DNA from: Brevibacterium sp. p3-SID960
Lineage (GTDB): Bacteria > Actinomycetota > Actinomycetes > Actinomycetales > Brevibacteriaceae
DNA: 64,000 nucleotides
Direction of reading: 5' to 3'
NCBI RefSeq assembly: GCF_025144725.1
Contig: NZ_JALXKS010000001.1
Span: 62,001 to 126,000 of the forward strand
Both the position numbers and the translations under genes were made by a program. Below the pieces are notes generated by a model that made no database searches, was not told where the DNA came from, and worked only from the letters and a program-made list of their open reading frames with translations. Within the stretch, counting starts at the first letter, position 1; each line of letters starts with the position of its first letter. Below, one piece after another: positions 1-64,000 of the stretch.

Positions 1-609
1 TCGCACGATCTCGTCGCCGTCGAGCCGGGCGGTGCCGACGACGATGTGCAGGGTCGCGTTCGTCGCAACCGCGTAGCCTGCCGCGTTGAGGGCAGCGACC
101 CCGGAGTAGTCGGAGGTGTCGAGTCCGATGACGACGCCGGCTTCACCGCGCGGGTGCACATCGACGGAGTCGAATTCGCTGCCGCGGGTGGCCCGGTGGA
201 TGAGCACGGGGCTGAGCGCGTGGCCGGGCAGTCCGGAGCTGACGGTGCCGATCCGGCCGGTCGGCGGCTGGTCGGAGCCGTGATGGCCGATGACGAGCAG
301 GCCGGCGTCCTCGCTCAGTTCGGCCATCACCTCAGCAGGGTCGCCGTGGTGGACTTCGGTGGTGAACACCGCCGGGGTCTCCTGGCCTGCCATGAGCTCG
401 GTGAGCCTGCGGCCCACCTCGGCGAGTGCGGCCTCGGCGGCCTGCCGGGCTTCGGCAAGGTCAGCGAACTTGGGGTGGGCTGAGGAGGCGACGGAGATGA
501 GCCGGAGCGGCTGGCCGGAGCGCCGGGATTCCTTCAGCGCCCAGGCTGCGGCTTCGCATGACGCCTCTGAGCCGTCGATTCCGACAATGATGTCGCCGTT
601 GATCTGCAT
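1..609 (-). CDS. Universal stress protein (UspA family), 3' end beyond window
   Basis: The minus-strand frame opens at an ATG ending at 609 and is still open at base 1, giving 203 residues without the C-terminus. The first Usp domain covers about residues 1-140 and holds the ATP-binding pattern G-x2-G-x9-G-T (G108, G111, G121-T122). A second domain begins near residue 157 with a hydrophobic strand and an Asp (VVIGLD), so this is the tandem two-domain type common in actinobacteria. Family members bind ATP in the cytoplasm and are induced by starvation, hypoxia or other stress; the client pathway is not predictable from sequence. It lies downstream of the sulfur genes in the same direction but is separated from them by a strong terminator, so it is likely transcribed on its own. 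Confidence 0.9.
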   Translation of the reverse strand, partial: MQINGDIIVGIDGSEASCEAAAWALKESRRSGQPLRLISVASSAHPKFADLAEARQAAEAALAEVGRRLTELMAGQETPAVFTTEVHHGDPAEVMAELSEDAGLLVIGHHGSDQPPTGRIGTVSSGLPGHALSPVLIHRATRGSEFDSVDVHPRGEAGVVIGLDTSDYSGVAALNAAGYAVATNATLHIVVGTARLDGDEIVR

Positions 610-682
610 CGCACCTGCCTCGGTTCAAACCCTCACTGCGTACCCTACCGGGTCTCGCTGCGTGTTCGACAGACGGAATTGA

Positions 683-713
683 CGCTGGGCGCGCGGTTCT
701 CGCGCGCCCAGCG
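683..713 (-). terminator. Hairpin terminator after the tusA-like gene
   Basis: A perfect 13 bp inverted repeat (683-695 with 701-713) and a 5 nt loop lies 22 nt past the stop of the TusA-like gene. It probably ends the yeeE-tusA transcript and isolates the usp gene. Confidence 0.75.
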
Positions 714-734
714 CCGGTTCCGTCTCCGGGGCCC

Positions 735-959
735 TCAGGCCTTCTGCACGGTGATGGTCCAGGAGGCCTCGCCGGTCCGGTCGAAGTGGGTCACCGGGTA
801 GCCGTTGTCGGCTGCCCACTGCGGGATCGACTCGGTTGCCTGGGTGCAGTCGAAGTTGATGACGAGTTCGTCACCGGCCGGCAGGCCGTTCATCGCGTCC
901 TTGGCCTCGACGAGCGGGAATGGGCAGACGAGTCCGTTGGTCTCAAGCACATGCTGCAT
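735..959 (-). CDS. TusA-like sulfur carrier (SirA/YedF/YeeD family)
   Basis: This 74-residue cytoplasmic protein carries the family signature C-P-x-P at residues 12-15 (Cys12), the cysteine that forms a persulfide in TusA-type carriers. It follows the YeeE-type transporter gene by 30 nt on the same strand, so the two form an operon. In bacteria with the YeeE-YeeD pair, the transporter brings in thiosulfate and the small TusA-like partner accepts or processes the sulfur for cysteine synthesis. The length matches the single-domain family. The start is the ATG at 959, preceded by AGGAGACC. The role in thiosulfate use is inferred from the pairing; selenium or other sulfur transfer cannot be excluded. 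Confidence 0.88.
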   Translation of the reverse strand: MQHVLETNGLVCPFPLVEAKDAMNGLPAGDELVINFDCTQATESIPQWAADNGYPVTHFDRTGEASWTITVQKA

Positions 960-989
960 GGTGGTCTCCTTTTCGATATGTGGTGGCTG

Positions 990-2036
990 TCAGGCGCTGA
1001 CGCGGGCGGCCGGCGCCGAGGCGGTGGCTGGTTTGATTGTGAGCTTGGCTGCCAGTCCGGTGCCGAGCACCATGAAGATGAGTGAGACCCATCCCTGGTA
1101 GCTGAACTGGGCGGTCTCGACCATTGCGTTGCCGACGGTGCAGCCGCCGGCGATCGCAGCACCGACGCCCATGAGCGCACCGCCGCCGATCGACTTGACC
1201 ACGGTGGGTGCGTCGGGCACCCGCAGCCGGAACTCGCCTGAGGCCTTGGCGGCGATGAACGAGCCGGTGAGGATGCCGAGGATGAGCATGACACCCCAGT
1301 CGATGAGGTCGGCGTCACCGGTGGTGAGGTACTGCGCGAGGTTCGATGACGGGGTGGTGATGCCCAGACCGGAGTTGCGTCCGGTGGCGGCTGAGAGCGG
1401 CCAGGCGATCGTGGCGATGATGCCGATGACCGCAGCAGTGGCGAACGGGTTCCAGCGCTTCTCGGTCAGCAGGTGGGCAAGTCCGGACTTGCGCGGCGGC
1501 AGGGCGGCCAGCGGAGCCTTCGCTTTGCGCTGGTGGTGGACGACGACTGCTGCGGCGACGGCTGCGAGCACAACGGCGAACACCCATGGGGAGAGGCCGA
1601 AGGTCGCCGGCAGGGACCCCTGCTCGAGGGTGATGCCGCGGATCCATTCGGTGAACCCGGCGGCCGGTCCTGCCTTCATGAACGCGGAGAAGAGAGCATA
1701 GAAGATAAGGGCGAACCAGCTTCCGATGAGTCCTTCGCCGGAGCGGTAGTAGGTGCCGGTGGCGCAGCCGCCGGCGAGGATGATGGCGAACCCGAAGATG
1801 AAACCGCCGACGATCGAGGCCAGCCACGGGAAGGGGTCGGTCTCCAGGGTGATGATGCCCAGCGTGTTGAGCGCCATGAGGCCGACGGCGTGGACGGCGA
1901 TGAGCAGGATGAACGCGGAGAACCAGCGGGTGCTGCCGGCGATGAAGATGTCGCGGAAGGCTCCGGTGACGCAGAAGCGGCCACGCTGGAAGACGAAGCC
2001 CAGAGCGAGGCCGACGAGAAGTCCAGTGATGATCAT
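990..2036 (-). CDS. YeeE/YedE family thiosulfate-type transporter
   Basis: A 348-residue polytopic membrane protein with about nine hydrophobic segments. Three cysteines in conserved contexts, Cys22 (GRFCVTG), Cys91 (AGGCATG) and Cys299 (AGGCTVG), match the cysteines that line the thiosulfate path in characterised YeeE proteins. The two GGC motifs lie in pseudo-repeated halves, as expected for this family. It is co-transcribed with the downstream TusA-like carrier and preceded by a long leader that encodes a cysteine-rich peptide, so it probably supplies reduced sulfur for cysteine synthesis. The start ATG at 2036 follows AAAGGAC. The specific substrate (thiosulfate versus another sulfur anion) is inferred from family and context. 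Confidence 0.87.
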   Translation of the reverse strand: MIITGLLVGLALGFVFQRGRFCVTGAFRDIFIAGSTRWFSAFILLIAVHAVGLMALNTLGIITLETDPFPWLASIVGGFIFGFAIILAGGCATGTYYRSGEGLIGSWFALIFYALFSAFMKAGPAAGFTEWIRGITLEQGSLPATFGLSPWVFAVVLAAVAAAVVVHHQRKAKAPLAALPPRKSGLAHLLTEKRWNPFATAAVIGIIATIAWPLSAATGRNSGLGITTPSSNLAQYLTTGDADLIDWGVMLILGILTGSFIAAKASGEFRLRVPDAPTVVKSIGGGALMGVGAAIAGGCTVGNAMVETAQFSYQGWVSLIFMVLGTGLAAKLTIKPATASAPAARVSA

Positions 2037-2063
2037 GGAAGTCCTTTGTGCAGAGCCGAGGCG

Positions 2064-2093
2064 CCGGCTGGCCTGACATCACAGGCTGGCCGG
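2064..2093 (-). promoter_or_regulatory. Inverted repeat just upstream of the yeeE ribosome binding site
   Basis: Two 12 nt arms (2064-2075 and 2082-2093) pair except for a central TG mismatch, giving a stable hairpin in the yeeE leader RNA about 18 nt before the Shine-Dalgarno sequence. Its position between the leader peptide and yeeE makes it a candidate attenuator or translation-control element. There is no U-tract, so a classical terminator is less likely. Confidence 0.4.
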
Positions 2094-2271
2094 ATGTATC
2101 CGGGCGGCGGTTCGGCAGTGGTGAGAGACGATTCGCGTCGCAGGCACCGGATGGCGCCGCAGACAGCGCGCATCAGGGGTGCGACAGACAGCCGCAGGCG
2201 GCACAGGTAGCAGGGTTTCCTGCCCGGTCAGGGCACAAGGATGCCCGTCATGCCGGGGCGGCGTGGAGATA

Positions 2272-2346
2272 TCAGGAGCAACAACCGCAGGTGCACACGT
2301 ACATCAGATCGATGACGCGGCGGGAGAACAGGTGCAGGCGGAACAT
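2272..2346 (-). CDS. Cysteine-rich leader peptide of the sulfur operon
   Basis: A 24-residue open frame starts at the ATG ending at 2346 and stops with TGA at 2272-2274. It has a good ribosome binding site (AAGGGAG, 8 nt before the ATG). The peptide begins MFRLHLFSRRVIDL and ends VCTCGCCS, with Cys at 18, 20, 22 and 23 directly before the stop. This layout (Arg-Arg, hydrophobic-Asp-Leu, then a terminal Cys cluster) is that of the polycysteine leader peptides seen ahead of sulfur genes in mycobacteria and other actinobacteria, where slow translation under cysteine shortage controls the downstream operon. It lies 235 nt upstream of the YeeE-type gene on the same strand. Its function here is inferred from these features. 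Confidence 0.72.
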   Translation of the reverse strand: MFRLHLFSRRVIDLMYVCTCGCCS

Positions 2347-2697
2347 CGCGCTGGCTCTCCCTTCTTCCGAGAAAAGTGCGGCCGTTCGCCGCACGCTGTG
2401 GTGCAGGTGATCCGCACCGTCTGCAAAGATCCGCTCGCTGCGGACGATGATGACCATAGCAGAACCGATCGCCGAAGTGTCATGACTGTGTCACATATGA
2501 CATCTGCACACCGGCAACCGCACCGGCGCACAGTTGAGCAGCCCCGGCTGCGACGCGGGCGGGATCGGGGTCGGCCGCTGTTGTATCCACATCAGTTGGA
2601 CCGATCGGCAGCTGCTGCAGTCGCGCTGAAAACCCTGGACATGGCTCGAGCATGAGGCCGACTCACGCGATCCAGACGCGTTCGGCGTCGGCTTCGA
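2347..2697. promoter_or_regulatory. Control region of the leader-yeeE-tusA operon
   Basis: No credible gene is visible here. Minus-strand reading shows two adjacent palindromes: GTCATGAC at 2479-2486 and TGTCA-CATA-TGACA at 2489-2502. The wider 16-mer at 2487-2502 also agrees with the CRP/GlxR consensus TGTGA-N6-TCACA at 8 of 10 positions. A TATGGT box at about 2453-2458 could be the -10 element. The rest (about 2510-2697) is the downstream tail of the XRE gene and holds no recognisable element. Confidence 0.4.
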
Positions 2698-3042
2698 TCA
2701 GGCCACTTGGATACGCTGGTCTCCCAGCACGTACTCGATAGCCAGGCCACCGCCGATTGCTTCAAGGTAGCTGCGGATCGTTCCAACCTTTGCGTTATCA
2801 AGGTCGCCACGCTCGATCTTGGAGACCTGGCGTTGCCCTACGCCGATGCGCTCCGCGAGCTGAGCCTGTGTTAGGCCAGCTTGCTCGCGGAGCCGGTACG
2901 CACGCACCTCGGCGAGCATCCGCTCCTTGTGCGCGTCGACGCGCTCCCGGTCCACGGGATGCTCGGCGACAAAGTCCTTCAGTGAACGGACCGGATCAGC
3001 AGTAGCCGTCTCTACAGCCGTCACCGCCGCCTTTTCGAGCAT
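2698..3042 (-). CDS. XRE-family HTH protein, HigA-like antitoxin without a visible toxin
   Basis: The core is a C-terminal Cro/C1 helix-turn-helix (LTQAQLAERIGVGQRQVSKI) followed by a conserved tail about keeping a short repeat-free helix and ending near YVLGDQRIQVA, typical of actinobacterial HigA/RelB-associated antitoxins. The frame extends upstream to 3123, but that part overlaps the tRNA terminator, so I place the start at the ATG ending at 3042 (114 residues); no clear ribosome binding site supports any start. Such antitoxins usually follow a RelE/HigB toxin gene; here the tRNA-Thr gene occupies the upstream side and nothing toxin-like is found downstream, so it is an orphan or a remnant. 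It may still act as a DNA-binding regulator. Confidence 0.75.
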   Translation of the reverse strand: MLEKAAVTAVETATADPVRSLKDFVAEHPVDRERVDAHKERMLAEVRAYRLREQAGLTQAQLAERIGVGQRQVSKIERGDLDNAKVGTIRSYLEAIGGGLAIEYVLGDQRIQVA

Positions 3043-3076
3043 TAAGCCGCACGCTGCGGATCCAGCGTGAGAACGC

Positions 3077-3117
3077 AAAAACGCGCCGATGCCATCTGGT
3101 GGCATCCGCGCGTTTTC
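3077..3117 (-). terminator. Terminator of tRNA-Thr
   Basis: Outer arms AAAACGCG/CGCGTTTT (3078-3085 with 3109-3116) and inner arms GATGCCA/TGGCATC form a hairpin with a small internal loop. On the minus strand it is followed by a run of five T, immediately downstream of the tRNA. Confidence 0.8.
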
Positions 3118-3130
3118 TGACAAGCAGAGA

Positions 3131-3202
3131 GCCTCCTGCCGGAATCGAACCGGCGACCTTCTTATTACGAGTAAGACGCTCTGCCGACTGAGCTAAGGAG
3201 GC
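3131..3202 (-). tRNA. tRNA-Thr, anticodon CGU
   Basis: The minus strand gives a full cloverleaf of 72 nt: acceptor GCCTCCT paired with AGGAGGC, D-arm GCTC/GAGC, anticodon stem TCTTA/TAAGA around the loop CTCGTAA, and T-arm GCCGG TTCGAAT CCGGC. The anticodon CGT reads ACG (threonine). CCA is not encoded. A terminator follows. Confidence 0.96.
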
Positions 3203-3367
3203 AACCTGGACAAGGATAGCGGCTCACTCAGCCGAGCGTCAAAAGAACATCCCGGCGCTGCACTCGCCGGCGCGATACAGTGAAGCTGGTGGCGCACACC
3301 GCTGCCCGGCAGCTCCGCCTGCCATCGCATACCGCCCCACCGAGAGACGAGAGGACCTGGAGAGAAC

Positions 3368-4480
3368 GTGGCCGTGGATATGGATCGCTTTCTGCGCGAG
3401 TTCGAGGAGCTCATCGAATGCGAGTCCCCGTCCGCGGATCCTGATGCGGTGGCCCGCAGCGCCCGTCTCGTCTCGAAGATCGGTGCCTCCCACCTCGGCA
3501 GCGCCGCCCGGCTGATCCGCATCGACAAGGCCACCCACGCACTCTGGCGCTTCGGCTCGGGTCCGCGCGAGGTGGTGCTCATCGGCCACCACGACACGGT
3601 GTGGCCGCTGGGCACGATCCGCCGGCTGCCGTTCTCCTTCATCGACGGGATCATCCGCGGCCCAGGTGCCGATGACATGAAGGGCGGGGATCTCATCATC
3701 TTCCACGCCCTCGGCCTGCTGCTGGCCCGCCGCGGCAGTCTCGACGGCGTCTCGGTGCTCATCACCGGTGATGAGGAGCTCGGTTCGATCACCTCGCGCT
3801 CACTCATCGAGGAGGAGGCGCGCGGGGCGAAGGCCGCGCTCGTCTTCGAATCCGGCGGCTCCGACGGGGCGGTCAAGATCGCGCGCAAGGGTGTGGCGAT
3901 CTATGAGCTCGAGGTGCGCGGCCGTGCCTCGCATGCCGGTGTCGAGCCGGAGAAGGGCATCAATGCCACCGCCGAGGTCTCAGCCCAGGTGCTCGATATC
4001 CTCACGATCGGCGATCGTTCAGCCGGTACCTCGGTGGTGCCGACGGTCATGAGCTCGGGTACGACGACGAACACGGTGCCGGCTGCCGCGAAGGTCGGCA
4101 TCGACTCCCGTGCGGTGCAGATTGAGGAGCAGCGTCGGGTCGACGCCGCGCTGCGCATGCTCAAGCCGAAGCACCCGGGTGCGAAGCTGCTGCTGCGCGG
4201 GGGCATCAACCGGCCGCCGTTCGAGACGAAGCACTCGATGAACCTCTACGCCCGCGCCCAGCGGATCGCCGGCAGGCTCGGGCACCCGCCGCTGCGGTCG
4301 ATCGCTGTGGGCGGCGGTTCGGATGGGAACTTCACCGCCGGCATCGGTGTGCCGACCCTCGATGGGCTCGGCACGATCGGCGGCGGGTCGCATGCCGACA
4401 GCGAGCATGCGGTGGCGGCGTGGATTCCCAGGCGGATCGAACTCGTCAGGGACCTCGTCGGCAGCCTGCTCGACGACTGA
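3368..4480 (+). CDS. M20-family zinc peptidase (carboxypeptidase G2-like)
   Basis: A 370-residue cytosolic metallopeptidase. Metal ligands and catalytic residues are in place: H74-x-D76 (GHHDTVWP), bridging Asp103 (ADDMKGG), the Glu136-Glu137 pair (GDEELGS), a Glu in FESGG near 167, and a C-terminal His in GGGSHAD. The dimerisation/lid domain sits between about residues 182 and 290. These enzymes cleave C-terminal amino acids, glutamyl or acyl groups from peptides and folates; the substrate is not predictable. The start is a GTG at 3368 after GGAGAG. It faces the tRNA divergently and converges on holB with a 23 nt gap that contains a short palindrome (AGCCTGCCGGCAGGCT, 4489-4504). Confidence 0.88.
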   Translation: MAVDMDRFLREFEELIECESPSADPDAVARSARLVSKIGASHLGSAARLIRIDKATHALWRFGSGPREVVLIGHHDTVWPLGTIRRLPFSFIDGIIRGPGADDMKGGDLIIFHALGLLLARRGSLDGVSVLITGDEELGSITSRSLIEEEARGAKAALVFESGGSDGAVKIARKGVAIYELEVRGRASHAGVEPEKGINATAEVSAQVLDILTIGDRSAGTSVVPTVMSSGTTTNTVPAAAKVGIDSRAVQIEEQRRVDAALRMLKPKHPGAKLLLRGGINRPPFETKHSMNLYARAQRIAGRLGHPPLRSIAVGGGSDGNFTAGIGVPTLDGLGTIGGGSHADSEHAVAAWIPRRIELVRDLVGSLLDD

Positions 4481-4503
4481 GCGCATTCAGCCTGCCGGCA
4501 GGC

Positions 4504-5688
4504 TCACTCGTCGAGCAGCCAGGGGTTCACGAGCCCGATGAACGCAGCTTCGACGATGAGCAGCGGAGCCATGTTCGTCGACAGTCGCTGGCGAGCCTGA
4601 GTGAGGATGTCGATGCGGCGCAGCGTGCTCGTGGCCGTGTTGCCCTCGGCCAGTGCGCGGATGCGCTCGTCCTCGCCGGTGTTGATCCAGCCGTCCGAGA
4701 GCCCGAGCTGGCACAGCAGCACATCGCGGTACAGCGAGAGCAGCTCCAAGAACATCGAATCGATCTCGTCGTTGCGGGCGCGGACGTTCTTGCGTTTCTG
4801 TTCCTCTTCGAGGCGGCGCACCTGGGCGCGCACGGCTGGCGGCGGGGCCTTGCCGGGTTCGACGCCGAGGGTGGTGAGCAGCTCCTCGCGTTCGGCGGCG
4901 TTGCGTTCAGCCGTGCGCTCTTTGGCGCGTTCGGCAGCGCTGTCGACGACCCGGCCGGCCAGCCGGACGGTGGTGCCCAGGGAGGTGAGCCGGGACGGGA
5001 TGTCCAGCGTGCGCTGCCGTTCGGCAGCGGCCGCCTCATTGAGGGCGAAGCGCTTGGCCCGGCCGATGTGGTTCTGCGCGGCTGCGGCAGCCCAGGCGGC
5101 TTTCTCCGGGTCGACGCCGTCGCGGGTGGTGAGCAGCTCGGCGATCGCCTCGGTCGGCGGGATCCGCAGGTTGACGTTGCGGCAGCGTGAGCGGATCGTC
5201 GTGAGCACATCCTGGGTGCTCGGCGCACACAGAATCCACACGGTTGCAGGCGGCGGTTCCTCGATCGCCTTGAGCAGGACGTTGGAGGTGCGTTCGGCCA
5301 TCCGGTCAGCGTCTTCGATGATCATCACCCGCCAGGGGGCGTTGACCGGGGCGGAATGGGCCTGGGAGACGAGGTCGCGGACCTCGTCGATGGAGATGAG
5401 CGACTTCTGCGTCGACATGACGGTCATCGACTCGTGCGTGCCGGCCAGCGCGCGGTGCGATTCGGCATCGAGCTCATCACCGTGGGACGGGCTGAAGAGC
5501 GCGGCGGCGAAGGCCCGGGCGGCATTCGACCGGCCCGAGCCCGGCGGGCCGGTGATGAGCCAGGCGTGGGTCATCGAGGCGGTGCCCGAGGTGTCGCCGG
5601 CGGCGATGCGGCCAGCGGCATGGGCGGCGCGGCGCAGCTGTTCGATCGCCGCGTCCTGGCCGACGAGCTCACTCCACACGCCGGTCAC
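4504..5688 (-). CDS. holB: DNA polymerase III subunit delta prime
   Basis: A 394-residue AAA+ clamp-loader subunit that helps load the beta sliding clamp on DNA. The N-terminal ATPase fold has the degenerate P-loop GPPGSGRSNAA (Lys replaced by Arg), as is usual for delta prime, which does not hydrolyse ATP. The arginine-finger motif IRSRC lies near residue 168, and LLKAIEEPP is the conserved helix before it. The region after about 200 is the helical collar domain. The GTG start overlaps the stop of the tmk gene (GTGA), so both genes are translationally coupled, the same order as in M. tuberculosis (Rv3644c next to tmk-like genes in other actinobacteria). Confidence 0.94.
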   Translation of the reverse strand: MTGVWSELVGQDAAIEQLRRAAHAAGRIAAGDTSGTASMTHAWLITGPPGSGRSNAARAFAAALFSPSHGDELDAESHRALAGTHESMTVMSTQKSLISIDEVRDLVSQAHSAPVNAPWRVMIIEDADRMAERTSNVLLKAIEEPPPATVWILCAPSTQDVLTTIRSRCRNVNLRIPPTEAIAELLTTRDGVDPEKAAWAAAAAQNHIGRAKRFALNEAAAAERQRTLDIPSRLTSLGTTVRLAGRVVDSAAERAKERTAERNAAEREELLTTLGVEPGKAPPPAVRAQVRRLEEEQKRKNVRARNDEIDSMFLELLSLYRDVLLCQLGLSDGWINTGEDERIRALAEGNTATSTLRRIDILTQARQRLSTNMAPLLIVEAAFIGLVNPWLLDE

Positions 5689-8153
5689 TGCTGGTCTCCT
5701 CGGCGCATGCCGCGCAAGCGGGCTTCGCGCAGGCGCTCACGAGCCTGGCGTTCGATCTCAGCTTGGGCCTGCAGCTTCTGCCGCGAGGAGTTGTGCAGCT
5801 GTTGGCGCGGCATCACGGTCGTCTCGGCGTCACCGGGATCCGGCTCGGCTCCCGGCTGGGGTGTCAGCACGGTGGTGGCCGAGTCATCGTCGTCCTCCCC
5901 GGCTGCTGAGGTGCGCAGGACAGTCGTCTCGTCCTCACCGGCCGCGTGGCTGCCGGTTCTGCTGCTGGCTGAGGGCAGGACCGTGGTGGCGTCCTCGTCG
6001 GGAGCTGGTGATTCAGCTTCCAGCTGAGGGCCAGCTTCCCTCGCAGCGTCCGCCCGCTGGTGTCCGTCTGCCGGCTGCTCACCGGCGGTCGCGGGCTGAC
6101 CCACGACCGGGGGCTGGGGGCGGATGCCCTGGGTTGTCAGCGTCCGGTCGACGGCTGCGGCGATGTCGGCGGCCACAGTATCGGGGTCGCGGTCGGCGTC
6201 GATGACGACGTAGCGCTGCGGTTCTGCCGCGGCCATGTCGAGGAACGCCTGCCGGACCCGAGAATGGAACTCGAGGCCGGCCCGGTCGAGGTGGTTGGCC
6301 CCGCCGCGGGATTCGGTGCGTGCGTTCGCTGCCGCCGGATCCATGTCGAGGATGATCGTCAGGTGCGGGATGAGCCCGGTCGTCGCCCAGCGGGAGATCG
6401 CCCCGACCTCGGCGACCGAGAGCTGCCGGCCGGCTGACTGGTAGGCCAGCGAGGAATCGATGTAGCGATCGGTCATGACGACACCGCCGGCGGTGAGCCA
6501 CGGGTCGACGCGGTCGGCGATGTGGTGGGCGCGATCCGCTGCGAAGAGCAGTGCCTCAGCGCGTTGGGCCACTCCCCTGCCGCCCAGCAGGACGTCGCGG
6601 ATGCGCTGTCCGGCCTCGGTGCCGCCGGGTTCGCGGGTGGTGTGGACATCGGTGAAGCCGCGGGCGGCCAGGTGCTCGCCGAGCTTGCGGATCTGGGTGG
6701 TCTTGCCGACCCCGTCGCCGCCTTCGAAGGCGATGAACAGCCCGCGCTCGGCGAGCCTGCGGACAGCGTCGACCGCACCCGGCTGGGGGCCGGCTACCGC
6801 CTCGGGGCCGGCCACCGCCTCGGGCCCGGCGAACGGCGCCGCGGGAGTTCTCGTGCGGGTGACGGGTGCACGAAAGGCGTGGACGAGGTCGACTCCGAGG
6901 CCGCGCACGCCCAGCGGGGAGAACGTCACGATCGCGATAATGCCGGCGACGATGGTGAGCAGGCCGGGGACGATGTAGGCGACCGCGGTGGTGGTGACCT
7001 CCCAGACCAAGAAGGCAGTCACCGGGACGTCGAGCGCGGTGCCGAGCCAGGTCAGCAGCAGCGCGGCGAAGGCGCCGATGCCGAGTCCGATGCGGCGGGA
7101 GAACGCATATGGCTGGGCGCGCACGCCGATGCCGACGACGAATGCTGCGGCGCCGGAGAGAATCGCTATGCCCGAGAGCTCTTTGAGCGCGCCGATGAGG
7201 ACGAGCAGCACGCCGACGATGAGCACGGCGAAAGAGGTCAGGCGTGGGCGCGTCATGCCTGGGGCGAAGGTCGGCCCGGCTTCGAAGCCGGCGGCCCAGC
7301 CGACGAGGGCGGCGCACAGGATCGCGTAGGTGCCGGCCTGGCCGAAGCTGAGGTCGGCGACGACGATCTGGGGCAGCGCGACGATGACGCCGAGCCCGGC
7401 GAAGAGGACGTAGCAGGCCCAGGGGCGGGCGATCTCGGCCTCGCCGCGGCCGTGGTGCTGAGCAGGGAACGCGCCGGTGGTCTGGTCGACGGAGTCGGCG
7501 GAGACCGGCAGCAGGAAGGAGGCGATCGCCCCGGCGAGCAAGACGAGGGCGGCCAACAGCAGCAGCCAGCGCTGGGCGGGCACGCCGGCGGAGACGCCCG
7601 AGGCGATCTGGGCGATGTAGGTGACGAACAGGCCGAGGCCGGCGGCGACACCAACCGAGCGCCACGGTTTCCGGTGCACTCCCGGGGCCTGGCGGACGAG
7701 CAGGGCGACCATAACTGCCAGCAGCAGGCCAGTGAGCCAGGCGAGCCAGACGGAGGGGAAGAAGAAGAGGAACAGGCCCGATACTCCGGCGGCTGCGGCT
7801 GCAGAGGACAGCACTCGGCCGCCGGTGGTCGACAGGCGTGGGCCGAGCAGCGACGTCGGCAGGAACAGGCCGGCTGATGTGACGACGAGGAGGACCGTGA
7901 GTGCGATCGCGCCGCGGCGGACGCTGAACTCGCCGACCTCCCAGACCGGCTGGACGCTGTGCAGGTCAGCTGGCAGGCCGGTGTCGAAGAAGCCCATGAC
8001 GCCAGCGAGACCGAAAGCGATCGCGCCGGTGGCCAGCAGCAGCAGCCAGGCGCCGATCTCCAATCCGAGCGGGACGAGCGGTGCGAGCGGATGCCGTCTG
8101 GGCGCCGCGGGTGCGGCTGCGGACGCGCCGCTCGGGGGATTCGGAGTTGTCAT
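5685..8153 (-). CDS. tmk: Membrane-domain/thymidylate kinase fusion with Thr-rich tail
   Basis: An 822-residue protein with three parts. Residues about 28-430 form a membrane domain with roughly 11-12 hydrophobic segments, MFS-like in look. Residues 470-672 are dTMP kinase: P-loop FEGGDGVGKTT (about 476-486), REPGGT, and TDRYIDSSLAYQ with the catalytic Asp-Arg. The tail from 690 on is disordered and acidic and has four [DA]-x-T-T-V-[LM] motifs at about 723, 743, 760 and 778, then a basic helix. The kinase phosphorylates dTMP for dTTP synthesis. Membrane-fused tmk is known in actinobacteria such as Streptomyces. I choose the ATG at 8153 over the GTG at 8156 because GGAG is better spaced. It is followed by holB in an operon. 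Confidence 0.92.
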   Translation of the reverse strand: MTTPNPPSGASAAAPAAPRRHPLAPLVPLGLEIGAWLLLLATGAIAFGLAGVMGFFDTGLPADLHSVQPVWEVGEFSVRRGAIALTVLLVVTSAGLFLPTSLLGPRLSTTGGRVLSSAAAAAGVSGLFLFFFPSVWLAWLTGLLLAVMVALLVRQAPGVHRKPWRSVGVAAGLGLFVTYIAQIASGVSAGVPAQRWLLLLAALVLLAGAIASFLLPVSADSVDQTTGAFPAQHHGRGEAEIARPWACYVLFAGLGVIVALPQIVVADLSFGQAGTYAILCAALVGWAAGFEAGPTFAPGMTRPRLTSFAVLIVGVLLVLIGALKELSGIAILSGAAAFVVGIGVRAQPYAFSRRIGLGIGAFAALLLTWLGTALDVPVTAFLVWEVTTTAVAYIVPGLLTIVAGIIAIVTFSPLGVRGLGVDLVHAFRAPVTRTRTPAAPFAGPEAVAGPEAVAGPQPGAVDAVRRLAERGLFIAFEGGDGVGKTTQIRKLGEHLAARGFTDVHTTREPGGTEAGQRIRDVLLGGRGVAQRAEALLFAADRAHHIADRVDPWLTAGGVVMTDRYIDSSLAYQSAGRQLSVAEVGAISRWATTGLIPHLTIILDMDPAAANARTESRGGANHLDRAGLEFHSRVRQAFLDMAAAEPQRYVVIDADRDPDTVAADIAAAVDRTLTTQGIRPQPPVVGQPATAGEQPADGHQRADAAREAGPQLEAESPAPDEDATTVLPSASSRTGSHAAGEDETTVLRTSAAGEDDDDSATTVLTPQPGAEPDPGDAETTVMPRQQLHNSSRQKLQAQAEIERQARERLREARLRGMRRGDQQ

Positions 8154-8291
8154 CACATCTCCACGATACTCATCGGCTCGGACATCGACGATGTCAGCCT
8201 ACGAGGCCCACCTGTCGGCTTGCTGGACGTGCTGGTGCGCACCGCGCGAGCACGGAATCCTGCAGGGGACACGGCACGGTGCGGCCGCGGT

Positions 8292-8297
8292 TATCCT
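8292..8297 (+). promoter_or_regulatory. -10 element for a leaderless lipoate-ligase-like transcript
   Basis: TATCCT ends 6 nt before the GTG start at 8304, and no Shine-Dalgarno sequence is present. This spacing is typical of leaderless transcription in actinobacteria. Confidence 0.45.
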
Positions 8298-8303
8298 GTC
8301 TAG

Positions 8304-9146
8304 GTGACCGACACCGACTCCCGTGACGCAGCCGGCCGGCCTGCTGGTTCTGCCGTGCCGGCCGGGGCCGCTCCCCTGACCGACGGCCGGCCCGCGCCTG
8401 CCCGCATCCGGCTGCACCGCCTCGGACGCGGGACCGATGACCCAGTCGATGCGCTCTCCCTGGCTCGAGTGCTGCTCGATGAGGTGCGGGCCGGGCAGCG
8501 GCCGGGTGTGCTGCGGATCTACCGGCCGGAGCCGACAGTCGCCTTCGGTGCCCGCGACCGGTTCCTGCCCGGCTTTCCCGCCGCCGTCGAGGCGGCGCGT
8601 GCTCACGGGTTCACGCCGGTGCTGCGTTCGCTCGGCGGGCGGGTGGCCCCGTATCACCGCGGCAGCCTCGTCATCGATCACATCGAGCCGGCCTCGACGC
8701 TGCTCTCAGGCACGCAGGGCCGGTTCACGGACTTCGGGGCGATGTACGCCCAGGTGCTGCGCTCGCTCGGCATCGACGCGCGCCTCGGCGAGATCCCGGG
8801 CGAGTACTGCCCCGGTGAGCACAGCGTCAACGTTGCAGGGAGGATCAAGGCGATCGGCACGGCGCAGCGGGTGACGGCAGCCGGCTGGCTGTTCTCGTCG
8901 TCGATCGTCGTGACCGACCCGGATCCGATCCGAGCGGTGCTCACCGATGTCGAAGCGGCCCTTGGTGTCGAGTGGGATCCGGCGACCGGCGGGTCGATCA
9001 GCGAGGTGCATCCCGAGGTGACGGTCGAGGCGGTCACCGAGGCCTTCGACGCCGCCTATGGCACCGCCTATGAGGTGGTGGCCGGCCAGATCGGTGAGGA
9101 GACGTTGGCCGCGGCTGCTGAGTACCGGAATAAGCACGAGCTGTAA
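8304..9146 (+). CDS. Lipoate/octanoate-protein ligase-family protein
   Basis: A 280-residue cytosolic protein of the BPL/LplA/LipB fold. Recognisable elements are the RSLGGRVAPYHRGSL segment (equivalent to the RRxTGGxAxxH motif but with the first Thr and Ala altered), the Cys in GEYCPGEHSVN and the lysine in GRIKAIGTAQRV. The first 40 residues are a disordered, Ala/Pro-rich extension, so a downstream start is possible, though the GTG at 8304 agrees with a leaderless promoter. Members of this family attach lipoyl, octanoyl or biotinyl groups to carrier domains. The changed TGG motif leaves the donor and the catalytic status open. Confidence 0.78.
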   Translation: MTDTDSRDAAGRPAGSAVPAGAAPLTDGRPAPARIRLHRLGRGTDDPVDALSLARVLLDEVRAGQRPGVLRIYRPEPTVAFGARDRFLPGFPAAVEAARAHGFTPVLRSLGGRVAPYHRGSLVIDHIEPASTLLSGTQGRFTDFGAMYAQVLRSLGIDARLGEIPGEYCPGEHSVNVAGRIKAIGTAQRVTAAGWLFSSSIVVTDPDPIRAVLTDVEAALGVEWDPATGGSISEVHPEVTVEAVTEAFDAAYGTAYEVVAGQIGEETLAAAAEYRNKHEL

Positions 9147-9195
9147 GCGGCTGAAGCGCCGCAGCAACGGCGCCGCTGAAACGCCGCAGCAACGG
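9147..9195 (+). repeat. Two 24 nt direct repeats after the lipoate-ligase-like gene
   Basis: Copies at 9147-9170 and 9172-9195 differ at two bases; both contain cgccgcagcaacgg. The repeat lies between the stop codon and the terminator. Confidence 0.7.
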
Positions 9196-9198
9196 CTG

Positions 9199-9230
9199 AG
9201 CCCCGCCAGCCGGTGGGGCTGACGGGGCTC
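9199..9230. terminator. Terminator between convergent lipoate-ligase-like gene and topA
   Basis: A 14 bp stem with one mismatch (GAGCCCCG-CCAGCC paired with GGCTGA-CGGGGCTC) lies in the 98 nt gap between two convergent genes and could serve both. Confidence 0.6.
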
Positions 9231-9244
9231 TGCGCTCGCTCAGA

Positions 9245-12127
9245 TCAGGGCGTCTTCGGCGTGGCCGTAGACGTCTTCTTCGCAGCCGTGGTCTTCTTCG
9301 CAGCGGTCGTGCGCGCGGTCGTCGACTTCTTCGCAGTCGTCGATTTCGCCGCCGTCGACTTCTTCGCGGAGGACGATTTGGCCGTCGTCTTCTTCGCCGT
9401 CGTCTTCTTGGCGGTCGTGCGCTTCTTCGCCGGTCCCTTCGCCCGCTTCTCCGCAAGCAGCTGGAAGGCCCGCTCGGCGGTGATCGAGTCGACGGCGTCG
9501 TCCTTGCGCAGGGTCGCGTTCGTCGTCCCGTCGGTGACGTAGGGGCCGAAGCGGCCGTCCTTGAGCACGACCGGCTTCTTCGACTCCGGGTCCTCGCCGA
9601 ACTCCTTGAGCGGGGCGGCGGCCGCACGGCGGCCGCGCTGCTTGGGCTGGGCGTAGATCGCCAGCGCCTCCTCCAGGGTGATGTTGAAGATCTGCTCTTC
9701 TGTCTCCAGCGACCGCGAATCGCTGCCCTTCTTCAGGTAGGGACCGTACCGGCCGTTCTGCGCGGTGATGACCTCGCCCTCGGCGTCGGCTCCCACCTCG
9801 CGCGGCAGGCTCAGCAGCTTCAGCGCCGTCGCCAGGTCGACTGTGGCCGGGTCCATCGACTTGAACAGCGAGGCCGTGCGCGGCTTGGGCTTCTTGGCCC
9901 CGCGCTTGGGCTTCTCCTCCGGTTCGGGCAGGATCTCGGTGACGTAGGGGCCGAACCGGCCGGACTTCGCCACGATCGTGTGGCCGGACTCCGGGTCGAC
10001 ACCGAGCTCGCGATCGCCCTGTCCCTGTTCGGCGATGAGCTCACGGGCCTTCTCGGCAGTCAGCTCATCGGGGGCCAGGTCATCGGGCACGGAGACGCGG
10101 ATCGGTGCCGGCTCCCCAGACTCCCCCTCACCCTTGGCAGCAGCCTTCGCACCGGCCTGCTCGGCTGCGGCCTTCGCCCCAGCCCCGGCAGCTGCCTCCG
10201 GCGAGACCTCCAGATACGGCCCGTACCGGCCGACCCTGAGCACGATGCCCTCAGCGATGTCGATCGAGTTGATCGCCCGCGCATCGATGTCGCCTAAGTC
10301 GTCGACTGTCGGCTTGAGACCGTCGTGGTCAGCCCCGGTGCCAAAGTAGAACTCGCTGAGCCACTGGCTGCGCTCCTTCGCACCTCCGGCGATCGCGTCG
10401 AGGTCGGCTTCGAGAGCTGCAGTGAACTGGTAGTCAACAAGCCCTCCGAAGTGCTCTTCGAGCAGCCGGACGACGGAGAACGCCAGCCAGCTGGGCACCA
10501 GCGCGCTGCCGCGTTCGGTGACGTAGCCGCGATCCTGGATCGTCGAGATGATCGCCGCGTACGTCGACGGCCGGCCGATGCCGAGCTCTTCGAGCCGCTT
10601 GACGAGACTGGCCTCGGTGAAGCGCGGCGGCGGTGCAGTCGTGTGGCCGTCGGCCTCGGCGCGAGCGACGGAGATCGCCTGGCCTTCTTCGACCTCCGGC
10701 AGCCGGCCGCCCTCCTTGGCGGCGTAGCGTTCAGCGTCACGGCCCTCCTCATAGGCGGCGAGGAAGCCGCGGAAGGTGATGACCGTGCCCGAGGCGGTGA
10801 AGCCCGCCGTCCTGTCCTCACCGAGGTCGGCAGTGATGCGCATCGTGGCCGTCTTGCCCTTGGCGTCGGCCATCTGGCTGGCGAGGGTGCGCTTCCAGAT
10901 GAGGTCGTAGAGCCGGAACTCATCGCCGGAGAGCTTCCCGGAGACCTGGGCCGGGGTGCGGAAGGAGTCACCGGCAGGACGGATCGCTTCATGAGCCTCC
11001 TGCGCAGACTTCTGCTTCTGCGCGTACACCCGGGCCGACTCCGGGACGTATTCGGGGCCGTAGAGTTCGGCGATCTGATTCCGGGCGGCGGTCACCGCCT
11101 GCGTCGACAGCGCCGAGGAGTCGGTTCGCATGTACGTGATGTAGCCGTTCTCGTACAGCGACTGGGCGGTGCGCATCGCCTGACGGGCGGTCATCCGCAG
11201 CTTGCGGCCGGCCTCCTGCTGCAGGGTCGAAGTGGTGAACGGCGCAGCCGGGCGGCGCGAGTACGGCTTCGTCTCCAGCGCCGTGACACGCAGGCTGTCC
11301 TTCGCCGAGGTGGTGAGCTGGCCGGCGAGTTCGGTCGCCATGTCCTCGGTCAGGACGACGACCTCGGAGGCGGCTTTCTCCTTCAGCTGCCCGGCATCGT
11401 CGAAATCACGGCCGCCGGCGACCCGCTGGCCGTGATACGTCGTCAGGCGGGCGGCGAACTCGGCGCCCGAGCCGGGCACAGCCAGGTCGATGTCGAGGTC
11501 CCAGTAGTGGGCAGGCACGAAGGCCATCCGCTCGCGTTCGCGTTCGACGACGAGGCGGGTGGCCACCGACTGCACACGGCCGGCTGAGAGCCCGGCGCGG
11601 ACCTTGCGCCAGAGCACCGGCGAGACCTCATAGCCGTAGAGCCGGTCGAGGATGCGGCGGGTCTCCTGCGCGTCGACCAGCGAGTAGTCCAGTTCGCGGG
11701 TGCTCTCCAGGGCGCGTGCGATCGCCTCGGGAGTGATCTCGTGGAACACCATCCGCTTAACCGGGACCGTGGGCTTGAGGACTTCGAGCAGGTGCCAGGC
11801 GATCGCCTCACCCTCACGGTCCTCGTCTGTTGCCAGATAGAGTTCGTCGGCGTCCTTGAGCAGCCGCTTGAGCTCGGTGACCTTCTTCTTCTTATCCGGG
11901 GCGACCCGGTAGTACGGCTCGAAGTCGGAGTCGACATCGACGGCGAACTTGCCGAACGGGCCCTTCTTCATATCCGCAGGCAGCTCCGAGGGCTGCGGCA
12001 GGTCTCGGATATGGCCCACCGAGGCTTCGACGTCGTAGCCGTCCCCGAGGTAGCCCACGATGGTGCGGGCTTTGGTCGGAGACTCGACGATGACGAGCCG
12101 GCGCGGCTGAGCAGCCGTTTGTGCCAC
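9245..12127 (-). CDS. topA: DNA topoisomerase I
   Basis: A 960-residue type IA topoisomerase that relaxes negative supercoils. The Toprim domain starts at residue 9 (RRLVIVESPTKART) and holds the acidic ATDEDREGEAI motif. The active-site Tyr lies in ENGYITYMRTDS near residue 339. C-terminal topoisomerase repeats with G-R-[FY]-G-P-Y motifs recur four times between about 630 and 890, the actinobacterial arrangement without zinc fingers. The last 60 residues are Lys/Ala/Thr repeats (TAKKTTAKK type), a basic tail that in actinobacterial TopA aids processivity. The GTG start at 12127 follows AAAGGGA. Confidence 0.97.
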   Translation of the reverse strand: MAQTAAQPRRLVIVESPTKARTIVGYLGDGYDVEASVGHIRDLPQPSELPADMKKGPFGKFAVDVDSDFEPYYRVAPDKKKKVTELKRLLKDADELYLATDEDREGEAIAWHLLEVLKPTVPVKRMVFHEITPEAIARALESTRELDYSLVDAQETRRILDRLYGYEVSPVLWRKVRAGLSAGRVQSVATRLVVERERERMAFVPAHYWDLDIDLAVPGSGAEFAARLTTYHGQRVAGGRDFDDAGQLKEKAASEVVVLTEDMATELAGQLTTSAKDSLRVTALETKPYSRRPAAPFTTSTLQQEAGRKLRMTARQAMRTAQSLYENGYITYMRTDSSALSTQAVTAARNQIAELYGPEYVPESARVYAQKQKSAQEAHEAIRPAGDSFRTPAQVSGKLSGDEFRLYDLIWKRTLASQMADAKGKTATMRITADLGEDRTAGFTASGTVITFRGFLAAYEEGRDAERYAAKEGGRLPEVEEGQAISVARAEADGHTTAPPPRFTEASLVKRLEELGIGRPSTYAAIISTIQDRGYVTERGSALVPSWLAFSVVRLLEEHFGGLVDYQFTAALEADLDAIAGGAKERSQWLSEFYFGTGADHDGLKPTVDDLGDIDARAINSIDIAEGIVLRVGRYGPYLEVSPEAAAGAGAKAAAEQAGAKAAAKGEGESGEPAPIRVSVPDDLAPDELTAEKARELIAEQGQGDRELGVDPESGHTIVAKSGRFGPYVTEILPEPEEKPKRGAKKPKPRTASLFKSMDPATVDLATALKLLSLPREVGADAEGEVITAQNGRYGPYLKKGSDSRSLETEEQIFNITLEEALAIYAQPKQRGRRAAAAPLKEFGEDPESKKPVVLKDGRFGPYVTDGTTNATLRKDDAVDSITAERAFQLLAEKRAKGPAKKRTTAKKTTAKKTTAKSSSAKKSTAAKSTTAKKSTTARTTAAKKTTAAKKTSTATPKTP

Positions 12128-12252
12128 GAGGTTCCCTTTCGACGGAATGTGCGCGGAGCGACGGGCGGCACCGCAGCGGCCGGACGGTCCTTGACTGGCC
12201 GCACAGTGGCTTACACCTTACAGAACTTAGCATCCGCCGCTCACGGCGACCC

Positions 12253-14064
12253 TCAGCGCGTGCTCAACTCCCGATCGCCGGGTTCGAGCACCGGGAACAG
12301 GAATCCGTCGGCCAGCAGCCGGCGGACCTGCCCGGTCAGCTGGGCGCGCAGGGCGGCCGGGTCGGCGTCGAGCAGCTGGGCGAGCGCATCGCTGATGGCG
12401 CCGAGTGTCAGGCTGCCGTCGCTGACGCCGAGGAGTCCGGCCAGGGCGGTGTCGGCGGTGATGGTGCGCCCGAATCCGGTGCCCTGTTCATAGGTGATGG
12501 TGTGCGGTTCGTCCTCACCGGGGGTGTGGTGGCGGTGCTCGACGAGATCCTGGCCGCGGATGAACGCAGTGCGCTCCAGGCCCGCGTCGTCGGTGCCGGC
12601 GAGCCATTCGAGGACGGCCAGCCGGGTGTCGAGCACGGCAGCCAGTGTGGCGGTGTCGCCGGCGAGCGGCCCGGTCTCCCGGAGATGGTGCAGCGCCCGT
12701 TGCGAAGGTGTGGGTGCCCGGTGCGAAGGTGTGGGTGCCCGGTGCGAAGGTGTGGGTGCTCGGTGCATGCGGATCCACCCGAATCCGATGCGTGCGACCC
12801 CGCGGGTGCCGAAGTCGTGCAGCCAGGCGGCGGTGTCGACCTGCCACCGGTCGCTCATCCGGGCCACTCCGCCGTCGCGGATCCACGTTTCGGCGTAGGC
12901 GACGGGGTCGAGGTGCTCGCGTTCGATGAGCAGCATCGAGGTTTCGGCTGCCGGGCTGCCGGGCGTGCTCAGCTCCTCGCACCAGCGGATCGGTGCCGGC
13001 ACCTCGGTCACCACCGCCTCGGGCACGGTGAGCCCGCCGGACGGATCGCCGGGTGCGCTGTGCTTGCCGGCGGCGTGGTACTCCCAGTTGCCCAGCAGCA
13101 CCGCATTGCCGTCCGGGCGCAGCCGTTCGGGGATGCCGGCGATGAGCCCGGCCATGATCGTGTCGCCTGGCTGCCCGCCGTCGCGGTATTCGAAGGCCTG
13201 GGTCTGGCCCTGCGGGGTGATGACGAACGGCGGATTGGCCACGAGCAGGTCAACCGGTTCGTCGATCGGCGTGAGCATGTCGCCTGCCCGGAATTCGATC
13301 GACTCGATGCCGTTGAGCCCGGCGTTGAGCTCGGCGATGGCGAGCGCCCGGCCGGAGATGTCGGTGGCGATGACGCGCTGGCTGTGGGCGGCGAGCAGCA
13401 GCGCCTGGATACCGCAGCCGGTGCCGATGTCGCAGGACAGCTCGACGGGCATGCGCGGGGTGATCGCCGCCAGCGTCCGGCCTGCTCCCCCGAGCCCGAG
13501 GACGTGGTCACCTGCCAGCGGTTCGCCGCGGGTCAGGGTGCCCCAGTCGGCGGCGATGAGCAGCCCGTCGAAGGTCGTGATCGTCAGCGCCGCACGCACA
13601 TGACCGTCACCGGTGCCGCCGGTGCCGGTGGTGCCGCTGCCGTTGGCGCCGCCGGTGGTGCCACCGGTGCCGGTGGAGGTGGCCTCGCCGGAGGTCTTGC
13701 CAGAGGCGTTGCTGCCCGTCTCACCTGCGTCGATGAGCCAGCCGTCTGCGCGCAGCGCGCCATACAGCTCAGGCCCGCACGCCTCGGCGACGTCACCGGC
13801 GTCCACGGCCTGGTCGAGGGTGAAGAGCAGGGCGAGCACCGCCTCGGGCGCGGGGATCTCACCGGCAGCCACGCGGGCCTGGGTCTGTACGATCGCCGGA
13901 GCGGCGTTCGACCGCTCGATCGCCGCCTGGGCGTGGGTGTCCCACAGCGGCGCGGCCTCCGGGCTGAACGGGAAGGATTCTCTGAGCAGCTCGGCCAGCC
14001 GGCGCAGGGTGGTCTCGTGGGAAGCCGGGACCGGGACCGAGGCGGAGGTGGGCGTGGTGTTCAC
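12253..14064 (-). CDS. Class I SAM methyltransferase, HemK/PrmC-like with actinobacterial flanking domains
   Basis: About 603 residues. The N-terminal part matches the winged-helix-like domain that precedes the methyltransferase in this actinobacterial family. The SAM-binding motif DIGTGCGIQALLLA is near residue 253 and the substrate-amide motif NPPF near 312, as in enzymes that methylate Gln or Asn side chains or N6-adenine. A C-terminal domain of about 230 residues follows. Two low-complexity inserts are visible: Gly/Thr-rich at about 147-183 and three HRAPTPS units at about 432-452. The GTG at 14064 stands 7 nt after TACAGT on the minus strand, a leaderless pattern; an in-frame GTG at 14073 is the alternative. 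The target protein is unknown. Confidence 0.82.
   Translation of the reverse strand: MNTTPTSASVPVPASHETTLRRLAELLRESFPFSPEAAPLWDTHAQAAIERSNAAPAIVQTQARVAAGEIPAPEAVLALLFTLDQAVDAGDVAEACGPELYGALRADGWLIDAGETGSNASGKTSGEATSTGTGGTTGGANGSGTTGTGGTGDGHVRAALTITTFDGLLIAADWGTLTRGEPLAGDHVLGLGGAGRTLAAITPRMPVELSCDIGTGCGIQALLLAAHSQRVIATDISGRALAIAELNAGLNGIESIEFRAGDMLTPIDEPVDLLVANPPFVITPQGQTQAFEYRDGGQPGDTIMAGLIAGIPERLRPDGNAVLLGNWEYHAAGKHSAPGDPSGGLTVPEAVVTEVPAPIRWCEELSTPGSPAAETSMLLIEREHLDPVAYAETWIRDGGVARMSDRWQVDTAAWLHDFGTRGVARIGFGWIRMHRAPTPSHRAPTPSHRAPTPSQRALHHLRETGPLAGDTATLAAVLDTRLAVLEWLAGTDDAGLERTAFIRGQDLVEHRHHTPGEDEPHTITYEQGTGFGRTITADTALAGLLGVSDGSLTLGAISDALAQLLDADPAALRAQLTGQVRRLLADGFLFPVLEPGDRELSTR
12701..12763 (-). 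repeat. Three 21 nt tandem repeats inside the methyltransferase gene
   Basis: Units at 12701, 12722 and 12743 contain GAAGGTGTGGG and encode repeated HRAPTPS. The array keeps the frame and lies in a linker, so it is probably tolerated slippage expansion. The core resembles the GAGGTGTGGG repeat found in dnaX and upstream of the PBP gene. Confidence 0.85.
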
Positions 14065-14128
14065 GTGCCCCACTGTACGAGACCGGCTGGGTGCGGTGGT
14101 GTCCTGGCCGGGTGGGACAATGGGGCCT

Positions 14129-16594
14129 ATGGCTCAGCGGCAGGATGCGGCGCCGGCACGGCGGCTGCTCGACCTGGTCGGCGGGTTCGGTCAGCGTGAG
14201 GACCGGATCCGCCATGTCGAGACCCTGCCGGCGCGTCAGGCCGAATACGCCGACTGGCCGGACTGGGTGCCTGACGAGGTGGTCGGGGCCTGGCAGTCGC
14301 TTGGGATCACCCGACCGTGGACGCATCAGGCGGCTGCAGCCGAGGCGGCCCACGCCGGTGAGGATACGGTCATCTCGACCGGGACTGCCTCGGGCAAGAC
14401 CCTCGGGTTCCTGCTGCCGGTCCTCGAGGCCTTCGCTGCGACCCGTGATGCACTGCCCCGTCAGCAGGCGACGGCGGTGTATCTGTCGCCGACGAAGGCA
14501 CTGGCCCACGATCAGATGGGGAAGGTCAGCCAGCTCGTGCTCGCGGGGCTGCGCCCGGCGGCCTATGACGGGGATGTCTCGCAGGCGCAGAAGGACTGGG
14601 CCCGGGCGCACGCCAATCTCATCTACACGAATCCCGACATGCTGCATCGGACGGTCCTGCCGCAGCATGCCCGGTTCGCTCGGTGGCTGCGGAACCTGCG
14701 GTTCATCATCGTCGATGAGGCTCACCGGTACCGCGGGGTGTTCGGTTCGCATGTCGCCCTCGTGCTGCGCCGGCTGCTGCGCCTGGCCGCCCACTATGGC
14801 GCTCAGCCTGTGGTGATCGGGGCGTCGGCGACGATGGCCGATCCGGCTACCGCCTTCACCCGGCTCACCGGCCGGGAGTGCACGGCGGTGACCGAGGACG
14901 GGTCGCCGCGGGCGGCCGGGCATTTCGTGCTGTGGGAGCCGCCGCTCGTGCCGAATGCCACCGGGGACCCGGATGCCGATGTCTTCGACGCTCTCGGCGT
15001 CGATGGCCCGCTTGGTGTCGATGGCCCGCTCGGGATCGGTGTGGGGCCCGATGGTGATCCGCAGGGGCTCGGCGCTGAGGCCGGGGACCCGCTCGGCGTG
15101 CTCACCGATGGACCGCAGCGGCGTTCGACGATCGCCGAGTCCGCCGATCTGCTCGCCGACGCGGTGTGCTCGGACTTCTCAGCGATCGCCTTCATCGCCT
15201 CCCGCCGCGGCACCGAGGCACTGGCTGAGGCGACGCGTGCGGCGGTCTCGCGGTCGTTCCCGGAGCTCACCCGCACGGTCGCCGCCTATCGCGGCGGTTA
15301 TCTGCCTGAGGAGCGCCGGCTTTTGGAGACCGGTCTGCGCAACGGCCGGCTGCGGGCGGTGGCCTCGACCAATGCCCTCGAGCTCGGCATCGACATCGCC
15401 GGTCTCGATCTCGTCGTCATGGCCGGCTGGCCGGGTACCCTGGCTTCGCTGTGGCAGCAGGCCGGCCGGGCCGGGCGCGCCGGTTCGGAGTGGTTGGCCG
15501 TCCTCATCGCCCGCGACGACCCGCTCGACACCTATGTCGTCAATCATCCGGAGTCGGTGTTCGGTTCACCGGTCGACGGCGGGGTCATCGATCCGTCGAA
15601 CCCGTATGTGCTCGGCGGGCATCTGTGCGCGGCTGCTGCCGAACGGCCGCTCACCGAGGACGACTTCGCGCTCTTCGGCGCGACTGCCGAGCAGACGGTC
15701 GCGCAGCTGACGGCTGCGAATCTGCTGCGCCGCCGGCCGACCGGCTGGTACTGGACGAAGCGCGAGCCGGCTGCGGCACTGACCGACATCCGCGGCTCAG
15801 GCGGCGGCATCGTGCGCTTCGTCGATGCCGCGACCGGCACGGTGCTCGGCACCGTCGATGACGCCGGAGCGCTGCGGCAGTCCCATCCCGGGGCCGTGTA
15901 CGTCCATCAGGGCCAGACCTTCGTTGTCACCGATCTCGATCTCGATGAGCGGGTCGCCCTCGTCGAACCGCGCACCGTCGACTACACCACCCAGCCGAAG
16001 TCCGTCACCGAGATCAGCATCGAATCGGTCACCGCCTCTCGCCCGCTGCCCTCAGGCGGGGGCGTGCACCTGGGCATGGTCGAGGTGCTCGACCAGGTCA
16101 CCGGGTATCAGATCCGGCAGAACGGCACCGGCGTCGTGCTCTCCGAACACACCCTCGACCTGCCCGAGCGGACGTTGCGGACTTCGGCTGTGTGGTGGAC
16201 GGTGCCCGAGTCCCTGGTCGAGGAGGCCGGTATCGTGACACCGGATCTGCCCGGTGCGGTCCATGCCGCCGAGCATGCCTCGATCGGCCTGCTGCCGCTG
16301 TTCGCCGGCTGCGACCGGTGGGACATCGGCGGTGTGTCGACCGACCGGCATGCTGATACCGGGAAGACCACGGTGTTCGTCTACGACGGCCAGCCCGGCG
16401 GCGCCGGCTTCGCCGAACGCGGCTTCAGCGCTTTCGATGAGTGGCAGACCGCGACACTCGAGGCGATCGAGGCATGCGAGTGCCTGACCGGCTGCCCGTC
16501 ATGCGTGCAGTCGCCGAAGTGTGGCAACGGCAACAACCCACTGGACAAAGATGCTGCCGCGCGGATCCTCACCGCCTTGCTGCGCGGGATCTGA
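14129..16594 (+). CDS. DEAD/DEAH-box helicase of the MrfA/Hrq1 type (DUF1998)
   Basis: An 821-residue superfamily 2 helicase. Motif I is TASGKT near residue 90, motif II DEAH (VDEAHRYRG) near 203, and the second RecA domain carries QQAGRAGR near 450. The C-terminal DUF1998 domain ends in the four-Cys zinc site CLTGCPSCVQSPKCGNG. Bacillus MrfA and yeast Hrq1, which share this architecture, unwind DNA in crosslink repair. A variable insert with two GVDGPL units sits near residues 290-320. The start at 14129 (MAQRQ) or 14120 (MGPM) is ambiguous; upstream frame extension overlaps the methyltransferase and looks non-coding. It converges with the Tad cluster, the classical helicase/secretion neighbourhood. 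Confidence 0.92.
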   Translation: MAQRQDAAPARRLLDLVGGFGQREDRIRHVETLPARQAEYADWPDWVPDEVVGAWQSLGITRPWTHQAAAAEAAHAGEDTVISTGTASGKTLGFLLPVLEAFAATRDALPRQQATAVYLSPTKALAHDQMGKVSQLVLAGLRPAAYDGDVSQAQKDWARAHANLIYTNPDMLHRTVLPQHARFARWLRNLRFIIVDEAHRYRGVFGSHVALVLRRLLRLAAHYGAQPVVIGASATMADPATAFTRLTGRECTAVTEDGSPRAAGHFVLWEPPLVPNATGDPDADVFDALGVDGPLGVDGPLGIGVGPDGDPQGLGAEAGDPLGVLTDGPQRRSTIAESADLLADAVCSDFSAIAFIASRRGTEALAEATRAAVSRSFPELTRTVAAYRGGYLPEERRLLETGLRNGRLRAVASTNALELGIDIAGLDLVVMAGWPGTLASLWQQAGRAGRAGSEWLAVLIARDDPLDTYVVNHPESVFGSPVDGGVIDPSNPYVLGGHLCAAAAERPLTEDDFALFGATAEQTVAQLTAANLLRRRPTGWYWTKREPAAALTDIRGSGGGIVRFVDAATGTVLGTVDDAGALRQSHPGAVYVHQGQTFVVTDLDLDERVALVEPRTVDYTTQPKSVTEISIESVTASRPLPSGGGVHLGMVEVLDQVTGYQIRQNGTGVVLSEHTLDLPERTLRTSAVWWTVPESLVEEAGIVTPDLPGAVHAAEHASIGLLPLFAGCDRWDIGGVSTDRHADTGKTTVFVYDGQPGGAGFAERGFSAFDEWQTATLEAIEACECLTGCPSCVQSPKCGNGNNPLDKDAAARILTALLRGI

Positions 16595-16597
16595 TCC

Positions 16598-16972
16598 CTA
16601 CGGTCCTCCCGAACTGCCGGCGACGGCCTTGACCTTGATCGCCGGCAGCGGAGCCGGCAGAGGGGCGCTCACCGTCACGGTTGCCGCACCCAGGTCGGAA
16701 CGGGCGATGCATTCGGTGACCTTGAGATCGGCCTTCGCGGCCGTGGCGGCGGCAGTCTCACAGGGGTCCCCCGGTGCGATGCCGCGTGCGGCATCAGCGG
16801 CGGCGAGCGCTGCCAGGTCAGCTGTCCCGGCGGCCTGGGCGTGGATGAGGAAGGCCCTGCCGCCCAATCCGAGTCCTGCCACCAATGCGAAAGCCGCAGC
16901 GGCGATCATGATTGCCGCGACACTCGTCGATCCCGCATCAGACTCGCGTAGAACTGAAGCTGGACTGCTCAT
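16598..16972 (-). CDS. TadE-like protein of the helicase/secretion neighbourhood (Rv3654c type)
   Basis: A 124-residue protein with a short N-terminal cytoplasmic part, a Gly/Ala-rich transmembrane segment at about 19-42 and an extracellular tail. It matches the actinobacterial family next to helicase and Tad genes, similar to Rv3654c. It probably acts as a minor pilin-like subunit with the TadE-like protein encoded just upstream. Its ATG overlaps the stop of that gene by one base. No catalytic residues are expected. It ends 3 nt from the convergent helicase stop. Confidence 0.8.
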   Translation of the reverse strand: MSSPASVLRESDAGSTSVAAIMIAAAAFALVAGLGLGGRAFLIHAQAAGTADLAALAAADAARGIAPGDPCETAAATAAKADLKVTECIARSDLGAATVTVSAPLPAPLPAIKVKAVAGSSGGP

Positions 16973-17346
16973 CAGCCGCCCTCCGTCCTCGCTGTTGCTG
17001 ACGATGCGACCTCTTGCTGCACTACGCTCACCGGCCGCGGCAGACTGATGACGACGGCGACCTCGGTGTATCCGCCGTCGGTCCTGATCGTCACCTTCGA
17101 TCCTGGCCCGGCGCGCTTCTCAGCCTCGGCGACAACCGAGTGCTGCGGTTCTCCCCGCGCCGCCTCGCGGGCGGCGGCCCGGGCGGCGTCGTAGGCGCGC
17201 AGCTGGGTCATCCCGACGGTGGCCGCGCCTGCGAAGAGCGCCAGCAGCAGCACCAGGGCCGGCAGCACCATGGCGAACTCCGCGGTCGCCGCTCCCCGGT
17301 CGCTGGCGATCCGCCGCAGGCGCGCTTCGCAGGCTGGCCTGGTCAT
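16972..17346 (-). CDS. TadE-family pilus assembly protein
   Basis: A 124-residue protein with the TadE signature at the start of the membrane helix: DRGAATAEFAMVLPALVLLL (about 17-36), including the Glu that follows the processing-type Ala. The exposed C-terminal half is rich in beta structure. TadE-type pseudopilins contribute to assembly or tip structure of Flp/Tad pili in the envelope. The start is the ATG at 17346, immediately before the preceding gene's stop. Confidence 0.86.
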   Translation of the reverse strand: MTRPACEARLRRIASDRGAATAEFAMVLPALVLLLALFAGAATVGMTQLRAYDAARAAAREAARGEPQHSVVAEAEKRAGPGSKVTIRTDGGYTEVAVVISLPRPVSVVQQEVASSATARTEGG

Positions 17347-17347
17347 A

Positions 17348-17593
17348 TCAGCTGCCGAGCCCGAATGCCGAGCTGATGACGCCAGTGACGAGCTCGAGCA
17401 GCGTTTCGCTCTTGAGCAGAGTCACGAGCAGTGCCGCCAGCCCGCAGGCCGCCAGCGTGGTGATCGCGTATTCAGCAGTCGTGGCGCCTTCATCGGAGCT
17501 GATGCGCTGGGCCAGCAGGCGGGTCTGCTCGCCGCCTGTCATCTGCTGGTCCAGGCTGCGCGCCGGTGCTGTGCGGTCGTGTGTCGTGTCCAT
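17348..17593 (-). CDS. DUF4244 / Flp-type pilin
   Basis: An 81-residue protein. Residues 34-60 (EGATTAEYAITTLAACGLAALL) combine the Flp pilin cleavage-like site with a hydrophobic helix, and the tail after the helix is short, as in DUF4244 proteins in actinobacterial Tad loci (Rv3656c type). It is the best candidate for the main pilin of this operon. No prepilin peptidase gene is visible in the window. Start ATG at 17593. Confidence 0.85.
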   Translation of the reverse strand: MDTTHDRTAPARSLDQQMTGGEQTRLLAQRISSDEGATTAEYAITTLAACGLAALLVTLLKSETLLELVTGVISSAFGLGS

Positions 17594-17716
17594 GGTGTCT
17601 CCTCACTGTGTGCCGTTGCGGACTCCAGCTGCGCTGCCCACGGGCTGAGCACCCAGGGGTCGGCGAGCTGATTCCAGCCTCCGGTGACCGGTTGGCTGTC
17701 TCCAGATACCGCCTCT

Positions 17717-17749
17717 CAGGTGTGGATGGCCGTTGTGCGTCCACACCTG
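17717..17749. promoter_or_regulatory. 10 bp inverted repeat between the tadC-like and pilin genes
   Basis: CAGGTGTGGA (17717-17726) and TCCACACCTG (17740-17749) form a hairpin in the 192 nt intergenic gap (17594-17785), the only large gap in the operon. It could attenuate transcription, protect RNA ends, or mark a separate pilin promoter. Confidence 0.5.
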
Positions 17750-17785
17750 TGTGCGCAGACGCGATCCCGTGATCCACAGCCGCGC

Positions 17786-18511
17786 TCACTGGAACACTCC
17801 GGCCATGTCCGAGACCAGGGTGAGGACGACGGGGACGATGCCGAGCAGGATGAAGGCCGGCAGGATGCACACGCCCAGCGGGATGACGAGGGTGACGCCG
17901 AGCCGTGCGGCGGCCAGCTGGCGGCGGCGGTGCTCGCTGCGGCGCAGATCCGCTGACAGCCCGCGCAGCAGCGGCGCCAGGGCAACACCGGTGCGGCGGC
18001 TGAAGTCGATGAGCGAGACGACCGGGCGCAGGCGTTCATCGATATCGGGCAGGCGTGAGGCGATCGGCCCGGTTGAGCCGCCACCGGTGATGCGGTCCTC
18101 CCCCTGCGCTGCCGCGTGCACGGACCCAGGCTGCCTGCTGTCGGCCGGCTGCTTTTCGGTCAATTGGTTCTCGGTCGACTGCCCGAGTGCGATCGCGTGG
18201 CCCAGTCTGCCGAGCCCGCTTCGGTCACCGGCGGCCTGTGCGGCCAGGATCAGCGCCCGCTCCGGGGTCAGGCCGCTCTGCAGGCAGATCGCCACCAGCT
18301 CCAAGTCGAAGGCCAGCCGGTCGACAGCCGAGTCGCTGCCACCCGACCCGGTGCCCGAGGCTGGCTCACGGCCATCACAACCGCCGCCTCGGGTGCGGGG
18401 ATGGGCGCGGCTGCCGCTCAGCCGCGCAAGCCGGCCGGCGGTACCCGGATCGAAGAGCGCGACGGCGGCCGCGACGAGCGCGCCGATGACAGCGATGACG
18501 AACCCGCTCAC
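17786..18511 (-). CDS. Type II secretion F-domain protein, TadC-like
   Basis: A 241-residue inner-membrane platform protein of the Tad system. The frame continues upstream, but AGGAGG 5 nt before the GTG at 18511, overlap GTGA with the previous gene and the hydrophobic N-terminus (FVIAVIGALVAAAVALF) fix the start. The T2SS F domain spans about 50-200, and the last 40 residues form two membrane helices. A low-complexity stretch at about 105-150 interrupts the domain. It pairs with the TadB-like protein to anchor the ATPase. Confidence 0.85.
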   Translation of the reverse strand: MSGFVIAVIGALVAAAVALFDPGTAGRLARLSGSRAHPRTRGGGCDGREPASGTGSGGSDSAVDRLAFDLELVAICLQSGLTPERALILAAQAAGDRSGLGRLGHAIALGQSTENQLTEKQPADSRQPGSVHAAAQGEDRITGGGSTGPIASRLPDIDERLRPVVSLIDFSRRTGVALAPLLRGLSADLRRSEHRRRQLAAARLGVTLVIPLGVCILPAFILLGIVPVVLTLVSDMAGVFQ

Positions 18512-19236
18512 TGCGCCCTCCTGAGCATCGTGCGCATCCAGGCGCGGCCGGCCAGCAGCAATGCGATGCCGCCGCCGAGGCTGAGCGCCCCGGGCACGGT
18601 GAGCCCCAGGCGCAGCGGGTTGGCGCCGATGAACGCGCCGAGGCCGAGGGAGAACACCGGCAGCCAGGTGAGCACGCGCACCGTCGACTTCGGGCCGGCC
18701 AACGCCACTGCTCGTTCGCGGGCGGCGTCGGCCTTCTCGCGGCAGGAGGTCGCGTAGCGGGCGAGCATGTCGGCTGCCGGTGCGCCGGCGGTCTCGGCGA
18801 CGAACCACACGGCGGCCATTCCATCGAAGATGTCATGCTGGGCCGCCGGCAACTGCCCGGCATGCCGGCGGATCGCCTCGTGCGGGCGCTCGCCCAGTCG
18901 CAGCGAGCGTGCCATGCGGCCGAGCACCTCGGCGCTGACGGGGTCGTCGCTGAGCTCGCCGAGCTGGCTCATGATCGCCTCCGGCGGCATACCCACGCGC
19001 AGCAGCGCGGCGGCCCTGTCGATCATCGCGATCGCTGCGGACTCATCGTCCGGGTCCGAGGCGGTGCTCCCCTGACCGCGCCAGCGGGCGAACAGTCTCG
19101 GCCGGTTTGGGGTCTGGCTGCGGCCCGGGCTGCCCGGCAGCAGCTGGGTGAGCCGCCTGGCTGCCGTGTCAGCGCTCAGCAGCCACCAGCCGGCGGCCGT
19201 CAGGCTGCCGATGAGCGTGAGGACGACGGCGGTCAT
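18508..19236 (-). CDS. Type II secretion F-domain protein, TadB-like
   Basis: A 242-residue membrane protein with an N-terminal helix (VVLTLIGSLTAAGWWLL) and two C-terminal helices around the F domain (conserved helical core about 70-190). It would form the membrane base of the Flp pilus machine with TadC. The start is the ATG at 19236, overlapping the stop of the ATPase gene (ATGA). The open frame continues upstream in another gene's shadow and was trimmed. Confidence 0.86.
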   Translation of the reverse strand: MTAVVLTLIGSLTAAGWWLLSADTAARRLTQLLPGSPGRSQTPNRPRLFARWRGQGSTASDPDDESAAIAMIDRAAALLRVGMPPEAIMSQLGELSDDPVSAEVLGRMARSLRLGERPHEAIRRHAGQLPAAQHDIFDGMAAVWFVAETAGAPAADMLARYATSCREKADAARERAVALAGPKSTVRVLTWLPVFSLGLGAFIGANPLRLGLTVPGALSLGGGIALLLAGRAWMRTMLRRAQ

Positions 19237-20441
19237 CGGTGTGGCCCGGTGATGCCGCTGCGTTCGGCGAGGAGGGTGGTGAGCATGTCGAGGCCGGTGG
19301 TGTCGAAGCCGGTGCCGACGTGCCAGACCGGGTGCATGGCGATGCGGCCATCGGGCTCGGCACGCGGCACGCTCAGCTCGCTCACCTGCCGCGATGCACC
19401 CACACCCGCACCTGGCCCGGCTGTCTCGCCGGTCCGCTGCCGGCGAATGTGGATGACGACGTCGATGGCGCTGGCGACCTGGGAGCGCACTGCGGCCGGA
19501 GTCATCCCGGCCAGCGCGCCGAGGGCCTCCAGCCGGGCCGGCACCGCTTCGCCGGTGTTGGCGTGGATCGTCGCACAACCGCCCTCGTGGCCGGTGTTGA
19601 GCGCGGTGAGCATGTCACGCACCTCGGCTCCGCGGCACTCCCCGACCACGAGGCGGTCCGGGCGCATCCGCAGCGCGTTTCGCACCAAGTCGGTCAGCGA
19701 CACCGTGCCGGCGCCTTCGACATTGGACTGGCGGGCCGAGAGCTGCACGACGTGCGGGTGGTCGAGGCTGAGTTCGCGGGAGTCCTCGACGATGACGAGT
19801 CGCTGGTCGGCTGCCGATTCGGCCAGCAGAGCCCCGAGCAGCGCAGTCTTGCCCGATCCGGTGCCACCGGAGATGTGAAAGTTCGCCCGCCGGGTCAGGA
19901 TCTGGTGCAGCAGCTCGGCGATGGCGGCCGGGACCGCACCGGTGTCGATGAGTTCGGCGAGGGTGAATCCGCGCGGGCGCGGGATGCGGAAGGACATGAC
20001 CGTGTGCTCGCCGGACAGCGGCGGGATGACGGCGTTGAGCCGCACGCGATCGGGCAGCTGCACGTCGACGAGAGGGGTCGAGTCGTCCAGCCGCCTGCCG
20101 CCGAGAGCTGCCAGCCTGACGGCCAGCGCGCGCACATCGGATTCACCGCCGAGCGACAGCCGCACCCGCGTCAGGCCCGCGCCCCGGTCGACCCAGATGT
20201 CGCGCGGACCGTTGACGAACACATCGGTGACCCCTGGTTCATCGAGCAGCGGCTGCAGCGGGCCGGCCCCGGCCAGCTGCGCGGAGATCCGGGCGACAAG
20301 TTCGAGCAGTGCCGCCGAGCCGAGCACCCGCCCGGTGCGCTGGACTGCCGTCGCCACTGCCGAGGCGGTGATCGGGCCGGGATGATCGAGCAGGTGAGCG
20401 CGCACATCGTTGATGAGTCCGGGTTCGAGCCACTCACTCAT
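19233..20441 (-). CDS. Tad/CpaF secretion ATPase
   Basis: A 402-residue hexameric ATPase powering pilus assembly. The N-terminal domain runs to about 150. The Walker A motif SGGTGSGKT is at 191-199, the Asp box at 216-224 (VIVEDSREL), Walker B as LVVGECRGAEVRDML from 264, and the His box TGHEGGCATIHAN at 283-295. These match Rv3659c-type CpaF. It acts at the cytoplasmic face with TadB/TadC. Start ATG 20441 overlaps the upstream gene's stop. Confidence 0.94.
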   Translation of the reverse strand: MSEWLEPGLINDVRAHLLDHPGPITASAVATAVQRTGRVLGSAALLELVARISAQLAGAGPLQPLLDEPGVTDVFVNGPRDIWVDRGAGLTRVRLSLGGESDVRALAVRLAALGGRRLDDSTPLVDVQLPDRVRLNAVIPPLSGEHTVMSFRIPRPRGFTLAELIDTGAVPAAIAELLHQILTRRANFHISGGTGSGKTALLGALLAESAADQRLVIVEDSRELSLDHPHVVQLSARQSNVEGAGTVSLTDLVRNALRMRPDRLVVGECRGAEVRDMLTALNTGHEGGCATIHANTGEAVPARLEALGALAGMTPAAVRSQVASAIDVVIHIRRQRTGETAGPGAGVGASRQVSELSVPRAEPDGRIAMHPVWHVGTGFDTTGLDMLTTLLAERSGITGPHR

Positions 20442-21481
20442 CGGCCACCTGCGCTGGCGTAGTGCGGTGAGTCTGTGAGGATCCCGTCGAGCACTTCGGC
20501 GGCGAACCGCTTGAGACGGGTGCGCGCATAGGGGATGCCCTCCCCACGGTCGACCTGGGCGGCCAGCGACGGGTCGTCGCGGTAGCTGCCGAGCAGCTCC
20601 AACCCGATGCTCTCAGCTGCGAGTGCTGGATCGAGACCCTGCCGGTCGACACCGCGCACGGCCAGACCGACAGCCGGGTGGACGGCCCGCAGCCGGCTGG
20701 CCACGCACGAGGCAGCGATGACCGCGCGCACGCGGGCGGGGGTGACGAGAACGAGATGGTGGCAGCTGGAGGCCCATTCGACCGGAGCATGCCGGGGCAG
20801 GTCGACGATGACGAGGTCGAAGGCCTGTTGAGCTGCGGTGATGACAGCGTCGAAGACGTCCCCGGAGAGATCGGCGTGGGTCTCTCGATCCCAGGACAGC
20901 ACGGAGAGTCCCTCACTGCGCGGCAGCGCCTGCGGCAGCGTCGAGGGCCTCAGCCGCCCACGCGAGGTCGTCAGCGCAGGCCATCTGAGCCCGTCGATGT
21001 TCTCGTAGCCGAGCACAAGGTCGACGCCACCGCCGAGCGGGTCGGCGTCGAGCAGCACCGTCTCGACCGCCTCGGTCGCGGCATGGCGGGCGAGCGCGCA
21101 CGCCAGCACCGAGGCACCGGCTCCCCCGGAACCGGCGACGACCCCGATCGTGGTGGCCGGGCTGCCGGGTGGTTCGACGGCGTGGATCATCCGCTGGGCG
21201 AGCCATTCGGCGGCAGCCGGCAGCACGGCGACGGTGTCGGTACCGAGCCTCGCGGCCTGCTGCCACACCTCGGCGGCGTGGTCGACGGCGACGAGCACCG
21301 TCGGCGCGGACAGTGCCGGCAGCGGGTCGGTGACGTCCTCACCGAGCAGGACGAGCACGGCGTCCTGCCAGCCGCCGGAGTGCGGGGCCAGTACGTCGAG
21401 GCGGATGCCGATGCCGTCGGCGAGTGCGGCGCACTGCTCGGCGAGACTGGTCAGCTGGGTGACGAGCGCGATGCGGGACAT
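20438..21481 (-). CDS. CpaE-like/Ssd P-loop protein of the Tad locus
   Basis: A 347-residue MinD/CpaE-related protein corresponding to Ssd of mycobacteria (Rv3660c). The P-loop is degenerate, GSGGAGASVLACALA near 120, lacking the usual Lys-Gly-Gly pattern, as in this family. The Asp of LLDADPLGGGVDLVLG and the LVIVDLP strand follow. The N-terminal 100 residues are a receiver-like or pseudo-receiver region. CpaE localises the pilus machinery; Ssd was linked to septum control. I take the ATG at 21481 rather than an upstream GTG, since the extra residues are low-complexity. It is the first gene of the operon. Confidence 0.84.
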   Translation of the reverse strand: MSRIALVTQLTSLAEQCAALADGIGIRLDVLAPHSGGWQDAVLVLLGEDVTDPLPALSAPTVLVAVDHAAEVWQQAARLGTDTVAVLPAAAEWLAQRMIHAVEPPGSPATTIGVVAGSGGAGASVLACALARHAATEAVETVLLDADPLGGGVDLVLGYENIDGLRWPALTTSRGRLRPSTLPQALPRSEGLSVLSWDRETHADLSGDVFDAVITAAQQAFDLVIVDLPRHAPVEWASSCHHLVLVTPARVRAVIAASCVASRLRAVHPAVGLAVRGVDRQGLDPALAAESIGLELLGSYRDDPSLAAQVDRGEGIPYARTRLKRFAAEVLDGILTDSPHYASAGGR

Positions 21482-21741
21482 GCCCTCAGGCTCACCCGAG
21501 CCGGCTCTCCCCAGGACGCAGACCGCCTCGGCTGTGGATGACGACGGCGACACCAAGCGCCTGTGACCACAGGTCACCGGCGTCCACAGCTGTCAGCGTC
21601 AATGCTGGTGAGACCGCTGAATCGCGGGTCTCATCGGCGCTGGACCCGGGTGCAGGACCCGCCGGCGCGCCAGCATCGGCTCACGCGTCCACAGCTTCTG
21701 CGCGCACGTCGCATCCCGCCCATCGTCCTGCACACACGACT
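21482..21741 (-). promoter_or_regulatory. Upstream region of the Tad operon with a 15 nt operator-like palindrome
   Basis: GTGACC-ACA-GGTCAC at 21563-21577 is a perfect inverted repeat about 82 nt before the first Tad gene. A second inverted repeat, TGAGACC/GGTCTCA, lies near 21609-21632. No gene is seen here. The first palindrome is a candidate binding site for a regulator of pilus expression. Confidence 0.4.
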
Positions 21742-21782
21742 GCGCGCCCTGGTCCACATCGGTGATGCAGGCCAGGGCGCGC
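21742..21782 (-). terminator. Terminator after the YGSQ-repeat membrane protein
   Basis: An 11 bp perfect stem (GCGCGCCCTGG with CCAGGGCGCGC) with a 19 nt loop lies 28 nt beyond the stop at 21810. Confidence 0.7.
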
Positions 21783-21809
21783 CGTGTGCTTCAGGGTGCT
21801 GGCGGCTGG

Positions 21810-24125
21810 TCAGCCGCGCTGGATGCCCTCCAGGTTGCGCAGCAGTCCCTCCTGCCCGGTGGCATCCCGGACGGTGAAGGTGGTGCCGTTGTCCGACAGC
21901 GCCAGGAACCACTCACCGGGGGTGACGGTGAACAGCGGCCGGCCGGTGCTCGGGTCGATCGCTTCGCGCGGCTCCGGGACGGCGAACCAGAACGGCTGAG
22001 CCTGGCCCGAGGGCACGGCCTGGGCCGATTCGCCGGTGTCGGTCGTCGACTCGGCTGCCGGGCTCCACGCCTGGGTCGGCTGGTCGAGCGACGGATCGTC
22101 GGTGACGACAGGCTCACCTGCAGCAACGGTCTGCTCGCTGTCGACGAGATCGCTGGCGGCGGTGCTGCCGGAGGTGCTGCCAGAACCGGTCACTGCCGCA
22201 CCCGAGGTGTCGCGCTCGTAGGCCCGGAACCACTGGGTTGGCTCGTTCGGATCATCGCTGGCCTGCTGCTCGCCGCGCACACGCGCCTCCCGGCGGGTGG
22301 CCGGCTGGTCGGCTGCCGGTTCGCTTGCCGCCGGCACCGCGGTATCCGCGCCCGAGGTGTCGGCAGCTGCGGTGCCGAAGCCGCTGGCGTCGACCGGCTG
22401 GCGGTCGGCTTCAGCTGCCGCTGTGCGCTCGGTCTCGGTCTGGTCAGCAGTATCGCCTGACTCGGCGGTCGCTGCGGTCTCATCACCGGCAGCTGCCGCT
22501 GTGCGCTCGGTCTCGGTCGGATCCGTGCTCTCAGCAGGCGCCTCGCTTACGGACGCGGCCGATTCTTCGCTGACGGTCTCAGCGGGAGCACCGCGGACGG
22601 TGTCGGCGACGACGGTGCGATCGGCATCGTCGAGGTCAGCGCCTGCCGGGCTCTGTGCAGCCGCTTCGCCAGCGTCGTGCTCGGCTGCCGGTTCAGCGAC
22701 TGCAGCATCACTGACGTCTGCGCTGTGGGTGCGGCCACCGGCCATGAACGCCTGAGTCGGCTCACTCTGCGCGTGCTCAGGAGCATCAGCGCTGTGGCTC
22801 CCGAGGTAGGCCTGGCCGTCGCCTGACACCTGCTGTTGACGCGGCTCCTCACCGGCGGCGAAGTCACCGGCCTGCCCGTCGGTGTCACTGGCATTCATGC
22901 CGATGCCGGTGGCTGCGGCTCCAGCCGCGCCGGCCCCAACGGCACCGGCGATGGCATCAGAGCCCTGGGTGCCGGAATCAGCACCCGGGGCCTCACCGGC
23001 TGCCGGCTGAGAGCCGTATGCCTGCTGCTGCGCGTCAGAACCGGCCGGCTGAAAGCCGTAGGCCTGCGGCTGCGAACCGTAGGCTTGCGGGTCGGCGTAG
23101 CCAGCGGACATCGCGCCAGCCTGCTGCTGGTCGGCAGCGGCGTAGCCTGGCTGAGCGCCGAACTGGTCCTGCTGGCCGAACTGGCCCTGACCGGACTGGT
23201 CCTGGCCGGCCTGCTGGTCCATCTGGGACTGAGCACCGTACTGGTCGTACTGAACGTGCGGAACGTGCGGCTGGGCCTGTTGGCTGAGTCCCGGAGCGGT
23301 CGACGCGGCATCGCGCGAAACCGGGCGGGCCTTCGGGTGTGCCTGACTGTCCGGCCGCTGGGCGAACTCAGCGGCGAAGAACGGCAGCATCGTGAAGACA
23401 CCGGCGAAGAAGGACACAAGCGCTCCGACGAAGGCGAAGTAGGCTCCGATGTGCCAGGCAGACATCGAGAACACCGTCAGTGCGATCTCGAGGGCGCAGG
23501 TGGCGAAAGCCACCGATGTCAGCACCGAGATGAGCTGATCGGGGCTGAGCGAGCCGATGCGCTGTGGGAAGCCGCGCACCGTCTTATTCAGCAGCGTGAT
23601 GACCCCGGCGATGATGAGCAGCAGCGGCCACATGAGAACGATCTGCCAGCCGTACCTGCTCGTCATGAGGAAGGTGTTCTCAAGCCCGTAGCCGAAACCG
23701 TACATATCGCGCCAGAACGGAGTGATGAGCGAGATGAGCCCGAAGAGCGCACCGACGAGAAGCAGGATGTCGCGCAGCGTCAGCGGCCCGAGCAGTCCGC
23801 CACCAGGCCGACGCGGGGCCGCGCTCTGCTGCGGGTAGCCTCCAGGGCCGTATCCGGCGCCGGGCTGGCTGCCATAGGCGGCCGGCATCTGGCTGCCGTA
23901 GCCAGCCTGCTGCTGATCCCACTGCGCGGGCTGCGGCGCCTGGCCCTGCGGCTGGCCGTAAGTCTGACCCTGGCTGCCGTACGCGCCCGGGTTCTGGCTG
24001 CCGTAGGCTGCGGGATCCTGTCCGCCGTAACCGGCGCCGTATCCAGCGCCGGGCTGGCTGCCGTAGGCAGACACCGGCTGGTGCGGATCCTGCTGCTGTC
24101 CACCAGGCTGGTAGGGGGTGCTCAT
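21810..24125 (-). CDS. Large membrane protein with YGSQ repeats and a conserved C-terminal domain, function unknown
   Basis: A 771-residue protein I do not recognise. Residues 1-105 are Gln/Gly/Tyr-rich with at least seven YGSQ units. Residues about 115-255 contain four hydrophobic helices. About 260-700 is disordered, Ala/Thr/Glu-rich, with Thr-Gln motifs (EPTQAF near 455, NEPTQWF near 625, DQPTQAW near 678). The last 65 residues are compact and aromatic (FWFAVPEPREAIDP, GEWFLAL, FTVRDATGQEGLLRN), predicted beta-rich. The pT-Q type motifs resemble FHA ligands phosphorylated by Ser/Thr kinases, an inference only. It is monocistronic, transcribed divergently from acs, with ATG 24125 after AGGAGAAC. 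An envelope or signalling scaffold is possible. Confidence 0.8.
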   Translation of the reverse strand: MSTPYQPGGQQQDPHQPVSAYGSQPGAGYGAGYGGQDPAAYGSQNPGAYGSQGQTYGQPQGQAPQPAQWDQQQAGYGSQMPAAYGSQPGAGYGPGGYPQQSAAPRRPGGGLLGPLTLRDILLLVGALFGLISLITPFWRDMYGFGYGLENTFLMTSRYGWQIVLMWPLLLIIAGVITLLNKTVRGFPQRIGSLSPDQLISVLTSVAFATCALEIALTVFSMSAWHIGAYFAFVGALVSFFAGVFTMLPFFAAEFAQRPDSQAHPKARPVSRDAASTAPGLSQQAQPHVPHVQYDQYGAQSQMDQQAGQDQSGQGQFGQQDQFGAQPGYAAADQQQAGAMSAGYADPQAYGSQPQAYGFQPAGSDAQQQAYGSQPAAGEAPGADSGTQGSDAIAGAVGAGAAGAAATGIGMNASDTDGQAGDFAAGEEPRQQQVSGDGQAYLGSHSADAPEHAQSEPTQAFMAGGRTHSADVSDAAVAEPAAEHDAGEAAAQSPAGADLDDADRTVVADTVRGAPAETVSEESAASVSEAPAESTDPTETERTAAAAGDETAATAESGDTADQTETERTAAAEADRQPVDASGFGTAAADTSGADTAVPAASEPAADQPATRREARVRGEQQASDDPNEPTQWFRAYERDTSGAAVTGSGSTSGSTAASDLVDSEQTVAAGEPVVTDDPSLDQPTQAWSPAAESTTDTGESAQAVPSGQAQPFWFAVPEPREAIDPSTGRPLFTVTPGEWFLALSDNGTTFTVRDATGQEGLLRNLEGIQRG

Positions 24126-24351
24126 GATCGGAAGTTCTCCTCAGTCGTTGTGACCTGGCACGGTGGCCGAGTCTCAGTCCCACGGCCCACCGCCGGCCTG
24201 CTCGGCCTCCCGGCGCCCCGCGGTCCTTCGCTGGACGTAAGCATGTCGAGGGCTAGCTTACCGACATCACCCCTTGTCGACGCCAGCCTGCTGCCGTTTC
24301 CCACACTGTGGCCGAATGAGATCGGCAGTCTTAACCGGTGAGAGAATTCGA

Positions 24352-24367
24352 TGTAAGGTGCACCACA
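24352..24367 (+). promoter_or_regulatory. CRP/GlxR-like site upstream of acs
   Basis: TGTAA-GGTGCA-CCACA agrees with TGTGA-N6-TCACA at 8 of 10 conserved positions and lies 41 nt before the acs start codon. acs is a known CRP/GlxR target in several bacteria. The neighbouring crp gene makes this plausible; binding is inferred. Confidence 0.5.
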
Positions 24368-24408
24368 GAGGCATTTGTTCCAACTCGCCAATGATGTCGG
24401 AGGCACAC

Positions 24409-26349
24409 ATGACAGACCAGAGCCCGCAGCACGCAGACCAGGCCTTCCCGCCACCGGAGGAGTTCAAGCGCAGCGCCAACGTCACCGCAGACGAGTACGA
24501 CAGAGCTGCAGCTGACCCACTCGCCTTCTGGGCGGAGAAGTCACGTGAGCTGCTCGACTGGGAGACCGACTTCTCCGAAACGCTCGACTGGTCCGACCCG
24601 CCCTTCGCCAAGTGGTTCGTCGGCGGCCGCCTCAACGTCGCCTACAACTGCCTCGACCGCCACGTCGAAGCCGGCAACGGCGACCGCGTCGCCATCCACT
24701 TCGAGGGCGAGCCCGGCGACTCGCGCACCTACACCTATGCCGAGCTCACCGCCGAGGTGTGCAAGGCCGCGAACATGCTCACCGGTCTCGGTGTGAAGTC
24801 CGGCGACCGGGTCGCCATCTACATGCCGATGGTGCCGGAGGCGACGATCGCCATGCTCGCCTGCGCCCGCCTCGGCGCCGCCCATTCGGTCGTCTTCGGC
24901 GGGTTCTCCTCCGATGCGCTGCACTCGCGGATCATGGACGCCGAGGCGGAGGTCGTCATCACCGCCGACGGCGGATACCGGCGTGGCAAGCCGTCCTCGC
25001 TCAAACCGGCCGTCGACGAGGCGCTCGCCAAGGGTGACACCCCTGTCAAGCACGTCGTCGTCGTCGAGCGCGCGAAGAACGACATCGAGATGGTCTCCGG
25101 CCGCGACCAGTACTGGCACGATCTGATGGGCCGGCAGCCGGAAACCCACGAGGTCGAGTTCTTCGACTCCGAGCATCCCCTGTTCATCCTCTACACCTCG
25201 GGCACCACCGGCAAGCCCAAGGGCATCCTGCACACCTCCGGCGGCTACCTCACCCAGGTGCTGTATTCGATGCAGGCGAGCTTCGACATCAAACCGGAGA
25301 CCGACGTCTTCTGGTGCACCGCCGACGTCGGCTGGATCACCGGCCATTCCTACGTCGCCTACGGCCCGCTGGCCGCAGGTGCCACCCAGGTCATCTACGA
25401 GGGCACCCCGGACTCCCCGCACCGCGGCCGCTGGTGGGAGGTCGTCGAGAAGTACAAGGTCTCGATCTTCTACGCCGCACCGACCGCAATCCGGGCGTGC
25501 ATGAAGTGGGGTCGGGAGCACGCGCAGAAGTTCGACCTGTCCTCGCTGCGGCTGCTCGGCTCGGTCGGCGAGCCGATCAACCCCGAGGCGTGGCTGTGGT
25601 ACCACGAGGTGATCGGCGGCGGGCGCTGCCCGATCGTCGACACGTGGTGGCAGACCGAAACCGGTGCGCACATGATCGTCCCGCTTCCGGGGGCCCTGGA
25701 CCTCAAGCCGGGCTCGGCCCAGCGCCCGCTGCCGGGCATCAGCGCCCAGGTCGTCGACGAAGCTGGCCACCCGTGTGAGGCAGATGCCGCCGGCTTCCTC
25801 ACGATCACCGAACCGTGGCCGGCGATGCTGCGCGGCATCTACAAGGACCCCGAGCGGTTCAAGGAGACCTACTGGTCGCAGGTCGAAGGCCAGTACTTCG
25901 CCGGTGACGGCGCGCGCTTCGACTCCGACGGCGACATCTGGTTCCTCGGCCGCATCGACGACGTCATGAACGTCTCCGGCCACCGCCTGTCGACTGCAGA
26001 GATCGAGTCTGCGCTCGTCTCCCACCCCGACGTCGCCGAGTCCGCTGTCGTCGGCGCCGCCGACGAGACCTCCGGCCAGGCCGTCATCGCCTTCGTCGTG
26101 CTGCGCGGCAAGGCCACCGAGGACGACGACACCGCCGAGGCGCTGCAGAACCACGTGCGCCGCGAGATCGGTCCGATCGCCAAGCCCAAGCAGGTGTTCA
26201 TCGTCGACGAGCTGCCCAAGACCCGCTCCGGCAAGATCATGCGCCGCCTTCTCAAGGACGTCGCGGAGAACCGCGGCATCGGCAACACGACGACCCTGGC
26301 TGACGCCTCGGTCATGGACGTCATCGCCAGCCGCGTCGCCGAGGGCTGA
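24409..26349 (+). CDS. acs: Acetyl-CoA synthetase (acetate-CoA ligase)
   Basis: A 646-residue enzyme that converts acetate, ATP and CoA to acetyl-CoA via acetyl-AMP. Motifs include [11 protein letters not shown] from residue 261, the TWWQTETG adenylate motif near 412, and the C-terminal [11 protein letters not shown] with Lys609, the site of regulatory acetylation in Acs. The N-terminal family domain begins around residue 40. Start ATG at 24409 follows GGAGG. Its CRP-like site suggests induction under carbon limitation. The nearby sirtuin gene (50-51 kb) could deacetylate Lys609, an inference from family roles. Confidence 0.97.
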
Positions 26350-26573
26350 GATCTACCCGGCCAGCCGCCGCCTCGGGCACGGAGCCGGGACCGCAGCAGC
26401 TGGTCCCAGCCCGCGCCCGAAAGGCGGCACGCCAGCGCCGGAGCCCTTGGGAGCGGGCCGCTGACCGGTGGTTTCGCAGATTTCTGCGCGTCCCGGCGTT
26501 TGTCAGGCGGGCAGAACGCATTAGGCTAGAGCACAAGCAGCGTTACCCATTCCTCATCTATGAAGGAGCCAGC
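26350..26573 (+). promoter_or_regulatory. Gap between acs and the holin-like gene
   Basis: 224 nt without a gene. It has one copy of the dispersed CCGCCTCGGGCACGG motif (26368-26382) and a probable promoter with TAGGCT (26522-26527). The Shine-Dalgarno GAAGGAG precedes the next start. Confidence 0.35.
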
Positions 26574-26981
26574 ATGTCCGAGCGGTCGATCTCCCAGCTC
26601 ATCAAAGACATCCAAGCTGATGGCCAAGCACTCGTCCAGGAGGAGTCGGCCCTCGCGAAGGCCGAGGTCACCGAGGGTGTCAAGAAGCTTGGCATCGGTG
26701 CCGGTCTGGCGATCGCCGGACTGTTCCTGCTGTTCCTCGGCTCGCTTGTCGTCACCTTCCTGCTCGTAGCCGTCTTCCACGAGGGCGTCGGGCTGTCGTG
26801 GTGGCTCAGCGCCCTCATCGTCTTCGGCATCCTGCTCGTGCTCGCGCTCATCCTCGTCGGCATCGCCGTGCCGTTCCTCAAGAACGGCAACCCGACCCCG
26901 CAGTCGGCGATCAGCTCCGGCAAGTCGACGCTCAACGCGTTCAAGCGCGCTCTGACCAACCCCTCGGGCCCCCGCGTCTGA
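26574..26981 (+). CDS. Phage-holin-family (Holin-X type) membrane protein
   Basis: A 135-residue protein with a basic/amphipathic N-terminus and two hydrophobic helices (about 42-67 and 77-103). It matches the actinobacterial Holin-X/phage holin 3_6 family, which is chromosomal and widespread and usually not part of a prophage. No lysin or other phage gene is nearby, so a housekeeping envelope role is more likely; the function is unknown. A bidirectional terminator follows. Confidence 0.8.
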   Translation: MSERSISQLIKDIQADGQALVQEESALAKAEVTEGVKKLGIGAGLAIAGLFLLFLGSLVVTFLLVAVFHEGVGLSWWLSALIVFGILLVLALILVGIAVPFLKNGNPTPQSAISSGKSTLNAFKRALTNPSGPRV

Positions 26982-27078
26982 GTTCGGCTCCCGAGGCGCC
27001 GGTTCCGCTCTCGAGGCGGCGGTCCCGGTCCTGAGGCGGGTTCCGGCTCCCACGTTGTAAGCCTGTGAGAGCCTGCGG

Positions 27079-27113
27079 CTGAAGCCTGCATCCTGTACGG
27101 ATGCAGGCTTCAG
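27079..27113. terminator. Bidirectional terminator
   Basis: A perfect 15 bp inverted repeat (27079-27093 with 27099-27113) with loop TGTAC lies between the convergent holin-like and Nudix genes. Confidence 0.85.
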
Positions 27114-27131
27114 TCGTCTCTGAGGTGCAGG

Positions 27132-27839
27132 TCAGAGCTCGATATCGATCTGGGCGGCGCGATCCCAGTCGCGTGCCCAGCCCATCTCCTCGAGAGCGAA
27201 CTCCAGCAGCGCTGCGGTGAAGCCCCACACACGCAGCACGCCGACATCGAAAGCCGGGGTGCGATACGAGCGATCCGGTGCGGTGAAGGTGCCGCGGTTC
27301 TCCGGAGCGACGAGGTCGGCGACCGGCACCCGGTAGACGCGGGAGGACTCCCCGTGGTCGACGACCCACACGTTCGAGGGGTTCTGCCACCACGCCAGGA
27401 CCGGGGTGACCTCGAAGGAGCTGACCGGGATGTAGAGCGGGTCGAGTGTGCCGACGACTTCGACGCCGTCGGGATCGAGTCCGGTCTCCTCCTCCGCCTC
27501 ACGCAGCGCCGCAGCGATCTCGTCGGCATCCTCAGGATCGCGCGCGCCGCCGGGGAAGGCGACCTGGTTGGGGTGGTGACGAAGCTTCGCTGAGCGCTGC
27601 AGCAGCAGCACGTCGACATCGGCGACACCGAGGCGTTCGAGCCGGTCCTGCTCCCGGCGGCCGGCGAGTGTGCGCGGGGCCTGCCCGCGGCCGAACAGCA
27701 TGAGCACGGAGGCGTCGCGCACCGGTGCATCGTCCTTTTTGTGCGCCCGCCGCATCCACTCCTCGTTTCCGCCGGATTCGGCCAGCCGCGCGAGCGCGGA
27801 CTTGACCGGGTCACCGGGGCTCGGCACCCACATGCTCAC
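27132..27839 (-). CDS. Nudix hydrolase, CoA-pyrophosphatase type
   Basis: A 235-residue Nudix protein. The box FPGGARDPEDAD-(I)-AAALREAEEETGL gives the G-x5-E/D-x7-R-E-U-x-E-E-x-G-U pattern near residues 96-118 with all metal-binding Glu present. Preceding LLLQRSAKLRHHPNQVAFPGG is the UPF0035 motif of CoA-diphosphatases such as NudL. It probably cleaves CoA or related nucleotides to 3',5'-ADP and phosphopantetheine. The GTG start at 27839 overlaps the nth stop (GTGA); an ATG at 27833 is an alternative. This is the order nth-Nudix of Rv3674c-Rv3672c. Confidence 0.87.
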   Translation of the reverse strand: MSMWVPSPGDPVKSALARLAESGGNEEWMRRAHKKDDAPVRDASVLMLFGRGQAPRTLAGRREQDRLERLGVADVDVLLLQRSAKLRHHPNQVAFPGGARDPEDADEIAAALREAEEETGLDPDGVEVVGTLDPLYIPVSSFEVTPVLAWWQNPSNVWVVDHGESSRVYRVPVADLVAPENRGTFTAPDRSYRTPAFDVGVLRVWGFTAALLEFALEEMGWARDWDRAAQIDIEL

Positions 27840-28678
27840 GCCCGCACCTCGGGGTCAGAGGCGCCGGCCGCGGGCTGTTCAGCGATCCCGGGGCCGGCAT
27901 CACCGTCGGATTCAGCGTCGACGCGCGGCTGCTCGGGCTCGGCCCTTGGGGCCATCTCGAAGCGCAGCATCCTCTCCGCCTTGGCGGGGTCGAGCTCGCC
28001 GATGCCGAAGCTCGGGCACAGCTTGGCGATCGGACACGCTCCGCAGGCCGGGCGGCGCGAATGGCAGATCCGGCGTCCGTGGAAGATCATCCGGTGCGAC
28101 AGCAGTGTCAGGTCCTTCTTCGGAAACAGCGCCACGACATCGGCTTCGACCTTCGCCGGGTCCTCATGCGTGGTGAACCCCATTCGGCGGGCGAGCCGGC
28201 CCAGATGCGTATCGACGGTCAGCCCGGGAATATCGAAGGCGTTGCCGAGCACCACATTGGCCGTCTTCACTCCTGTGCCCGGCAGGCTCACGAGGTCCTT
28301 CTGGTTCGCCGGGACCTCGCCGCCGAACCGGTCGACGAGCTCGCCTGCGAGCCGCACGATGTTCTTCGCCTTCGACCGGTAGAACCCGGTCGAGCGGATG
28401 AGCTGCTCAACGTCCTCGATCCGGGCAGCGGCCAGCCCCTCGGCGTCGGGGAACGCCGCGAACAGGCCCGGGGTCACCGAATTCACCCGGATGTCGGTCG
28501 TCTGCGCCGACAGGACCGTCGCCACGAGCAGCTGGAACGGGGTCTCGAAGTCCAGCTCGCAGCGGGCGTTCGGGTACACCTCGGCCAGAATCCGGTGGAT
28601 CTTCCGCGCCCGCCGCGTCCGCCCCAGCGGCGTCTCCTTGGCGAACCGGCGCGCACTCTTCTCCGCGACACTCAGCAT
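27836..28678 (-). CDS. nth: Endonuclease III
   Basis: A 280-residue base-excision repair glycosylase/AP lyase. The helix-hairpin-helix LPGTGVKTANVVLGNAF contains the catalytic Lys, and VDTHLGRL the catalytic Asp. The iron-sulfur site is C-x6-C-x2-C-x5-C (CHSRRPACGACPIAKLC). A C-terminal acidic tail of about 45 residues is extra to the E. coli length. The ATG at 28678 is chosen; GGGAGG is only one base before it, so start confidence is moderate. It is divergent from crp. Confidence 0.94.
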   Translation of the reverse strand: MLSVAEKSARRFAKETPLGRTRRARKIHRILAEVYPNARCELDFETPFQLLVATVLSAQTTDIRVNSVTPGLFAAFPDAEGLAAARIEDVEQLIRSTGFYRSKAKNIVRLAGELVDRFGGEVPANQKDLVSLPGTGVKTANVVLGNAFDIPGLTVDTHLGRLARRMGFTTHEDPAKVEADVVALFPKKDLTLLSHRMIFHGRRICHSRRPACGACPIAKLCPSFGIGELDPAKAERMLRFEMAPRAEPEQPRVDAESDGDAGPGIAEQPAAGASDPEVRA

Positions 28679-29004
28679 GCCTCCCACCTTATCGATCCCC
28701 GCGGTCGATCCCTGCCGCCCGAGGCGTAGGTCGCCCGCCCCACTCAGGTCGCCACCGCCTCGGGCACGGGGGTCACAGCGCCCGAGCGGAGGTGCGGACC
28801 GCCTCGGGCACGGGGAGTCCACCGGCTCTGGAGCAGGGGTGGCAACCGCCTCGGTCACGGTGCATTTCAGCTTGTGGAGAACTCTGTTCCGCAGCGCGGC
28901 CAAACCCGCGCTCGCGAACCGGGCGCCTGTTAGGATCGCACATGCTCCACGGGCCGGTAACAGGCATGACGCAGGCATGACGCCGGCACCGGCATCAAGT
29001 AGAG
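28679..29004 (+). other. Gap between nth and crp with dispersed CCGCCTCGG motifs
   Basis: About 330 nt without a gene. It holds at least three copies of a motif close to accgcctcgggcacgg (near 28755, 28798, 28846) and a related cccgaggcg near 28718. A -10-like TAGAGT lies at 29000-29005 just before the CRP-like site. Possible promoter of crp; otherwise repeat-rich spacer. Confidence 0.5.
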
Positions 29005-29020
29005 TGTGCGGTGGGACACA
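29005..29020 (+). promoter_or_regulatory. CRP-like site in the crp promoter
   Basis: TGTGC-GGTGGG-ACACA differs from TGTGA-N6-TCACA at two symmetric positions (TGTG-N8-CACA is exact). It ends 41 nt before the crp start, where it could mediate autoregulation. Confidence 0.5.
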
Positions 29021-29061
29021 TCGGCGACAAACGTATGTGAGGGAAGACCTCAGGAGGAACT

Positions 29062-29739
29062 GTGGATATCGAAGTAGTCCGGAATGCCACGCTGTTTGCG
29101 GGTCTTGATGATGAATCGACGAGTGCGCTGCTGAAATTCATGAAGCCGCGCAGCCTGCGACGGGGCACCGTGCTGTTCCGCGAGGGTGATTCCGGCAACG
29201 AGCTCTACATCGTCTCCACCGGCAAGCTCAAGGTCGGCCGCGAATCGCCGGACGGCCGCGAGAACCTGCTGTCGGTCGTCGGCCCTGGTGAGATGATCGG
29301 TGAGCTGACACTGTTCGATCCGGGCTCCCGCTCGACGACGGTGACCGCTGTGTCGCAGACCGAGCTGCTGAGCCTGGAGCACAACGACCTCATGACCTGG
29401 CTCGAAGAACGCCCGCAGGCTGCGATGAACCTGCTGCGCGCGCTGGCTCAGCGCCTGCGCCGCACCAATGACACCGTGGGCGACCTCGTGTTCTCCGACG
29501 TGCCCGGCCGCGTGGCCAAGGCGCTGCTCGACTTGGCCGAGCGCTTCGGCAAGCAGGGCCCCGACGGCACGCTTGTCGCCCACGACCTGACGCAGGAAGA
29601 GCTCGCCCAGCTGGTCGGCGCCTCGCGTGAGACCGTCAACAAGGCCCTGGCCGACTTCGCCGCTCGCGGCTGGCTGCGTCTGGAGGCGCGCGCCGTCGTC
29701 ATCCTCGACCAGGAGCGCCTGAGCAACCGCGCCCACTGA
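29062..29739 (+). CDS. crp: CRP/GlxR family transcriptional regulator
   Basis: A 225-residue cAMP-responsive regulator. The cyclic-nucleotide pocket has GEMIGEL (77-83; Glu81) and R90-S91-T92-T93. The C-terminal winged helix has LTQEELAQLVGASRETVNKAL with the DNA-contacting Arg-Glu at 189-190. Such proteins control carbon metabolism and respiration globally; acs is one expected target and shares a site in this window. GTG start at 29062 after AGGAGG. It is the Rv3676 position. It is monocistronic with a terminator right after. Confidence 0.95.
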   Translation: MDIEVVRNATLFAGLDDESTSALLKFMKPRSLRRGTVLFREGDSGNELYIVSTGKLKVGRESPDGRENLLSVVGPGEMIGELTLFDPGSRSTTVTAVSQTELLSLEHNDLMTWLEERPQAAMNLLRALAQRLRRTNDTVGDLVFSDVPGRVAKALLDLAERFGKQGPDGTLVAHDLTQEELAQLVGASRETVNKALADFAARGWLRLEARAVVILDQERLSNRAH

Positions 29740-29762
29740 TCTGAGCTGCTGAACACAGCTGC

Positions 29763-29791
29763 GAACGCCCGGGCATGACGTCCGGGCGTTC
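29763..29791 (+). terminator. Terminator after crp
   Basis: A 10 bp perfect stem (GAACGCCCGG with CCGGGCGTTC) and a 9 nt loop, 23 nt after the crp stop. Confidence 0.8.
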
Positions 29792-29792
29792 T

Positions 29793-29960
29793 GCTGTCCA
29801 TGAGGCCGATCAGCTGTCCATGAGGCCGATCAGCTGTCCCTGGAGGCGCGTGATGTCGGTGAGGCGCGTGGCATCCGTGAGCGCATGTGGCTGGGTTGCG
29901 GCTCGGCCGCGGCTGGGTTGCGGCTCGGATGCGGGTGGGCCGCGGGTGGGCCGCGGCTGG
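29793..29960. repeat. Repeat-rich gap between crp and the MBL gene
   Basis: Two exact 20 nt tandem copies of gctgtccatgaggccgatca (29793-29812, 29813-29832) are followed by degenerate GCGGCTGGGT/GGGCCGCGG units up to the MBL stop. No gene is seen. Confidence 0.7.
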
Positions 29961-29968
29961 GTCGCCGG

Positions 29969-30745
29969 TTACGAGACCGAGCCGAGCTCGTTGATATAGG
30001 CCAGCTGCGCCCGTACGATCTGCAGGGCCGCCGGGCGCACCGAGTCGGGCACCTGAGCGTAGACGACGTCACAGATCTCCTCCGCCGAGGTGTGGCCGTC
30101 CTCCAGCAGCCCGCGCACCTGCTCGATGCGTTCGTGGCGGTGGCTGATGTAGTAGTCGAGCACCGCGGCGGGATCCGTGCGTGCTGGCCCGTGGGCCGGT
30201 TCGATGCGCTCGACCACCCCATCGCTCACGAGCCCGCGCAGGCGCGCGAGACTGGCCATGTAGTCCCCCACCGAGCCCTCCGGGTGGGCGATCATGGTCG
30301 TGCCCTCCCCGAGCACCGTGTCGCCGGTGAAGAGCGAGGAGCCGAAGAGCAGACTCACCGAATCCGAGGTGTGCCCTGGGGTGGCGAGGATCGTCACGGT
30401 ATCTCCATGGTCGGATCCGAAGGACAGCTGCTGGCCGTCAATGAGCGGGGCCGCTCCACGGCAGAACTCTGGCAGCACGGCATGACAGGCGGTGTCCGGA
30501 GCCCATTCGTCCACCGTGTGGAACATCTCCGTGTGATCGGCGTGCCGGTGGGTGAAGACGATGGCGGAGAGGCGCCGTCCGGCGATCGCATCGAGGATGT
30601 TCGCTCGGTGCTCGGCGAGCTCCGGGCCAGGGTCGATGAGCAGGGCTGAAGCATTGTCAGCACTGGTCAGCAGGTAGGTGTTCGTTCCCTCTAGCGTCAT
30701 CGCCGAAGGATTGTCTGCGGTGATCCGCAGCGTGCGCGCGGGCAT
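29969..30745 (-). CDS. MBL-fold metallo-hydrolase (Rv3677c type)
   Basis: A 258-residue metallo-beta-lactamase-fold protein. The metal motif T-H-x-H-x-D-H is at about 65-71 (FTHRHADHTEMF), with further ligands in TPGHTSDSV and the Asp in FTGDTVLG. After the core, a C-terminal helical extension (residues 190-258) resembles LACTB2-type hydrolases. The substrate is unknown; RNA or thioester hydrolysis are possibilities for this group. It lies convergent to crp, as in M. tuberculosis. Confidence 0.86.
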   Translation of the reverse strand: MPARTLRITADNPSAMTLEGTNTYLLTSADNASALLIDPGPELAEHRANILDAIAGRRLSAIVFTHRHADHTEMFHTVDEWAPDTACHAVLPEFCRGAAPLIDGQQLSFGSDHGDTVTILATPGHTSDSVSLLFGSSLFTGDTVLGEGTTMIAHPEGSVGDYMASLARLRGLVSDGVVERIEPAHGPARTDPAAVLDYYISHRHERIEQVRGLLEDGHTSAEEICDVVYAQVPDSVRPAALQIVRAQLAYINELGSVS

Positions 30746-31060
30746 CGTTGCCTCCCTTGCCGGAGCGTGTGCGGCTTCTGCCGGAGCGTGTGCGGCTTCG
30801 GCCGACTGAACTGTATGGCGACCCCGAAAGCGCTGGGATCCCGTGTGCTCGACAGTCTATCGGCACGCTCGGACACCGCATCCGGCGGCTGGTTCTCGAC
30901 CCAGCCACCACCGAGGGAAAAATTCTTCGAACTTTTTCTCAGCACGCTGACCAGGAACGACAGCGTCTTTCCTGTATGCGGTGTGCCGGGAGGCGTCGAT
31001 TCCGGGCGGATCTGCGGTGGCGACGTCCGTGCCTCACTCTAGATTGGAAGCAGATGCACC
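30746..31060 (+). other. Gap upstream of the 13E12 HNH gene
   Basis: 332 nt to the next start. It has two 21 nt tandem repeats (30759-30800, gccggagcgtgtgcggcttc core) and an AT-rich hairpin GAAAAA-N10-TTTTTC (30918-30939) with TTCGAA inside, unusual in this GC-rich sequence. The rest has no recognisable element. Confidence 0.5.
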
Positions 31061-31073
31061 AAAGGAGGTGATC
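31061..31073 (+). promoter_or_regulatory. Extended Shine-Dalgarno sequence of the HNH gene
   Basis: AAAGGAGGTGATC is 13 nt of perfect complement to the bacterial 16S rRNA 3' end, 4 nt from the ATG at 31078. It is the strongest ribosome binding site in the window. Confidence 0.85.
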
Positions 31074-31077
31074 TGCC

Positions 31078-32667
31078 ATGACCGCCGAGTCCGTTCCGGC
31101 TGAAGGCACCCACCCGGCCGAAGCCCATCCGGAGTTCCTCGATGCTGCTGACATCGCACAGCTCACTGCGCACTGCCCCGAGCTGCTTGCCGCGGTCACG
31201 GCACTGGAGGCGACAACAGCGAACATCCAGCACAATGCGGCTCTCGACAGCGCCGCCGCGATCGCCATCGGCAAGGGCCTTGAGCTTGTCCGGCGGAAGC
31301 TCGAATCGGCCACCGCGCACAGCACGCGCCTCATGTCTGAGCAGCTGGAGCCCAGCCACTACGGTGTGCGCAAGCTGCCGGCGCTGCTGAAGCAGAAGAT
31401 GCGCATCACCACCCACGAGGCCCGCCGCAGGGTTTCGATGGCCCGCTGCCTGACGCAGAAGCACAGCACCACCGGCCAGCCGATCCCCGCCCAGCTGCCG
31501 GAGGTCGCCGCCTGCCTGCAGGCCGGCACCATCTCAGTCGACCAGGCCCAGGCGATCATCAAGCAGATTGATGCGCTGCCACCTCGCGTGCGCGCCGAGC
31601 ACGAACCCGCCGTCGAGCGTGTGCTGGTCGAAAACGCCCCGAGCCTGCGGGTCGAGGAGTTCCGTGTGCTCGGCAAGCGCATTCTCGACTACCTCGATCC
31701 TGATGGGAAGCTCGGGGCCGAACCCGGCCACCCCGATGACTACTTCGTCACCGTCAACCAAAAGGCCAACGGCGATTGGATCCTGCGCGGACTGCTCGAC
31801 TCGACGACCGGTCTGACTCTCAACGCCCTGCTCACCAACCGCCAGCAGGGTCCTGCCGACATCGTCAATGCCTCCCGCACCGCAGCAGAAGACTCACACG
31901 ACGCCCCCGGCTCACCTGATGAGGATGGCTCCACCGCAGTCGGTGCTGGATACCTCGATGCAGCTGGCGCATCGTTCGGCCCTCCTGCCCTGGATCCGTT
32001 CGTGAACACCTGGGACGACACCGGCTGCCGCCCGAACGCGTCCACCAGCGACGGCAGCCCGGCAGTCGCGCCGGTCTTCGACGATCGCCGTCCCGACGGT
32101 GCGCGGCGCCACGACCGGTTCTCCGTGCTCATCACGCGCGGTGCGTGCGAACCGACCGGTGCTGGTTCCTACGCTCTCGTCGTCACCGCTACGGCTGAGC
32201 AGCTGGCACGCGGTGAAGGCGAGGTTGAAGCCGCCGGCGGACATACGCGACTCGAAGACGTCCTGCAGCTCTCCCCCGGTGGCAAGTTCTACTACTCAGC
32301 CACCGGGCCGGGCACCCGCGATGTGCAGGTGCGCACGGAGAGCCGCTTCGCCACCGCCACTCAGATGACGCTGCTGAAGGCCCGCGATCGCGGCTGCAGC
32401 TTCCCTGACTGCGATATCCCGGTTGGCTGGTGCGAAGCCCACCATATGCGCGCCCACCGCCACGGCGGGCCGACGGATCTGAGCAATCTGACACTGCTGT
32501 GCCGCTTCCACCACGGCTGGCATGAACGTCACGGCTGGCGCTCAGTGCTGGTCAACGGCTTGCCCGCCTGGATACCGCCACAGACCCTGGATCGAGGGCA
32601 GCGACCTCTCTTCCACTCTCGGTTCCAAGCCGAACTGGCAGATCCGATCACGCTCTTCCCCGAGTGA
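31078..32667 (+). CDS. DUF222/13E12 repeat-family HNH endonuclease-like protein
   Basis: A 529-residue protein. The N-terminal DUF222 helical region covers about 20-330 and a variable linker about 260-330. The C-terminal HNH domain spans about 440-490: Cys-x4-Cys zinc knuckle (CSFPDCDIPVGW), CEAHHMRAHRHGGPTDLSNLTLLC (shown in part), and CRFHHGW. REP13E12-type genes occur in variable copy number in actinobacteria and may be mobile or phage-decoy elements. It interrupts an otherwise conserved gene order. The exceptional SD suggests strong translation. No inverted ends or target duplication were found, so mobility is not shown. Confidence 0.88.
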   Translation: MTAESVPAEGTHPAEAHPEFLDAADIAQLTAHCPELLAAVTALEATTANIQHNAALDSAAAIAIGKGLELVRRKLESATAHSTRLMSEQLEPSHYGVRKLPALLKQKMRITTHEARRRVSMARCLTQKHSTTGQPIPAQLPEVAACLQAGTISVDQAQAIIKQIDALPPRVRAEHEPAVERVLVENAPSLRVEEFRVLGKRILDYLDPDGKLGAEPGHPDDYFVTVNQKANGDWILRGLLDSTTGLTLNALLTNRQQGPADIVNASRTAAEDSHDAPGSPDEDGSTAVGAGYLDAAGASFGPPALDPFVNTWDDTGCRPNASTSDGSPAVAPVFDDRRPDGARRHDRFSVLITRGACEPTGAGSYALVVTATAEQLARGEGEVEAAGGHTRLEDVLQLSPGGKFYYSATGPGTRDVQVRTESRFATATQMTLLKARDRGCSFPDCDIPVGWCEAHHMRAHRHGGPTDLSNLTLLCRFHHGWHERHGWRSVLVNGLPAWIPPQTLDRGQRPLFHSRFQAELADPITLFPE

Positions 32668-32733
32668 CATGCGGGCCGGCCCGGTCTGGGCCGCGACCGC
32701 AGCGTCAGCGCCGATACGTCGGCTCCACCAGCG

Positions 32734-33693
32734 TCAGCTCTCGGCGCCGAACAGTCCCGAGCTCTTCTCCAGATCGGATTCCGTCACGACCTTGCCGACG
32801 TCTCGGATGCGTCCGCGCTCCGAAGGGTCAGCCCGATCGGACAGCGAGACCCACCACTGGTCGTCGTGCCGGACGATCTCCGGCAGGATCGGCGAGACAT
32901 CGCGCACCCGCGCCATCGCTGAACCGACTGTCGGCGTCTGGGCGAGGCTCTCACACACCAGCCGCGTGGCAGCAGGGATGTACTCGGCATGCTCGGGGTC
33001 GGCGTTCTCCAGCACCTGCGCCGGAGCCATCCACCCACCCCACGATTCGTTGACCGATCGGAACGAGACGGTCTGCCCGTGCGGCACAGCGCAGATGAAG
33101 AAGATCGTGTCGTGGCGGCGCAGCTGCCAGGGCGTGTTCACCCACCGCATCCACGGCGAGAGCAGGTCCAGGCGCATCTTGAGATCGCGCTCAGCGACGA
33201 GCTGCCCGAGCCGCGCCCTGCCGGTCACCAGCTTATGTCGGCTGTCCTCCCACAGCGGGGTATCCGTCGACGAGATGATCCGCCCGTCGACATCCTCGGC
33301 CAGCAGCACACCGAGCAGTTCCAGTGCCGCACGTGCGGCAGTAGCGAAGTAGTTGAGCGCCTTGGTGGTGTTGTCCATCCGCAGCACCCGCGCGCACTTG
33401 TGCGCATCCCAGACTGCCAGCGGCAGATGATGAATGTCCTCGGGATGCAGTTCCGCCGATGGGAATGCCCAGCGGTTCTTATCGGTCAGTCCTGGCGCAT
33501 CAGCCTGCCGCGTGACGAACACCTGGATGCCTCCAGGGGTGTCGCGCACGCAGACGACAGCCGCGGCTGGGATCGGCACCGAGGGGGTGGGCACGGTCTC
33601 GCCCGACGCGAACAGGTTGAGCAGATGGGACAGCTGCTGCGAAACCGGAAGTTCTCGCGCCGGGCGATGCCGTGTCAGACGGTGGGGACTCAC
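32734..33693 (-). CDS. Nudix-fold protein with a degenerate Nudix box
   Basis: A 319-residue protein whose N-terminal 40-110 region looks like a Nudix fold (AAAVVCVRDTPGGIQVFVTRQ, then RWAFPSAELHPED). The expected PGG is PSA, and the catalytic helix reads ATAARAALELLGVLLAED where RExxEExGxLLA is expected, so the metal-binding Glu are missing. It is full length and in frame, so it is a pseudoenzyme or has a new role and not a frameshift wreck. GTG start at 33693 after GGAG. Third gene of the DUF4177-RidA-Nudix operon. Confidence 0.75.
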   Translation of the reverse strand: MSPHRLTRHRPARELPVSQQLSHLLNLFASGETVPTPSVPIPAAAVVCVRDTPGGIQVFVTRQADAPGLTDKNRWAFPSAELHPEDIHHLPLAVWDAHKCARVLRMDNTTKALNYFATAARAALELLGVLLAEDVDGRIISSTDTPLWEDSRHKLVTGRARLGQLVAERDLKMRLDLLSPWMRWVNTPWQLRRHDTIFFICAVPHGQTVSFRSVNESWGGWMAPAQVLENADPEHAEYIPAATRLVCESLAQTPTVGSAMARVRDVSPILPEIVRHDDQWWVSLSDRADPSERGRIRDVGKVVTESDLEKSSGLFGAES

Positions 33694-33715
33694 GGAGTCT
33701 CCGAAAGCCAGGTGG

Positions 33716-34201
33716 TCACAAACCCGGCTTCGCCTCAGGTGGCCGCACCTTGACGATCATCTCCACCTCGACCGGGGTATCCATCGGCAGCGCGGCCACG
33801 CCGACGGCGCTGCGGGCGTGCTCACCGCGAGCGCCGAAGACCTCACCGAGGAACTCCGAGGCGCCGTTGATGACCTTCGGGTGGTCGGCGAAGTCGGCTG
33901 CCGAGTTGACGAATCCGGTGACCTTGACGATCTGCTCGACCTCGTCGAGGTCGCCGATGACGGCCTTGACCGCGGCCAGTCCGTTGACGGCAGCGAGCTT
34001 GGCCGCCTCATAGCCGTCCTCAATGCTCACCCCGCCGCCGAGCTTGCCGGTCACCTTGAGCTCACCATTGACGAACGGGAGCTGCCCGGAGGTGTACACG
34101 TAGTCACCTGACCGCACGGCCGGGACATACACACCCGCAGGCTTCGCCACCTCGGGAAGTTCGACTCCGAGCTTGTCCAGCTGCTGTTCAATGCGTGCCA
34201 T
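33716..34201 (-). CDS. RidA/YjgF-family enamine/imine deaminase-like protein
   Basis: A 161-residue RidA-family protein (Rv3678c position). It has an N-terminal extension, the YVYTSGQLPF strand, and the GLAAVKAVIGDLDEVEQIVKVTGFV segment. The catalytic Arg in canonical RidA lies before a Glu-rich C-terminus; here the tail ARSAVGVAALPMDTPVEVEMIVKV is as in the YjgF group. It would hydrolyse 2-aminoacrylate and other reactive imines in the cytoplasm. Overlap is absent; the next gene lies 22 nt downstream. Confidence 0.9.
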   Translation of the reverse strand: MARIEQQLDKLGVELPEVAKPAGVYVPAVRSGDYVYTSGQLPFVNGELKVTGKLGGGVSIEDGYEAAKLAAVNGLAAVKAVIGDLDEVEQIVKVTGFVNSAADFADHPKVINGASEFLGEVFGARGEHARSAVGVAALPMDTPVEVEMIVKVRPPEAKPGL

Positions 34202-34212
34202 CTGTCGTCTCC

Positions 34213-34368
34213 TTATGCCTTCGGGCGCTTGAGGTAGGCCACGAGACCGTTGCCGTCGGGACCAGGGATGACCTGGACGAGCTCATACCCGTCTTCGCCC
34301 CACTGATCGAGGATCTGCTTCGTTGCGTGGACGATGAGCGGTACGGTGACGTACTCCCACTTCTGCAT
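34213..34368 (-). CDS. DUF4177 small protein (51 residues)
   Basis: An ATG at 34368 (after AAAGGG) opens a 51-codon frame ending TAA at 34213. The peptide begins MQKWEYVTVPLIVHATKQIL and ends AYLKRPKA, with WGEDGYELVQVIPG in the centre, a full DUF4177 domain. It is the first gene of the operon with RidA, as in M. tuberculosis (Rv3678A). Function unknown; the pairing with RidA is conserved. Confidence 0.88.
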   Translation of the reverse strand: MQKWEYVTVPLIVHATKQILDQWGEDGYELVQVIPGPDGNGLVAYLKRPKA

Positions 34369-34427
34369 GTGCGAGCCCTTTCTGTTCGACTGCCTTCAGC
34401 CTAGTTCAGCCGCCTCACACGCGGCTA

Positions 34428-34486
34428 CCGCTTCCGAGGTGTGGGCTCCGCTTCCGAGGTGTGGGCTCCGTTCCCGAGGTGTGGGC
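34428..34486. repeat. Three 20 nt tandem repeats (CTTCCGAGGTGTGGGCTCCG)
   Basis: Near-exact copies lie in the gap between the DUF4177 and PBP genes. The core CCGAGGTGTGGGC is the same as the repeat inside dnaX at 45.8 kb. Confidence 0.85.
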
Positions 34487-34535
34487 AGGCAGTGCAGGAA
34501 ATGTGTTCCTGCACCGCCTCAGCCAGCATCAGACG

Positions 34536-36857
34536 TCAGCCGCCGAGCGATGGCGGCTCGTCATCGCCACCACCGTCGCCGTCGTTGTTGCCGCCGCCAT
34601 CTCCGCCGCCGTTGCCGCCGCCATTGTTACCGCCGCCTCCGCCGCCGTTATTGCTACCGCCTCCGCCGCGGTTGCCGCCGCCGTTGTTTCCGCTGCGGCT
34701 GCCACCGGACTTGGAGCTGCTTTCGGACTTGGTGCCAGACGGGCGGGAGAATCCGGTGTTGCCCTTCGTCTCCTTGACGGCCTTGCTCATGTAGGACTGC
34801 CAGGTCTTGCCGGAGATGGTCGCACCGTAGATCCGGCCGCGGACCTTGCCCTTGCTGTTCTTTCGCCAGTCCATGTTCTTGTCCGGATGACCGGTCCACA
34901 CCGCAGTCGAGATCTTCCGGGTGAAGCCGACGAGCCAGGTCGAACCGACTTCGAAGTTCGTCGTACCGGTCTTTGCACCAGCCGGGGCGCCGATCCGCAG
35001 CGAGGAGGTGGTGCCGCCGTTGAACGTCTGCGAAAGCGCCCAGGCAACCGAGCCGGCGACATTCTTCTCGAGCACCTTCTTGCAGTCGGCCTTCGGCACG
35101 TCGACCTTCTCACCTTCGGAATCGGTGATCTCGGTGATGGGGGTCGGGCGGCAGTAGGTGCCGCCAGAGGCAAACACTGCGTATGCGCTGGCCATGTCGA
35201 TCGGCGCGACCTGCACGATGCCCAGCACCGAGGCGGGCTTGAGTGCGTCGGTCGTGCCGTCCTGGAGCTTCGTGTCCAGGGGCGATCCGTTGCCGTACTT
35301 GACGCCCAGGTCGGTGGCGGTCTTCATGATCCCGCACATGTCGAGCTGGTTGGCCATGGCCGCATAACCGGTGTTGACGGACTTGCGGGTGGCGTCGAGT
35401 GCGGTCATCGCGGAGCTGCCACCGCCGTCGCCGGCGTTGTTCGGGTTCCACTTCGCCCCGTTGTTGTCGCACCCACGGTACTTCCATGACCCGGCGGCGT
35501 ACTCGCGTTTGGTCGCGTTGACCGTCGAGCCGAGGGTCTTGCCCTCCTTGAGCCATTCGGTCAGGACGAACGGCTTCCACGTCGAACCCACCTGGAAGCC
35601 GTTGGCGCCGTTGTGGGAGTTGTCGACGTTGAAGTTGATCTGGGTGTCGGAGCCCTTCTCGCCCTCCGACGCCGTGTAGTTGCGGTTCTGCGCCATCGAG
35701 AGCACCTTGCCAGAACCAGGCTCGACGGAGACGACGGTGTGACCGGCACCGGAGGGGTCGCCGACCGGAACCTGCTTCTTCACGGCCTTGTCGGCTTCGT
35801 TCTGCATCTTCGGGTCGAGCGTCGTCTTGATCGTCAGGCCGCCGCGCTGCAGCAGGTTGCGGCGCTCCTCCTTCGTCTCACCGAAGATCGGGTCGTTCTC
35901 CACGATACGCTGGACGTAATCGCAGAAGTAGCCCTTGTTGCCGGCAGCCGCGCATCCGTTGGGGGTCTCGTGAATGTCGAGTTCGAGATCGGAGTTGCGC
36001 GCTTCGTCGTACTCCTCCTGCGTGATCTTGCCCTGCTTGTGCATGAGCCCGAGCACGGTGTTGCGGCGTTCGATGGCGTTCTCCGGCTTGGTCTGCGGAT
36101 TGTAGGCAGCCGGGTTCTTCACGATGCCGGCCAGTGTGGCGGCCTGCTGGATATTCAGGTCCTTCGCCGGGATGCCCCAGTAGCGCTGAGCCGCGGCTTC
36201 AACACCGTAGACGCGCGGGGTGCCTGAGTAGTTGTTGATGTTGAGGTAGCGGTTGAGGATCTCGTGCTTGCTGTACTTGTTCTCCACAGCCGCAGCCAGC
36301 TTCGCCTCGCGGAGTTTGCGGGCGTATCCGGCTGCACCTGAGCTCTCGGTCGCCTCTTCGATCGCTTCGCGGTTGCTCTCGTCCTCAGCGTTGGCGTTCT
36401 CGCTCAGCACGTTCTTGACGTACTGCTGCGTCAGTGTCGAACCGCCCTGAGTGTCATCGGATAGCAGGTTGTACACCACTGCGCGGGCGATGCCCTGCAG
36501 GTCGACACCGCCGTGTTCGAAGAAGCGCTCATCCTCAACGGCCACAGTCGCCTGCTGCATCTGCTCGGAGACATCCTCGAGGGCGACTTCCTTGCGGTTC
36601 TGCCAGTAGAAGGTCGCGATCTCCGAGCCATCAGAGGCGAGCATGCGGGACTGCTCGGCGAGCGGGCGCTCGTCGAGCTCGGCAGGCAGCGCGCTGAAAA
36701 GCTCCACGCCGGCGTCGGCTCCCATCGACGCAACGCCGACGGAGGGGATCGCCAGTCCTGCACCGACAACGCCGGCGATGACGCTGACGGCGATGAACTG
36801 GAACAGCGCCGCGACCTTGTTCGGGGATTCTGAGACAGATGACACCATGCGGATCAT
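34536..36857 (-). CDS. Class A penicillin-binding protein (PBP1, PonA2-like)
   Basis: A 773-residue bifunctional peptidoglycan synthase. A membrane anchor spans about 18-41. The transglycosylase domain has EDERFFEHGGVD near 108 and GGSTLTQQYVKN near 137. The transpeptidase has S425-T-W-K428, SVNTGYA near 494 and KTGT from Lys629. The tail from about 705 is Gly/Asn/Asp-rich low complexity. The chain is the size and order of Rv3682 (ponA2). Two in-frame starts, 36857 and 36848, are possible; neither has a clear SD. It polymerises and crosslinks glycan outside the membrane. Confidence 0.94.
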   Translation of the reverse strand: MIRMVSSVSESPNKVAALFQFIAVSVIAGVVGAGLAIPSVGVASMGADAGVELFSALPAELDERPLAEQSRMLASDGSEIATFYWQNRKEVALEDVSEQMQQATVAVEDERFFEHGGVDLQGIARAVVYNLLSDDTQGGSTLTQQYVKNVLSENANAEDESNREAIEEATESSGAAGYARKLREAKLAAAVENKYSKHEILNRYLNINNYSGTPRVYGVEAAAQRYWGIPAKDLNIQQAATLAGIVKNPAAYNPQTKPENAIERRNTVLGLMHKQGKITQEEYDEARNSDLELDIHETPNGCAAAGNKGYFCDYVQRIVENDPIFGETKEERRNLLQRGGLTIKTTLDPKMQNEADKAVKKQVPVGDPSGAGHTVVSVEPGSGKVLSMAQNRNYTASEGEKGSDTQINFNVDNSHNGANGFQVGSTWKPFVLTEWLKEGKTLGSTVNATKREYAAGSWKYRGCDNNGAKWNPNNAGDGGGSSAMTALDATRKSVNTGYAAMANQLDMCGIMKTATDLGVKYGNGSPLDTKLQDGTTDALKPASVLGIVQVAPIDMASAYAVFASGGTYCRPTPITEITDSEGEKVDVPKADCKKVLEKNVAGSVAWALSQTFNGGTTSSLRIGAPAGAKTGTTNFEVGSTWLVGFTRKISTAVWTGHPDKNMDWRKNSKGKVRGRIYGATISGKTWQSYMSKAVKETKGNTGFSRPSGTKSESSSKSGGSRSGNNGGGNRGGGGSNNGGGGGGNNGGGNGGGDGGGNNDGDGGGDDEPPSLGG

Positions 36858-36950
36858 TTTAACGAAGAGCGCAAGTCGATTCCCTCAGCATTCGCCAAAT
36901 GAACCTGGGAATCACGGGAGTCCAAGTGGGGCGGCCGACGCCCCTCCTGG

Positions 36951-37046
36951 CCCGCACGGTCGGATGCGGAAAGCCCAGATGGCCCGCACGGTCGGATGCG
37001 GAAGGCCCAGATGGCCCGCACGGTCGGATGCGGAAGGCCCAGATGG
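36951..37046. repeat. Three 32 nt tandem repeats downstream of the PBP gene
   Basis: Copies at 36951, 36983 and 37015 contain CGGTCGGATGCGGAA and AGCCCAGATGG (one base differs in copy 1). The array ends 3 nt before the metallophosphoesterase stop. A similar CCCAGATGGCCCC string appears near 59652. Confidence 0.85.
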
Positions 37047-37048
37047 CC

Positions 37049-37963
37049 TCAGCTGCGGGCGGTCAGGGTGATGAGGGAGACCTCCGGTGGGCACGCGAAG
37101 CGCACTGGGGCGAACGGCGAGAACCCGAGCCCGGCCGAGACATTGACCGTCATGCCGTGGTAGTCGAAGGTGCCCTTGGCGTGCCGGGCCGGCAGGTCGC
37201 AGTTCGTCACCAGCGCACCGTAGAAGGGCACGCACACCTGCCCGCCGTGCGTGTGACCGGCGAAGGCGAGGTCCGCTTCGGCGGCGGCGAAGGCATCGAG
37301 CACGCGCAGGTACGGGGCATGGGTGACGCCGATGCGCACATCGGCGGTCGGGTCGTCGAAGCGCGGCCATTCCTCATCGATCCGGTCGCGGTTCATGTGC
37401 GCATCTCCTGTGCCGGCGAAGGCCAGGCGGGTGCCGCGTAGCTCGATCTCGGAGCCGCGGTTGTCGAGGATGGCCCAGCCGCGCTCAGCGAAGGCGTCGA
37501 CGAGCTCCATCGTCGGCAGGGTCGCATTCTTCTTCGAATGCTTCACCTCTGAGGGTGCGCCGAGATAGCGCAGCGGGTTCTTCAGCTGCGGGGCGAAGAA
37601 GTCGTTCGACCCGAGAACGAACACCCCGGGAACGTCGAGGAGCTCATCGTAGACCTCCAGCAGCCGCTCGAGCATCGGGGCGGCGAGGTTGTCACCGGTG
37701 TTGACTATGAGGTCGGGCTCGAGCTCGACCAGCTGCGAGACGAACGCCATCTTCCGCTTCTGCCACGCGCACAGGTGCAGGTCGGAGATGTGGAGGACGC
37801 GCAGGTCCTCGGCCCCCGGCGGCAGCACGGGCACAGTGCTGCGGCGGATGCGGAACAGCGCCGGTTCGATTCCGGCAGCCCAGACAGCCCCGGCCAGCCC
37901 GGCCGCGGACACGGCCCCGGCTGCCGCGAGAGTAGTGGCGAGCGTTCGATTCATCTGCCCCAT
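37049..37963 (-). CDS. Membrane-anchored metallophosphoesterase (Rv3683 type)
   Basis: A 304-residue calcineurin-like phosphoesterase. An N-terminal membrane segment spans about 5-33. Metal motifs are SDLHL near 56, GDN near 88, GSND near 115 (in place of GNHE), and GHTHGGQ near 237. The substrate may be a phospholipid or nucleotide. ATGs at 37963 and 37954 are possible; the second has GGGG 3 nt upstream. It is next to the PBP gene as in M. tuberculosis. Confidence 0.86.
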   Translation of the reverse strand: MGQMNRTLATTLAAAGAVSAAGLAGAVWAAGIEPALFRIRRSTVPVLPPGAEDLRVLHISDLHLCAWQKRKMAFVSQLVELEPDLIVNTGDNLAAPMLERLLEVYDELLDVPGVFVLGSNDFFAPQLKNPLRYLGAPSEVKHSKKNATLPTMELVDAFAERGWAILDNRGSEIELRGTRLAFAGTGDAHMNRDRIDEEWPRFDDPTADVRIGVTHAPYLRVLDAFAAAEADLAFAGHTHGGQVCVPFYGALVTNCDLPARHAKGTFDYHGMTVNVSAGLGFSPFAPVRFACPPEVSLITLTARS

Positions 37964-37985
37964 CCTAGCGGCAACCGCGGACAGG

Positions 37986-38942
37986 TCAGCGAGTGTCCGT
38001 GCCCGAGGCGTCCCTCGCCTCGCCAGCGGTGCTCACCAGCGAGGGGTGACGGTGGACATCGGCTTCACGGCGGATCCGCGCGCGGGTGTGGCGGGATTTG
38101 CGGCGGTGGCCGATGAGGCGGCAGATGAGGTAGATGAGGAAGCTGATGGTCGTGACGAAGGGGCTGATCGGCACGACCGGTGAGCCGAGCGCGATGAGGA
38201 TGCCGCCCACCGAGGAGATGACGGCGAACAGCGTCGACAGGACCGGCACGAGGACCGGGGAGGCCGAGATCTGGGTGGCGGCTGCCGCCGGGGTGACGAG
38301 CAGAGCGAGGACGAGGAGCACGCCGACGACCTGGACGGACAGCGCGACGGCCAGCCCGAGGGCGAGCATGAAGATGATCGTGAGCGCGGTGACCGGAACG
38401 CCCTTCGCGCGGGCCACGGCCGGGTCGATGCTGGCGAAGGTGAGTGGGCGCCAGATGATGAGGAGGACGACGAGGACGACGACCGCGCAGATGACGAGCG
38501 TGCGGATCTGGCTAGGGTTGATCGCCACGATCTGGCCGGTGAGCAGTCCGAACTTGTTCGCCGCGCGGCCGTCGTAGAGGGCGAGGAAGAGGATGCCGAG
38601 GCCGAGGCCGAAGGGCATGAGGACGCCGGTGATGGTGTTCTTCTCACTGCTGCGTGCACCGCCGATGCCGATGAGCAGGGCTGCAGCGAGTGAGCCGATG
38701 ATCGAACCGTAGACGACGTCGAAGCTGATGAGAAGCGCGAAGGAGGCTCCGGCGAAGGAGAGTTCGGCGACGCCGTGGACGGCGAACGGAATGTCGCGGG
38801 CCATGACGAAGACGCTGATGAGGCCGCCGACCACGCCGAGCAGTGCGGCTGCGAACAGGGAGTTCTGCAGCAGCACGATGAGCTCGCCGTAGTTTTCGAA
38901 CGTGAAGTACTCGGTGAGGATGTTCGCTGCCAGATGAGTCAT
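37986..38942 (-). CDS. Metal ABC transporter permease (ZnuB/AztB type)
   Basis: A 318-residue polytopic permease of the ABC-3 family with 8 or so helices. It is encoded 14 nt after the ATPase gene, whose start overlaps the binding protein gene. Length and AELSFAGASFALL segment fit ZnuB/MntB. The C-terminal 35 residues are Arg/His-rich and cytoplasmic. It would carry Zn2+ or Mn2+ across the membrane. Confidence 0.9.
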   Translation of the reverse strand: MTHLAANILTEYFTFENYGELIVLLQNSLFAAALLGVVGGLISVFVMARDIPFAVHGVAELSFAGASFALLISFDVVYGSIIGSLAAALLIGIGGARSSEKNTITGVLMPFGLGLGILFLALYDGRAANKFGLLTGQIVAINPSQIRTLVICAVVVLVVLLIIWRPLTFASIDPAVARAKGVPVTALTIIFMLALGLAVALSVQVVGVLLVLALLVTPAAAATQISASPVLVPVLSTLFAVISSVGGILIALGSPVVPISPFVTTISFLIYLICRLIGHRRKSRHTRARIRREADVHRHPSLVSTAGEARDASGTDTR

Positions 38943-38956
38943 GGTGCCTGCGCTCC

Positions 38957-39859
38957 TCAGATCGCCCCGGCCGAGGGCTCGGCGTGATGGATCGGGTGAT
39001 GGTCGGAGTCGCTGCCGACGATGACGATGCGCCCGCCGGCGCGCACGACGTCGATCGGTGAGCCGTAGAGCTCGCTGAGCGCCGCGGAGTTGATGACGTC
39101 GTCTGGGGTGCCGACGAGGAAGTGTCCGCCGGCGATGTAGAGGACCCGGTCGACGTAGGGCAGGATCGGGTTGATCTCATGGGTGACGAAGAGGATCGCA
39201 GTCCGGCGGGCCTGGCGCTTCTCGTGCAGCAGGCGGGCGACGAGCCGCTGATGGGTCATATCGAGGTGCAGCAGCGGCTCATCGCACAGCAGCAGGTGCG
39301 GATCCGAGCCGAGAGCCTGCGCGACGCGCAGGCGCTGGAGTTCGCCGCCGGAGAGCATTCCGACCGGGGAGTCGGCATAGGTCTGGGCGCCGACCTCTTC
39401 GAGCAGCGCGTCGACCTTCTGGCTGCGGGAGCGGGAGAACCAGCCCGGTCCCCAGCGGTGGCCGTCGAGTCCCATGCGCACGAGGTCGCGGCCGCGCATC
39501 GGGGTGTCGTCGTCGATGCCGCGCTGCTGGGGGACGTAGCCGATGTCCGGGTCGCCGCGTCGGGCGCGGTGGCCGTTGACGCGGGCCGTGCCGGAATACA
39601 GCTGATACTGCCCGAGGAGCACCTTGAGCAGGGAGGTCTTGCCGCAGCCGTTGGGGCCGAGGATGGCGATGAACTCGCCGGGCTCGACGTCGATGTTGAG
39701 GTTGTGCCACAGCACCCGGTCCCCGAAGCGCAGCTGTGCGTCGCTGAGCTCGAGGACCGGGTTGGTGCTGTGTGAATCGGAATCAGTGATCGTGACCTGC
39801 CAGCGCTTCCTGGACGTCCGTGATGCAGCCGCCCATCCAGTCGATGTACTTCTCGTCAT
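38957..39859 (-). CDS. Metal ABC transporter ATP-binding protein (ZnuC/AztA type)
   Basis: About 300 residues with Walker A GPNGCGKTSLL, signature LSGGELQRL and Walker B LLLCDEPLLHLD. The homologous region begins at LELSDAQLRFGD. No ATG, GTG or TTG occurs between 39800 and that point in frame, so the start must lie upstream: the ATG at 39859 has GGAG 10 nt upstream and gives 77 nt overlap with the binding-protein gene; an ATG at 39895 is the other option. It supplies ATP energy for metal uptake. Confidence 0.88.
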   Translation of the reverse strand: MTRSTSTGWAAASRTSRKRWQVTITDSDSHSTNPVLELSDAQLRFGDRVLWHNLNIDVEPGEFIAILGPNGCGKTSLLKVLLGQYQLYSGTARVNGHRARRGDPDIGYVPQQRGIDDDTPMRGRDLVRMGLDGHRWGPGWFSRSRSQKVDALLEEVGAQTYADSPVGMLSGGELQRLRVAQALGSDPHLLLCDEPLLHLDMTHQRLVARLLHEKRQARRTAILFVTHEINPILPYVDRVLYIAGGHFLVGTPDDVINSAALSELYGSPIDVVRAGGRIVIVGSDSDHHPIHHAEPSAGAI

Positions 39860-40811
39860 TGTCCATGGTCTCCGCCAGATCCACGACCGGCACACCGGCG
39901 CTTTCGGCGGTCTTCTTCAGTTCGTCGGCCTGCGGACCGGCGTTCTGCGAATTGTAGGCCAGGACGACGACTTCCTTGTTTGCGATCTGCTCCTTGGCCT
40001 TCTTCAGCACCAGAGGCGGCACATCGTCGCCGTGTTCAACGGCAGAGAGGAAGTCCTGGGAGGTGATGTTGTCGATACCCATGTCGTGGAAGAGCCACAG
40101 AGCGATCGGCTCAGTGGCCGCAGCCTTCTCACCGTCGTGCTCGGACTTCGCCTCGTCGAGCTGGGACTGCAGCTTGCCGAGTTCGGTCTTGTAGTCCTCG
40201 GCGTTCTTCTTGATGTCGTCGGCGCTGTCCGGCAGCTCGTCGCTCAGCTTCGAGGAGACTTCGTCGACGAGATTCGTCATCGTCGGCACGGAGTACCAGA
40301 CGTGCTCATTGAAGGCGCCGTGGTCATGGTCGTGATCGTGGCCCTCTTCATCGTGGTCGTGGGCGTCCTCGGTGCCGTGATCGTGGCTGTCTTCATCGCC
40401 GTGGTCGTGGTCGTGCGGCTCGTTGGCCCCACCGTCGGAGCCCGGCAGGCTCGAGATGGCCACGGTGTCGACGACGGCCGGCTTGTGATCAGCGGCTTCG
40501 AGCATCGCCGTCATGAAGGCGTCATAACCGCCGCCGTTGACGACGACCATATCGGCCTTCGACAGCTTGAGCTGGTCCTGAGCGGTGGCCTCGTAGTCGT
40601 GGGGATCCTGCGTCGGATCATCGATGACCGGCGTCACCTCAGCTGCGTCACCGGCGACATGCTTGACGATGTCGGCGTACACGTTGGTGGAGGTCACAAC
40701 GGTGAAGCCCTCGCTGGCCTCAGCGGAGCTGTCGGAACCACCGCAGCCGGCCAGCGCGACGAGGGAACCAGCGGCGAGACCCGCAAGTACAGGAGTGCGG
40801 AGCGAGCGCAT
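39783..40811 (-). CDS. Zinc-type ABC transporter substrate-binding lipoprotein
   Basis: A 342-residue lipoprotein with lipobox LVALAGCGG (Cys23). The cluster A-I solute-binding fold carries a His/Asp-rich loop at about 133-167 (HDHDHGDEDSHDHG and similar), which points to Zn2+. Conserved metal ligands are in PHDYE near 70 and NEHVWYS near 168. It is first in the operon with the permease and ATPase. ATG 40811 follows AAAGG. Anchored outside the membrane, it delivers metal to the permease. Confidence 0.93.
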   Translation of the reverse strand: MRSLRTPVLAGLAAGSLVALAGCGGSDSSAEASEGFTVVTSTNVYADIVKHVAGDAAEVTPVIDDPTQDPHDYEATAQDQLKLSKADMVVVNGGGYDAFMTAMLEAADHKPAVVDTVAISSLPGSDGGANEPHDHDHGDEDSHDHGTEDAHDHDEEGHDHDHDHGAFNEHVWYSVPTMTNLVDEVSSKLSDELPDSADDIKKNAEDYKTELGKLQSQLDEAKSEHDGEKAAATEPIALWLFHDMGIDNITSQDFLSAVEHGDDVPPLVLKKAKEQIANKEVVVLAYNSQNAGPQADELKKTAESAGVPVVDLAETMDNDEKYIDWMGGCITDVQEALAGHDH

Positions 40812-41133
40812 AAGACACCTTTCCAGGCGAAGATTGTCGATCTCGTCGAACGTTACTCCTACACATCAACTCATCACTAATGGATCTATTGCAATTTCTT
40901 TATGGTTCTGAGATGCCATTCATCTGTGCGTTCCGCCGTTCAGACGGGCATCATGCGCGAGCGTCCCACGCGCGCGCATGCACTGCATGCAGATGGCTGC
41001 GTCCACCGCATGCGGCTGCTGCGGTCAGGAGCTCCCGCCCGCAGACAGCCGCGAGGACTGAATCCCCTGCGCAGACAGCCGCCGTGCTGACAACCGCCGG
41101 GCCGATAGCCGTCGTGCGGCCAGTCACGGTGAC
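40812..41133 (-). promoter_or_regulatory. Upstream region of the zinc ABC operon and repeat spacer
   Basis: The part 40812-40925 is markedly AT-rich for this genome and probably holds the zinc operon promoter, but I could not identify a Zur box. The remaining 200 nt contain several CAGACAGCCG-type fragments and no gene. Confidence 0.4.
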
Positions 41134-41155
41134 GACAGCCGCCTTTGCGGCTGTC
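41134..41155 (-). terminator. Terminator after asd
   Basis: A 9 bp stem GACAGCCGC/GCGGCTGTC with a 4 nt loop lies 8 nt beyond the asd stop. Confidence 0.7.
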
Positions 41156-41162
41156 TGTCGTG

Positions 41163-43504
<2,342 letters not shown>

Positions 43505-43734
43505 AGCAATCACTTTCGTCCGGGTACAGTCGCGTTGCTCCCAACGCCTCGGCCCATTGTAAACACCGGCCTGTGCACACAACGGCGGGCCCCGCCATCT
43601 GGACGATGACGGGGCCTGCCGCACCTCAGGCGGGGGCGGGGTACTCGAGGGGTGCACCGGCCCCGAGGCGGGGGCTGGGTCTTCGGTTGCGCGCCGGTCC
43701 CGAGGCGGAGCTTCCGCTGCCGCGAGGGGACAGG
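43505..43734. other. Gap between lysC and the HTH gene
   Basis: 230 nt without a gene, with three CCCGAGGCGG-like motifs (near 43660, 43699 and a neighbouring degenerate one). It contains the lysC promoter region on the minus strand but no clear boxes. Confidence 0.4.
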
Positions 43735-43977
43735 TCAGCTGGCCGGAACCGGCACCTCGGCGACGGTGAAGAGATCACCGGGCTGGCAGTCCAGCGCGTC
43801 GCACAGGGCCACGAGAGTGGTGTAGCGGATGGCCTTAGCGCGGTTGTTCTTGAGCACCGAGAGATTGGCCAGTGTCACGCCCACCTCGTTCGCCAGTTCG
43901 GTCAGGGTCTTGCCGCGGGCGGTGAGCAGCTCATCGAGGTGGCAGCGCACCGCGCGGGTGGTGGTCTCGCTGCTCAT
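43735..43977 (-). CDS. Cro/C1-type HTH regulator (YozG-like)
   Basis: An 80-residue single-domain DNA-binding protein. The HTH is [21 protein letters not shown] with the recognition helix and the [21 protein letters not shown] second half typical of YozG-type regulators. Start ATG 43977 overlaps the stop of the DUF2975 gene. It probably controls its own operon; the operator triplet upstream is a candidate site. Confidence 0.88.
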
Positions 43978-44609
43978 CAGATGACTCCTTCGAGCTCATC
44001 CTCGGCACGCTGGCCGCGCAGCAGCGCCTGGCGGAAGACCTGGATGAGGCCGAGGACGCCGAGCCAGACGAAGGTGCCCATCGTGGTGACGCCGTTGTCG
44101 AAGCCGGCCTCGAAGATGTCGAGGTCGCGGGTCACGAGGTTGCCGCCGAGCATGAGGTTGAGCCCGACGGCCACTCCGGTGCCGAAGGCGATCCAGAAGG
44201 CGATGCTCAGGTCGCGCGAGGCCCGCTGCGACAACGGCTTGCCTTCGGCGAAGACGCTGATGACCCGGCTGAGGTACCAGCCTGCGGCGAGGGTGCCGAG
44301 GACGAGGAGGACCTGCGCGATAAGAACGTGGGTGATCGCCCAGGCGCTGAGCTCGTCGAAGGGGATGACGAAGCTCATCATTCCGTCGGCACGGGCCGGG
44401 AGGCCGGGGATGAGGCCTTCGGTCTGGTCCGGCAGTTCGAGGGAGACCGTGAGCTCATGGGAGATGATCGCCCGCACGATGCCGGTCACGGCGTTGACGA
44501 GGATGACGGCCAGGGCCATGAGGCTGAGAAGTTCCAGGCCTCCGCGGCTCTTGCGGCGGCCGGCGGTGGTTGCGGGTGCTGTGTTCTGCGGTGTGCCCTG
44601 GGTGTTCAT
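43977..44609 (-). CDS. DUF2975 membrane protein
   Basis: A 210-residue protein with four hydrophobic helices (about 28-47, 86-115, 137-161 and 175-200), matching DUF2975. Such proteins are usually encoded with a small YozG-like HTH partner, as here. I choose the ATG at 44609 because GGAG is 6 nt upstream; the earlier ATG at 44621 has none. Function unknown, perhaps a sensor or partner regulator at the membrane. Confidence 0.85.
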   Translation of the reverse strand: MNTQGTPQNTAPATTAGRRKSRGGLELLSLMALAVILVNAVTGIVRAIISHELTVSLELPDQTEGLIPGLPARADGMMSFVIPFDELSAWAITHVLIAQVLLVLGTLAAGWYLSRVISVFAEGKPLSQRASRDLSIAFWIAFGTGVAVGLNLMLGGNLVTRDLDIFEAGFDNGVTTMGTFVWLGVLGLIQVFRQALLRGQRAEDELEGVI

Positions 44610-44645
44610 GGGATTCTCCATTCATCGGGGGCTGCCTTCGCTGTT

Positions 44646-44730
44646 TATCGACTTTCGATATATCGGTAATCAATATGTTTCTCGAGTCTCGATAAGGAGT
44701 CAAGAGCCTGGGGCATATCGATAGTCGATA
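44646..44730 (-). promoter_or_regulatory. Triple TATCGA-N3-TCGATA operator
   Basis: Sites at 44646-44660 and 44716-44730 are perfect inverted repeats with 6 nt arms; 44680-44694 has one mismatch. Their starts are 34 and 36 nt apart. CGATATATCG (44656-44665) is an additional palindrome. This AT-rich block precedes the DUF2975/HTH operon and is probably its regulator-binding region. Confidence 0.75.
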
Positions 44731-44876
44731 AATCGCGTTGTGCCTGGTGAGGCCCCGGAAAAGAAGTTCAGCCCGGACGGGGTTCCGGCCGGGCTGGGCT
44801 GTGCGTGCGGGTCTGCTGGGGCTGCTGCGCCCGCTCCGGCGCTGAGCTTCTGCTGTCGCTCAGCGCCCGTTGCGGC

Positions 44877-44927
44877 TGGGCCCCTGGTGTCACTGGGCCC
44901 CTGGTGTCACTGGGCCCCTGGTGTCAC
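44877..44927. repeat. Three 17 nt tandem repeats before the recR stop
   Basis: Copies of tgggcccctggtgtcac start at 44877, 44894 and 44911 and run into the recR stop codon. Confidence 0.85.
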
Positions 44928-45532
44928 TGGGCGACGGGCCGGCGGCCTTCGAAGGCGCGGCCGAGGGTGACCTCGTCGGCGTATTCGAGGTCACCGCCGA
45001 CCGGCAGCCCGGAGGCCAGGCGGCTGACGGTGATGCCGAGGCTGGAGAGCAGACGCACGAGGTAGGTCGCTGTCGCCTCGCCTTCGAGGTTCGGGTCGGT
45101 GGCGATGACGCATTCGGTGACCTCCCCGCTCTGCAGGCGCGGCAGCAGGCTCTTGATGCGCAGCTCATCGGGGCCGACGCCGGCCATCGGGTCGATCGCG
45201 CCGCCGAGGACGTGGTAGAGCCCGCGGAACTCGCGGGTGCGTTCGATGGCGACGACGTCCTTGGGCTCTTCGACCACGCAGATGACGCTCTGGTCACGAC
45301 GGGGGTCCTTGCAGATGACACATTCGGTGTCCTCTGCGACATTGCCGCAGGTCTCGCAGAACTTCACCCGCTTCTTCACCTCGGTCAGCGCGCGAGCCAG
45401 CCCGGAGACGTCCTCGGTGGGACTCTGCAGGATGTGGAACGCCAGGCGCTGGGCGGACTTCGGGCCGATGCCCGGAAGTTTGCCGAACTCGTCGACCAGG
45501 TCCTGCAGGGCGCCTTCGTAGAGCATGCTCAT
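44924..45532 (-). CDS. recR: Recombination protein RecR
   Basis: A 202-residue protein acting with RecFO at gaps in DNA. The HhH near [17 protein letters not shown], the Cys4 zinc finger ([15 protein letters not shown]) and the Toprim domain ([24 protein letters not shown]) are complete. The start ATG at 45532 overlaps the dnaX stop (ATGA). Classic dnaX-recR operon. Confidence 0.97.
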
Positions 45533-48500
45533 GCGTCGGTCTCCTCGATCACGACACCGCCGAGGATGCGCTCAACGACGGGCACGCCGACGTCCGGGGC
45601 CTCGGTGATGTCCATATCCGTATCGGGGTCGAAGTCCTCGTATCCCTCATCGGGTCGGCCGGTGTCGGTCTGCCGGTCCTGGACCGCTGGCCCGTCGCCG
45701 TTCGCGGTGCGTGCCGGTGCGCCTCCGCTCTCGGCTGCCGGTCCTGGGCCTGAGGCGTCGGCCGGCCCCAAGCCGTCGGCCGGCCCCGAGGTGTGGGCCG
45801 GTCCCGAGGTGTGGGCCGGTCCCGAGGTGTGGGCCGGTCCCGAGGTGTGGGCCGGTCCCGAGGTGTGGGCCGGTCCCGAGGTATGGGCTGGCTGTCCGGG
45901 AGCCCCGGAGTGCGCGCCGTGGCCGGGGGTTCTGCCGTTGCCGTTCTGCTGGGCGCGTTGGGCGAAGCGCTGCGCATAGCTGGCATACGGGTTGGCTGAT
46001 TCCGCCGGCTGCTCACCTTTCGGCAGCGGGGCGTCGGGGCCATCGTTGGTGGTGAAGGCGATGCTCGGGTCGGCGTAGGCACCGAGGAAGTCAAGGTCAT
46101 CGTCACCGCCAGCCGCACTGCCGGTCGGCGGTGCGTTCTGGGCTGCGGTCTCACCAAGATCGGCTGGGGCGGAGCCCTCAGCGTCGGTCGTCTCAGGGTG
46201 GTCTCGGTCGGCACCGGATGCCTCAGACTCATCGTCGATGGCCGCCGGCGGCGGCACCACGACTGCGGGCATGTCGACAGCACCTGAGCCTGCACTCGTG
46301 TCTGTCTCGTAGGGATCTCCGCCGTCCTCGTAGGGATCTCCGGCCGCGGCACCGGCGTAGTAGTCGTCCTCCGGCGGCGGTTCGGGCCCGTCGTCAGGCT
46401 CTTCGACATCGTGGGCGACCGGCGCCTGGCGCTCAGAGCGCTGCTGAGGTTCCGGTCCGGGCTGCGCTGCGTCCGGCTTCTCGCCAGCGGTGGCGGGGGT
46501 CTCAGCTGCGGGCTGGTCTAGACTTTGCCCTTCCTCCGCATCGTCCTCAGCGGATTCGGCAGCTGCCGTATCGCCGGGGCTCTGCCAGAAGCGCTCATGG
46601 TCGATCGGCTCGCGGTCAGCCTCGCGGGGGCCGACGACGGAGTCGATTTCCTCCCGCGTGGGTCGCGGGCGGTTGACCGTGCTCTGCTGTTCGGGCGCGC
46701 GGGCTTGCTGCGGCGCGCCGCCTCCCCCACCGGGGCTACCTGGATTGGCTGCTGGTGCGCCGTCGCTGTGGCCGCCGGGCACGTTTCCAGTCGCAGGTCC
46801 GACCTCGACGCGGGCGTGGATCCCGAGCACATCGTTGAGCGCTTCGCTGAGCTTCTGGGCGTTGTTGCCGCGGTTGAAGGAGTTGAGAGCGCCGGGGTTG
46901 TCGAATCCGAGGTAGAAGACTCCGTCGGCGAATCCGTAGGGCACCGCGCTGTTGCTTACGATCGCGCGGGCAAGCTTCGCTGTGCGGCCGAGCGCGTCGA
47001 GGATGTCGGGCCAGGCGCGGCGGATCGCATCGATCTCCGCTCCTGGCTGCCCCGGTCCCGAGGCGGGGGTCGGCGGCTGTGCCGGTCCGGATCCGGGCTG
47101 AGGCTGGGAGGGCTGCTGCGAGCCCTGCGCCTGCGTCGGCTGCGCGGCCTGGGCTGCCGGACCTGCGTGCGATCCTGCTTGCTCGCGCTGGGCGGAATCC
47201 TGTCGCCGGGCAGATGGCTGCGGCTGGGATTGCTGGGTGGCGTCTGCGACTGCAGGAGCTGCCGATTTCGCGGCGCTCGGGGCAGCGGGGGCAGCCGGTT
47301 CAGATGCGGCACGTTCAGGCGCGGCCGCCTCGGATGCGACAGCCTCAGGCGCAGGCGACTCAGATGCAGTCGGCTCGGGCGCCCACGTGTCAGCTGCAGC
47401 TGTACCGGATTCTGCAGCATTGTCTGCGTCTGGTTCGTCGCTGAGCATGGATTCGGCAGCTGCGGCAGCGGCTGCGAACTCGTCGAGATCGTCGTCGACG
47501 CTGCGTGCAGGTGCTGGCTTCGCCGGCTGCCCGCTGTCGGTCGGCACGCCAGTTCCAGCAGCAGCACCAGCTGCGGCACCGCTTCCAGCCGTGCTGCCGG
47601 TTCCGCCCGCACCTGTTTCGACGGCACCCGTCTCACTGCCCTCGGATGCGGCAGCCGGAACAGCTCCGGGTGGCAGGGTTCCGGTGCCGCTCATGCCGAT
47701 GCGGCGTTCGATCCGCTCGACGCGGCTGAGAGTCGAGCGCCGGGACTTCTCGGAAGCCGGCAGCAGCACGCGCGCACAGATGAGCTCGAGCTGCAGTCTC
47801 GGCGAGGTCGCACCGGTCATCTCCGACAGCCCCGTATTGAACAGATCGGCTGCTCGCGACAGCTCCGCCTGCCCGAACGACCGGGCCTGCTGGACGAGAC
47901 GCTCCAGCCGATCAGCCGGGACCTCCGGCAGGAACGAGGCCGCCGCCTCGGGAGCGGCACCGACGACGACCAGGTCGCGAAACCGCTCCAGCAGATCCTC
48001 GACGAACCGGCGGGGATCCTGACCGGACTCGATGACGCGGTCGACGACCCGGAACACAGCCGCGCCGTCCCCGGCGGAGAATGCATCGACGATGTCGCCG
48101 AGCAGCGAATCGGGTGTATAGCCCAGCAGTGCGATCGCCGTGTGGTAGTCGACGCCATCAGCTCCGGCGCCGGCCATGAGCTGGTCGAGCACGGAGAGCG
48201 AATCGCGCACGGATCCGCCGCCGGCGCGCACGACCAATGGCAGCACACCTTTGGAGACCGGCACGTTCTCCCGCGTGCACAGCTCGTCGAGATAGCCGGT
48301 GAGCACCTCGGGTGGGACGAGCCGGAAGGGGTAGTGGTGCGTGCGCGAGCGGATGGTTCCGATGACCTTCTCCGGCTCGGTGGTCGCGAAGACGAACTTC
48401 ACATGCGCCGGCGGCTCCTCGACGAGCTTGAGCAGGGCGTTGAATCCCTGCGGGGTGACCATGTGCGCCTCATCGAGGATGAAGACCTTGAACCGGTCAC

Positions 48501-48852
48501 GGGCAGGGGCGTAGACAGCGCGTTCGCGCAGGTCACGAGCGTCATCGACACCGTTGTGGCTGGCTGCGTCGATCTCGACGACGTCGAGTGAGCCGGGGCC
48601 GTCGTTGGCGAGATCGCGGCAGCTGGGGCACTGCCCGCACGGCTGCGCGGTCGGGCCCTCAACACAATTGAGGCAGCGGGCGAGGATGCGCGCTGAGGTG
48701 GTCTTGCCGCAGCCGCGCGGACCCGAGAACAGATAGGCATGGTTGATGCGGTCATTGGCGATCGCGGCCATGAGCGGGGTGACCACATGGTCCTGGCCGA
48801 TGACCTCATCGAAAGTCTCCGGGCGGTAGCGGCGGTACAGTGCAGTAGACAC
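45529..48852 (-). CDS. dnaX: DNA polymerase III subunits gamma and tau
   Basis: A 1107-residue clamp-loader ATPase. Walker [13 protein letters not shown] (44-55), zinc Cys 63, 72, 75, 78, DEAH-like LDEAHMV, and [12 protein letters not shown] arginine finger are present. Domains I-III end near 380. A disordered Ala/Gln/Pro region follows (390-620), then a conserved domain IV-like part (about 630-710), then an acidic low-complexity C-terminus ending [14 protein letters not shown]. The GTG at 48852 is used, giving [10 protein letters not shown]. The C-terminal part holds six AHTSGP units. No programmed frameshift signal was seen. Confidence 0.93.
45788..45895 (-). repeat. Six 18 nt tandem repeats inside dnaX
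   Basis: Units gaggtgtgggccggtccc repeat at 45788, 45806, 45824, 45842, 45860 and 45878 (the last degenerate). They encode AHTSGP and stay in frame. The core CCCGAGGTGTGGGCC is part of the dispersed motif family. Confidence 0.92.
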
Positions 48853-49044
48853 ATCCCCTACCCTACTGCGAACCGCGGACATCGCTCAGCTGACGCTGTA
48901 GATCCCCGCTCCCGAGGCGGTGGCTGGGTCGGATGCTGCGCAGAGGACGAGGTGTGGCACCATGGTGGCGGAACGGCGCCCGTGCACCGCAGGGCGCATA
49001 CTTCCGAACCGCGTTCTCTTCTCCCCAGGTCAGGAGGCCGAAAG

Positions 49045-49338
49045 ATGGATGAGCCGCAGCTTCTGGCGGTGCTCATTGTCATCGCCTTCTTCTTCATCGC
49101 GCTCTTCGGCGGCGGATACCTCATCTACCGGACGATGAACCGGCCGAATTCCTATATCGGCGCGCGCATGCACGCTGAGGAGCAGCGTCGGCTCCAGCAA
49201 GAGCGGGACAGCGCGGGAGGTGCGGCGCCGGTTGCGGGCGAGACCGATCCAGCCAGCGCGACAGGCGACCACGACGCGACGAGCCCACGCGACCTGTGGG
49301 GCCCGCACGGCCCGGAGGATCAGCTGCCCGAGCGCTGA
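49045..49338 (+). CDS. Small single-helix membrane protein
   Basis: A 97-residue protein with a hydrophobic helix at 7-27 (LLAVLIVIAFFFIALFGGGYL) and a hydrophilic tail. The ATG at 49045 follows AGGAGG by 7 nt. Its stop codon abuts that of the convergent TIGR03085 gene (TGA then TCA on the plus strand). I do not recognise the family; it is likely real because the membrane helix and SD fit. Confidence 0.6.
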   Translation: MDEPQLLAVLIVIAFFFIALFGGGYLIYRTMNRPNSYIGARMHAEEQRRLQQERDSAGGAAPVAGETDPASATGDHDATSPRDLWGPHGPEDQLPER

Positions 49339-50163
49339 TCAGCGCCCGGCAGCATCACCGCTCCCGGCAGCATCACCGCTCCCGGCAGCATCACCGCTCC
49401 CGGCAGCATCACCGCTCCCGGCAGTGTCACCGTGCTCGCTGTCGTCACGGCCGTCGGCACTCACGTCGCCTGGACACGGCTCTACGACGGGAAGGGTACC
49501 GGTCCGCACATCGTCTGCCGCCTCGGGATCGGTTCCCTCAGGCGGGTCGAACTCCTCGACCTCGACGATCGCATGGTCCTTGCGGCCGTAAGCCCACAGC
49601 AGGATCTCCAGCGGCTTGCCGGTGATCTTCATGATGCCCTTGGTCTTGGGCCCGGCGGTGGTGCCGGCGAACCCAGGAGCGTCGAAGATCAGGTGCTTGC
49701 CGATTGAGAGAGCCTGGGGCAGCGCGAGCATCTTCAGCAGCGGCCACACACTCATCTGCATGTCCCATGACAGGCTGCGCGGCTGCCAGTCATCGGCGGC
49801 CCGGCGGACGTCCTCGTGGTGGACGAGGAACTCCGCGGTGTTCATCAACCGGTCGACCGACGACAACTTCGCCGGCGACCAGATCGGCGCGCCCTCCGCC
49901 ATGAGACCGACGAGCTGCTCGAACGGCATCTCGGTGAATTCCGTCTCGACCGAGGTTTTGTACCGATCCAGCGACGGGAAGCGCTCGGCCAGCTGCGGGG
50001 AGGCGTTGCCCGGCAGCGCGAAGGGCCGACGGTCGCGGATGACGAGGTGAACTGCCAGATCCCGCACCGTCCATCCCTCACACAGGGTGGGTGCGTCCGG
50101 GCCGACATCGAACATCAGCGCAGCAAGGCTGAGCCGTTCGTCGCGTGCGTAGTTCTTCCTCAT
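49339..50163 (-). CDS. TIGR03085-family (maleylpyruvate isomerase/DinB-like) protein
   Basis: A 274-residue protein starting MRKNYARDERLSLAALM. The N-terminal four-helix metal-binding fold is of the mycothiol-dependent isomerase/DinB superfamily (TIGR03085). The region up to about 215 is conserved, then a variable acidic tail with GSGDAA repeats. The start overlaps the sirtuin stop (ATGA). A role in mycothiol-linked detoxification is suggested by the family but not proven. Confidence 0.8.
   Translation of the reverse strand: MRKNYARDERLSLAALMFDVGPDAPTLCEGWTVRDLAVHLVIRDRRPFALPGNASPQLAERFPSLDRYKTSVETEFTEMPFEQLVGLMAEGAPIWSPAKLSSVDRLMNTAEFLVHHEDVRRAADDWQPRSLSWDMQMSVWPLLKMLALPQALSIGKHLIFDAPGFAGTTAGPKTKGIMKITGKPLEILLWAYGRKDHAIVEVEEFDPPEGTDPEAADDVRTGTLPVVEPCPGDVSADGRDDSEHGDTAGSGDAAGSGDAAGSGDAAGSGDAAGR
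49348..49437 (-). repeat. 18 nt tandem repeats at the 3' end of the TIGR03085 gene
   Basis: Four exact copies of ggcagcatcaccgctccc start at 49348, 49366, 49384 and 49402, with a degenerate fifth at 49420. They encode GSGDAA units on the minus strand and lie at the extreme C-terminus. Confidence 0.9.
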
Positions 50164-51080
50164 AGACTCAGTCTGCCGTCTGCTGTGCGGGGGCGTCCAC
50201 ATTTCTCGCTGAGTGTCTGCAGAAAGTCCGCTATGCGACTGGTGGAGCGGTAATCGGCGAGGTCATCGCCGCGCGTCGGACCGTCGGTGACAATGACGAT
50301 CGGCTTGCCGGCCTTGGCCGCCCGACGGACGAACCGCAGTCCCGAGTGCACCGCCAGCGAACTGCCGGCCACAAGCAGCCCTGACCCGGCGTCGACGGCG
50401 GCGGTGGCGGCCTCGACGCGCTCACGCGGGACGGATTCGCCGAAGTACACGACATCGGGTTTGAGGATGCCGCGGCAGATCGGGCAGTCCGGGTAGCGGA
50501 ACCCGGCGGTCTCATCGAGTTCGACGTCGCCGTCGGGAGCGGTCTCGATATCGGCCAGGTCGACCTCGAGCTGCTCGCCGAAGCCGGGATTCAGCGCCGT
50601 CATCTCCTCCTGCAGCCAGCTGCGGTCGAAGATCCGCCGGCACTGCAGGCACACCACCCGGGCGAGGCTGCCGTGCAGCTCGATGACCGGATCGGAGCCG
50701 GCGGCGATGTGCAGTCCATCGACGTTCTGCGTGATGAGCGGTCCGAGCCCGAGGCGGGCGAGGAGTTCGTGCCCGCGGTTCGGTTCGGCCAGGCGCATCC
50801 GGGGGTAGCCGACCCAGCTGCGCGCCCAGTACCGGGCGCGCTGGCGCGGATGCGACAGAAAGGCCTGGTAGGTCATCGGAGTCCTGCGCGGGGAGCCGGG
50901 ACCGCGGTAGTCGGGGATGCCGGAATCGGTGCTCATTCCGGCTCCGGTGAGCACCGTCCACGGGTGCTCACCAGCCGGCGCAGTGTCTGCCAGCTCGGCG
51001 ATGACTGCGGCGATCTGCTCGTCGCTGTGACTCGGCTGCGGAGTGCGCGCGCCGCGCAGCGGATCGCGGATGACTGCCAT
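50160..51080 (-). CDS. Sirtuin NAD-dependent deacetylase
   Basis: A 306-residue SIR2-family enzyme. GAGMSTDSGIPDYRG is at about 46-60, TQNVDGLH near 117 with catalytic His in ELHGSL near 134, and two Cys pairs (CLQC, CPIC) for zinc. It hydrolyses NAD+ to deacetylate lysines. Acs Lys609 in this window is a classical target of sirtuins, a hypothesis only. The ATG at 51080 is chosen; the frame runs on upstream without family similarity. Confidence 0.9.
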   Translation of the reverse strand: MAVIRDPLRGARTPQPSHSDEQIAAVIAELADTAPAGEHPWTVLTGAGMSTDSGIPDYRGPGSPRRTPMTYQAFLSHPRQRARYWARSWVGYPRMRLAEPNRGHELLARLGLGPLITQNVDGLHIAAGSDPVIELHGSLARVVCLQCRRIFDRSWLQEEMTALNPGFGEQLEVDLADIETAPDGDVELDETAGFRYPDCPICRGILKPDVVYFGESVPRERVEAATAAVDAGSGLLVAGSSLAVHSGLRFVRRAAKAGKPIVIVTDGPTRGDDLADYRSTSRIADFLQTLSEKCGRPRTADGRLSL

Positions 51081-51149
51081 GCACGGCAGTCTATCGATCC
51101 GCGCAAACCGAGCATTCACCTCGGGCGCGGTGCTCGCTACAGTGGAGGT

Positions 51150-51599
51150 ATGGCACGTGTGCTGCTCGTCCACCATTCGCCCTCTCCAGCGACTGAGAAG
51201 CTCGCTGCGGCTGCGCGGGAGGGGCTGAATATGCCCGAACTCGAAGGCGTCGAGGTCATAGAGCGCGCCGCCCTGGAGGCGACAGCAGAAGATGTGCTCG
51301 CAGCTGATGCCTATGTGCTCGGGACGACGGCGAACTTCGGCTACATCTCCGGTGCCCTCAAGCACTTCTTCGATACCACCTACTACGGGACCCGCGAGCA
51401 GACCGCCGGGCGGCCGTTCTCCTACTGGATCCACGGCGGCTACGACACAACGGGTGCCGAGAAGGCGATGGAGGCGATCACCAGCGGATTCGGGTGGGAG
51501 AAGGCCTTCGAGCCGGTCACCTTCACCGGCGGGGTCGGTGAGGAGCATCTCGAGCAGGTCACCGAGATGGCTGCCACGGTTGCCGCGACCGTGATGTGA
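51150..51599 (+). CDS. Flavodoxin-like/NAD(P)H-dependent oxidoreductase
   Basis: A 149-residue protein with a flavodoxin-like N-terminus (RVLLVHHSPSPATEKLA) and the phosphate-binding and FMN-contact regions (GTTANFGYISGALKHFFDTTYYG). The start ATG at 51150 follows GGAGG. It likely binds FMN and reduces quinones or similar compounds. It is divergent from the sirtuin gene. Confidence 0.82.
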   Translation: MARVLLVHHSPSPATEKLAAAAREGLNMPELEGVEVIERAALEATAEDVLAADAYVLGTTANFGYISGALKHFFDTTYYGTREQTAGRPFSYWIHGGYDTTGAEKAMEAITSGFGWEKAFEPVTFTGGVGEEHLEQVTEMAATVAATVM

Positions 51600-51611
51600 G
51601 GCGGACGCTGG

Positions 51612-51706
51612 GCCGCGCCTGTGGCAGTGGTCGGAGCCGCGCCTGAGGCGATGGTCGGAGCCGCGCCTGTGGCAGTGGTCGGAGCCGTGCCCGAGGCGAT
51701 GACCGA
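51612..51706. repeat. Four 24 nt tandem repeats of GCCGCGCCTG-x-GGC type
   Basis: Units start at 51612, 51636, 51660 and 51684; alternate copies have TGTGGCAG and TGAGGCGA. The last contains CCCGAGGCGATG. The array ends 4 nt before the permease remnant. Confidence 0.85.
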
Positions 51707-51710
51707 GCCG

Positions 51711-51824
51711 GGTGCGGATCGCGTCGATGATCCGGATGCGGGTGGCGACGAGGGCCGGGATGAGTCCGGCCAGTCCGCCGACGGCGAGTGCGCCGACGAT
51801 GCCCAGCAGCGCCGCTGAGATCGG
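51711..51824 (-). pseudogene. Remnant of an ABC (FtsX/MacB-type) permease C-terminus
   Basis: The minus strand encodes PISAALLGIVGALAVGGL then AGLIPALVATRIRIIDAIRT, a hydrophobic helix followed by the G-L-x-P-A-x-x-A-x-R motif and the DAIR end typical of FtsX-like permease C-termini. No start, upstream body or nearby stop fits. The repeat array ends exactly at its tail. The fragment of about 38 codons is probably a relic of a deleted transporter. Confidence 0.5.
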
Positions 51825-51984
51825 ACGAGTGGCAGATGGCCGGCACGCTATCCTTGAAACCAGGCCGCGACATATGAGGAACATCACTGGACTGCCAGGA
51901 GAACTTGCCGCTGCTGGGGCAATCCGAGAAGGTAAGTGACGGAATTCGATACGCAGACACGCTGACAACACGGAAAGAACCACA

Positions 51985-53898
51985 GTGATGACTGACGACA
52001 ACACCGGACAGGATCGCAGCACAGCGACCGTCCACGCGGCCCCCGACCATCTGCGCGACGAGGTGCAGGAAGCCGAGGAGCTGCGACTGCCGGACCACCT
52101 GCAGATCGAGGATGAGGACGCCGATTCGCGGATCGCTGCGAAGCTCGTCGCCCAAGGCGTCCGGATCAACAAGAAGGGGCTCATCGCCCCGGCGGTGTTC
52201 TGGCCGTCGATCATCCTCATCGGCCTCATCGCGATCCTGGCGATCGTCTTCCAGGACACCACCGGCGCGGTGCTCACAGCCACCCAGAGCTGGATCGTGA
52301 ACAACCTCGGCTGGTATTACATGCTCGTCATCGGCGGGTTCGTGTTCTTCTCGATCGGCATCGGGATCTCGAAGTTCGGCAAGATCCGGCTTGGAGACGA
52401 CGGCGAGGAGCCGGAGTTCGGGCTGCTGTCGTGGTTTGCGATGCTGTTCGCTGCCGGTATGGGCATCGGCCTGGTGTTCTACGGCGTCGGCGAGCCGCTG
52501 ACCTATGCGACGACCACGCCCAAACCTGGCTGGCCGACCGACGGAGTCGAGCAGCAGCATCTGGCGATGGCGCAGACGTTCATCCACTGGGGACTGCACC
52601 CGTGGTCGATCTATGCCGTCATCGGTCTTGCGCTGGCCTACGCCATCCACCGCCGCGGCCGCCCGGTCTCGATCCGCTGGGCACTCGAGCCCCTCCTCGG
52701 CGACCGCGTGCGCGGCTGGGCCGGTGATCTCATCGACATCCTCGCCGTGTTCGGCACCGTGTTCGGCATCGCCACCTCACTGGGCCTGGGCGTCCAGCAG
52801 ATCTCCTCGGGTCTGCAGGAGATCGGCATCGTCGACACCGTCGACAACACCTTCCTCATCATCCTCATCACCGGCATCACGTTCCTGGCCACCCTGTCGG
52901 TGGTCTCAGGTGTGGGCGCAGGCATCAAGTGGCTGTCGAACATCAACCTGTCCGTCGCCGGCCTGCTGCTCATCGCCGTGCTCATGCTCGGGCCGACGCT
53001 GTTCCTGTTCGAGAACTTCATCGAGTCCCTCGGTGTGTACCTGGCAAACTTCTTCAACCTCACCTTCGATGCCGGTGCCTTCACCGGCGCTGAGGGCGCA
53101 GAGTGGAATTCGGCCTGGACGCTCTTCTACTGGGGCTGGTGGATCTCCTGGGCGCCCTTCGTCGGCGTGTTCATCGCCCGGATCTCGCGTGGGCGCACCG
53201 TGCGCGAATTCATCGCCGGTGTGCTCGTGGTGCCCTCGCTCGTCGGCTTCTTCTGGTTCTCCGTGCTCGGCGGCACCGGCATCCACCAGGAGCTGTTCGG
53301 CTCCGGCGGACTCGTCGACCCGGAGGAGGGCGTGGTCGCTGAGAAGGCGCTGTTCGACGTGCTCTCCGGGCTGCCGATGGGTGCGATCATGTCCGTCCTG
53401 GCGATCATCCTGGTGACGGTCTTCTTCATCACCTCATCGGACTCCGGATCGCTCGTCGTCGACATGCTCGCCTCCGGCGGACACCCGAACCCACCGCTGT
53501 GGTCGCGCATCCTCTTCTGCGTGCTCGAAGGCGCCATCGCCATCGGTCTGCTGCTGGCAGGCGGTCTGGAGGCGCTGCAAGCGGCATCCCTTGCCACAGC
53601 GCTGCCGTTCTCAGTCGTGCTCATCCTCATCGCGCTGGCCACAGTGCGGGCCTTCCGCAAGGAAGACGCCCGCCAGGTCGCGATCAAGCGCATCATCGAG
53701 AGCAAGCAGATGTCGGAGTACCTCACTGATGAATTCGACGATGTGCTCGGCGACAAGGTCGATCACCGCGTCGACAACCGCATCGACTACCGGCTCTCAG
53801 CGACAAAGAATCTCTTCACCCGCCGAGACGATCGTGGGCAGTCCGATGTCGCCCGCCGGGCCGGTGAGGCCAGCCCTCAGCAGCCGGGCGGACGGTGA
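51985..53898 (+). CDS. BCCT-family betaine/carnitine/choline transporter (BetP-like)
   Basis: A 637-residue sodium- or proton-coupled osmolyte carrier with 12 helices. The signature GMGIG (AAGMGIGLVFYGVGEP) is at about 152-167 and the substrate Trp motif YWGWWISWAPFVG near 378. A charged N-tail of about 60 residues and a C-tail of 90 residues (RRDDRGQSD-type) may sense osmolality as in BetP. The GTG at 51985 or ATG at 51988 starts it. A terminator follows. It most likely takes up glycine betaine. Confidence 0.94.
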   Translation: MMTDDNTGQDRSTATVHAAPDHLRDEVQEAEELRLPDHLQIEDEDADSRIAAKLVAQGVRINKKGLIAPAVFWPSIILIGLIAILAIVFQDTTGAVLTATQSWIVNNLGWYYMLVIGGFVFFSIGIGISKFGKIRLGDDGEEPEFGLLSWFAMLFAAGMGIGLVFYGVGEPLTYATTTPKPGWPTDGVEQQHLAMAQTFIHWGLHPWSIYAVIGLALAYAIHRRGRPVSIRWALEPLLGDRVRGWAGDLIDILAVFGTVFGIATSLGLGVQQISSGLQEIGIVDTVDNTFLIILITGITFLATLSVVSGVGAGIKWLSNINLSVAGLLLIAVLMLGPTLFLFENFIESLGVYLANFFNLTFDAGAFTGAEGAEWNSAWTLFYWGWWISWAPFVGVFIARISRGRTVREFIAGVLVVPSLVGFFWFSVLGGTGIHQELFGSGGLVDPEEGVVAEKALFDVLSGLPMGAIMSVLAIILVTVFFITSSDSGSLVVDMLASGGHPNPPLWSRILFCVLEGAIAIGLLLAGGLEALQAASLATALPFSVVLILIALATVRAFRKEDARQVAIKRIIESKQMSEYLTDEFDDVLGDKVDHRVDNRIDYRLSATKNLFTRRDDRGQSDVARRAGEASPQQPGGR

Positions 53899-53933
53899 GC
53901 TCCGTGAGCTGACCTGCGCGATCGACGCAGCAT

Positions 53934-53961
53934 GCCCCGCACAGTTCCGGCTGTGCGGGGC
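53934..53961 (+). terminator. Terminator after the BCCT transporter
   Basis: An 11 bp perfect stem (GCCCCGCACAG with CTGTGCGGGGC), 35 nt beyond the stop. Confidence 0.8.
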
Positions 53962-54067
53962 GTCGTGGTGCCCGGCCTCGGCTCAGTGTCGTAGGCCTCC
54001 CAGCAGGGCATCGCAGATGAGCAGCCGATCGAGGTCGAGGCGGCAGCGGGCTGGTCTCGTCGGGCCG

Positions 54068-54139
54068 CCGCCTCGGGCACGGGCACCACCGCCTCGGGCA
54101 CGGGCACCACCGCCTCGGGCGCCACCGCCTCGGGCACGG
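54068..54139. repeat. Tandem CCGCCTCGGGCACGGGCACCA repeats
   Basis: Two full 21 nt copies (54068, 54089) and two shorter copies (54110, 54125) carry the dispersed motif ccgcctcggg. They occupy the gap before the DJ-1-like gene. Confidence 0.9.
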
Positions 54140-54202
54140 AATACTCGCCTGGGCTGCGTCGTTTATGCAGATGTGGATCACACACCCGATGGAAGGAGCA
54201 CC

Positions 54203-54739
54203 ATGGCCCTGTCCGATAAGAAGATTGCATTCCTGCTCACGCGCGGCGTCGAGCAGGTCGAACTCACCAGCCCACGTACGGCGCTTGACGAGGCCGGCGC
54301 ACAGACATTCATCGTGTCCCCCAGCGAGGGCACTCTGCAGGCGATGGAGGGCGACTGGGAGCACGCCGAGGTCTTCGACGTCGACGTTCCGGTCGCCGAT
54401 GCCGATGCCGATGACTACGACATGCTCGTGCTGCCCGGCGGCACGCTCAACGCCGACTCATTGCGCCTTGATGCCGATGCTGGCGCACTCGTCGAGGCAT
54501 TCTTCGCAGCCGGGAAGCCCGTCGCTGCGATCTGCCACGCTCCCTGGATCCTCGCCCAGACCGGTCTGGCCAAGGGACGCAGGCTGACCTCGTACGAGTC
54601 GCTCAAGGTCGATTTGCAGAACGCCGGGGCGACCTGGGAAGACTCCGAACTCGTCGTCGACGGCAACCTCATCACCTCTCGCAATCCCGGTGATCTGGAG
54701 GTCTTCAACAAGGCACTCATCGAGACCCTCTCGAAGTGA
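54203..54739 (+). CDS. DJ-1/PfpI-family protein
   Basis: A 178-residue cytosolic protein of the class I glutamine amidotransferase-like fold. The nucleophile is the Cys in AICHAPWIL near 115; the preceding LVLPGGTLNAD strand and Glu near 16 complete the site. Roles in deglycation or proteolysis are reported for the family. The ATG at 54203 follows GGAAGGAG. A strong terminator follows. Confidence 0.89.
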   Translation: MALSDKKIAFLLTRGVEQVELTSPRTALDEAGAQTFIVSPSEGTLQAMEGDWEHAEVFDVDVPVADADADDYDMLVLPGGTLNADSLRLDADAGALVEAFFAAGKPVAAICHAPWILAQTGLAKGRRLTSYESLKVDLQNAGATWEDSELVVDGNLITSRNPGDLEVFNKALIETLSK

Positions 54740-54778
54740 CGCTCAGCTGCTGACCGGCTCGGCCGGCGGCAGTGACAC

Positions 54779-54816
54779 CGGTGCCCGGGGCAGCGCTTCT
54801 GCTGCCCCGGGCACCG
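54779..54816. terminator. Terminator after the DJ-1-like gene
   Basis: A perfect 16 bp stem (54779-54794 with 54801-54816) with a 6 nt loop. Confidence 0.82.
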
Positions 54817-54923
54817 TCATGCGCAGCTCAGAACGGCTCCCACGTCGGCATCGGCTGCACAAGGCGCCTTGATCCGGCGTTGTTATCCTGAAGCCAATCA
54901 ATCCGCCGACCAAGGAGCACCTT

Positions 54924-55535
54924 ATGCGCAGAGTTCTGGTAGGTATCGCAACAGTGTCCCTCGCCGCAGTCCTCGCCGGCTGCAGCGGAGGCGACGACGC
55001 GATTGAAGACAGCCCGACCCAGCCCGCAGGCGCGGAGGCGACCTCCGAGGCCACCGGCGGGGACACCTCGGGCGCGGACTCCGGTGACGGCACCCCCAAG
55101 GACGCCGACCTGGCCACCCATGAGTTCGCCACCAGCGCCCAGGATGCCATCGACGCCGCCGCCCAGGAGGCCGGCGAGGGCACTGTCCATGCCATCGAAA
55201 TCGATTGGGAGGACGACCACAACGCCTGGGTCTGGACCGTCACGACGCTCGTCGACGGCACCGACCACGAGGTCGACGTCAACGCCGACACCGGTGAGAT
55301 CGTCGAGACCGAAGAGGACAGCACGAACGACAAGGAGAAGGCCATCGATCTCAATGATCCGATGACCTTCGAAGAGGCCCGCGACAAGGCCCTGGAGGTG
55401 CGTGACGGCCGGATCACGGAATGGTCCTACAGCTGGGACGACAACCGCCTGGAGTACCAGTTCGACATCGAGCAGAACGGCGACTCAGAAGAGGTCGCCG
55501 TCAATGCCGATACCGGTGAGGTTACCGAGGACTGA
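54924..55535 (+). CDS. PepSY-domain lipoprotein
   Basis: A 203-residue secreted lipoprotein with lipobox LAAVLAGCSG (Cys20) and a Ser/Thr/Asp-rich linker. Two PepSY units follow, with similar strands ending NADTGEIVE and NADTGEVTE (about 120 and 200). PepSY domains are thought to inhibit peptidases or to bind metals. The ATG at 54924 follows AAGGAG. Confidence 0.88.
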   Translation: MRRVLVGIATVSLAAVLAGCSGGDDAIEDSPTQPAGAEATSEATGGDTSGADSGDGTPKDADLATHEFATSAQDAIDAAAQEAGEGTVHAIEIDWEDDHNAWVWTVTTLVDGTDHEVDVNADTGEIVETEEDSTNDKEKAIDLNDPMTFEEARDKALEVRDGRITEWSYSWDDNRLEYQFDIEQNGDSEEVAVNADTGEVTED

Positions 55536-55562
55536 TCTGCTGCCCGTGCGGCCGTGAGGCCG

Positions 55563-55624
55563 CCCCTGCATGACGATCGCCCGGGCGCTGCGCTGACAGC
55601 GACCGGGCGATCCTCATGCAGGGG
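55563..55624. terminator. Long compound terminator
   Basis: Outer arms CCCCTGCATGA (55563-55573) with TCATGCAGGGG (55614-55624) enclose inner arms GATCGCCCGG and CCGGGCGATC. It lies between the convergent PepSY and SRPBCC genes. Confidence 0.85.
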
Positions 55625-55648
55625 GGTTTCCGCTCCCGAGGCGGTGGC

Positions 55649-56119
55649 TCAGCTTCCGGAGACGGCGGCTGCGAGCTGATTGAGGGAGTCGTCGAGTTCG
55701 GCCTCGCTCACCAGCGGGAAGATCGAGGCGAGCTTCTCATCGTCGATCTTCGACCAGTCGTAGGTGAGCGTCACCTCGGTCGAGTCGGCGCTGAGCGGGC
55801 GCAACTCGTACAGCCACTCCCAGCCGTCCGGGTTGTCCTTGTTCTTCTCCGGAGCCGGCTGCCAGCCGATCATCTTGTCGCGGTCGAAGGCGGTGACGTG
55901 GTTGTACGTCTGGTAGTCCCCACCCATGTGCTCGGCGTGCATGTTCATGACGAATACTTCGCCGACCGCCTGAATGCGATCCGACTTGTCATCGGAGCGC
56001 ACCATGCCCGAGCCGTCGAACTCGTGGTGGCGCTCCGGCAGGCTCAGCAGGTCGAAGATCTCCTTGGCCGGGGCATCGATCGTGCGGGTGACGGTGATGT
56101 TCGTAGCGTTCTCAGTCAT
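55649..56119 (-). CDS. SRPBCC-family (START-like) protein
   Basis: A 156-residue SRPBCC fold protein: N-terminal TVTRTIDAPAKEIFDLLS, central WQPAPEKNKDNPDGWEWLYEL and TEVTLTYDWSKI near 120. It may bind a hydrophobic ligand; its target is unknown. Start ATG 56119; the longer frame is not needed. Confidence 0.78.
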   Translation of the reverse strand: MTENATNITVTRTIDAPAKEIFDLLSLPERHHEFDGSGMVRSDDKSDRIQAVGEVFVMNMHAEHMGGDYQTYNHVTAFDRDKMIGWQPAPEKNKDNPDGWEWLYELRPLSADSTEVTLTYDWSKIDDEKLASIFPLVSEAELDDSLNQLAAAVSGS

Positions 56120-56249
56120 GTCTCCAACTCTGCCAACATTGCCCAGCGGGGACAAGGGACCTGGCCGTCACCTGGAGCGGATTGCCAGGATCTGCTGACC
56201 GGCCAGCCAGCCCGTCTGCCGGCTGACGGGCGCGCTGACCGGCGATGGT

Positions 56250-56591
56250 TCAGGACTGCAGGCGGCTGCGGTGGATGAGGGTGAGCACAGCAATCGTGTC
56301 ACGGTCGGCATCAAGCCGATGGGTCTCCTGCGGGATGTCGGCGGTCTCGCCGGAGTCGAGGGCGGTCGCCTCACCGGATTCGCCGGTCAGGGTGGCAGCT
56401 CCGCGGTGGATCGTGATGACTGCCTCACCGGGGTTGGGATGATCGGACAGCTGCGCGCCGCTGCGCATCGCGATGAGGATGCGCACGATCGCGGCATTGT
56501 CCGAGGGGATCCGTTTGGTTGCCAGCTTCGTCGGCTCGTCGGCGGCGCGTTCGAGCAGCTCGTTGCCGACGTCGATGATCGAGAAGGACAT
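56250..56591 (-). CDS. Cupin-domain protein
   Basis: A 113-residue beta-barrel protein. Motif 1 includes HPNPGEAVITIHRGAATLTG and motif 2 DIPQETHRLDADRDTIAV, with fewer His than metal cupins, so metal binding is uncertain. It is divergent from the GNAT gene. Confidence 0.72.
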   Translation of the reverse strand: MSFSIIDVGNELLERAADEPTKLATKRIPSDNAAIVRILIAMRSGAQLSDHPNPGEAVITIHRGAATLTGESGEATALDSGETADIPQETHRLDADRDTIAVLTLIHRSRLQS

Positions 56592-56637
56592 GCCCCTGAG
56601 TCTAGACGAGCCCGAGCCCCTCCTCTAGGGTGCTGTC

Positions 56638-57189
56638 ATGCCGTTCGCCATCATCACCCCACAGCCCGATCCGGAGCCCGACGCTGAGCTCGGGGCCGCG
56701 ATTGCGCGCGTGCACGTCGCGGGATGGCGGGAGGCCTACGGCCACCTGCTGGACGAGCGCTTCTACGACGATGCGGTGTTGGCCACCCGCTCCGAGCAGT
56801 GGGCACAGTGGCTGACGCAGCCGGAGTCATGTGCGCGCACGCGCCTAGCCGTTCGCACAGATGCCGGCGCCCCGGTCACGGCACCGGGCCTGTTGCCGAG
56901 CACCGATGTCATCGGGTTCGCGAGCGTCGGTGAGGCCCGCGATGACGACCGCACCGGCTTGGAGCTGTGGGCGCTGTACGTCCTCAGCAGCCACTACGGA
57001 ACCGGTCTCGGCCAGGCGCTTTTGGATGCGGCGATCGGCACTGCGCCGGCCACCCTGTGGGTGGCTGAGGACAATCCGCGCGCCCGCAGCTTCTACGCCC
57101 GCAACGGCTTCACACCCGACGGCACCCGCGAGGTCGACGCGGCCGCTGATGACCTGGCCGAGATCCGCATGACCCGCGGCGCCCAATGA
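56638..57189 (+). CDS. GNAT-family N-acetyltransferase
   Basis: A 183-residue acetyltransferase. The acetyl-CoA motif A is ELWALYVLSSHYGTGLGQALLDAAI (about 102-126), and the C-terminal NPRARSFYARNGF segment is typical. The substrate is unknown. ATG 56638 has no strong SD. Confidence 0.85.
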   Translation: MPFAIITPQPDPEPDAELGAAIARVHVAGWREAYGHLLDERFYDDAVLATRSEQWAQWLTQPESCARTRLAVRTDAGAPVTAPGLLPSTDVIGFASVGEARDDDRTGLELWALYVLSSHYGTGLGQALLDAAIGTAPATLWVAEDNPRARSFYARNGFTPDGTREVDAAADDLAEIRMTRGAQ

Positions 57190-57314
57190 CCTGAGAGCCC
57201 GGCCACCGCACCGACCAGTCTCCGTACGACCCGCCCACCGCACCAGCGGGCGGAACGCAGGAACCGCCTCGGGCGCGGATCTTCCGGCCCCGAGGCGGTT
57301 CAGCACGGTGTATG

Positions 57315-59450
57315 TCAGCCGCCGAGGCGTGCGCGGCGGGTGCGCAGCAGCAGGATCGTGACCAGCGCCGCGCCGATGACCACGATCGCTCCGAGGGCGA
57401 TGCCGCCCCACGTGAGTGCACTCATCAACACCGACTGGCCGCCGCCAGCAGCCTGATCGTCGCCGTCATCACCGGTATCCCCTGCGCCTTCAGCACCCGG
57501 GCCGTCGGTCGGGTCGCCGACGACATCCCAGCTCAGCGTGTACTCCCCCGGTGTGCCGAAGGACTCGCCGTGGATGTCTGAGTAGCTGAAGGCGAAGTAG
57601 TAGAACCCATCGAAGCTCACCGGTGAGGTCTTGAACTTCGGGTCGTCTTCGCCGTCGAGGTTGCGCGGGTTGACCGGCACCGCGGAGTTGAGCGCCAGCA
57701 CCGTGGCCTGCCGGCTGCCGGTATAGGCGTGGCCCTCGTCGCCGAAGATGTCCTCCTGGTTGTCGAAGTCGTGTGCGCCGGGTTCACCGGGACGCACCGA
57801 GGTGACCTCCTGGCGCAGCGGGTTGAGGATCCACAGGTTCGGGTTGCCCGTTACCGCCTTGTCCTTGCCGGGGACTTCGAAGTCGGCGCGTACGCGGATC
57901 TGCTGGCCGTACTTGACCGGCACCTTGAAGTACTGCACCTCGCCGACGTTGATGCTCGAGGTCACCACCGGGTCCTTGAGCTCCGGGGCGGTGCCGAAAG
58001 AGGTGCCCCCGCCGAGCGGGCTCGCCTGATCACCGGGTGCGGGCAGGAAGTCGAGCTGCTCCGGGCCGGTCGCAGGCTCCGGGAAGTCAGCGGGGTCGGT
58101 TCCGGGCTGGACGACGAGGTTGAGCTCAAGCGGGAACGGTGTGTCCTTCGTCTGGTCGCTGCCGCCGGTGCGCTCGACGGTGACGATGTAGTCCCCGGCC
58201 TCGGTGAAGCAATCGGACCCTTCGACGCGGGCGTTGTCCGGGCCGATCGCCCCGGTGTCGATGAAGGCGCTCGGCGGCAGGTCGCCCAGATTCATCGCGC
58301 TGGCCAGCGTGGTGTCGTTGCGCATGCAGTACTCGTTCTGCGCAGAGCTCACGACCATCTTCACCGCGTCATAGTCGACCCTGCCGGAGTCCGACCACGG
58401 CTGGATCATCGTCGCTGAGAGAAGACCGCGCTGGCCTTCGTCAAGATGGAACCTGTAGCTGCGGACGCCGGTCGACTCGGTGATCTCACCGGAGCCGGTC
58501 GGCAGGCTGTCGAGGTACTGGCCGGGCTGGATGTCGACGGCGGACGCGCGGTCCTCACCGCCGGTGATCGGGGTGCCCTGGGCCTCGTAGCCGGTCAGCG
58601 CGGTACGCGCAGCGGCTTGCATCGAGGCCTGCAGGCTGGTGGTGTCCTCAGCATCAGCGTAGGTGCCCTGCGTCTCATCGGCGATGCAGGTGAGCTCCGT
58701 GCGGGCCTCCTCATCGACGCGCAGGCCGACGGTGTGGATCTTGAGGTCGACGCCGTCCTCGACGAGTTCCTTGGCCACATCGCACGGCGGCGGTGGGGCG
58801 CAGGTGTCCTCACCGTCGGACAGCAGCACGATGCCGCCGGATCCGTCGCCGGGCAGCTCGGCGGCGGCCTTCTTCAGCGCTTCGCCGATCGGCGTGTAGC
58901 CGGAGGCCTTGATCGAGTCGACCTGCTTCTTCAGCCCGTCGGCGTCGATCGGCCCGACCGGGGAGAGCACCTCGATGTCCTTGCATCCGGCGGCCTTCTC
59001 CGAATCAGCGCTGCCGGTGTTCATACCATAGGCGGTCAGGCCGACCTGGGCGCTGTCGTTGAGGTTGTCGATGACCTCCTTGGCCGCATCCTTCGCAGCA
59101 TCCATTCGGGTGGTGCCCTTGTCGTCGACGTCGGCTGCCTTCATCGAGCCCGAACCGTCGATAATGAGCATGACCGGCTGGCTGCCGCCGCCGCTGCCGG
59201 CGGTCGAACCGCCGGCGGTGGCGGGATCGGCAGGTGGACCAGCCGTTGGGTTGCTCGCGCCCGAGGCGGCGGTCTCCTCGGCAGCGGTCGCGTCAGTGGC
59301 CATGTGGGCAGCGGCCGCACCGGTGGCCGCCTCGGCAGCGGCCGCGTCCGCGGCGCTGTCGACGGTGGTGGCAGCGGAACCGACGGTCGGGATGCTCAGG
59401 GTCAGGGCGCACGCGGCGAGTGCGGCTGCGATGCGAGTGGGCAGTCTCAT
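57315..59450 (-). CDS. Secreted VWA-domain surface protein
   Basis: A 711-residue protein with a signal peptide (MRLPTRIAAALAACALTL), an Ala-rich linker and a VWA domain from about 92 with MIDAS DGSGS (98-102). A beta-rich middle includes two large exposed domains. A C-terminal membrane helix and RRARLGG end about 673-711. It would bind ligands at the cell surface. The ATG at 59450 follows AAGGAC; upstream codons lack similarity. Confidence 0.82.
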   Translation of the reverse strand: MRLPTRIAAALAACALTLSIPTVGSAATTVDSAADAAAAEAATGAAAAHMATDATAAEETAASGASNPTAGPPADPATAGGSTAGSGGGSQPVMLIIDGSGSMKAADVDDKGTTRMDAAKDAAKEVIDNLNDSAQVGLTAYGMNTGSADSEKAAGCKDIEVLSPVGPIDADGLKKQVDSIKASGYTPIGEALKKAAAELPGDGSGGIVLLSDGEDTCAPPPPCDVAKELVEDGVDLKIHTVGLRVDEEARTELTCIADETQGTYADAEDTTSLQASMQAAARTALTGYEAQGTPITGGEDRASAVDIQPGQYLDSLPTGSGEITESTGVRSYRFHLDEGQRGLLSATMIQPWSDSGRVDYDAVKMVVSSAQNEYCMRNDTTLASAMNLGDLPPSAFIDTGAIGPDNARVEGSDCFTEAGDYIVTVERTGGSDQTKDTPFPLELNLVVQPGTDPADFPEPATGPEQLDFLPAPGDQASPLGGGTSFGTAPELKDPVVTSSINVGEVQYFKVPVKYGQQIRVRADFEVPGKDKAVTGNPNLWILNPLRQEVTSVRPGEPGAHDFDNQEDIFGDEGHAYTGSRQATVLALNSAVPVNPRNLDGEDDPKFKTSPVSFDGFYYFAFSYSDIHGESFGTPGEYTLSWDVVGDPTDGPGAEGAGDTGDDGDDQAAGGGQSVLMSALTWGGIALGAIVVIGAALVTILLLRTRRARLGG

Positions 59451-59788
59451 CGGATGTCCTTCGTCTCGGTCATGGCCTGTGCGCTGCCGGCAGCGATGCC
59501 GGGCGGGCACTGGATGTGCGGTTGGGAGCCAATGTACCCTGCCCCAGCGCACGCTCAGGTGATCGAACAGCGCACCCGTGTGACAGTCTCGTGACACTGT
59601 GGTGAAAACCCGATGACAGCGATCGGTGAAGCCCCGATGACAGCGATCGGGCCCAGATGGCCCCGGCCCCGATGGCCCGGTTCGGGGCGTCGGACGGAAA
59701 GTCGCTGTGTGATCGGCCTGGGTGCTGGCAATCACGGCGGATCGGGAGTTGAATGCGGAGAAGAACGCAACCGCGGAAGGACTTCCCC
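59451..59788. promoter_or_regulatory. Divergent gap between the VWA and deacetylase genes
   Basis: About 340 nt without a gene. Two copies of CGATGACAGCGATCGG (59611-59626, 59635-59650) and a CCCAGATGG-like fragment are visible. It must hold promoters for both genes, but I could not assign -10 and -35 boxes. Confidence 0.4.
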
Positions 59789-60853
59789 ATGACTTCGCGT
59801 CAGCGGCTGGCGACTCTGGCTGCCTCTACCGCCGTCGGGCTCGGTGCCCTGACCGTCGCCCCAGCCGCCGCCCACACTCTGCTGCATGATACGCAGTCGG
59901 CACGCACGGTCTCGGCCGACTATGCCGAGACGCACCGGGCCCAGCCGGCCTCGCACTCCACTGCCGAAGGTCGCGAGTCGCGCCCGCAGACCGCTCCGGA
60001 CGCCCACCTCGGCGACGCAGATGAGAAGCAGCCGGACTCGGCTCCGCAGCCTGAGCTCACCGCCCCGCAGGAGACCCCGACCCGGCCGCCGGGTCAGCTG
60101 GGTGAGAAGGCGCCCACCGCCTCGAACGTGGCACCGGGCAAGGCGTATGCTGCAGCAGCCGAGGACTACGCCTACCCCGCCGCCCAGGTCAGCACATGGC
60201 TGCGCGAGGGCAGCACGGCCCCAGGCTACCCGGATGAGAAGATCGTGTTCCTCACCTTCGATGACGGGCCGACGGCACAGACGGCGGAGAGCCTGACGGT
60301 GGTGCGCGATCACGGCGTGCACGCGACGTTCTTCCAGGTGGGAAAGCAGATCGACGAGTCCACCGCGCCGATCGTCCGCGACGTCATCGAGCAGGGCAGC
60401 GCGGTGGCGATCCACTCGCACTCGCATGACTACGAGCGGCTGTATCCCGGCAAGCAGGCCGCTGCCGAGCAGATCGGCAGGGACTACGACCATGCACTTG
60501 CCGCTGTCCGCGGGGTGCTCGGGGAGGACTACGCCTCGACGGCCTACCGGTATCCCGGCGGACACATGTCGTGGAAGAACATCACGGCTGCCGATGCCGC
60601 ACTCGCACAGCGCGGCGCGACGTGGATCGACTGGTCGACCGTCAACGGCGACGCCGAACCCGCCAGCCGCAGACCCCACGACGTGGCCGGTCAGCTCGAC
60701 CGGCTGACCCAGCGCCGGGACGCTGAGGGGAACCCGAACGTCGAGGTCGTGCTCATGCACGATGCGCAGAACAAGCAGCTGACGACCAAGGCGCTGCCGG
60801 CGATCATCAAGCACTACCAGGACGCCGGCTACCGTTTTGGGATCATCGGTTGA
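59789..60853 (+). CDS. Secreted polysaccharide deacetylase (CE4)
   Basis: About 354 residues with a signal peptide (LATLAASTAVGLGALTVAPAAA) and a Pro/Gln-rich linker to about 125. The NodB domain has TFDDGP (156-161 region), HSHSHDY, RYPGGH, and VVLMHD near the end, so all metal/catalytic motifs are present. It removes N-acetyl groups from peptidoglycan or similar glycans. ATG at 59789 (MTSRQR) follows GGAAGG; an upstream ATG at 59753 exists. Confidence 0.88.
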   Translation: MTSRQRLATLAASTAVGLGALTVAPAAAHTLLHDTQSARTVSADYAETHRAQPASHSTAEGRESRPQTAPDAHLGDADEKQPDSAPQPELTAPQETPTRPPGQLGEKAPTASNVAPGKAYAAAAEDYAYPAAQVSTWLREGSTAPGYPDEKIVFLTFDDGPTAQTAESLTVVRDHGVHATFFQVGKQIDESTAPIVRDVIEQGSAVAIHSHSHDYERLYPGKQAAAEQIGRDYDHALAAVRGVLGEDYASTAYRYPGGHMSWKNITAADAALAQRGATWIDWSTVNGDAEPASRRPHDVAGQLDRLTQRRDAEGNPNVEVVLMHDAQNKQLTTKALPAIIKHYQDAGYRFGIIG

Positions 60854-60904
60854 GCATGCTGGTCAGCTGACGGCGGTGGCGCCGGCCGGGCGTAGACTGC
60901 CGTC

Positions 60905-61468
60905 ATGCGCTCTGCTGCCCTGACTGCCCGGCTCGTCATCCCTGCGATCTGGCTGGGCCTCATCATCGCCATCGACCTCATCGAAGCGCCGCTGAAGTTC
61001 CAGGCCCCCGGGATCACGATCCCGCTGGGGCTGGGGATCGGGCGGCTCGTGTTCACTGGGATGAACATCGTCGAAGGCGTGCTCGCGATCATGCTCATCT
61101 CAGCCGTCGTCATGACCCGGCAGATTCGCCCGGCCTGGACGCTGCTGGCGACGATTGCCGGGCTGCTGATCGTCAAGGTCGCGCTTGTGCGCCCGCTGCT
61201 GAATGCGCGCACCGAAGCCGTGCTCGCCGGCACTGCAGAGGCGGGCAGTTCGGTGCACCTCATCTACATCGCCCTCGACGCGGCGCTGTTCTGTGTGCTC
61301 GCCGCCTTCACCTGGGTGCAGGCCCGCGCACTCGTCAGCCCCGCCGTGACTAGGGTGCAGGCGGGTGCGGCTGGGATCGGGGCGGGTGCGGCTGGGATCG
61401 GGGCGGATGCGACAGGCACGGATGCAGGCGGCTCTCGACCAGCGGGGAATCATATTCGATCTTCTTGA
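60905..61468 (+). CDS. Four-helix membrane protein with repeated C-terminal tail, unknown
   Basis: A 187-residue protein with helices at about 8-28, 52-74, 83-104 and 120-142. The tail has two AGAAGIG units from a 22 nt duplication. I do not recognise a family. It may be co-oriented with the deacetylase gene but is separated by 51 nt. Confidence 0.65.
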   Translation: MRSAALTARLVIPAIWLGLIIAIDLIEAPLKFQAPGITIPLGLGIGRLVFTGMNIVEGVLAIMLISAVVMTRQIRPAWTLLATIAGLLIVKVALVRPLLNARTEAVLAGTAEAGSSVHLIYIALDAALFCVLAAFTWVQARALVSPAVTRVQAGAAGIGAGAAGIGADATGTDAGGSRPAGNHIRSS

Positions 61469-61633
61469 TTGGGCCCTGCCCACCCGCATGTGCAGCGCCC
61501 GGCGCTGCTGGCGCGAGCGTGAAGAACGGGTGCGCGATATCTGGTCAGGACTCGGCGGGTGCTGAGATGTCACCGACAGGGCCGTCACCGACCGTGGCGG
61601 CGCCGACTGAGGTGCCGCCGGCCGACTGAGGTG
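61469..61633. other. Short repeat-rich gap
   Basis: Two copies of GCCGACTGAGGTG near 61604 and 61620. No gene is seen. Confidence 0.4.
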
Positions 61634-62227
61634 TCACCGTTTGTCGCGGGGCGCCCGGCCCATGAGGTAGAACTCCGGGTTCGGGGTCATCCCGGTGACA
61701 GTCGCCATCCGGTTCGACAGTCCGAAGAACCCGGTGATGGCGGTGATGTCCCAGGCATCTTCGTCGTCGAACCCGTGGACGGCCAGCGTCGCGAAGTCGT
61801 CATCGCAGATGAGCCACGGGGTCTGCTGGACCTTCATTGCGAAGTCGAGCATCGCCGTCTGCCGCGCGGGCAGATCGGCGTGCCGGTAGTTCAGCGCGAC
61901 CTTATCGGCGATGTAGGGGTCCTTCTCGAAGATCCGCAGCACCGCCCCGTGGGCGACCACACAGTACAGGCAGCTGTTGGCCGCCGAGGTGACAGTGATG
62001 ATCATCTCCCGGTCGGCCTTGGTGAGGTTGCCTGTGTCCTTCTCCATGAGCGCGTCGTAGTAGGCGAAGAAGGCGCGGAACTCCGCGGGCCGGCGCGCGA
62101 GGTGTATGAAGACGTTGGGCACGAAGCCGGTCTGCTGACCGACCTCTTCGATGCGGGTGCGGATATCGGCGGGTAGGTCGGTGAGCTCAGCGGCGGGATA
62201 GCGATCTGTGGTGTGCGTCATACTCAT
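61634..62227 (-). CDS. Peroxidase-related AhpD-like protein
   Basis: A 197-residue helical protein of the carboxymuconolactone decarboxylase/AhpD superfamily. The redox motif C-x2-C with His (SCLYCVVAHG) is near 85-92, and PDFYLMGR-type tail NPEFYLMGRAP is typical of the peroxidase-related subgroup. It may reduce peroxides through AhpD-like chemistry. ATG 62227 or 62221. It is separated by 98 nt from the next upstream gene. Confidence 0.85.
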   Translation of the reverse strand: MSMTHTTDRYPAAELTDLPADIRTRIEEVGQQTGFVPNVFIHLARRPAEFRAFFAYYDALMEKDTGNLTKADREMIITVTSAANSCLYCVVAHGAVLRIFEKDPYIADKVALNYRHADLPARQTAMLDFAMKVQQTPWLICDDDFATLAVHGFDDEDAWDITAITGFFGLSNRMATVTGMTPNPEFYLMGRAPRDKR

Positions 62228-62325
62228 ACGATAGGCGCTCCGGCAGCTTCCGGCCCGTCGTCTCAGCGCCTCAGCAGCAGAGAGTCTCAGCGCCTTGGCG
62301 CCTGCGGCCGAAGAGTCTGAGAGTC

Positions 62326-63174
62326 TCAGCGTGGGATGTTGCCGTGACTGACCCGCCAGCGCTGCACCAGCACGAGCACGAGGCACATGACCGTCAGGCT
62401 CACGAGGGCGGCGAGGAACCACAGCACCAGCCGCAGCAGTGTCGGCGGGCCGCCGAAGACGAAGATCGCCGCGAACCCGCTGGCGATGCCGGCGATGATC
62501 CACACCGGTAGACCGATCCCGGCGCTCACCCAGCGCGGAAACGCACCAGCCGCCAGCGGAATGGCCGCGGCGATCGCGACGGCGGTCGCCGTGAGCAGGA
62601 AGAGGAAGATGATGAGCGCAGCCGCGAGGGTGGAGAAGAGCTCGTCGAGCACGCTGCCGGGCACGGCTTCGGAGCCGATGATCGGCTTCCAGGCGACCGC
62701 GGCGATGAGTCCCATGAGCGCAACGAGGACGGAGCTGACGGTGAACATCGAGACGAGCCCGTCGAAGCGCACTCCGCGATCGACGCGCTTCTCTCCGATG
62801 AAGGCCAACGGCACCACCATGCCGAGCAGTCCCAGCCACATCGCCGCGAAGACTTCCGTGCTGTCAACGGTTGTGCCGTTGTTGTGGCGCACGAGTCTGA
62901 AGTGCACACCGATGACGAACACAGTGCCGATGACGAGCCACACGATCGCCATCCCCACGCAGCGGCCGACGTCGGAGGTCCAGCGCGGCTGACGCCGGTC
63001 GGCAGGGCCTGGGCCGGGGGTCTTGTCCGGGCCGGGAGTCTTGTCGGGGCGCGGGTACGGGACTCGCGGCTCGGAGGCCCGGAACGGAGGCGGTGGCTGC
63101 GACTGCGGCGGCCAGGGCGGCCGCCCTGGCCCGGGCAGCGGCGGAGGTTCCGGCTGGTGCGGCGGATAGCTCAT
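62326..63174 (-). CDS. Proline-rich membrane protein, unknown function
   Basis: A 282-residue protein with a Pro-rich cytoplasmic N-terminus (about 1-60, many PPxP units) and five to six hydrophobic segments after 75. It begins MSYPPHQPEPPP at the ATG ending at 63174. The ATG follows right after the SDR stop. The family is not recognised. Confidence 0.65.
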   Translation of the reverse strand: MSYPPHQPEPPPLPGPGRPPWPPQSQPPPPFRASEPRVPYPRPDKTPGPDKTPGPGPADRRQPRWTSDVGRCVGMAIVWLVIGTVFVIGVHFRLVRHNNGTTVDSTEVFAAMWLGLLGMVVPLAFIGEKRVDRGVRFDGLVSMFTVSSVLVALMGLIAAVAWKPIIGSEAVPGSVLDELFSTLAAALIIFLFLLTATAVAIAAAIPLAAGAFPRWVSAGIGLPVWIIAGIASGFAAIFVFGGPPTLLRLVLWFLAALVSLTVMCLVLVLVQRWRVSHGNIPR

Positions 63175-63175
63175 C

Positions 63176-64000
63176 TCAGACCTGCCGATCTGCTGTTGCG
63201 ACATCGGGTTGTGCCTGCTGGCTGCGCCCGGTGAAGGCATCCATCGTGTTGTTGACGCCCAGGGCGTTCATGATCTGGTCGAACCAGGCGGCCGGCAGCA
63301 TCCGCACGAGCGGCAGGGTGCGCACTAACCGGGGCATGATGAGCTGGACGCGCCCGGACTCGATCGCGTCGAGGATCCGGCCAGCGGCATAGTCTGGGCT
63401 GAGGATCGGCAGCAGGCGGGGGAACTTCGTCTTCACGCCGGCGAACATGCCGGTGTCGATGTAGTACGGGCACACGACGAAGGAATCGACACCGGTGTTG
63501 TCCTTGGCCAGTTCGACGCGCAGCGATTCGGCGAATCCGACAGCGGCGAACTTGCTGGCCGAGTAGTCGGTCTGCTTCGCCATCCCGACCAGGCCCGCCG
63601 CACTCGAGATCGTCACCACCAGCCCGGACCGGCGGTCGATCATGCCCGGCAGGAACGCTCGGGCCACCCAGTACAGGGCGAGGGTGTTGACGGCGAAGGT
63701 CCGCTCGATCTCCTCATCGGCAGCGTCGAGCAGCCGCTTGCCGGTGACGACTCCGGCGTTGTTGACGAGCACATCGACCGGGCCGGTCTCCTCCGCTGCG
63801 GAGGCGACTGCCTCCCGGTCGGTGACGTCGACGGCGAAGGAGGTCGCCGCACCGCCTCGGGACCGGATCGAGGCGCAGGCTGCCGCACCCGAGGTGGGCG
63901 AGAGATCCCAGATCACCACCCGGGCGCCGCGGGCGGCGGCACCCTCGGCGAGCAGCCGGCCGATGCCGCTGCCGCCGCCGGTGATGAGAACGGTGCGTCC
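63176..64000 (-). CDS. Short-chain dehydrogenase/reductase, 5' end beyond window
   Basis: About 275 residues visible. The nucleotide motif TGGGSGIG lies at the right edge, followed by the NNAG motif and catalytic Ser (SSAAG) and YSASK. It would use NAD(P)H to reduce a ketone or alcohol; the C-terminal extension (MPRLVRTLPLVRMLPAAWFDQI) suggests a membrane-associated subgroup. The start is outside the window. Confidence 0.92.
   Translation of the reverse strand, partial: GRTVLITGGGSGIGRLLAEGAAARGARVVIWDLSPTSGAAACASIRSRGGAATSFAVDVTDREAVASAAEETGPVDVLVNNAGVVTGKRLLDAADEEIERTFAVNTLALYWVARAFLPGMIDRRSGLVVTISSAAGLVGMAKQTDYSASKFAAVGFAESLRVELAKDNTGVDSFVVCPYYIDTGMFAGVKTKFPRLLPILSPDYAAGRILDAIESGRVQLIMPRLVRTLPLVRMLPAAWFDQIMNALGVNNTMDAFTGRSQQAQPDVATADRQV

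Follow-up and report, generated by a model that had tools for sequence, protein, structure and literature searches.

The question raised by this locus is whether a short, cysteine-rich open reading frame (ORF) in front of a thiosulfate-transporter gene is a chance product of its spacer or a leader peptide which would place sulfur uptake under cysteine control. In the window, by which we mean the whole 64,000-nt stretch of DNA analysed, a sequence-only reading had described a 24-codon ORF with its own Shine-Dalgarno sequence (SD) 235 nt before the transporter gene. This description was exact at 2272-2346, and to it we add the strand, which had been left unstated: the ORF runs on the minus strand from 2346 to 2272 as 24 codons plus TGA, its SD ends 10 nt 5' of the ATG (SD at 2363-2357), and the 235-nt gap leads to the yeeE ATG (2036) on the same strand. 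The top NCBIfam matches of the two downstream genes were the thiosulfate transporter TsuA/YeeE and TsuB/YeeD, each below its curated cut-off. The features of the locus are listed below.

735..959, minus strand: tusA/yeeD (tsuB); PF01206 5.9e-17, NF041048 114 bits against a cut-off of 147.5.
990..2036, minus strand: yeeE/tsuA, thiosulfate transporter family; Sulf_transp PF04143 2.2e-107, NF041049 414 bits against a curated cut-off of 645.
2037..2271, minus strand: spacer of 235 nt without intrinsic terminator, C/G of 1.36 to 1.43 over the 150-300 nt adjoining yeeE (terminator scan, C/G survey).
2064..2093, minus strand: hairpin named by the sequence-only reading; found in B. luteolum only, no U tail (alignment, folding).
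2272..2346, minus strand: leader ORF MFRLHLFSRRVIDLMYVCTCGCCS, then stop; kept in B. luteolum (L031), B. gallinarum (L032) and Brevibacterium genome G010 (sequence; profiles, class-only profile excepted).
2281..2283, minus strand: Cys22 codon TGT at the family-invariant position, the likely sensor codon; TGT in 55 of 57 non-redundant leaders.
2357..2363, minus strand: leader SD AAGGGAG (sequence; kept in upstream alignment A1).
2376..2394, minus strand: 7-bp GC hairpin then TTTTCT, just upstream of the leader; similar sequence in B. luteolum, absent from B. gallinarum.
2489..2502, minus strand: palindrome TGTCA-N4-TGACA upstream of the leader, a possible operator (alignment with B. gallinarum).

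An upstream in-frame ATG would extend the leader frame to a 61-aa ORF; in a three-way alignment of the upstream regions the conserved block starts at the SD of the 24-codon ORF. This conserved SD suggests that the window ORF would be read from a leadered mRNA and not from an mRNA starting at its start codon. No sigma-70-like promoter was predicted in 1950-2700, and an Rfam search of the window returned tRNA only. The sole terminator-like site in 1950-2700 precedes the leader (2394-2376), where it might act as an additional attenuator or be an old terminator; the stretch from leader to yeeE yielded no intrinsic terminator. B. gallinarum keeps the palindrome with a 5-nt centre (GATGTCA-N5-TGACATC), a possible transcription factor site. 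As a regulon operator the TGTCA-N4/5-TGACA pattern was rejected, there being no clear genome-wide excess (three sites in G019 and four in G001, versus three and two for the reversed pattern). In the window a HipB-like HTH gene (2698-3123, minus strand) separates a tRNA gene from the yeeE leader, and in B. gallinarum a tRNA-like sequence stands close upstream, so that this gene may have been inserted or lost in one lineage. A second Cys-rich ORF at 2173-2238 (TTG start), with similar sequence in B. luteolum (L093), was dropped since the B. gallinarum spacer is unlike it.

The window YeeE is 98% identical to that of Brevibacterium luteolum and 94% identical to that of B. gallinarum. B. luteolum shares the window leader without a change. 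Between the window and B. gallinarum the block from SD to codon 19 shows a single altered leader codon and a single altered base in the SD-to-ATG gap, in the midst of flanking regions which are hard to align among the three and carry large indels. The yeeE genes of the window and B. gallinarum differ at 61 of 1044 nt and in 56 of 348 codons, and one change per 19 codons, as in the leader, was reached by 22% of 19-codon yeeE windows, so that the leader is gene-like in its conservation and not above that level. Codons 20-24 differ in four of five residues (CTCGCCS in the window, CTSSCRA in B. gallinarum). With the third tail found in Brevibacterium, CTSSC, two Cys persist in the genus, and a single terminal Cys is common to all yeeE leaders found; the polycysteine run, on which the sequence-only reading had built, is therefore not a conserved feature.

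Could a GC-rich spacer simply happen to encode a Cys-rich end? When the intergenic region was dinucleotide-shuffled, at least three Cys in the last seven residues arose in 31 of 1000 shuffles and at least four, the number in the window leader, in 2 of 1000; the class-only profile described below also misses this leader. We nevertheless hold a chance origin to be very improbable. The strongest argument against it is the conservation of the leader amid divergent flanks, to which are added the profile scores and the presence of leaders at the same place in two diverged yeeE loci.

The nearer of these two was found in a third genome of the genus Brevibacterium (G010), where a diverged leader copy, FSRRAVDFMYICTSSC, precedes yeeE. 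This leader (MAAKRNVLFSRRAVDFMYICTSSC with its stop, SD AAGGAGAG) lies 193 nt 5' of a yeeE whose product is 65% identical to that of the window; it was overlooked by regex scans and detected by profile. The other is the canonical leader MLRSRRHVDLMRVSSATCRP of Georgenia sp. EYE_87 (L069), whose stop is 129 nt 5' of yeeE; inspection by eye shows a TusA-like frame behind that gene. Over a 29-residue frame the leader reached 31.5 bits with NF042934 (cut-off 27). Eight residues (M1, L6, S8, R9, R10, D13, M15 and C22) are invariant in the four distinct yeeE leaders, which contain between one and four Cys.

Family membership was assessed with three profiles. One with eight seeds, seven leaders of other Brevibacterium operons and one of Georgenia found via NCBIfam models or motif, put the window ORF at the head of 1417 stop-to-stop segments (E 0.068) and gave E 0.0012 for the B. 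gallinarum and 0.14 for the G010 leader. A 25-seed profile holding no Brevibacterium yeeE leaders scored the window ORF at 23.4 bits, rank 1 of 1412 (next segment E 0.79), with an E of 2.3e-6 that is flattering because some seeds had been found with a profile containing the window leader and are not independent of it; the best sense-strand segment in 1000 dinucleotide shuffles of the intergenic region reached 10.1 bits. The TGA noted in some profile matches proved to be the ordinary stop of the leader. The stricter class-only profile was built from 58 distinct class-level leaders found with NF042934 outside the order. With it the window ORF was outside the best four of 1412 segments, and the eight top-scoring of 1356 upstream segments held no leader of B. 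luteolum or B. gallinarum; the profile did recover those of Georgenia (E 4.7e-9) and G010 (E 0.0099, rank 2 of 1356). By profile comparison the window leader is thus tied to the RRxHVDL...C family via G010 and the order-level leaders, not directly.

Against the named models, the window leader scored 17.5 bits (E 0.0023) with NF042936, the Ms4527A Cys-rich leader peptide, below its cut-off of 45 bits, and gave no match with NF042934 (cis_reg_atten, cut-off 27 bits) at E up to 10. It does have the family's Cys nine residues after the Asp, coded UGU (TGT at 2283-2281), and lies on the same strand a short distance 5' of a sulfur or transport gene, here yeeE at 235 nt. Judged from these comparisons, the window ORF is a real, conserved leader peptide, divergent but related to a known actinobacterial family.

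The wider result of the analysis is a rule for the codon at this position. The family's key Cys is almost always spelled by the rarer codon UGU: of 47 order-level leader segments, 46 had TGT at the Cys nine residues past the conserved Asp, one segment without the Cys (L193) having been left out. For a held-out test we took 70 leader loci outside the order (L276-L345), the 30 best and 40 picked among the matches listed with the DNA unseen. TGT was found in 62 of the 63 with a Cys at the position; five loci without the motif and two mis-framed ones (L301 and L304, TGT in both) were excluded. When the leaders were pooled, with nine loci of doubtful motif set aside, and thinned to below 85% identity, TGT stood in 55 of 57, and third-base T at the other motif codons did not exceed 21%. 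Cys codons in the genes beside the leaders were TGC 29 versus TGT 3 (10 versus 1 in the window genes). The other Cys codons of the leaders themselves were TGC 17 and TGT 1 at the order level, by hand count, and TGC 97 and TGT 38 outside the order. The leader searches were run on protein and so did not select for codons. A longer UGUYG motif was dropped, as the second base of the next codon was G in 23 of 26 order-level leaders and mixed outside the order. No pointer to the UGU rule was found in the titles and abstract openings of the searched literature. The rule may stem from slow wobble decoding when cysteine is short, or from a signal in the nucleotides themselves.

A general linkage of such leaders to yeeE in Micrococcales, for which the sequence-only reading had suggested a comparative search, was not borne out. 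Among 92 distinct upstream regions of loci with a placeable yeeE N-terminus (L072, one of 48 loci in one set, was unplaceable), a leader was present in five: the window, B. luteolum, B. gallinarum, G010 and Georgenia. Within Brevibacterium, yeeE occurs in 37 genomes, all of whose upstream regions were surveyed, and a leader precedes it in just three (G001, G010, G019), so that the leader is dispensable. PF01507 (CysH/CysD), the one sulfate-reduction family sought, is present in 36 of 57 Brevibacterium genomes overall and was not found in five of the 37 that bear yeeE. These five include all three with the leader, and none of the 32 yeeE-bearing genomes with PF01507 has one. The association of the leader with CysH absence within Brevibacterium is suggestive only, the counts being uncorrected for kinship.

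Related leaders are widespread at other genes. The yeeE-leader profile matched 34 of 396 genomes of the order at E <=0.01, and at the class level NF042934 matched 232 of 394 sampled genomes at E 1e-4 (228 above cut-off) and none of 14 control genomes. In eight of 57 Brevibacterium genomes NF042934 members above cut-off lie 5' of an SBP5-type transporter gene. For 20 order- or genus-level leader loci, Pfam was run on one downstream ORF, the longest nearby, three of them chosen by eye. Sulfur genes stood behind seven (CysD, NIR_SIR reductase, cysteine dioxygenase, rhodanese, TauE, TauD, NlpA/MetQ) and transport proteins of unknown substrate behind eight (SBP5 in four, SDF in four); the remaining five gave FMN reductase, zinc dehydrogenase, 2OG oxygenase, an NAD-binding protein and no match, one each. 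At 13 of the 20 loci the downstream gene thus has no sulfur link by Pfam, which counts against the cysteine reading. Leaders like RRIHIDLKRLTSSNC stand before an SBP5 transporter gene in Brevibacterium loci L109-L112 and L114 (Pfam checked in L109), and leaders like RRLHIDLMRVTTVIC before NlpA/MetQ-type genes in Brevibacterium loci L186, L187 and L191 (Pfam checked in L187). The 24-codon leaders of L252, L253, L255 and L256 (MYxLHLTSRRHIDL...) are window-like over their full length; the zinc-type dehydrogenase that follows in L253 has no evident sulfur link.

The explanation that we favour, and consider probable, is that the window ORF is a cis-acting, cysteine-responsive leader peptide, a ribosome-mediated attenuator of yeeE-tusA; cysteine-responsive control of thiosulfate uptake is likely on these sequence comparisons. 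Starting from what was observed, namely a conserved ORF akin to other leaders, its linkage and its UGU codon, we infer translation, cysteine sensing and an output step as follows. The mRNA would start upstream of the leader, which would be translated from its own SD. With Cys-tRNA plentiful, the ribosome would run through and depart at the leader stop codon, and yeeE-tusA expression would be curtailed in the 235-nt spacer, perhaps most likely by Rho loading on exposed C-rich RNA. With Cys-tRNA scarce, a ribosome paused at the terminal Cys codons, chiefly UGU22, would mask the spacer and yeeE-tusA would be made, with the result that thiosulfate would be imported and routed to cysteine.

For other Cys leaders there are precedents. 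Candidate Cys leader peptides upstream of cys operons are described in a passage of PMC1262725, where Seliverstov and co-workers also proposed Rho-dependent attenuation for Cys leaders without terminators, by their own description a weak prediction. An excerpt of PMC4633059 reports ribosome occupancy of a Cys-rich small ORF upstream of cysA2 in M. smegmatis, and passages of PMC13236596 and PMC13091356 cite cysteine-dependent attenuation in the same species. In our survey, C/G over the 150 nt upstream of yeeE was 1.43 to 1.83 in four of the five leader regions versus a median of 0.98 in the 87 others (one-sided p 0.006, with three of the five leader regions close kin). The G010 upstream region has no C excess (C/G 0.94 to 0.98), and for the best 60-nt C/G stretch the window ranks 40 of 92. 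The C/G excess agrees weakly with Rho-dependent attenuation. Two features sit less well with the attenuator: many family members have one terminal Cys, a thin basis for starvation sensing, and codon sensing leaves the RR..D motif unexplained. No conserved RNA structure was found by alifold on 57 leaders over three spans, a test of little power as column-shuffled controls gave zero too.

The same sensor might have another output, translation attenuation, in which the paused ribosome opens an RNA structure hiding the yeeE ribosome binding site (RBS). Passages of PMC13236596 and PMC13091356 cite reports of this model for the Cys leaders of mycobacteria; the spacer without intrinsic terminator would suit it, and the leader-to-yeeE RNA is mildly more folded than its shuffles (z -1.56, -1.81). 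We consider it rather unlikely here, since a footprint at the Cys codons raised predicted yeeE RBS accessibility by <=0.02 in four sequences (window, from 0.41 to 0.42-0.43; B. luteolum, from 0.52 to 0.46-0.50; B. gallinarum, 0.54 in both states; Georgenia, from 0.49 to 0.46), and in the window it increased only for footprints near codons 6-10 (0.58 at Arg9). Equilibrium folding, from which these values come, is a poor test of co-transcriptional folding. What the sequence-only reading had proposed as cysteine-dependent attenuation keeps its leader-like ORF, kin to a family linked to cysteine control and placed before a sulfur-uptake operon; a ribosome stalled at the Cys codons is, by these values, not predicted to open the yeeE RBS. 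The hairpin at 2064-2093, which that reading had made part of the device, does exist (5 bp, a 2x2 internal loop and 5 bp; -18.9 kcal/mol). It is missing in B. gallinarum, has no match in G010, lacks a U tail, stands 27 nt 5' of the yeeE ATG and does not take the RBS into its stem; on the alignment, the terminator scan and the accessibility predictions we rejected it as terminator or RBS lock.

A different sensor has also to be weighed: the nascent peptide, through RR..D[LF]M...C, might arrest the ribosome on another ligand (free cysteine, sulfide or a metal), the Cys codons being secondary. The eight residues invariant among yeeE leaders of varying Cys number would fit such an arrest peptide, and copper-related upstream ORFs are reported elsewhere (PMC9426467, PMC9973294). 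The constraint at the invariant position is one of codon, UGU and not merely Cys, which points to decoding, and at least seven of the 20 checked leader loci precede sulfur genes; we therefore regard peptide arrest as improbable.

Set beside known systems, the window leader resembles NF042934, a 'putative leader peptide' of Actinomycetia, in being a short ORF 5' of transport or sulfur genes with RR-x-x-D-x-M...C, equal spacing to the terminal Cys and UGU there; it differs in lacking the His of RRxHVDL, in giving no reported match, in its four Cys and in its N-terminus MFRLHL. NF042936 (Ms4527A, mycobacteria) is the best named match, over residues 6-22 with a Cys-rich end, from which the window leader departs by its score, its own SD and its yeeE-tusA target. 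By the title of Canestrari 2020, the central paper, mycobacterial Cys-rich leaders are reportedly leaderless. Unlike those polycysteine leaderless attenuators, the yeeE leaders do not conserve a run of Cys codons, and unlike an intrinsic-terminator attenuator the window has no GC hairpin and U run between leader and gene. The leader MYRLHLTSRRHIDLARVHTMTCRS of L252 (G625), with kin in L253, L255 and L256, also has 24 codons and is ungapped with 15 of 24 residues identical by eye; it has one Cys only and stands before a zinc-type dehydrogenase (Pfam run in L253 alone). The Rhodobacterales uORFC-8-2 before cysS, in a passage of PMC8632094, shares Cys codons in a uORF and a proposed ribosome-mediated attenuation, but there UGC dominates and a terminal U run is consistent with an intrinsic terminator.

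What is new here is the yeeE-tusA target, which was not found described within the literature searched; the kind of leader was already known. This agrees with the earlier remark that the YeeE linkage looked less described, as titles and abstract openings gave no link of such leaders to YeeE. Thiosulfate import thereby joins the functions likely governed by cysteine leader peptides, in lineages in which no CysH was found. The codon-level UGU rule raises the question of how a single-cysteine peptide could sense cysteine. We tentatively advance, as a possibility somewhat short of even, that across Actinomycetia the cysteine leader family senses via one obligatory UGU nine codons past the conserved Asp codon, and that Brevibacterium without CysH put this sensor on thiosulfate import. 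If true, a single slow, wobble-read codon, and not a run of Cys, would be the general sensor of cysteine attenuation in the class.
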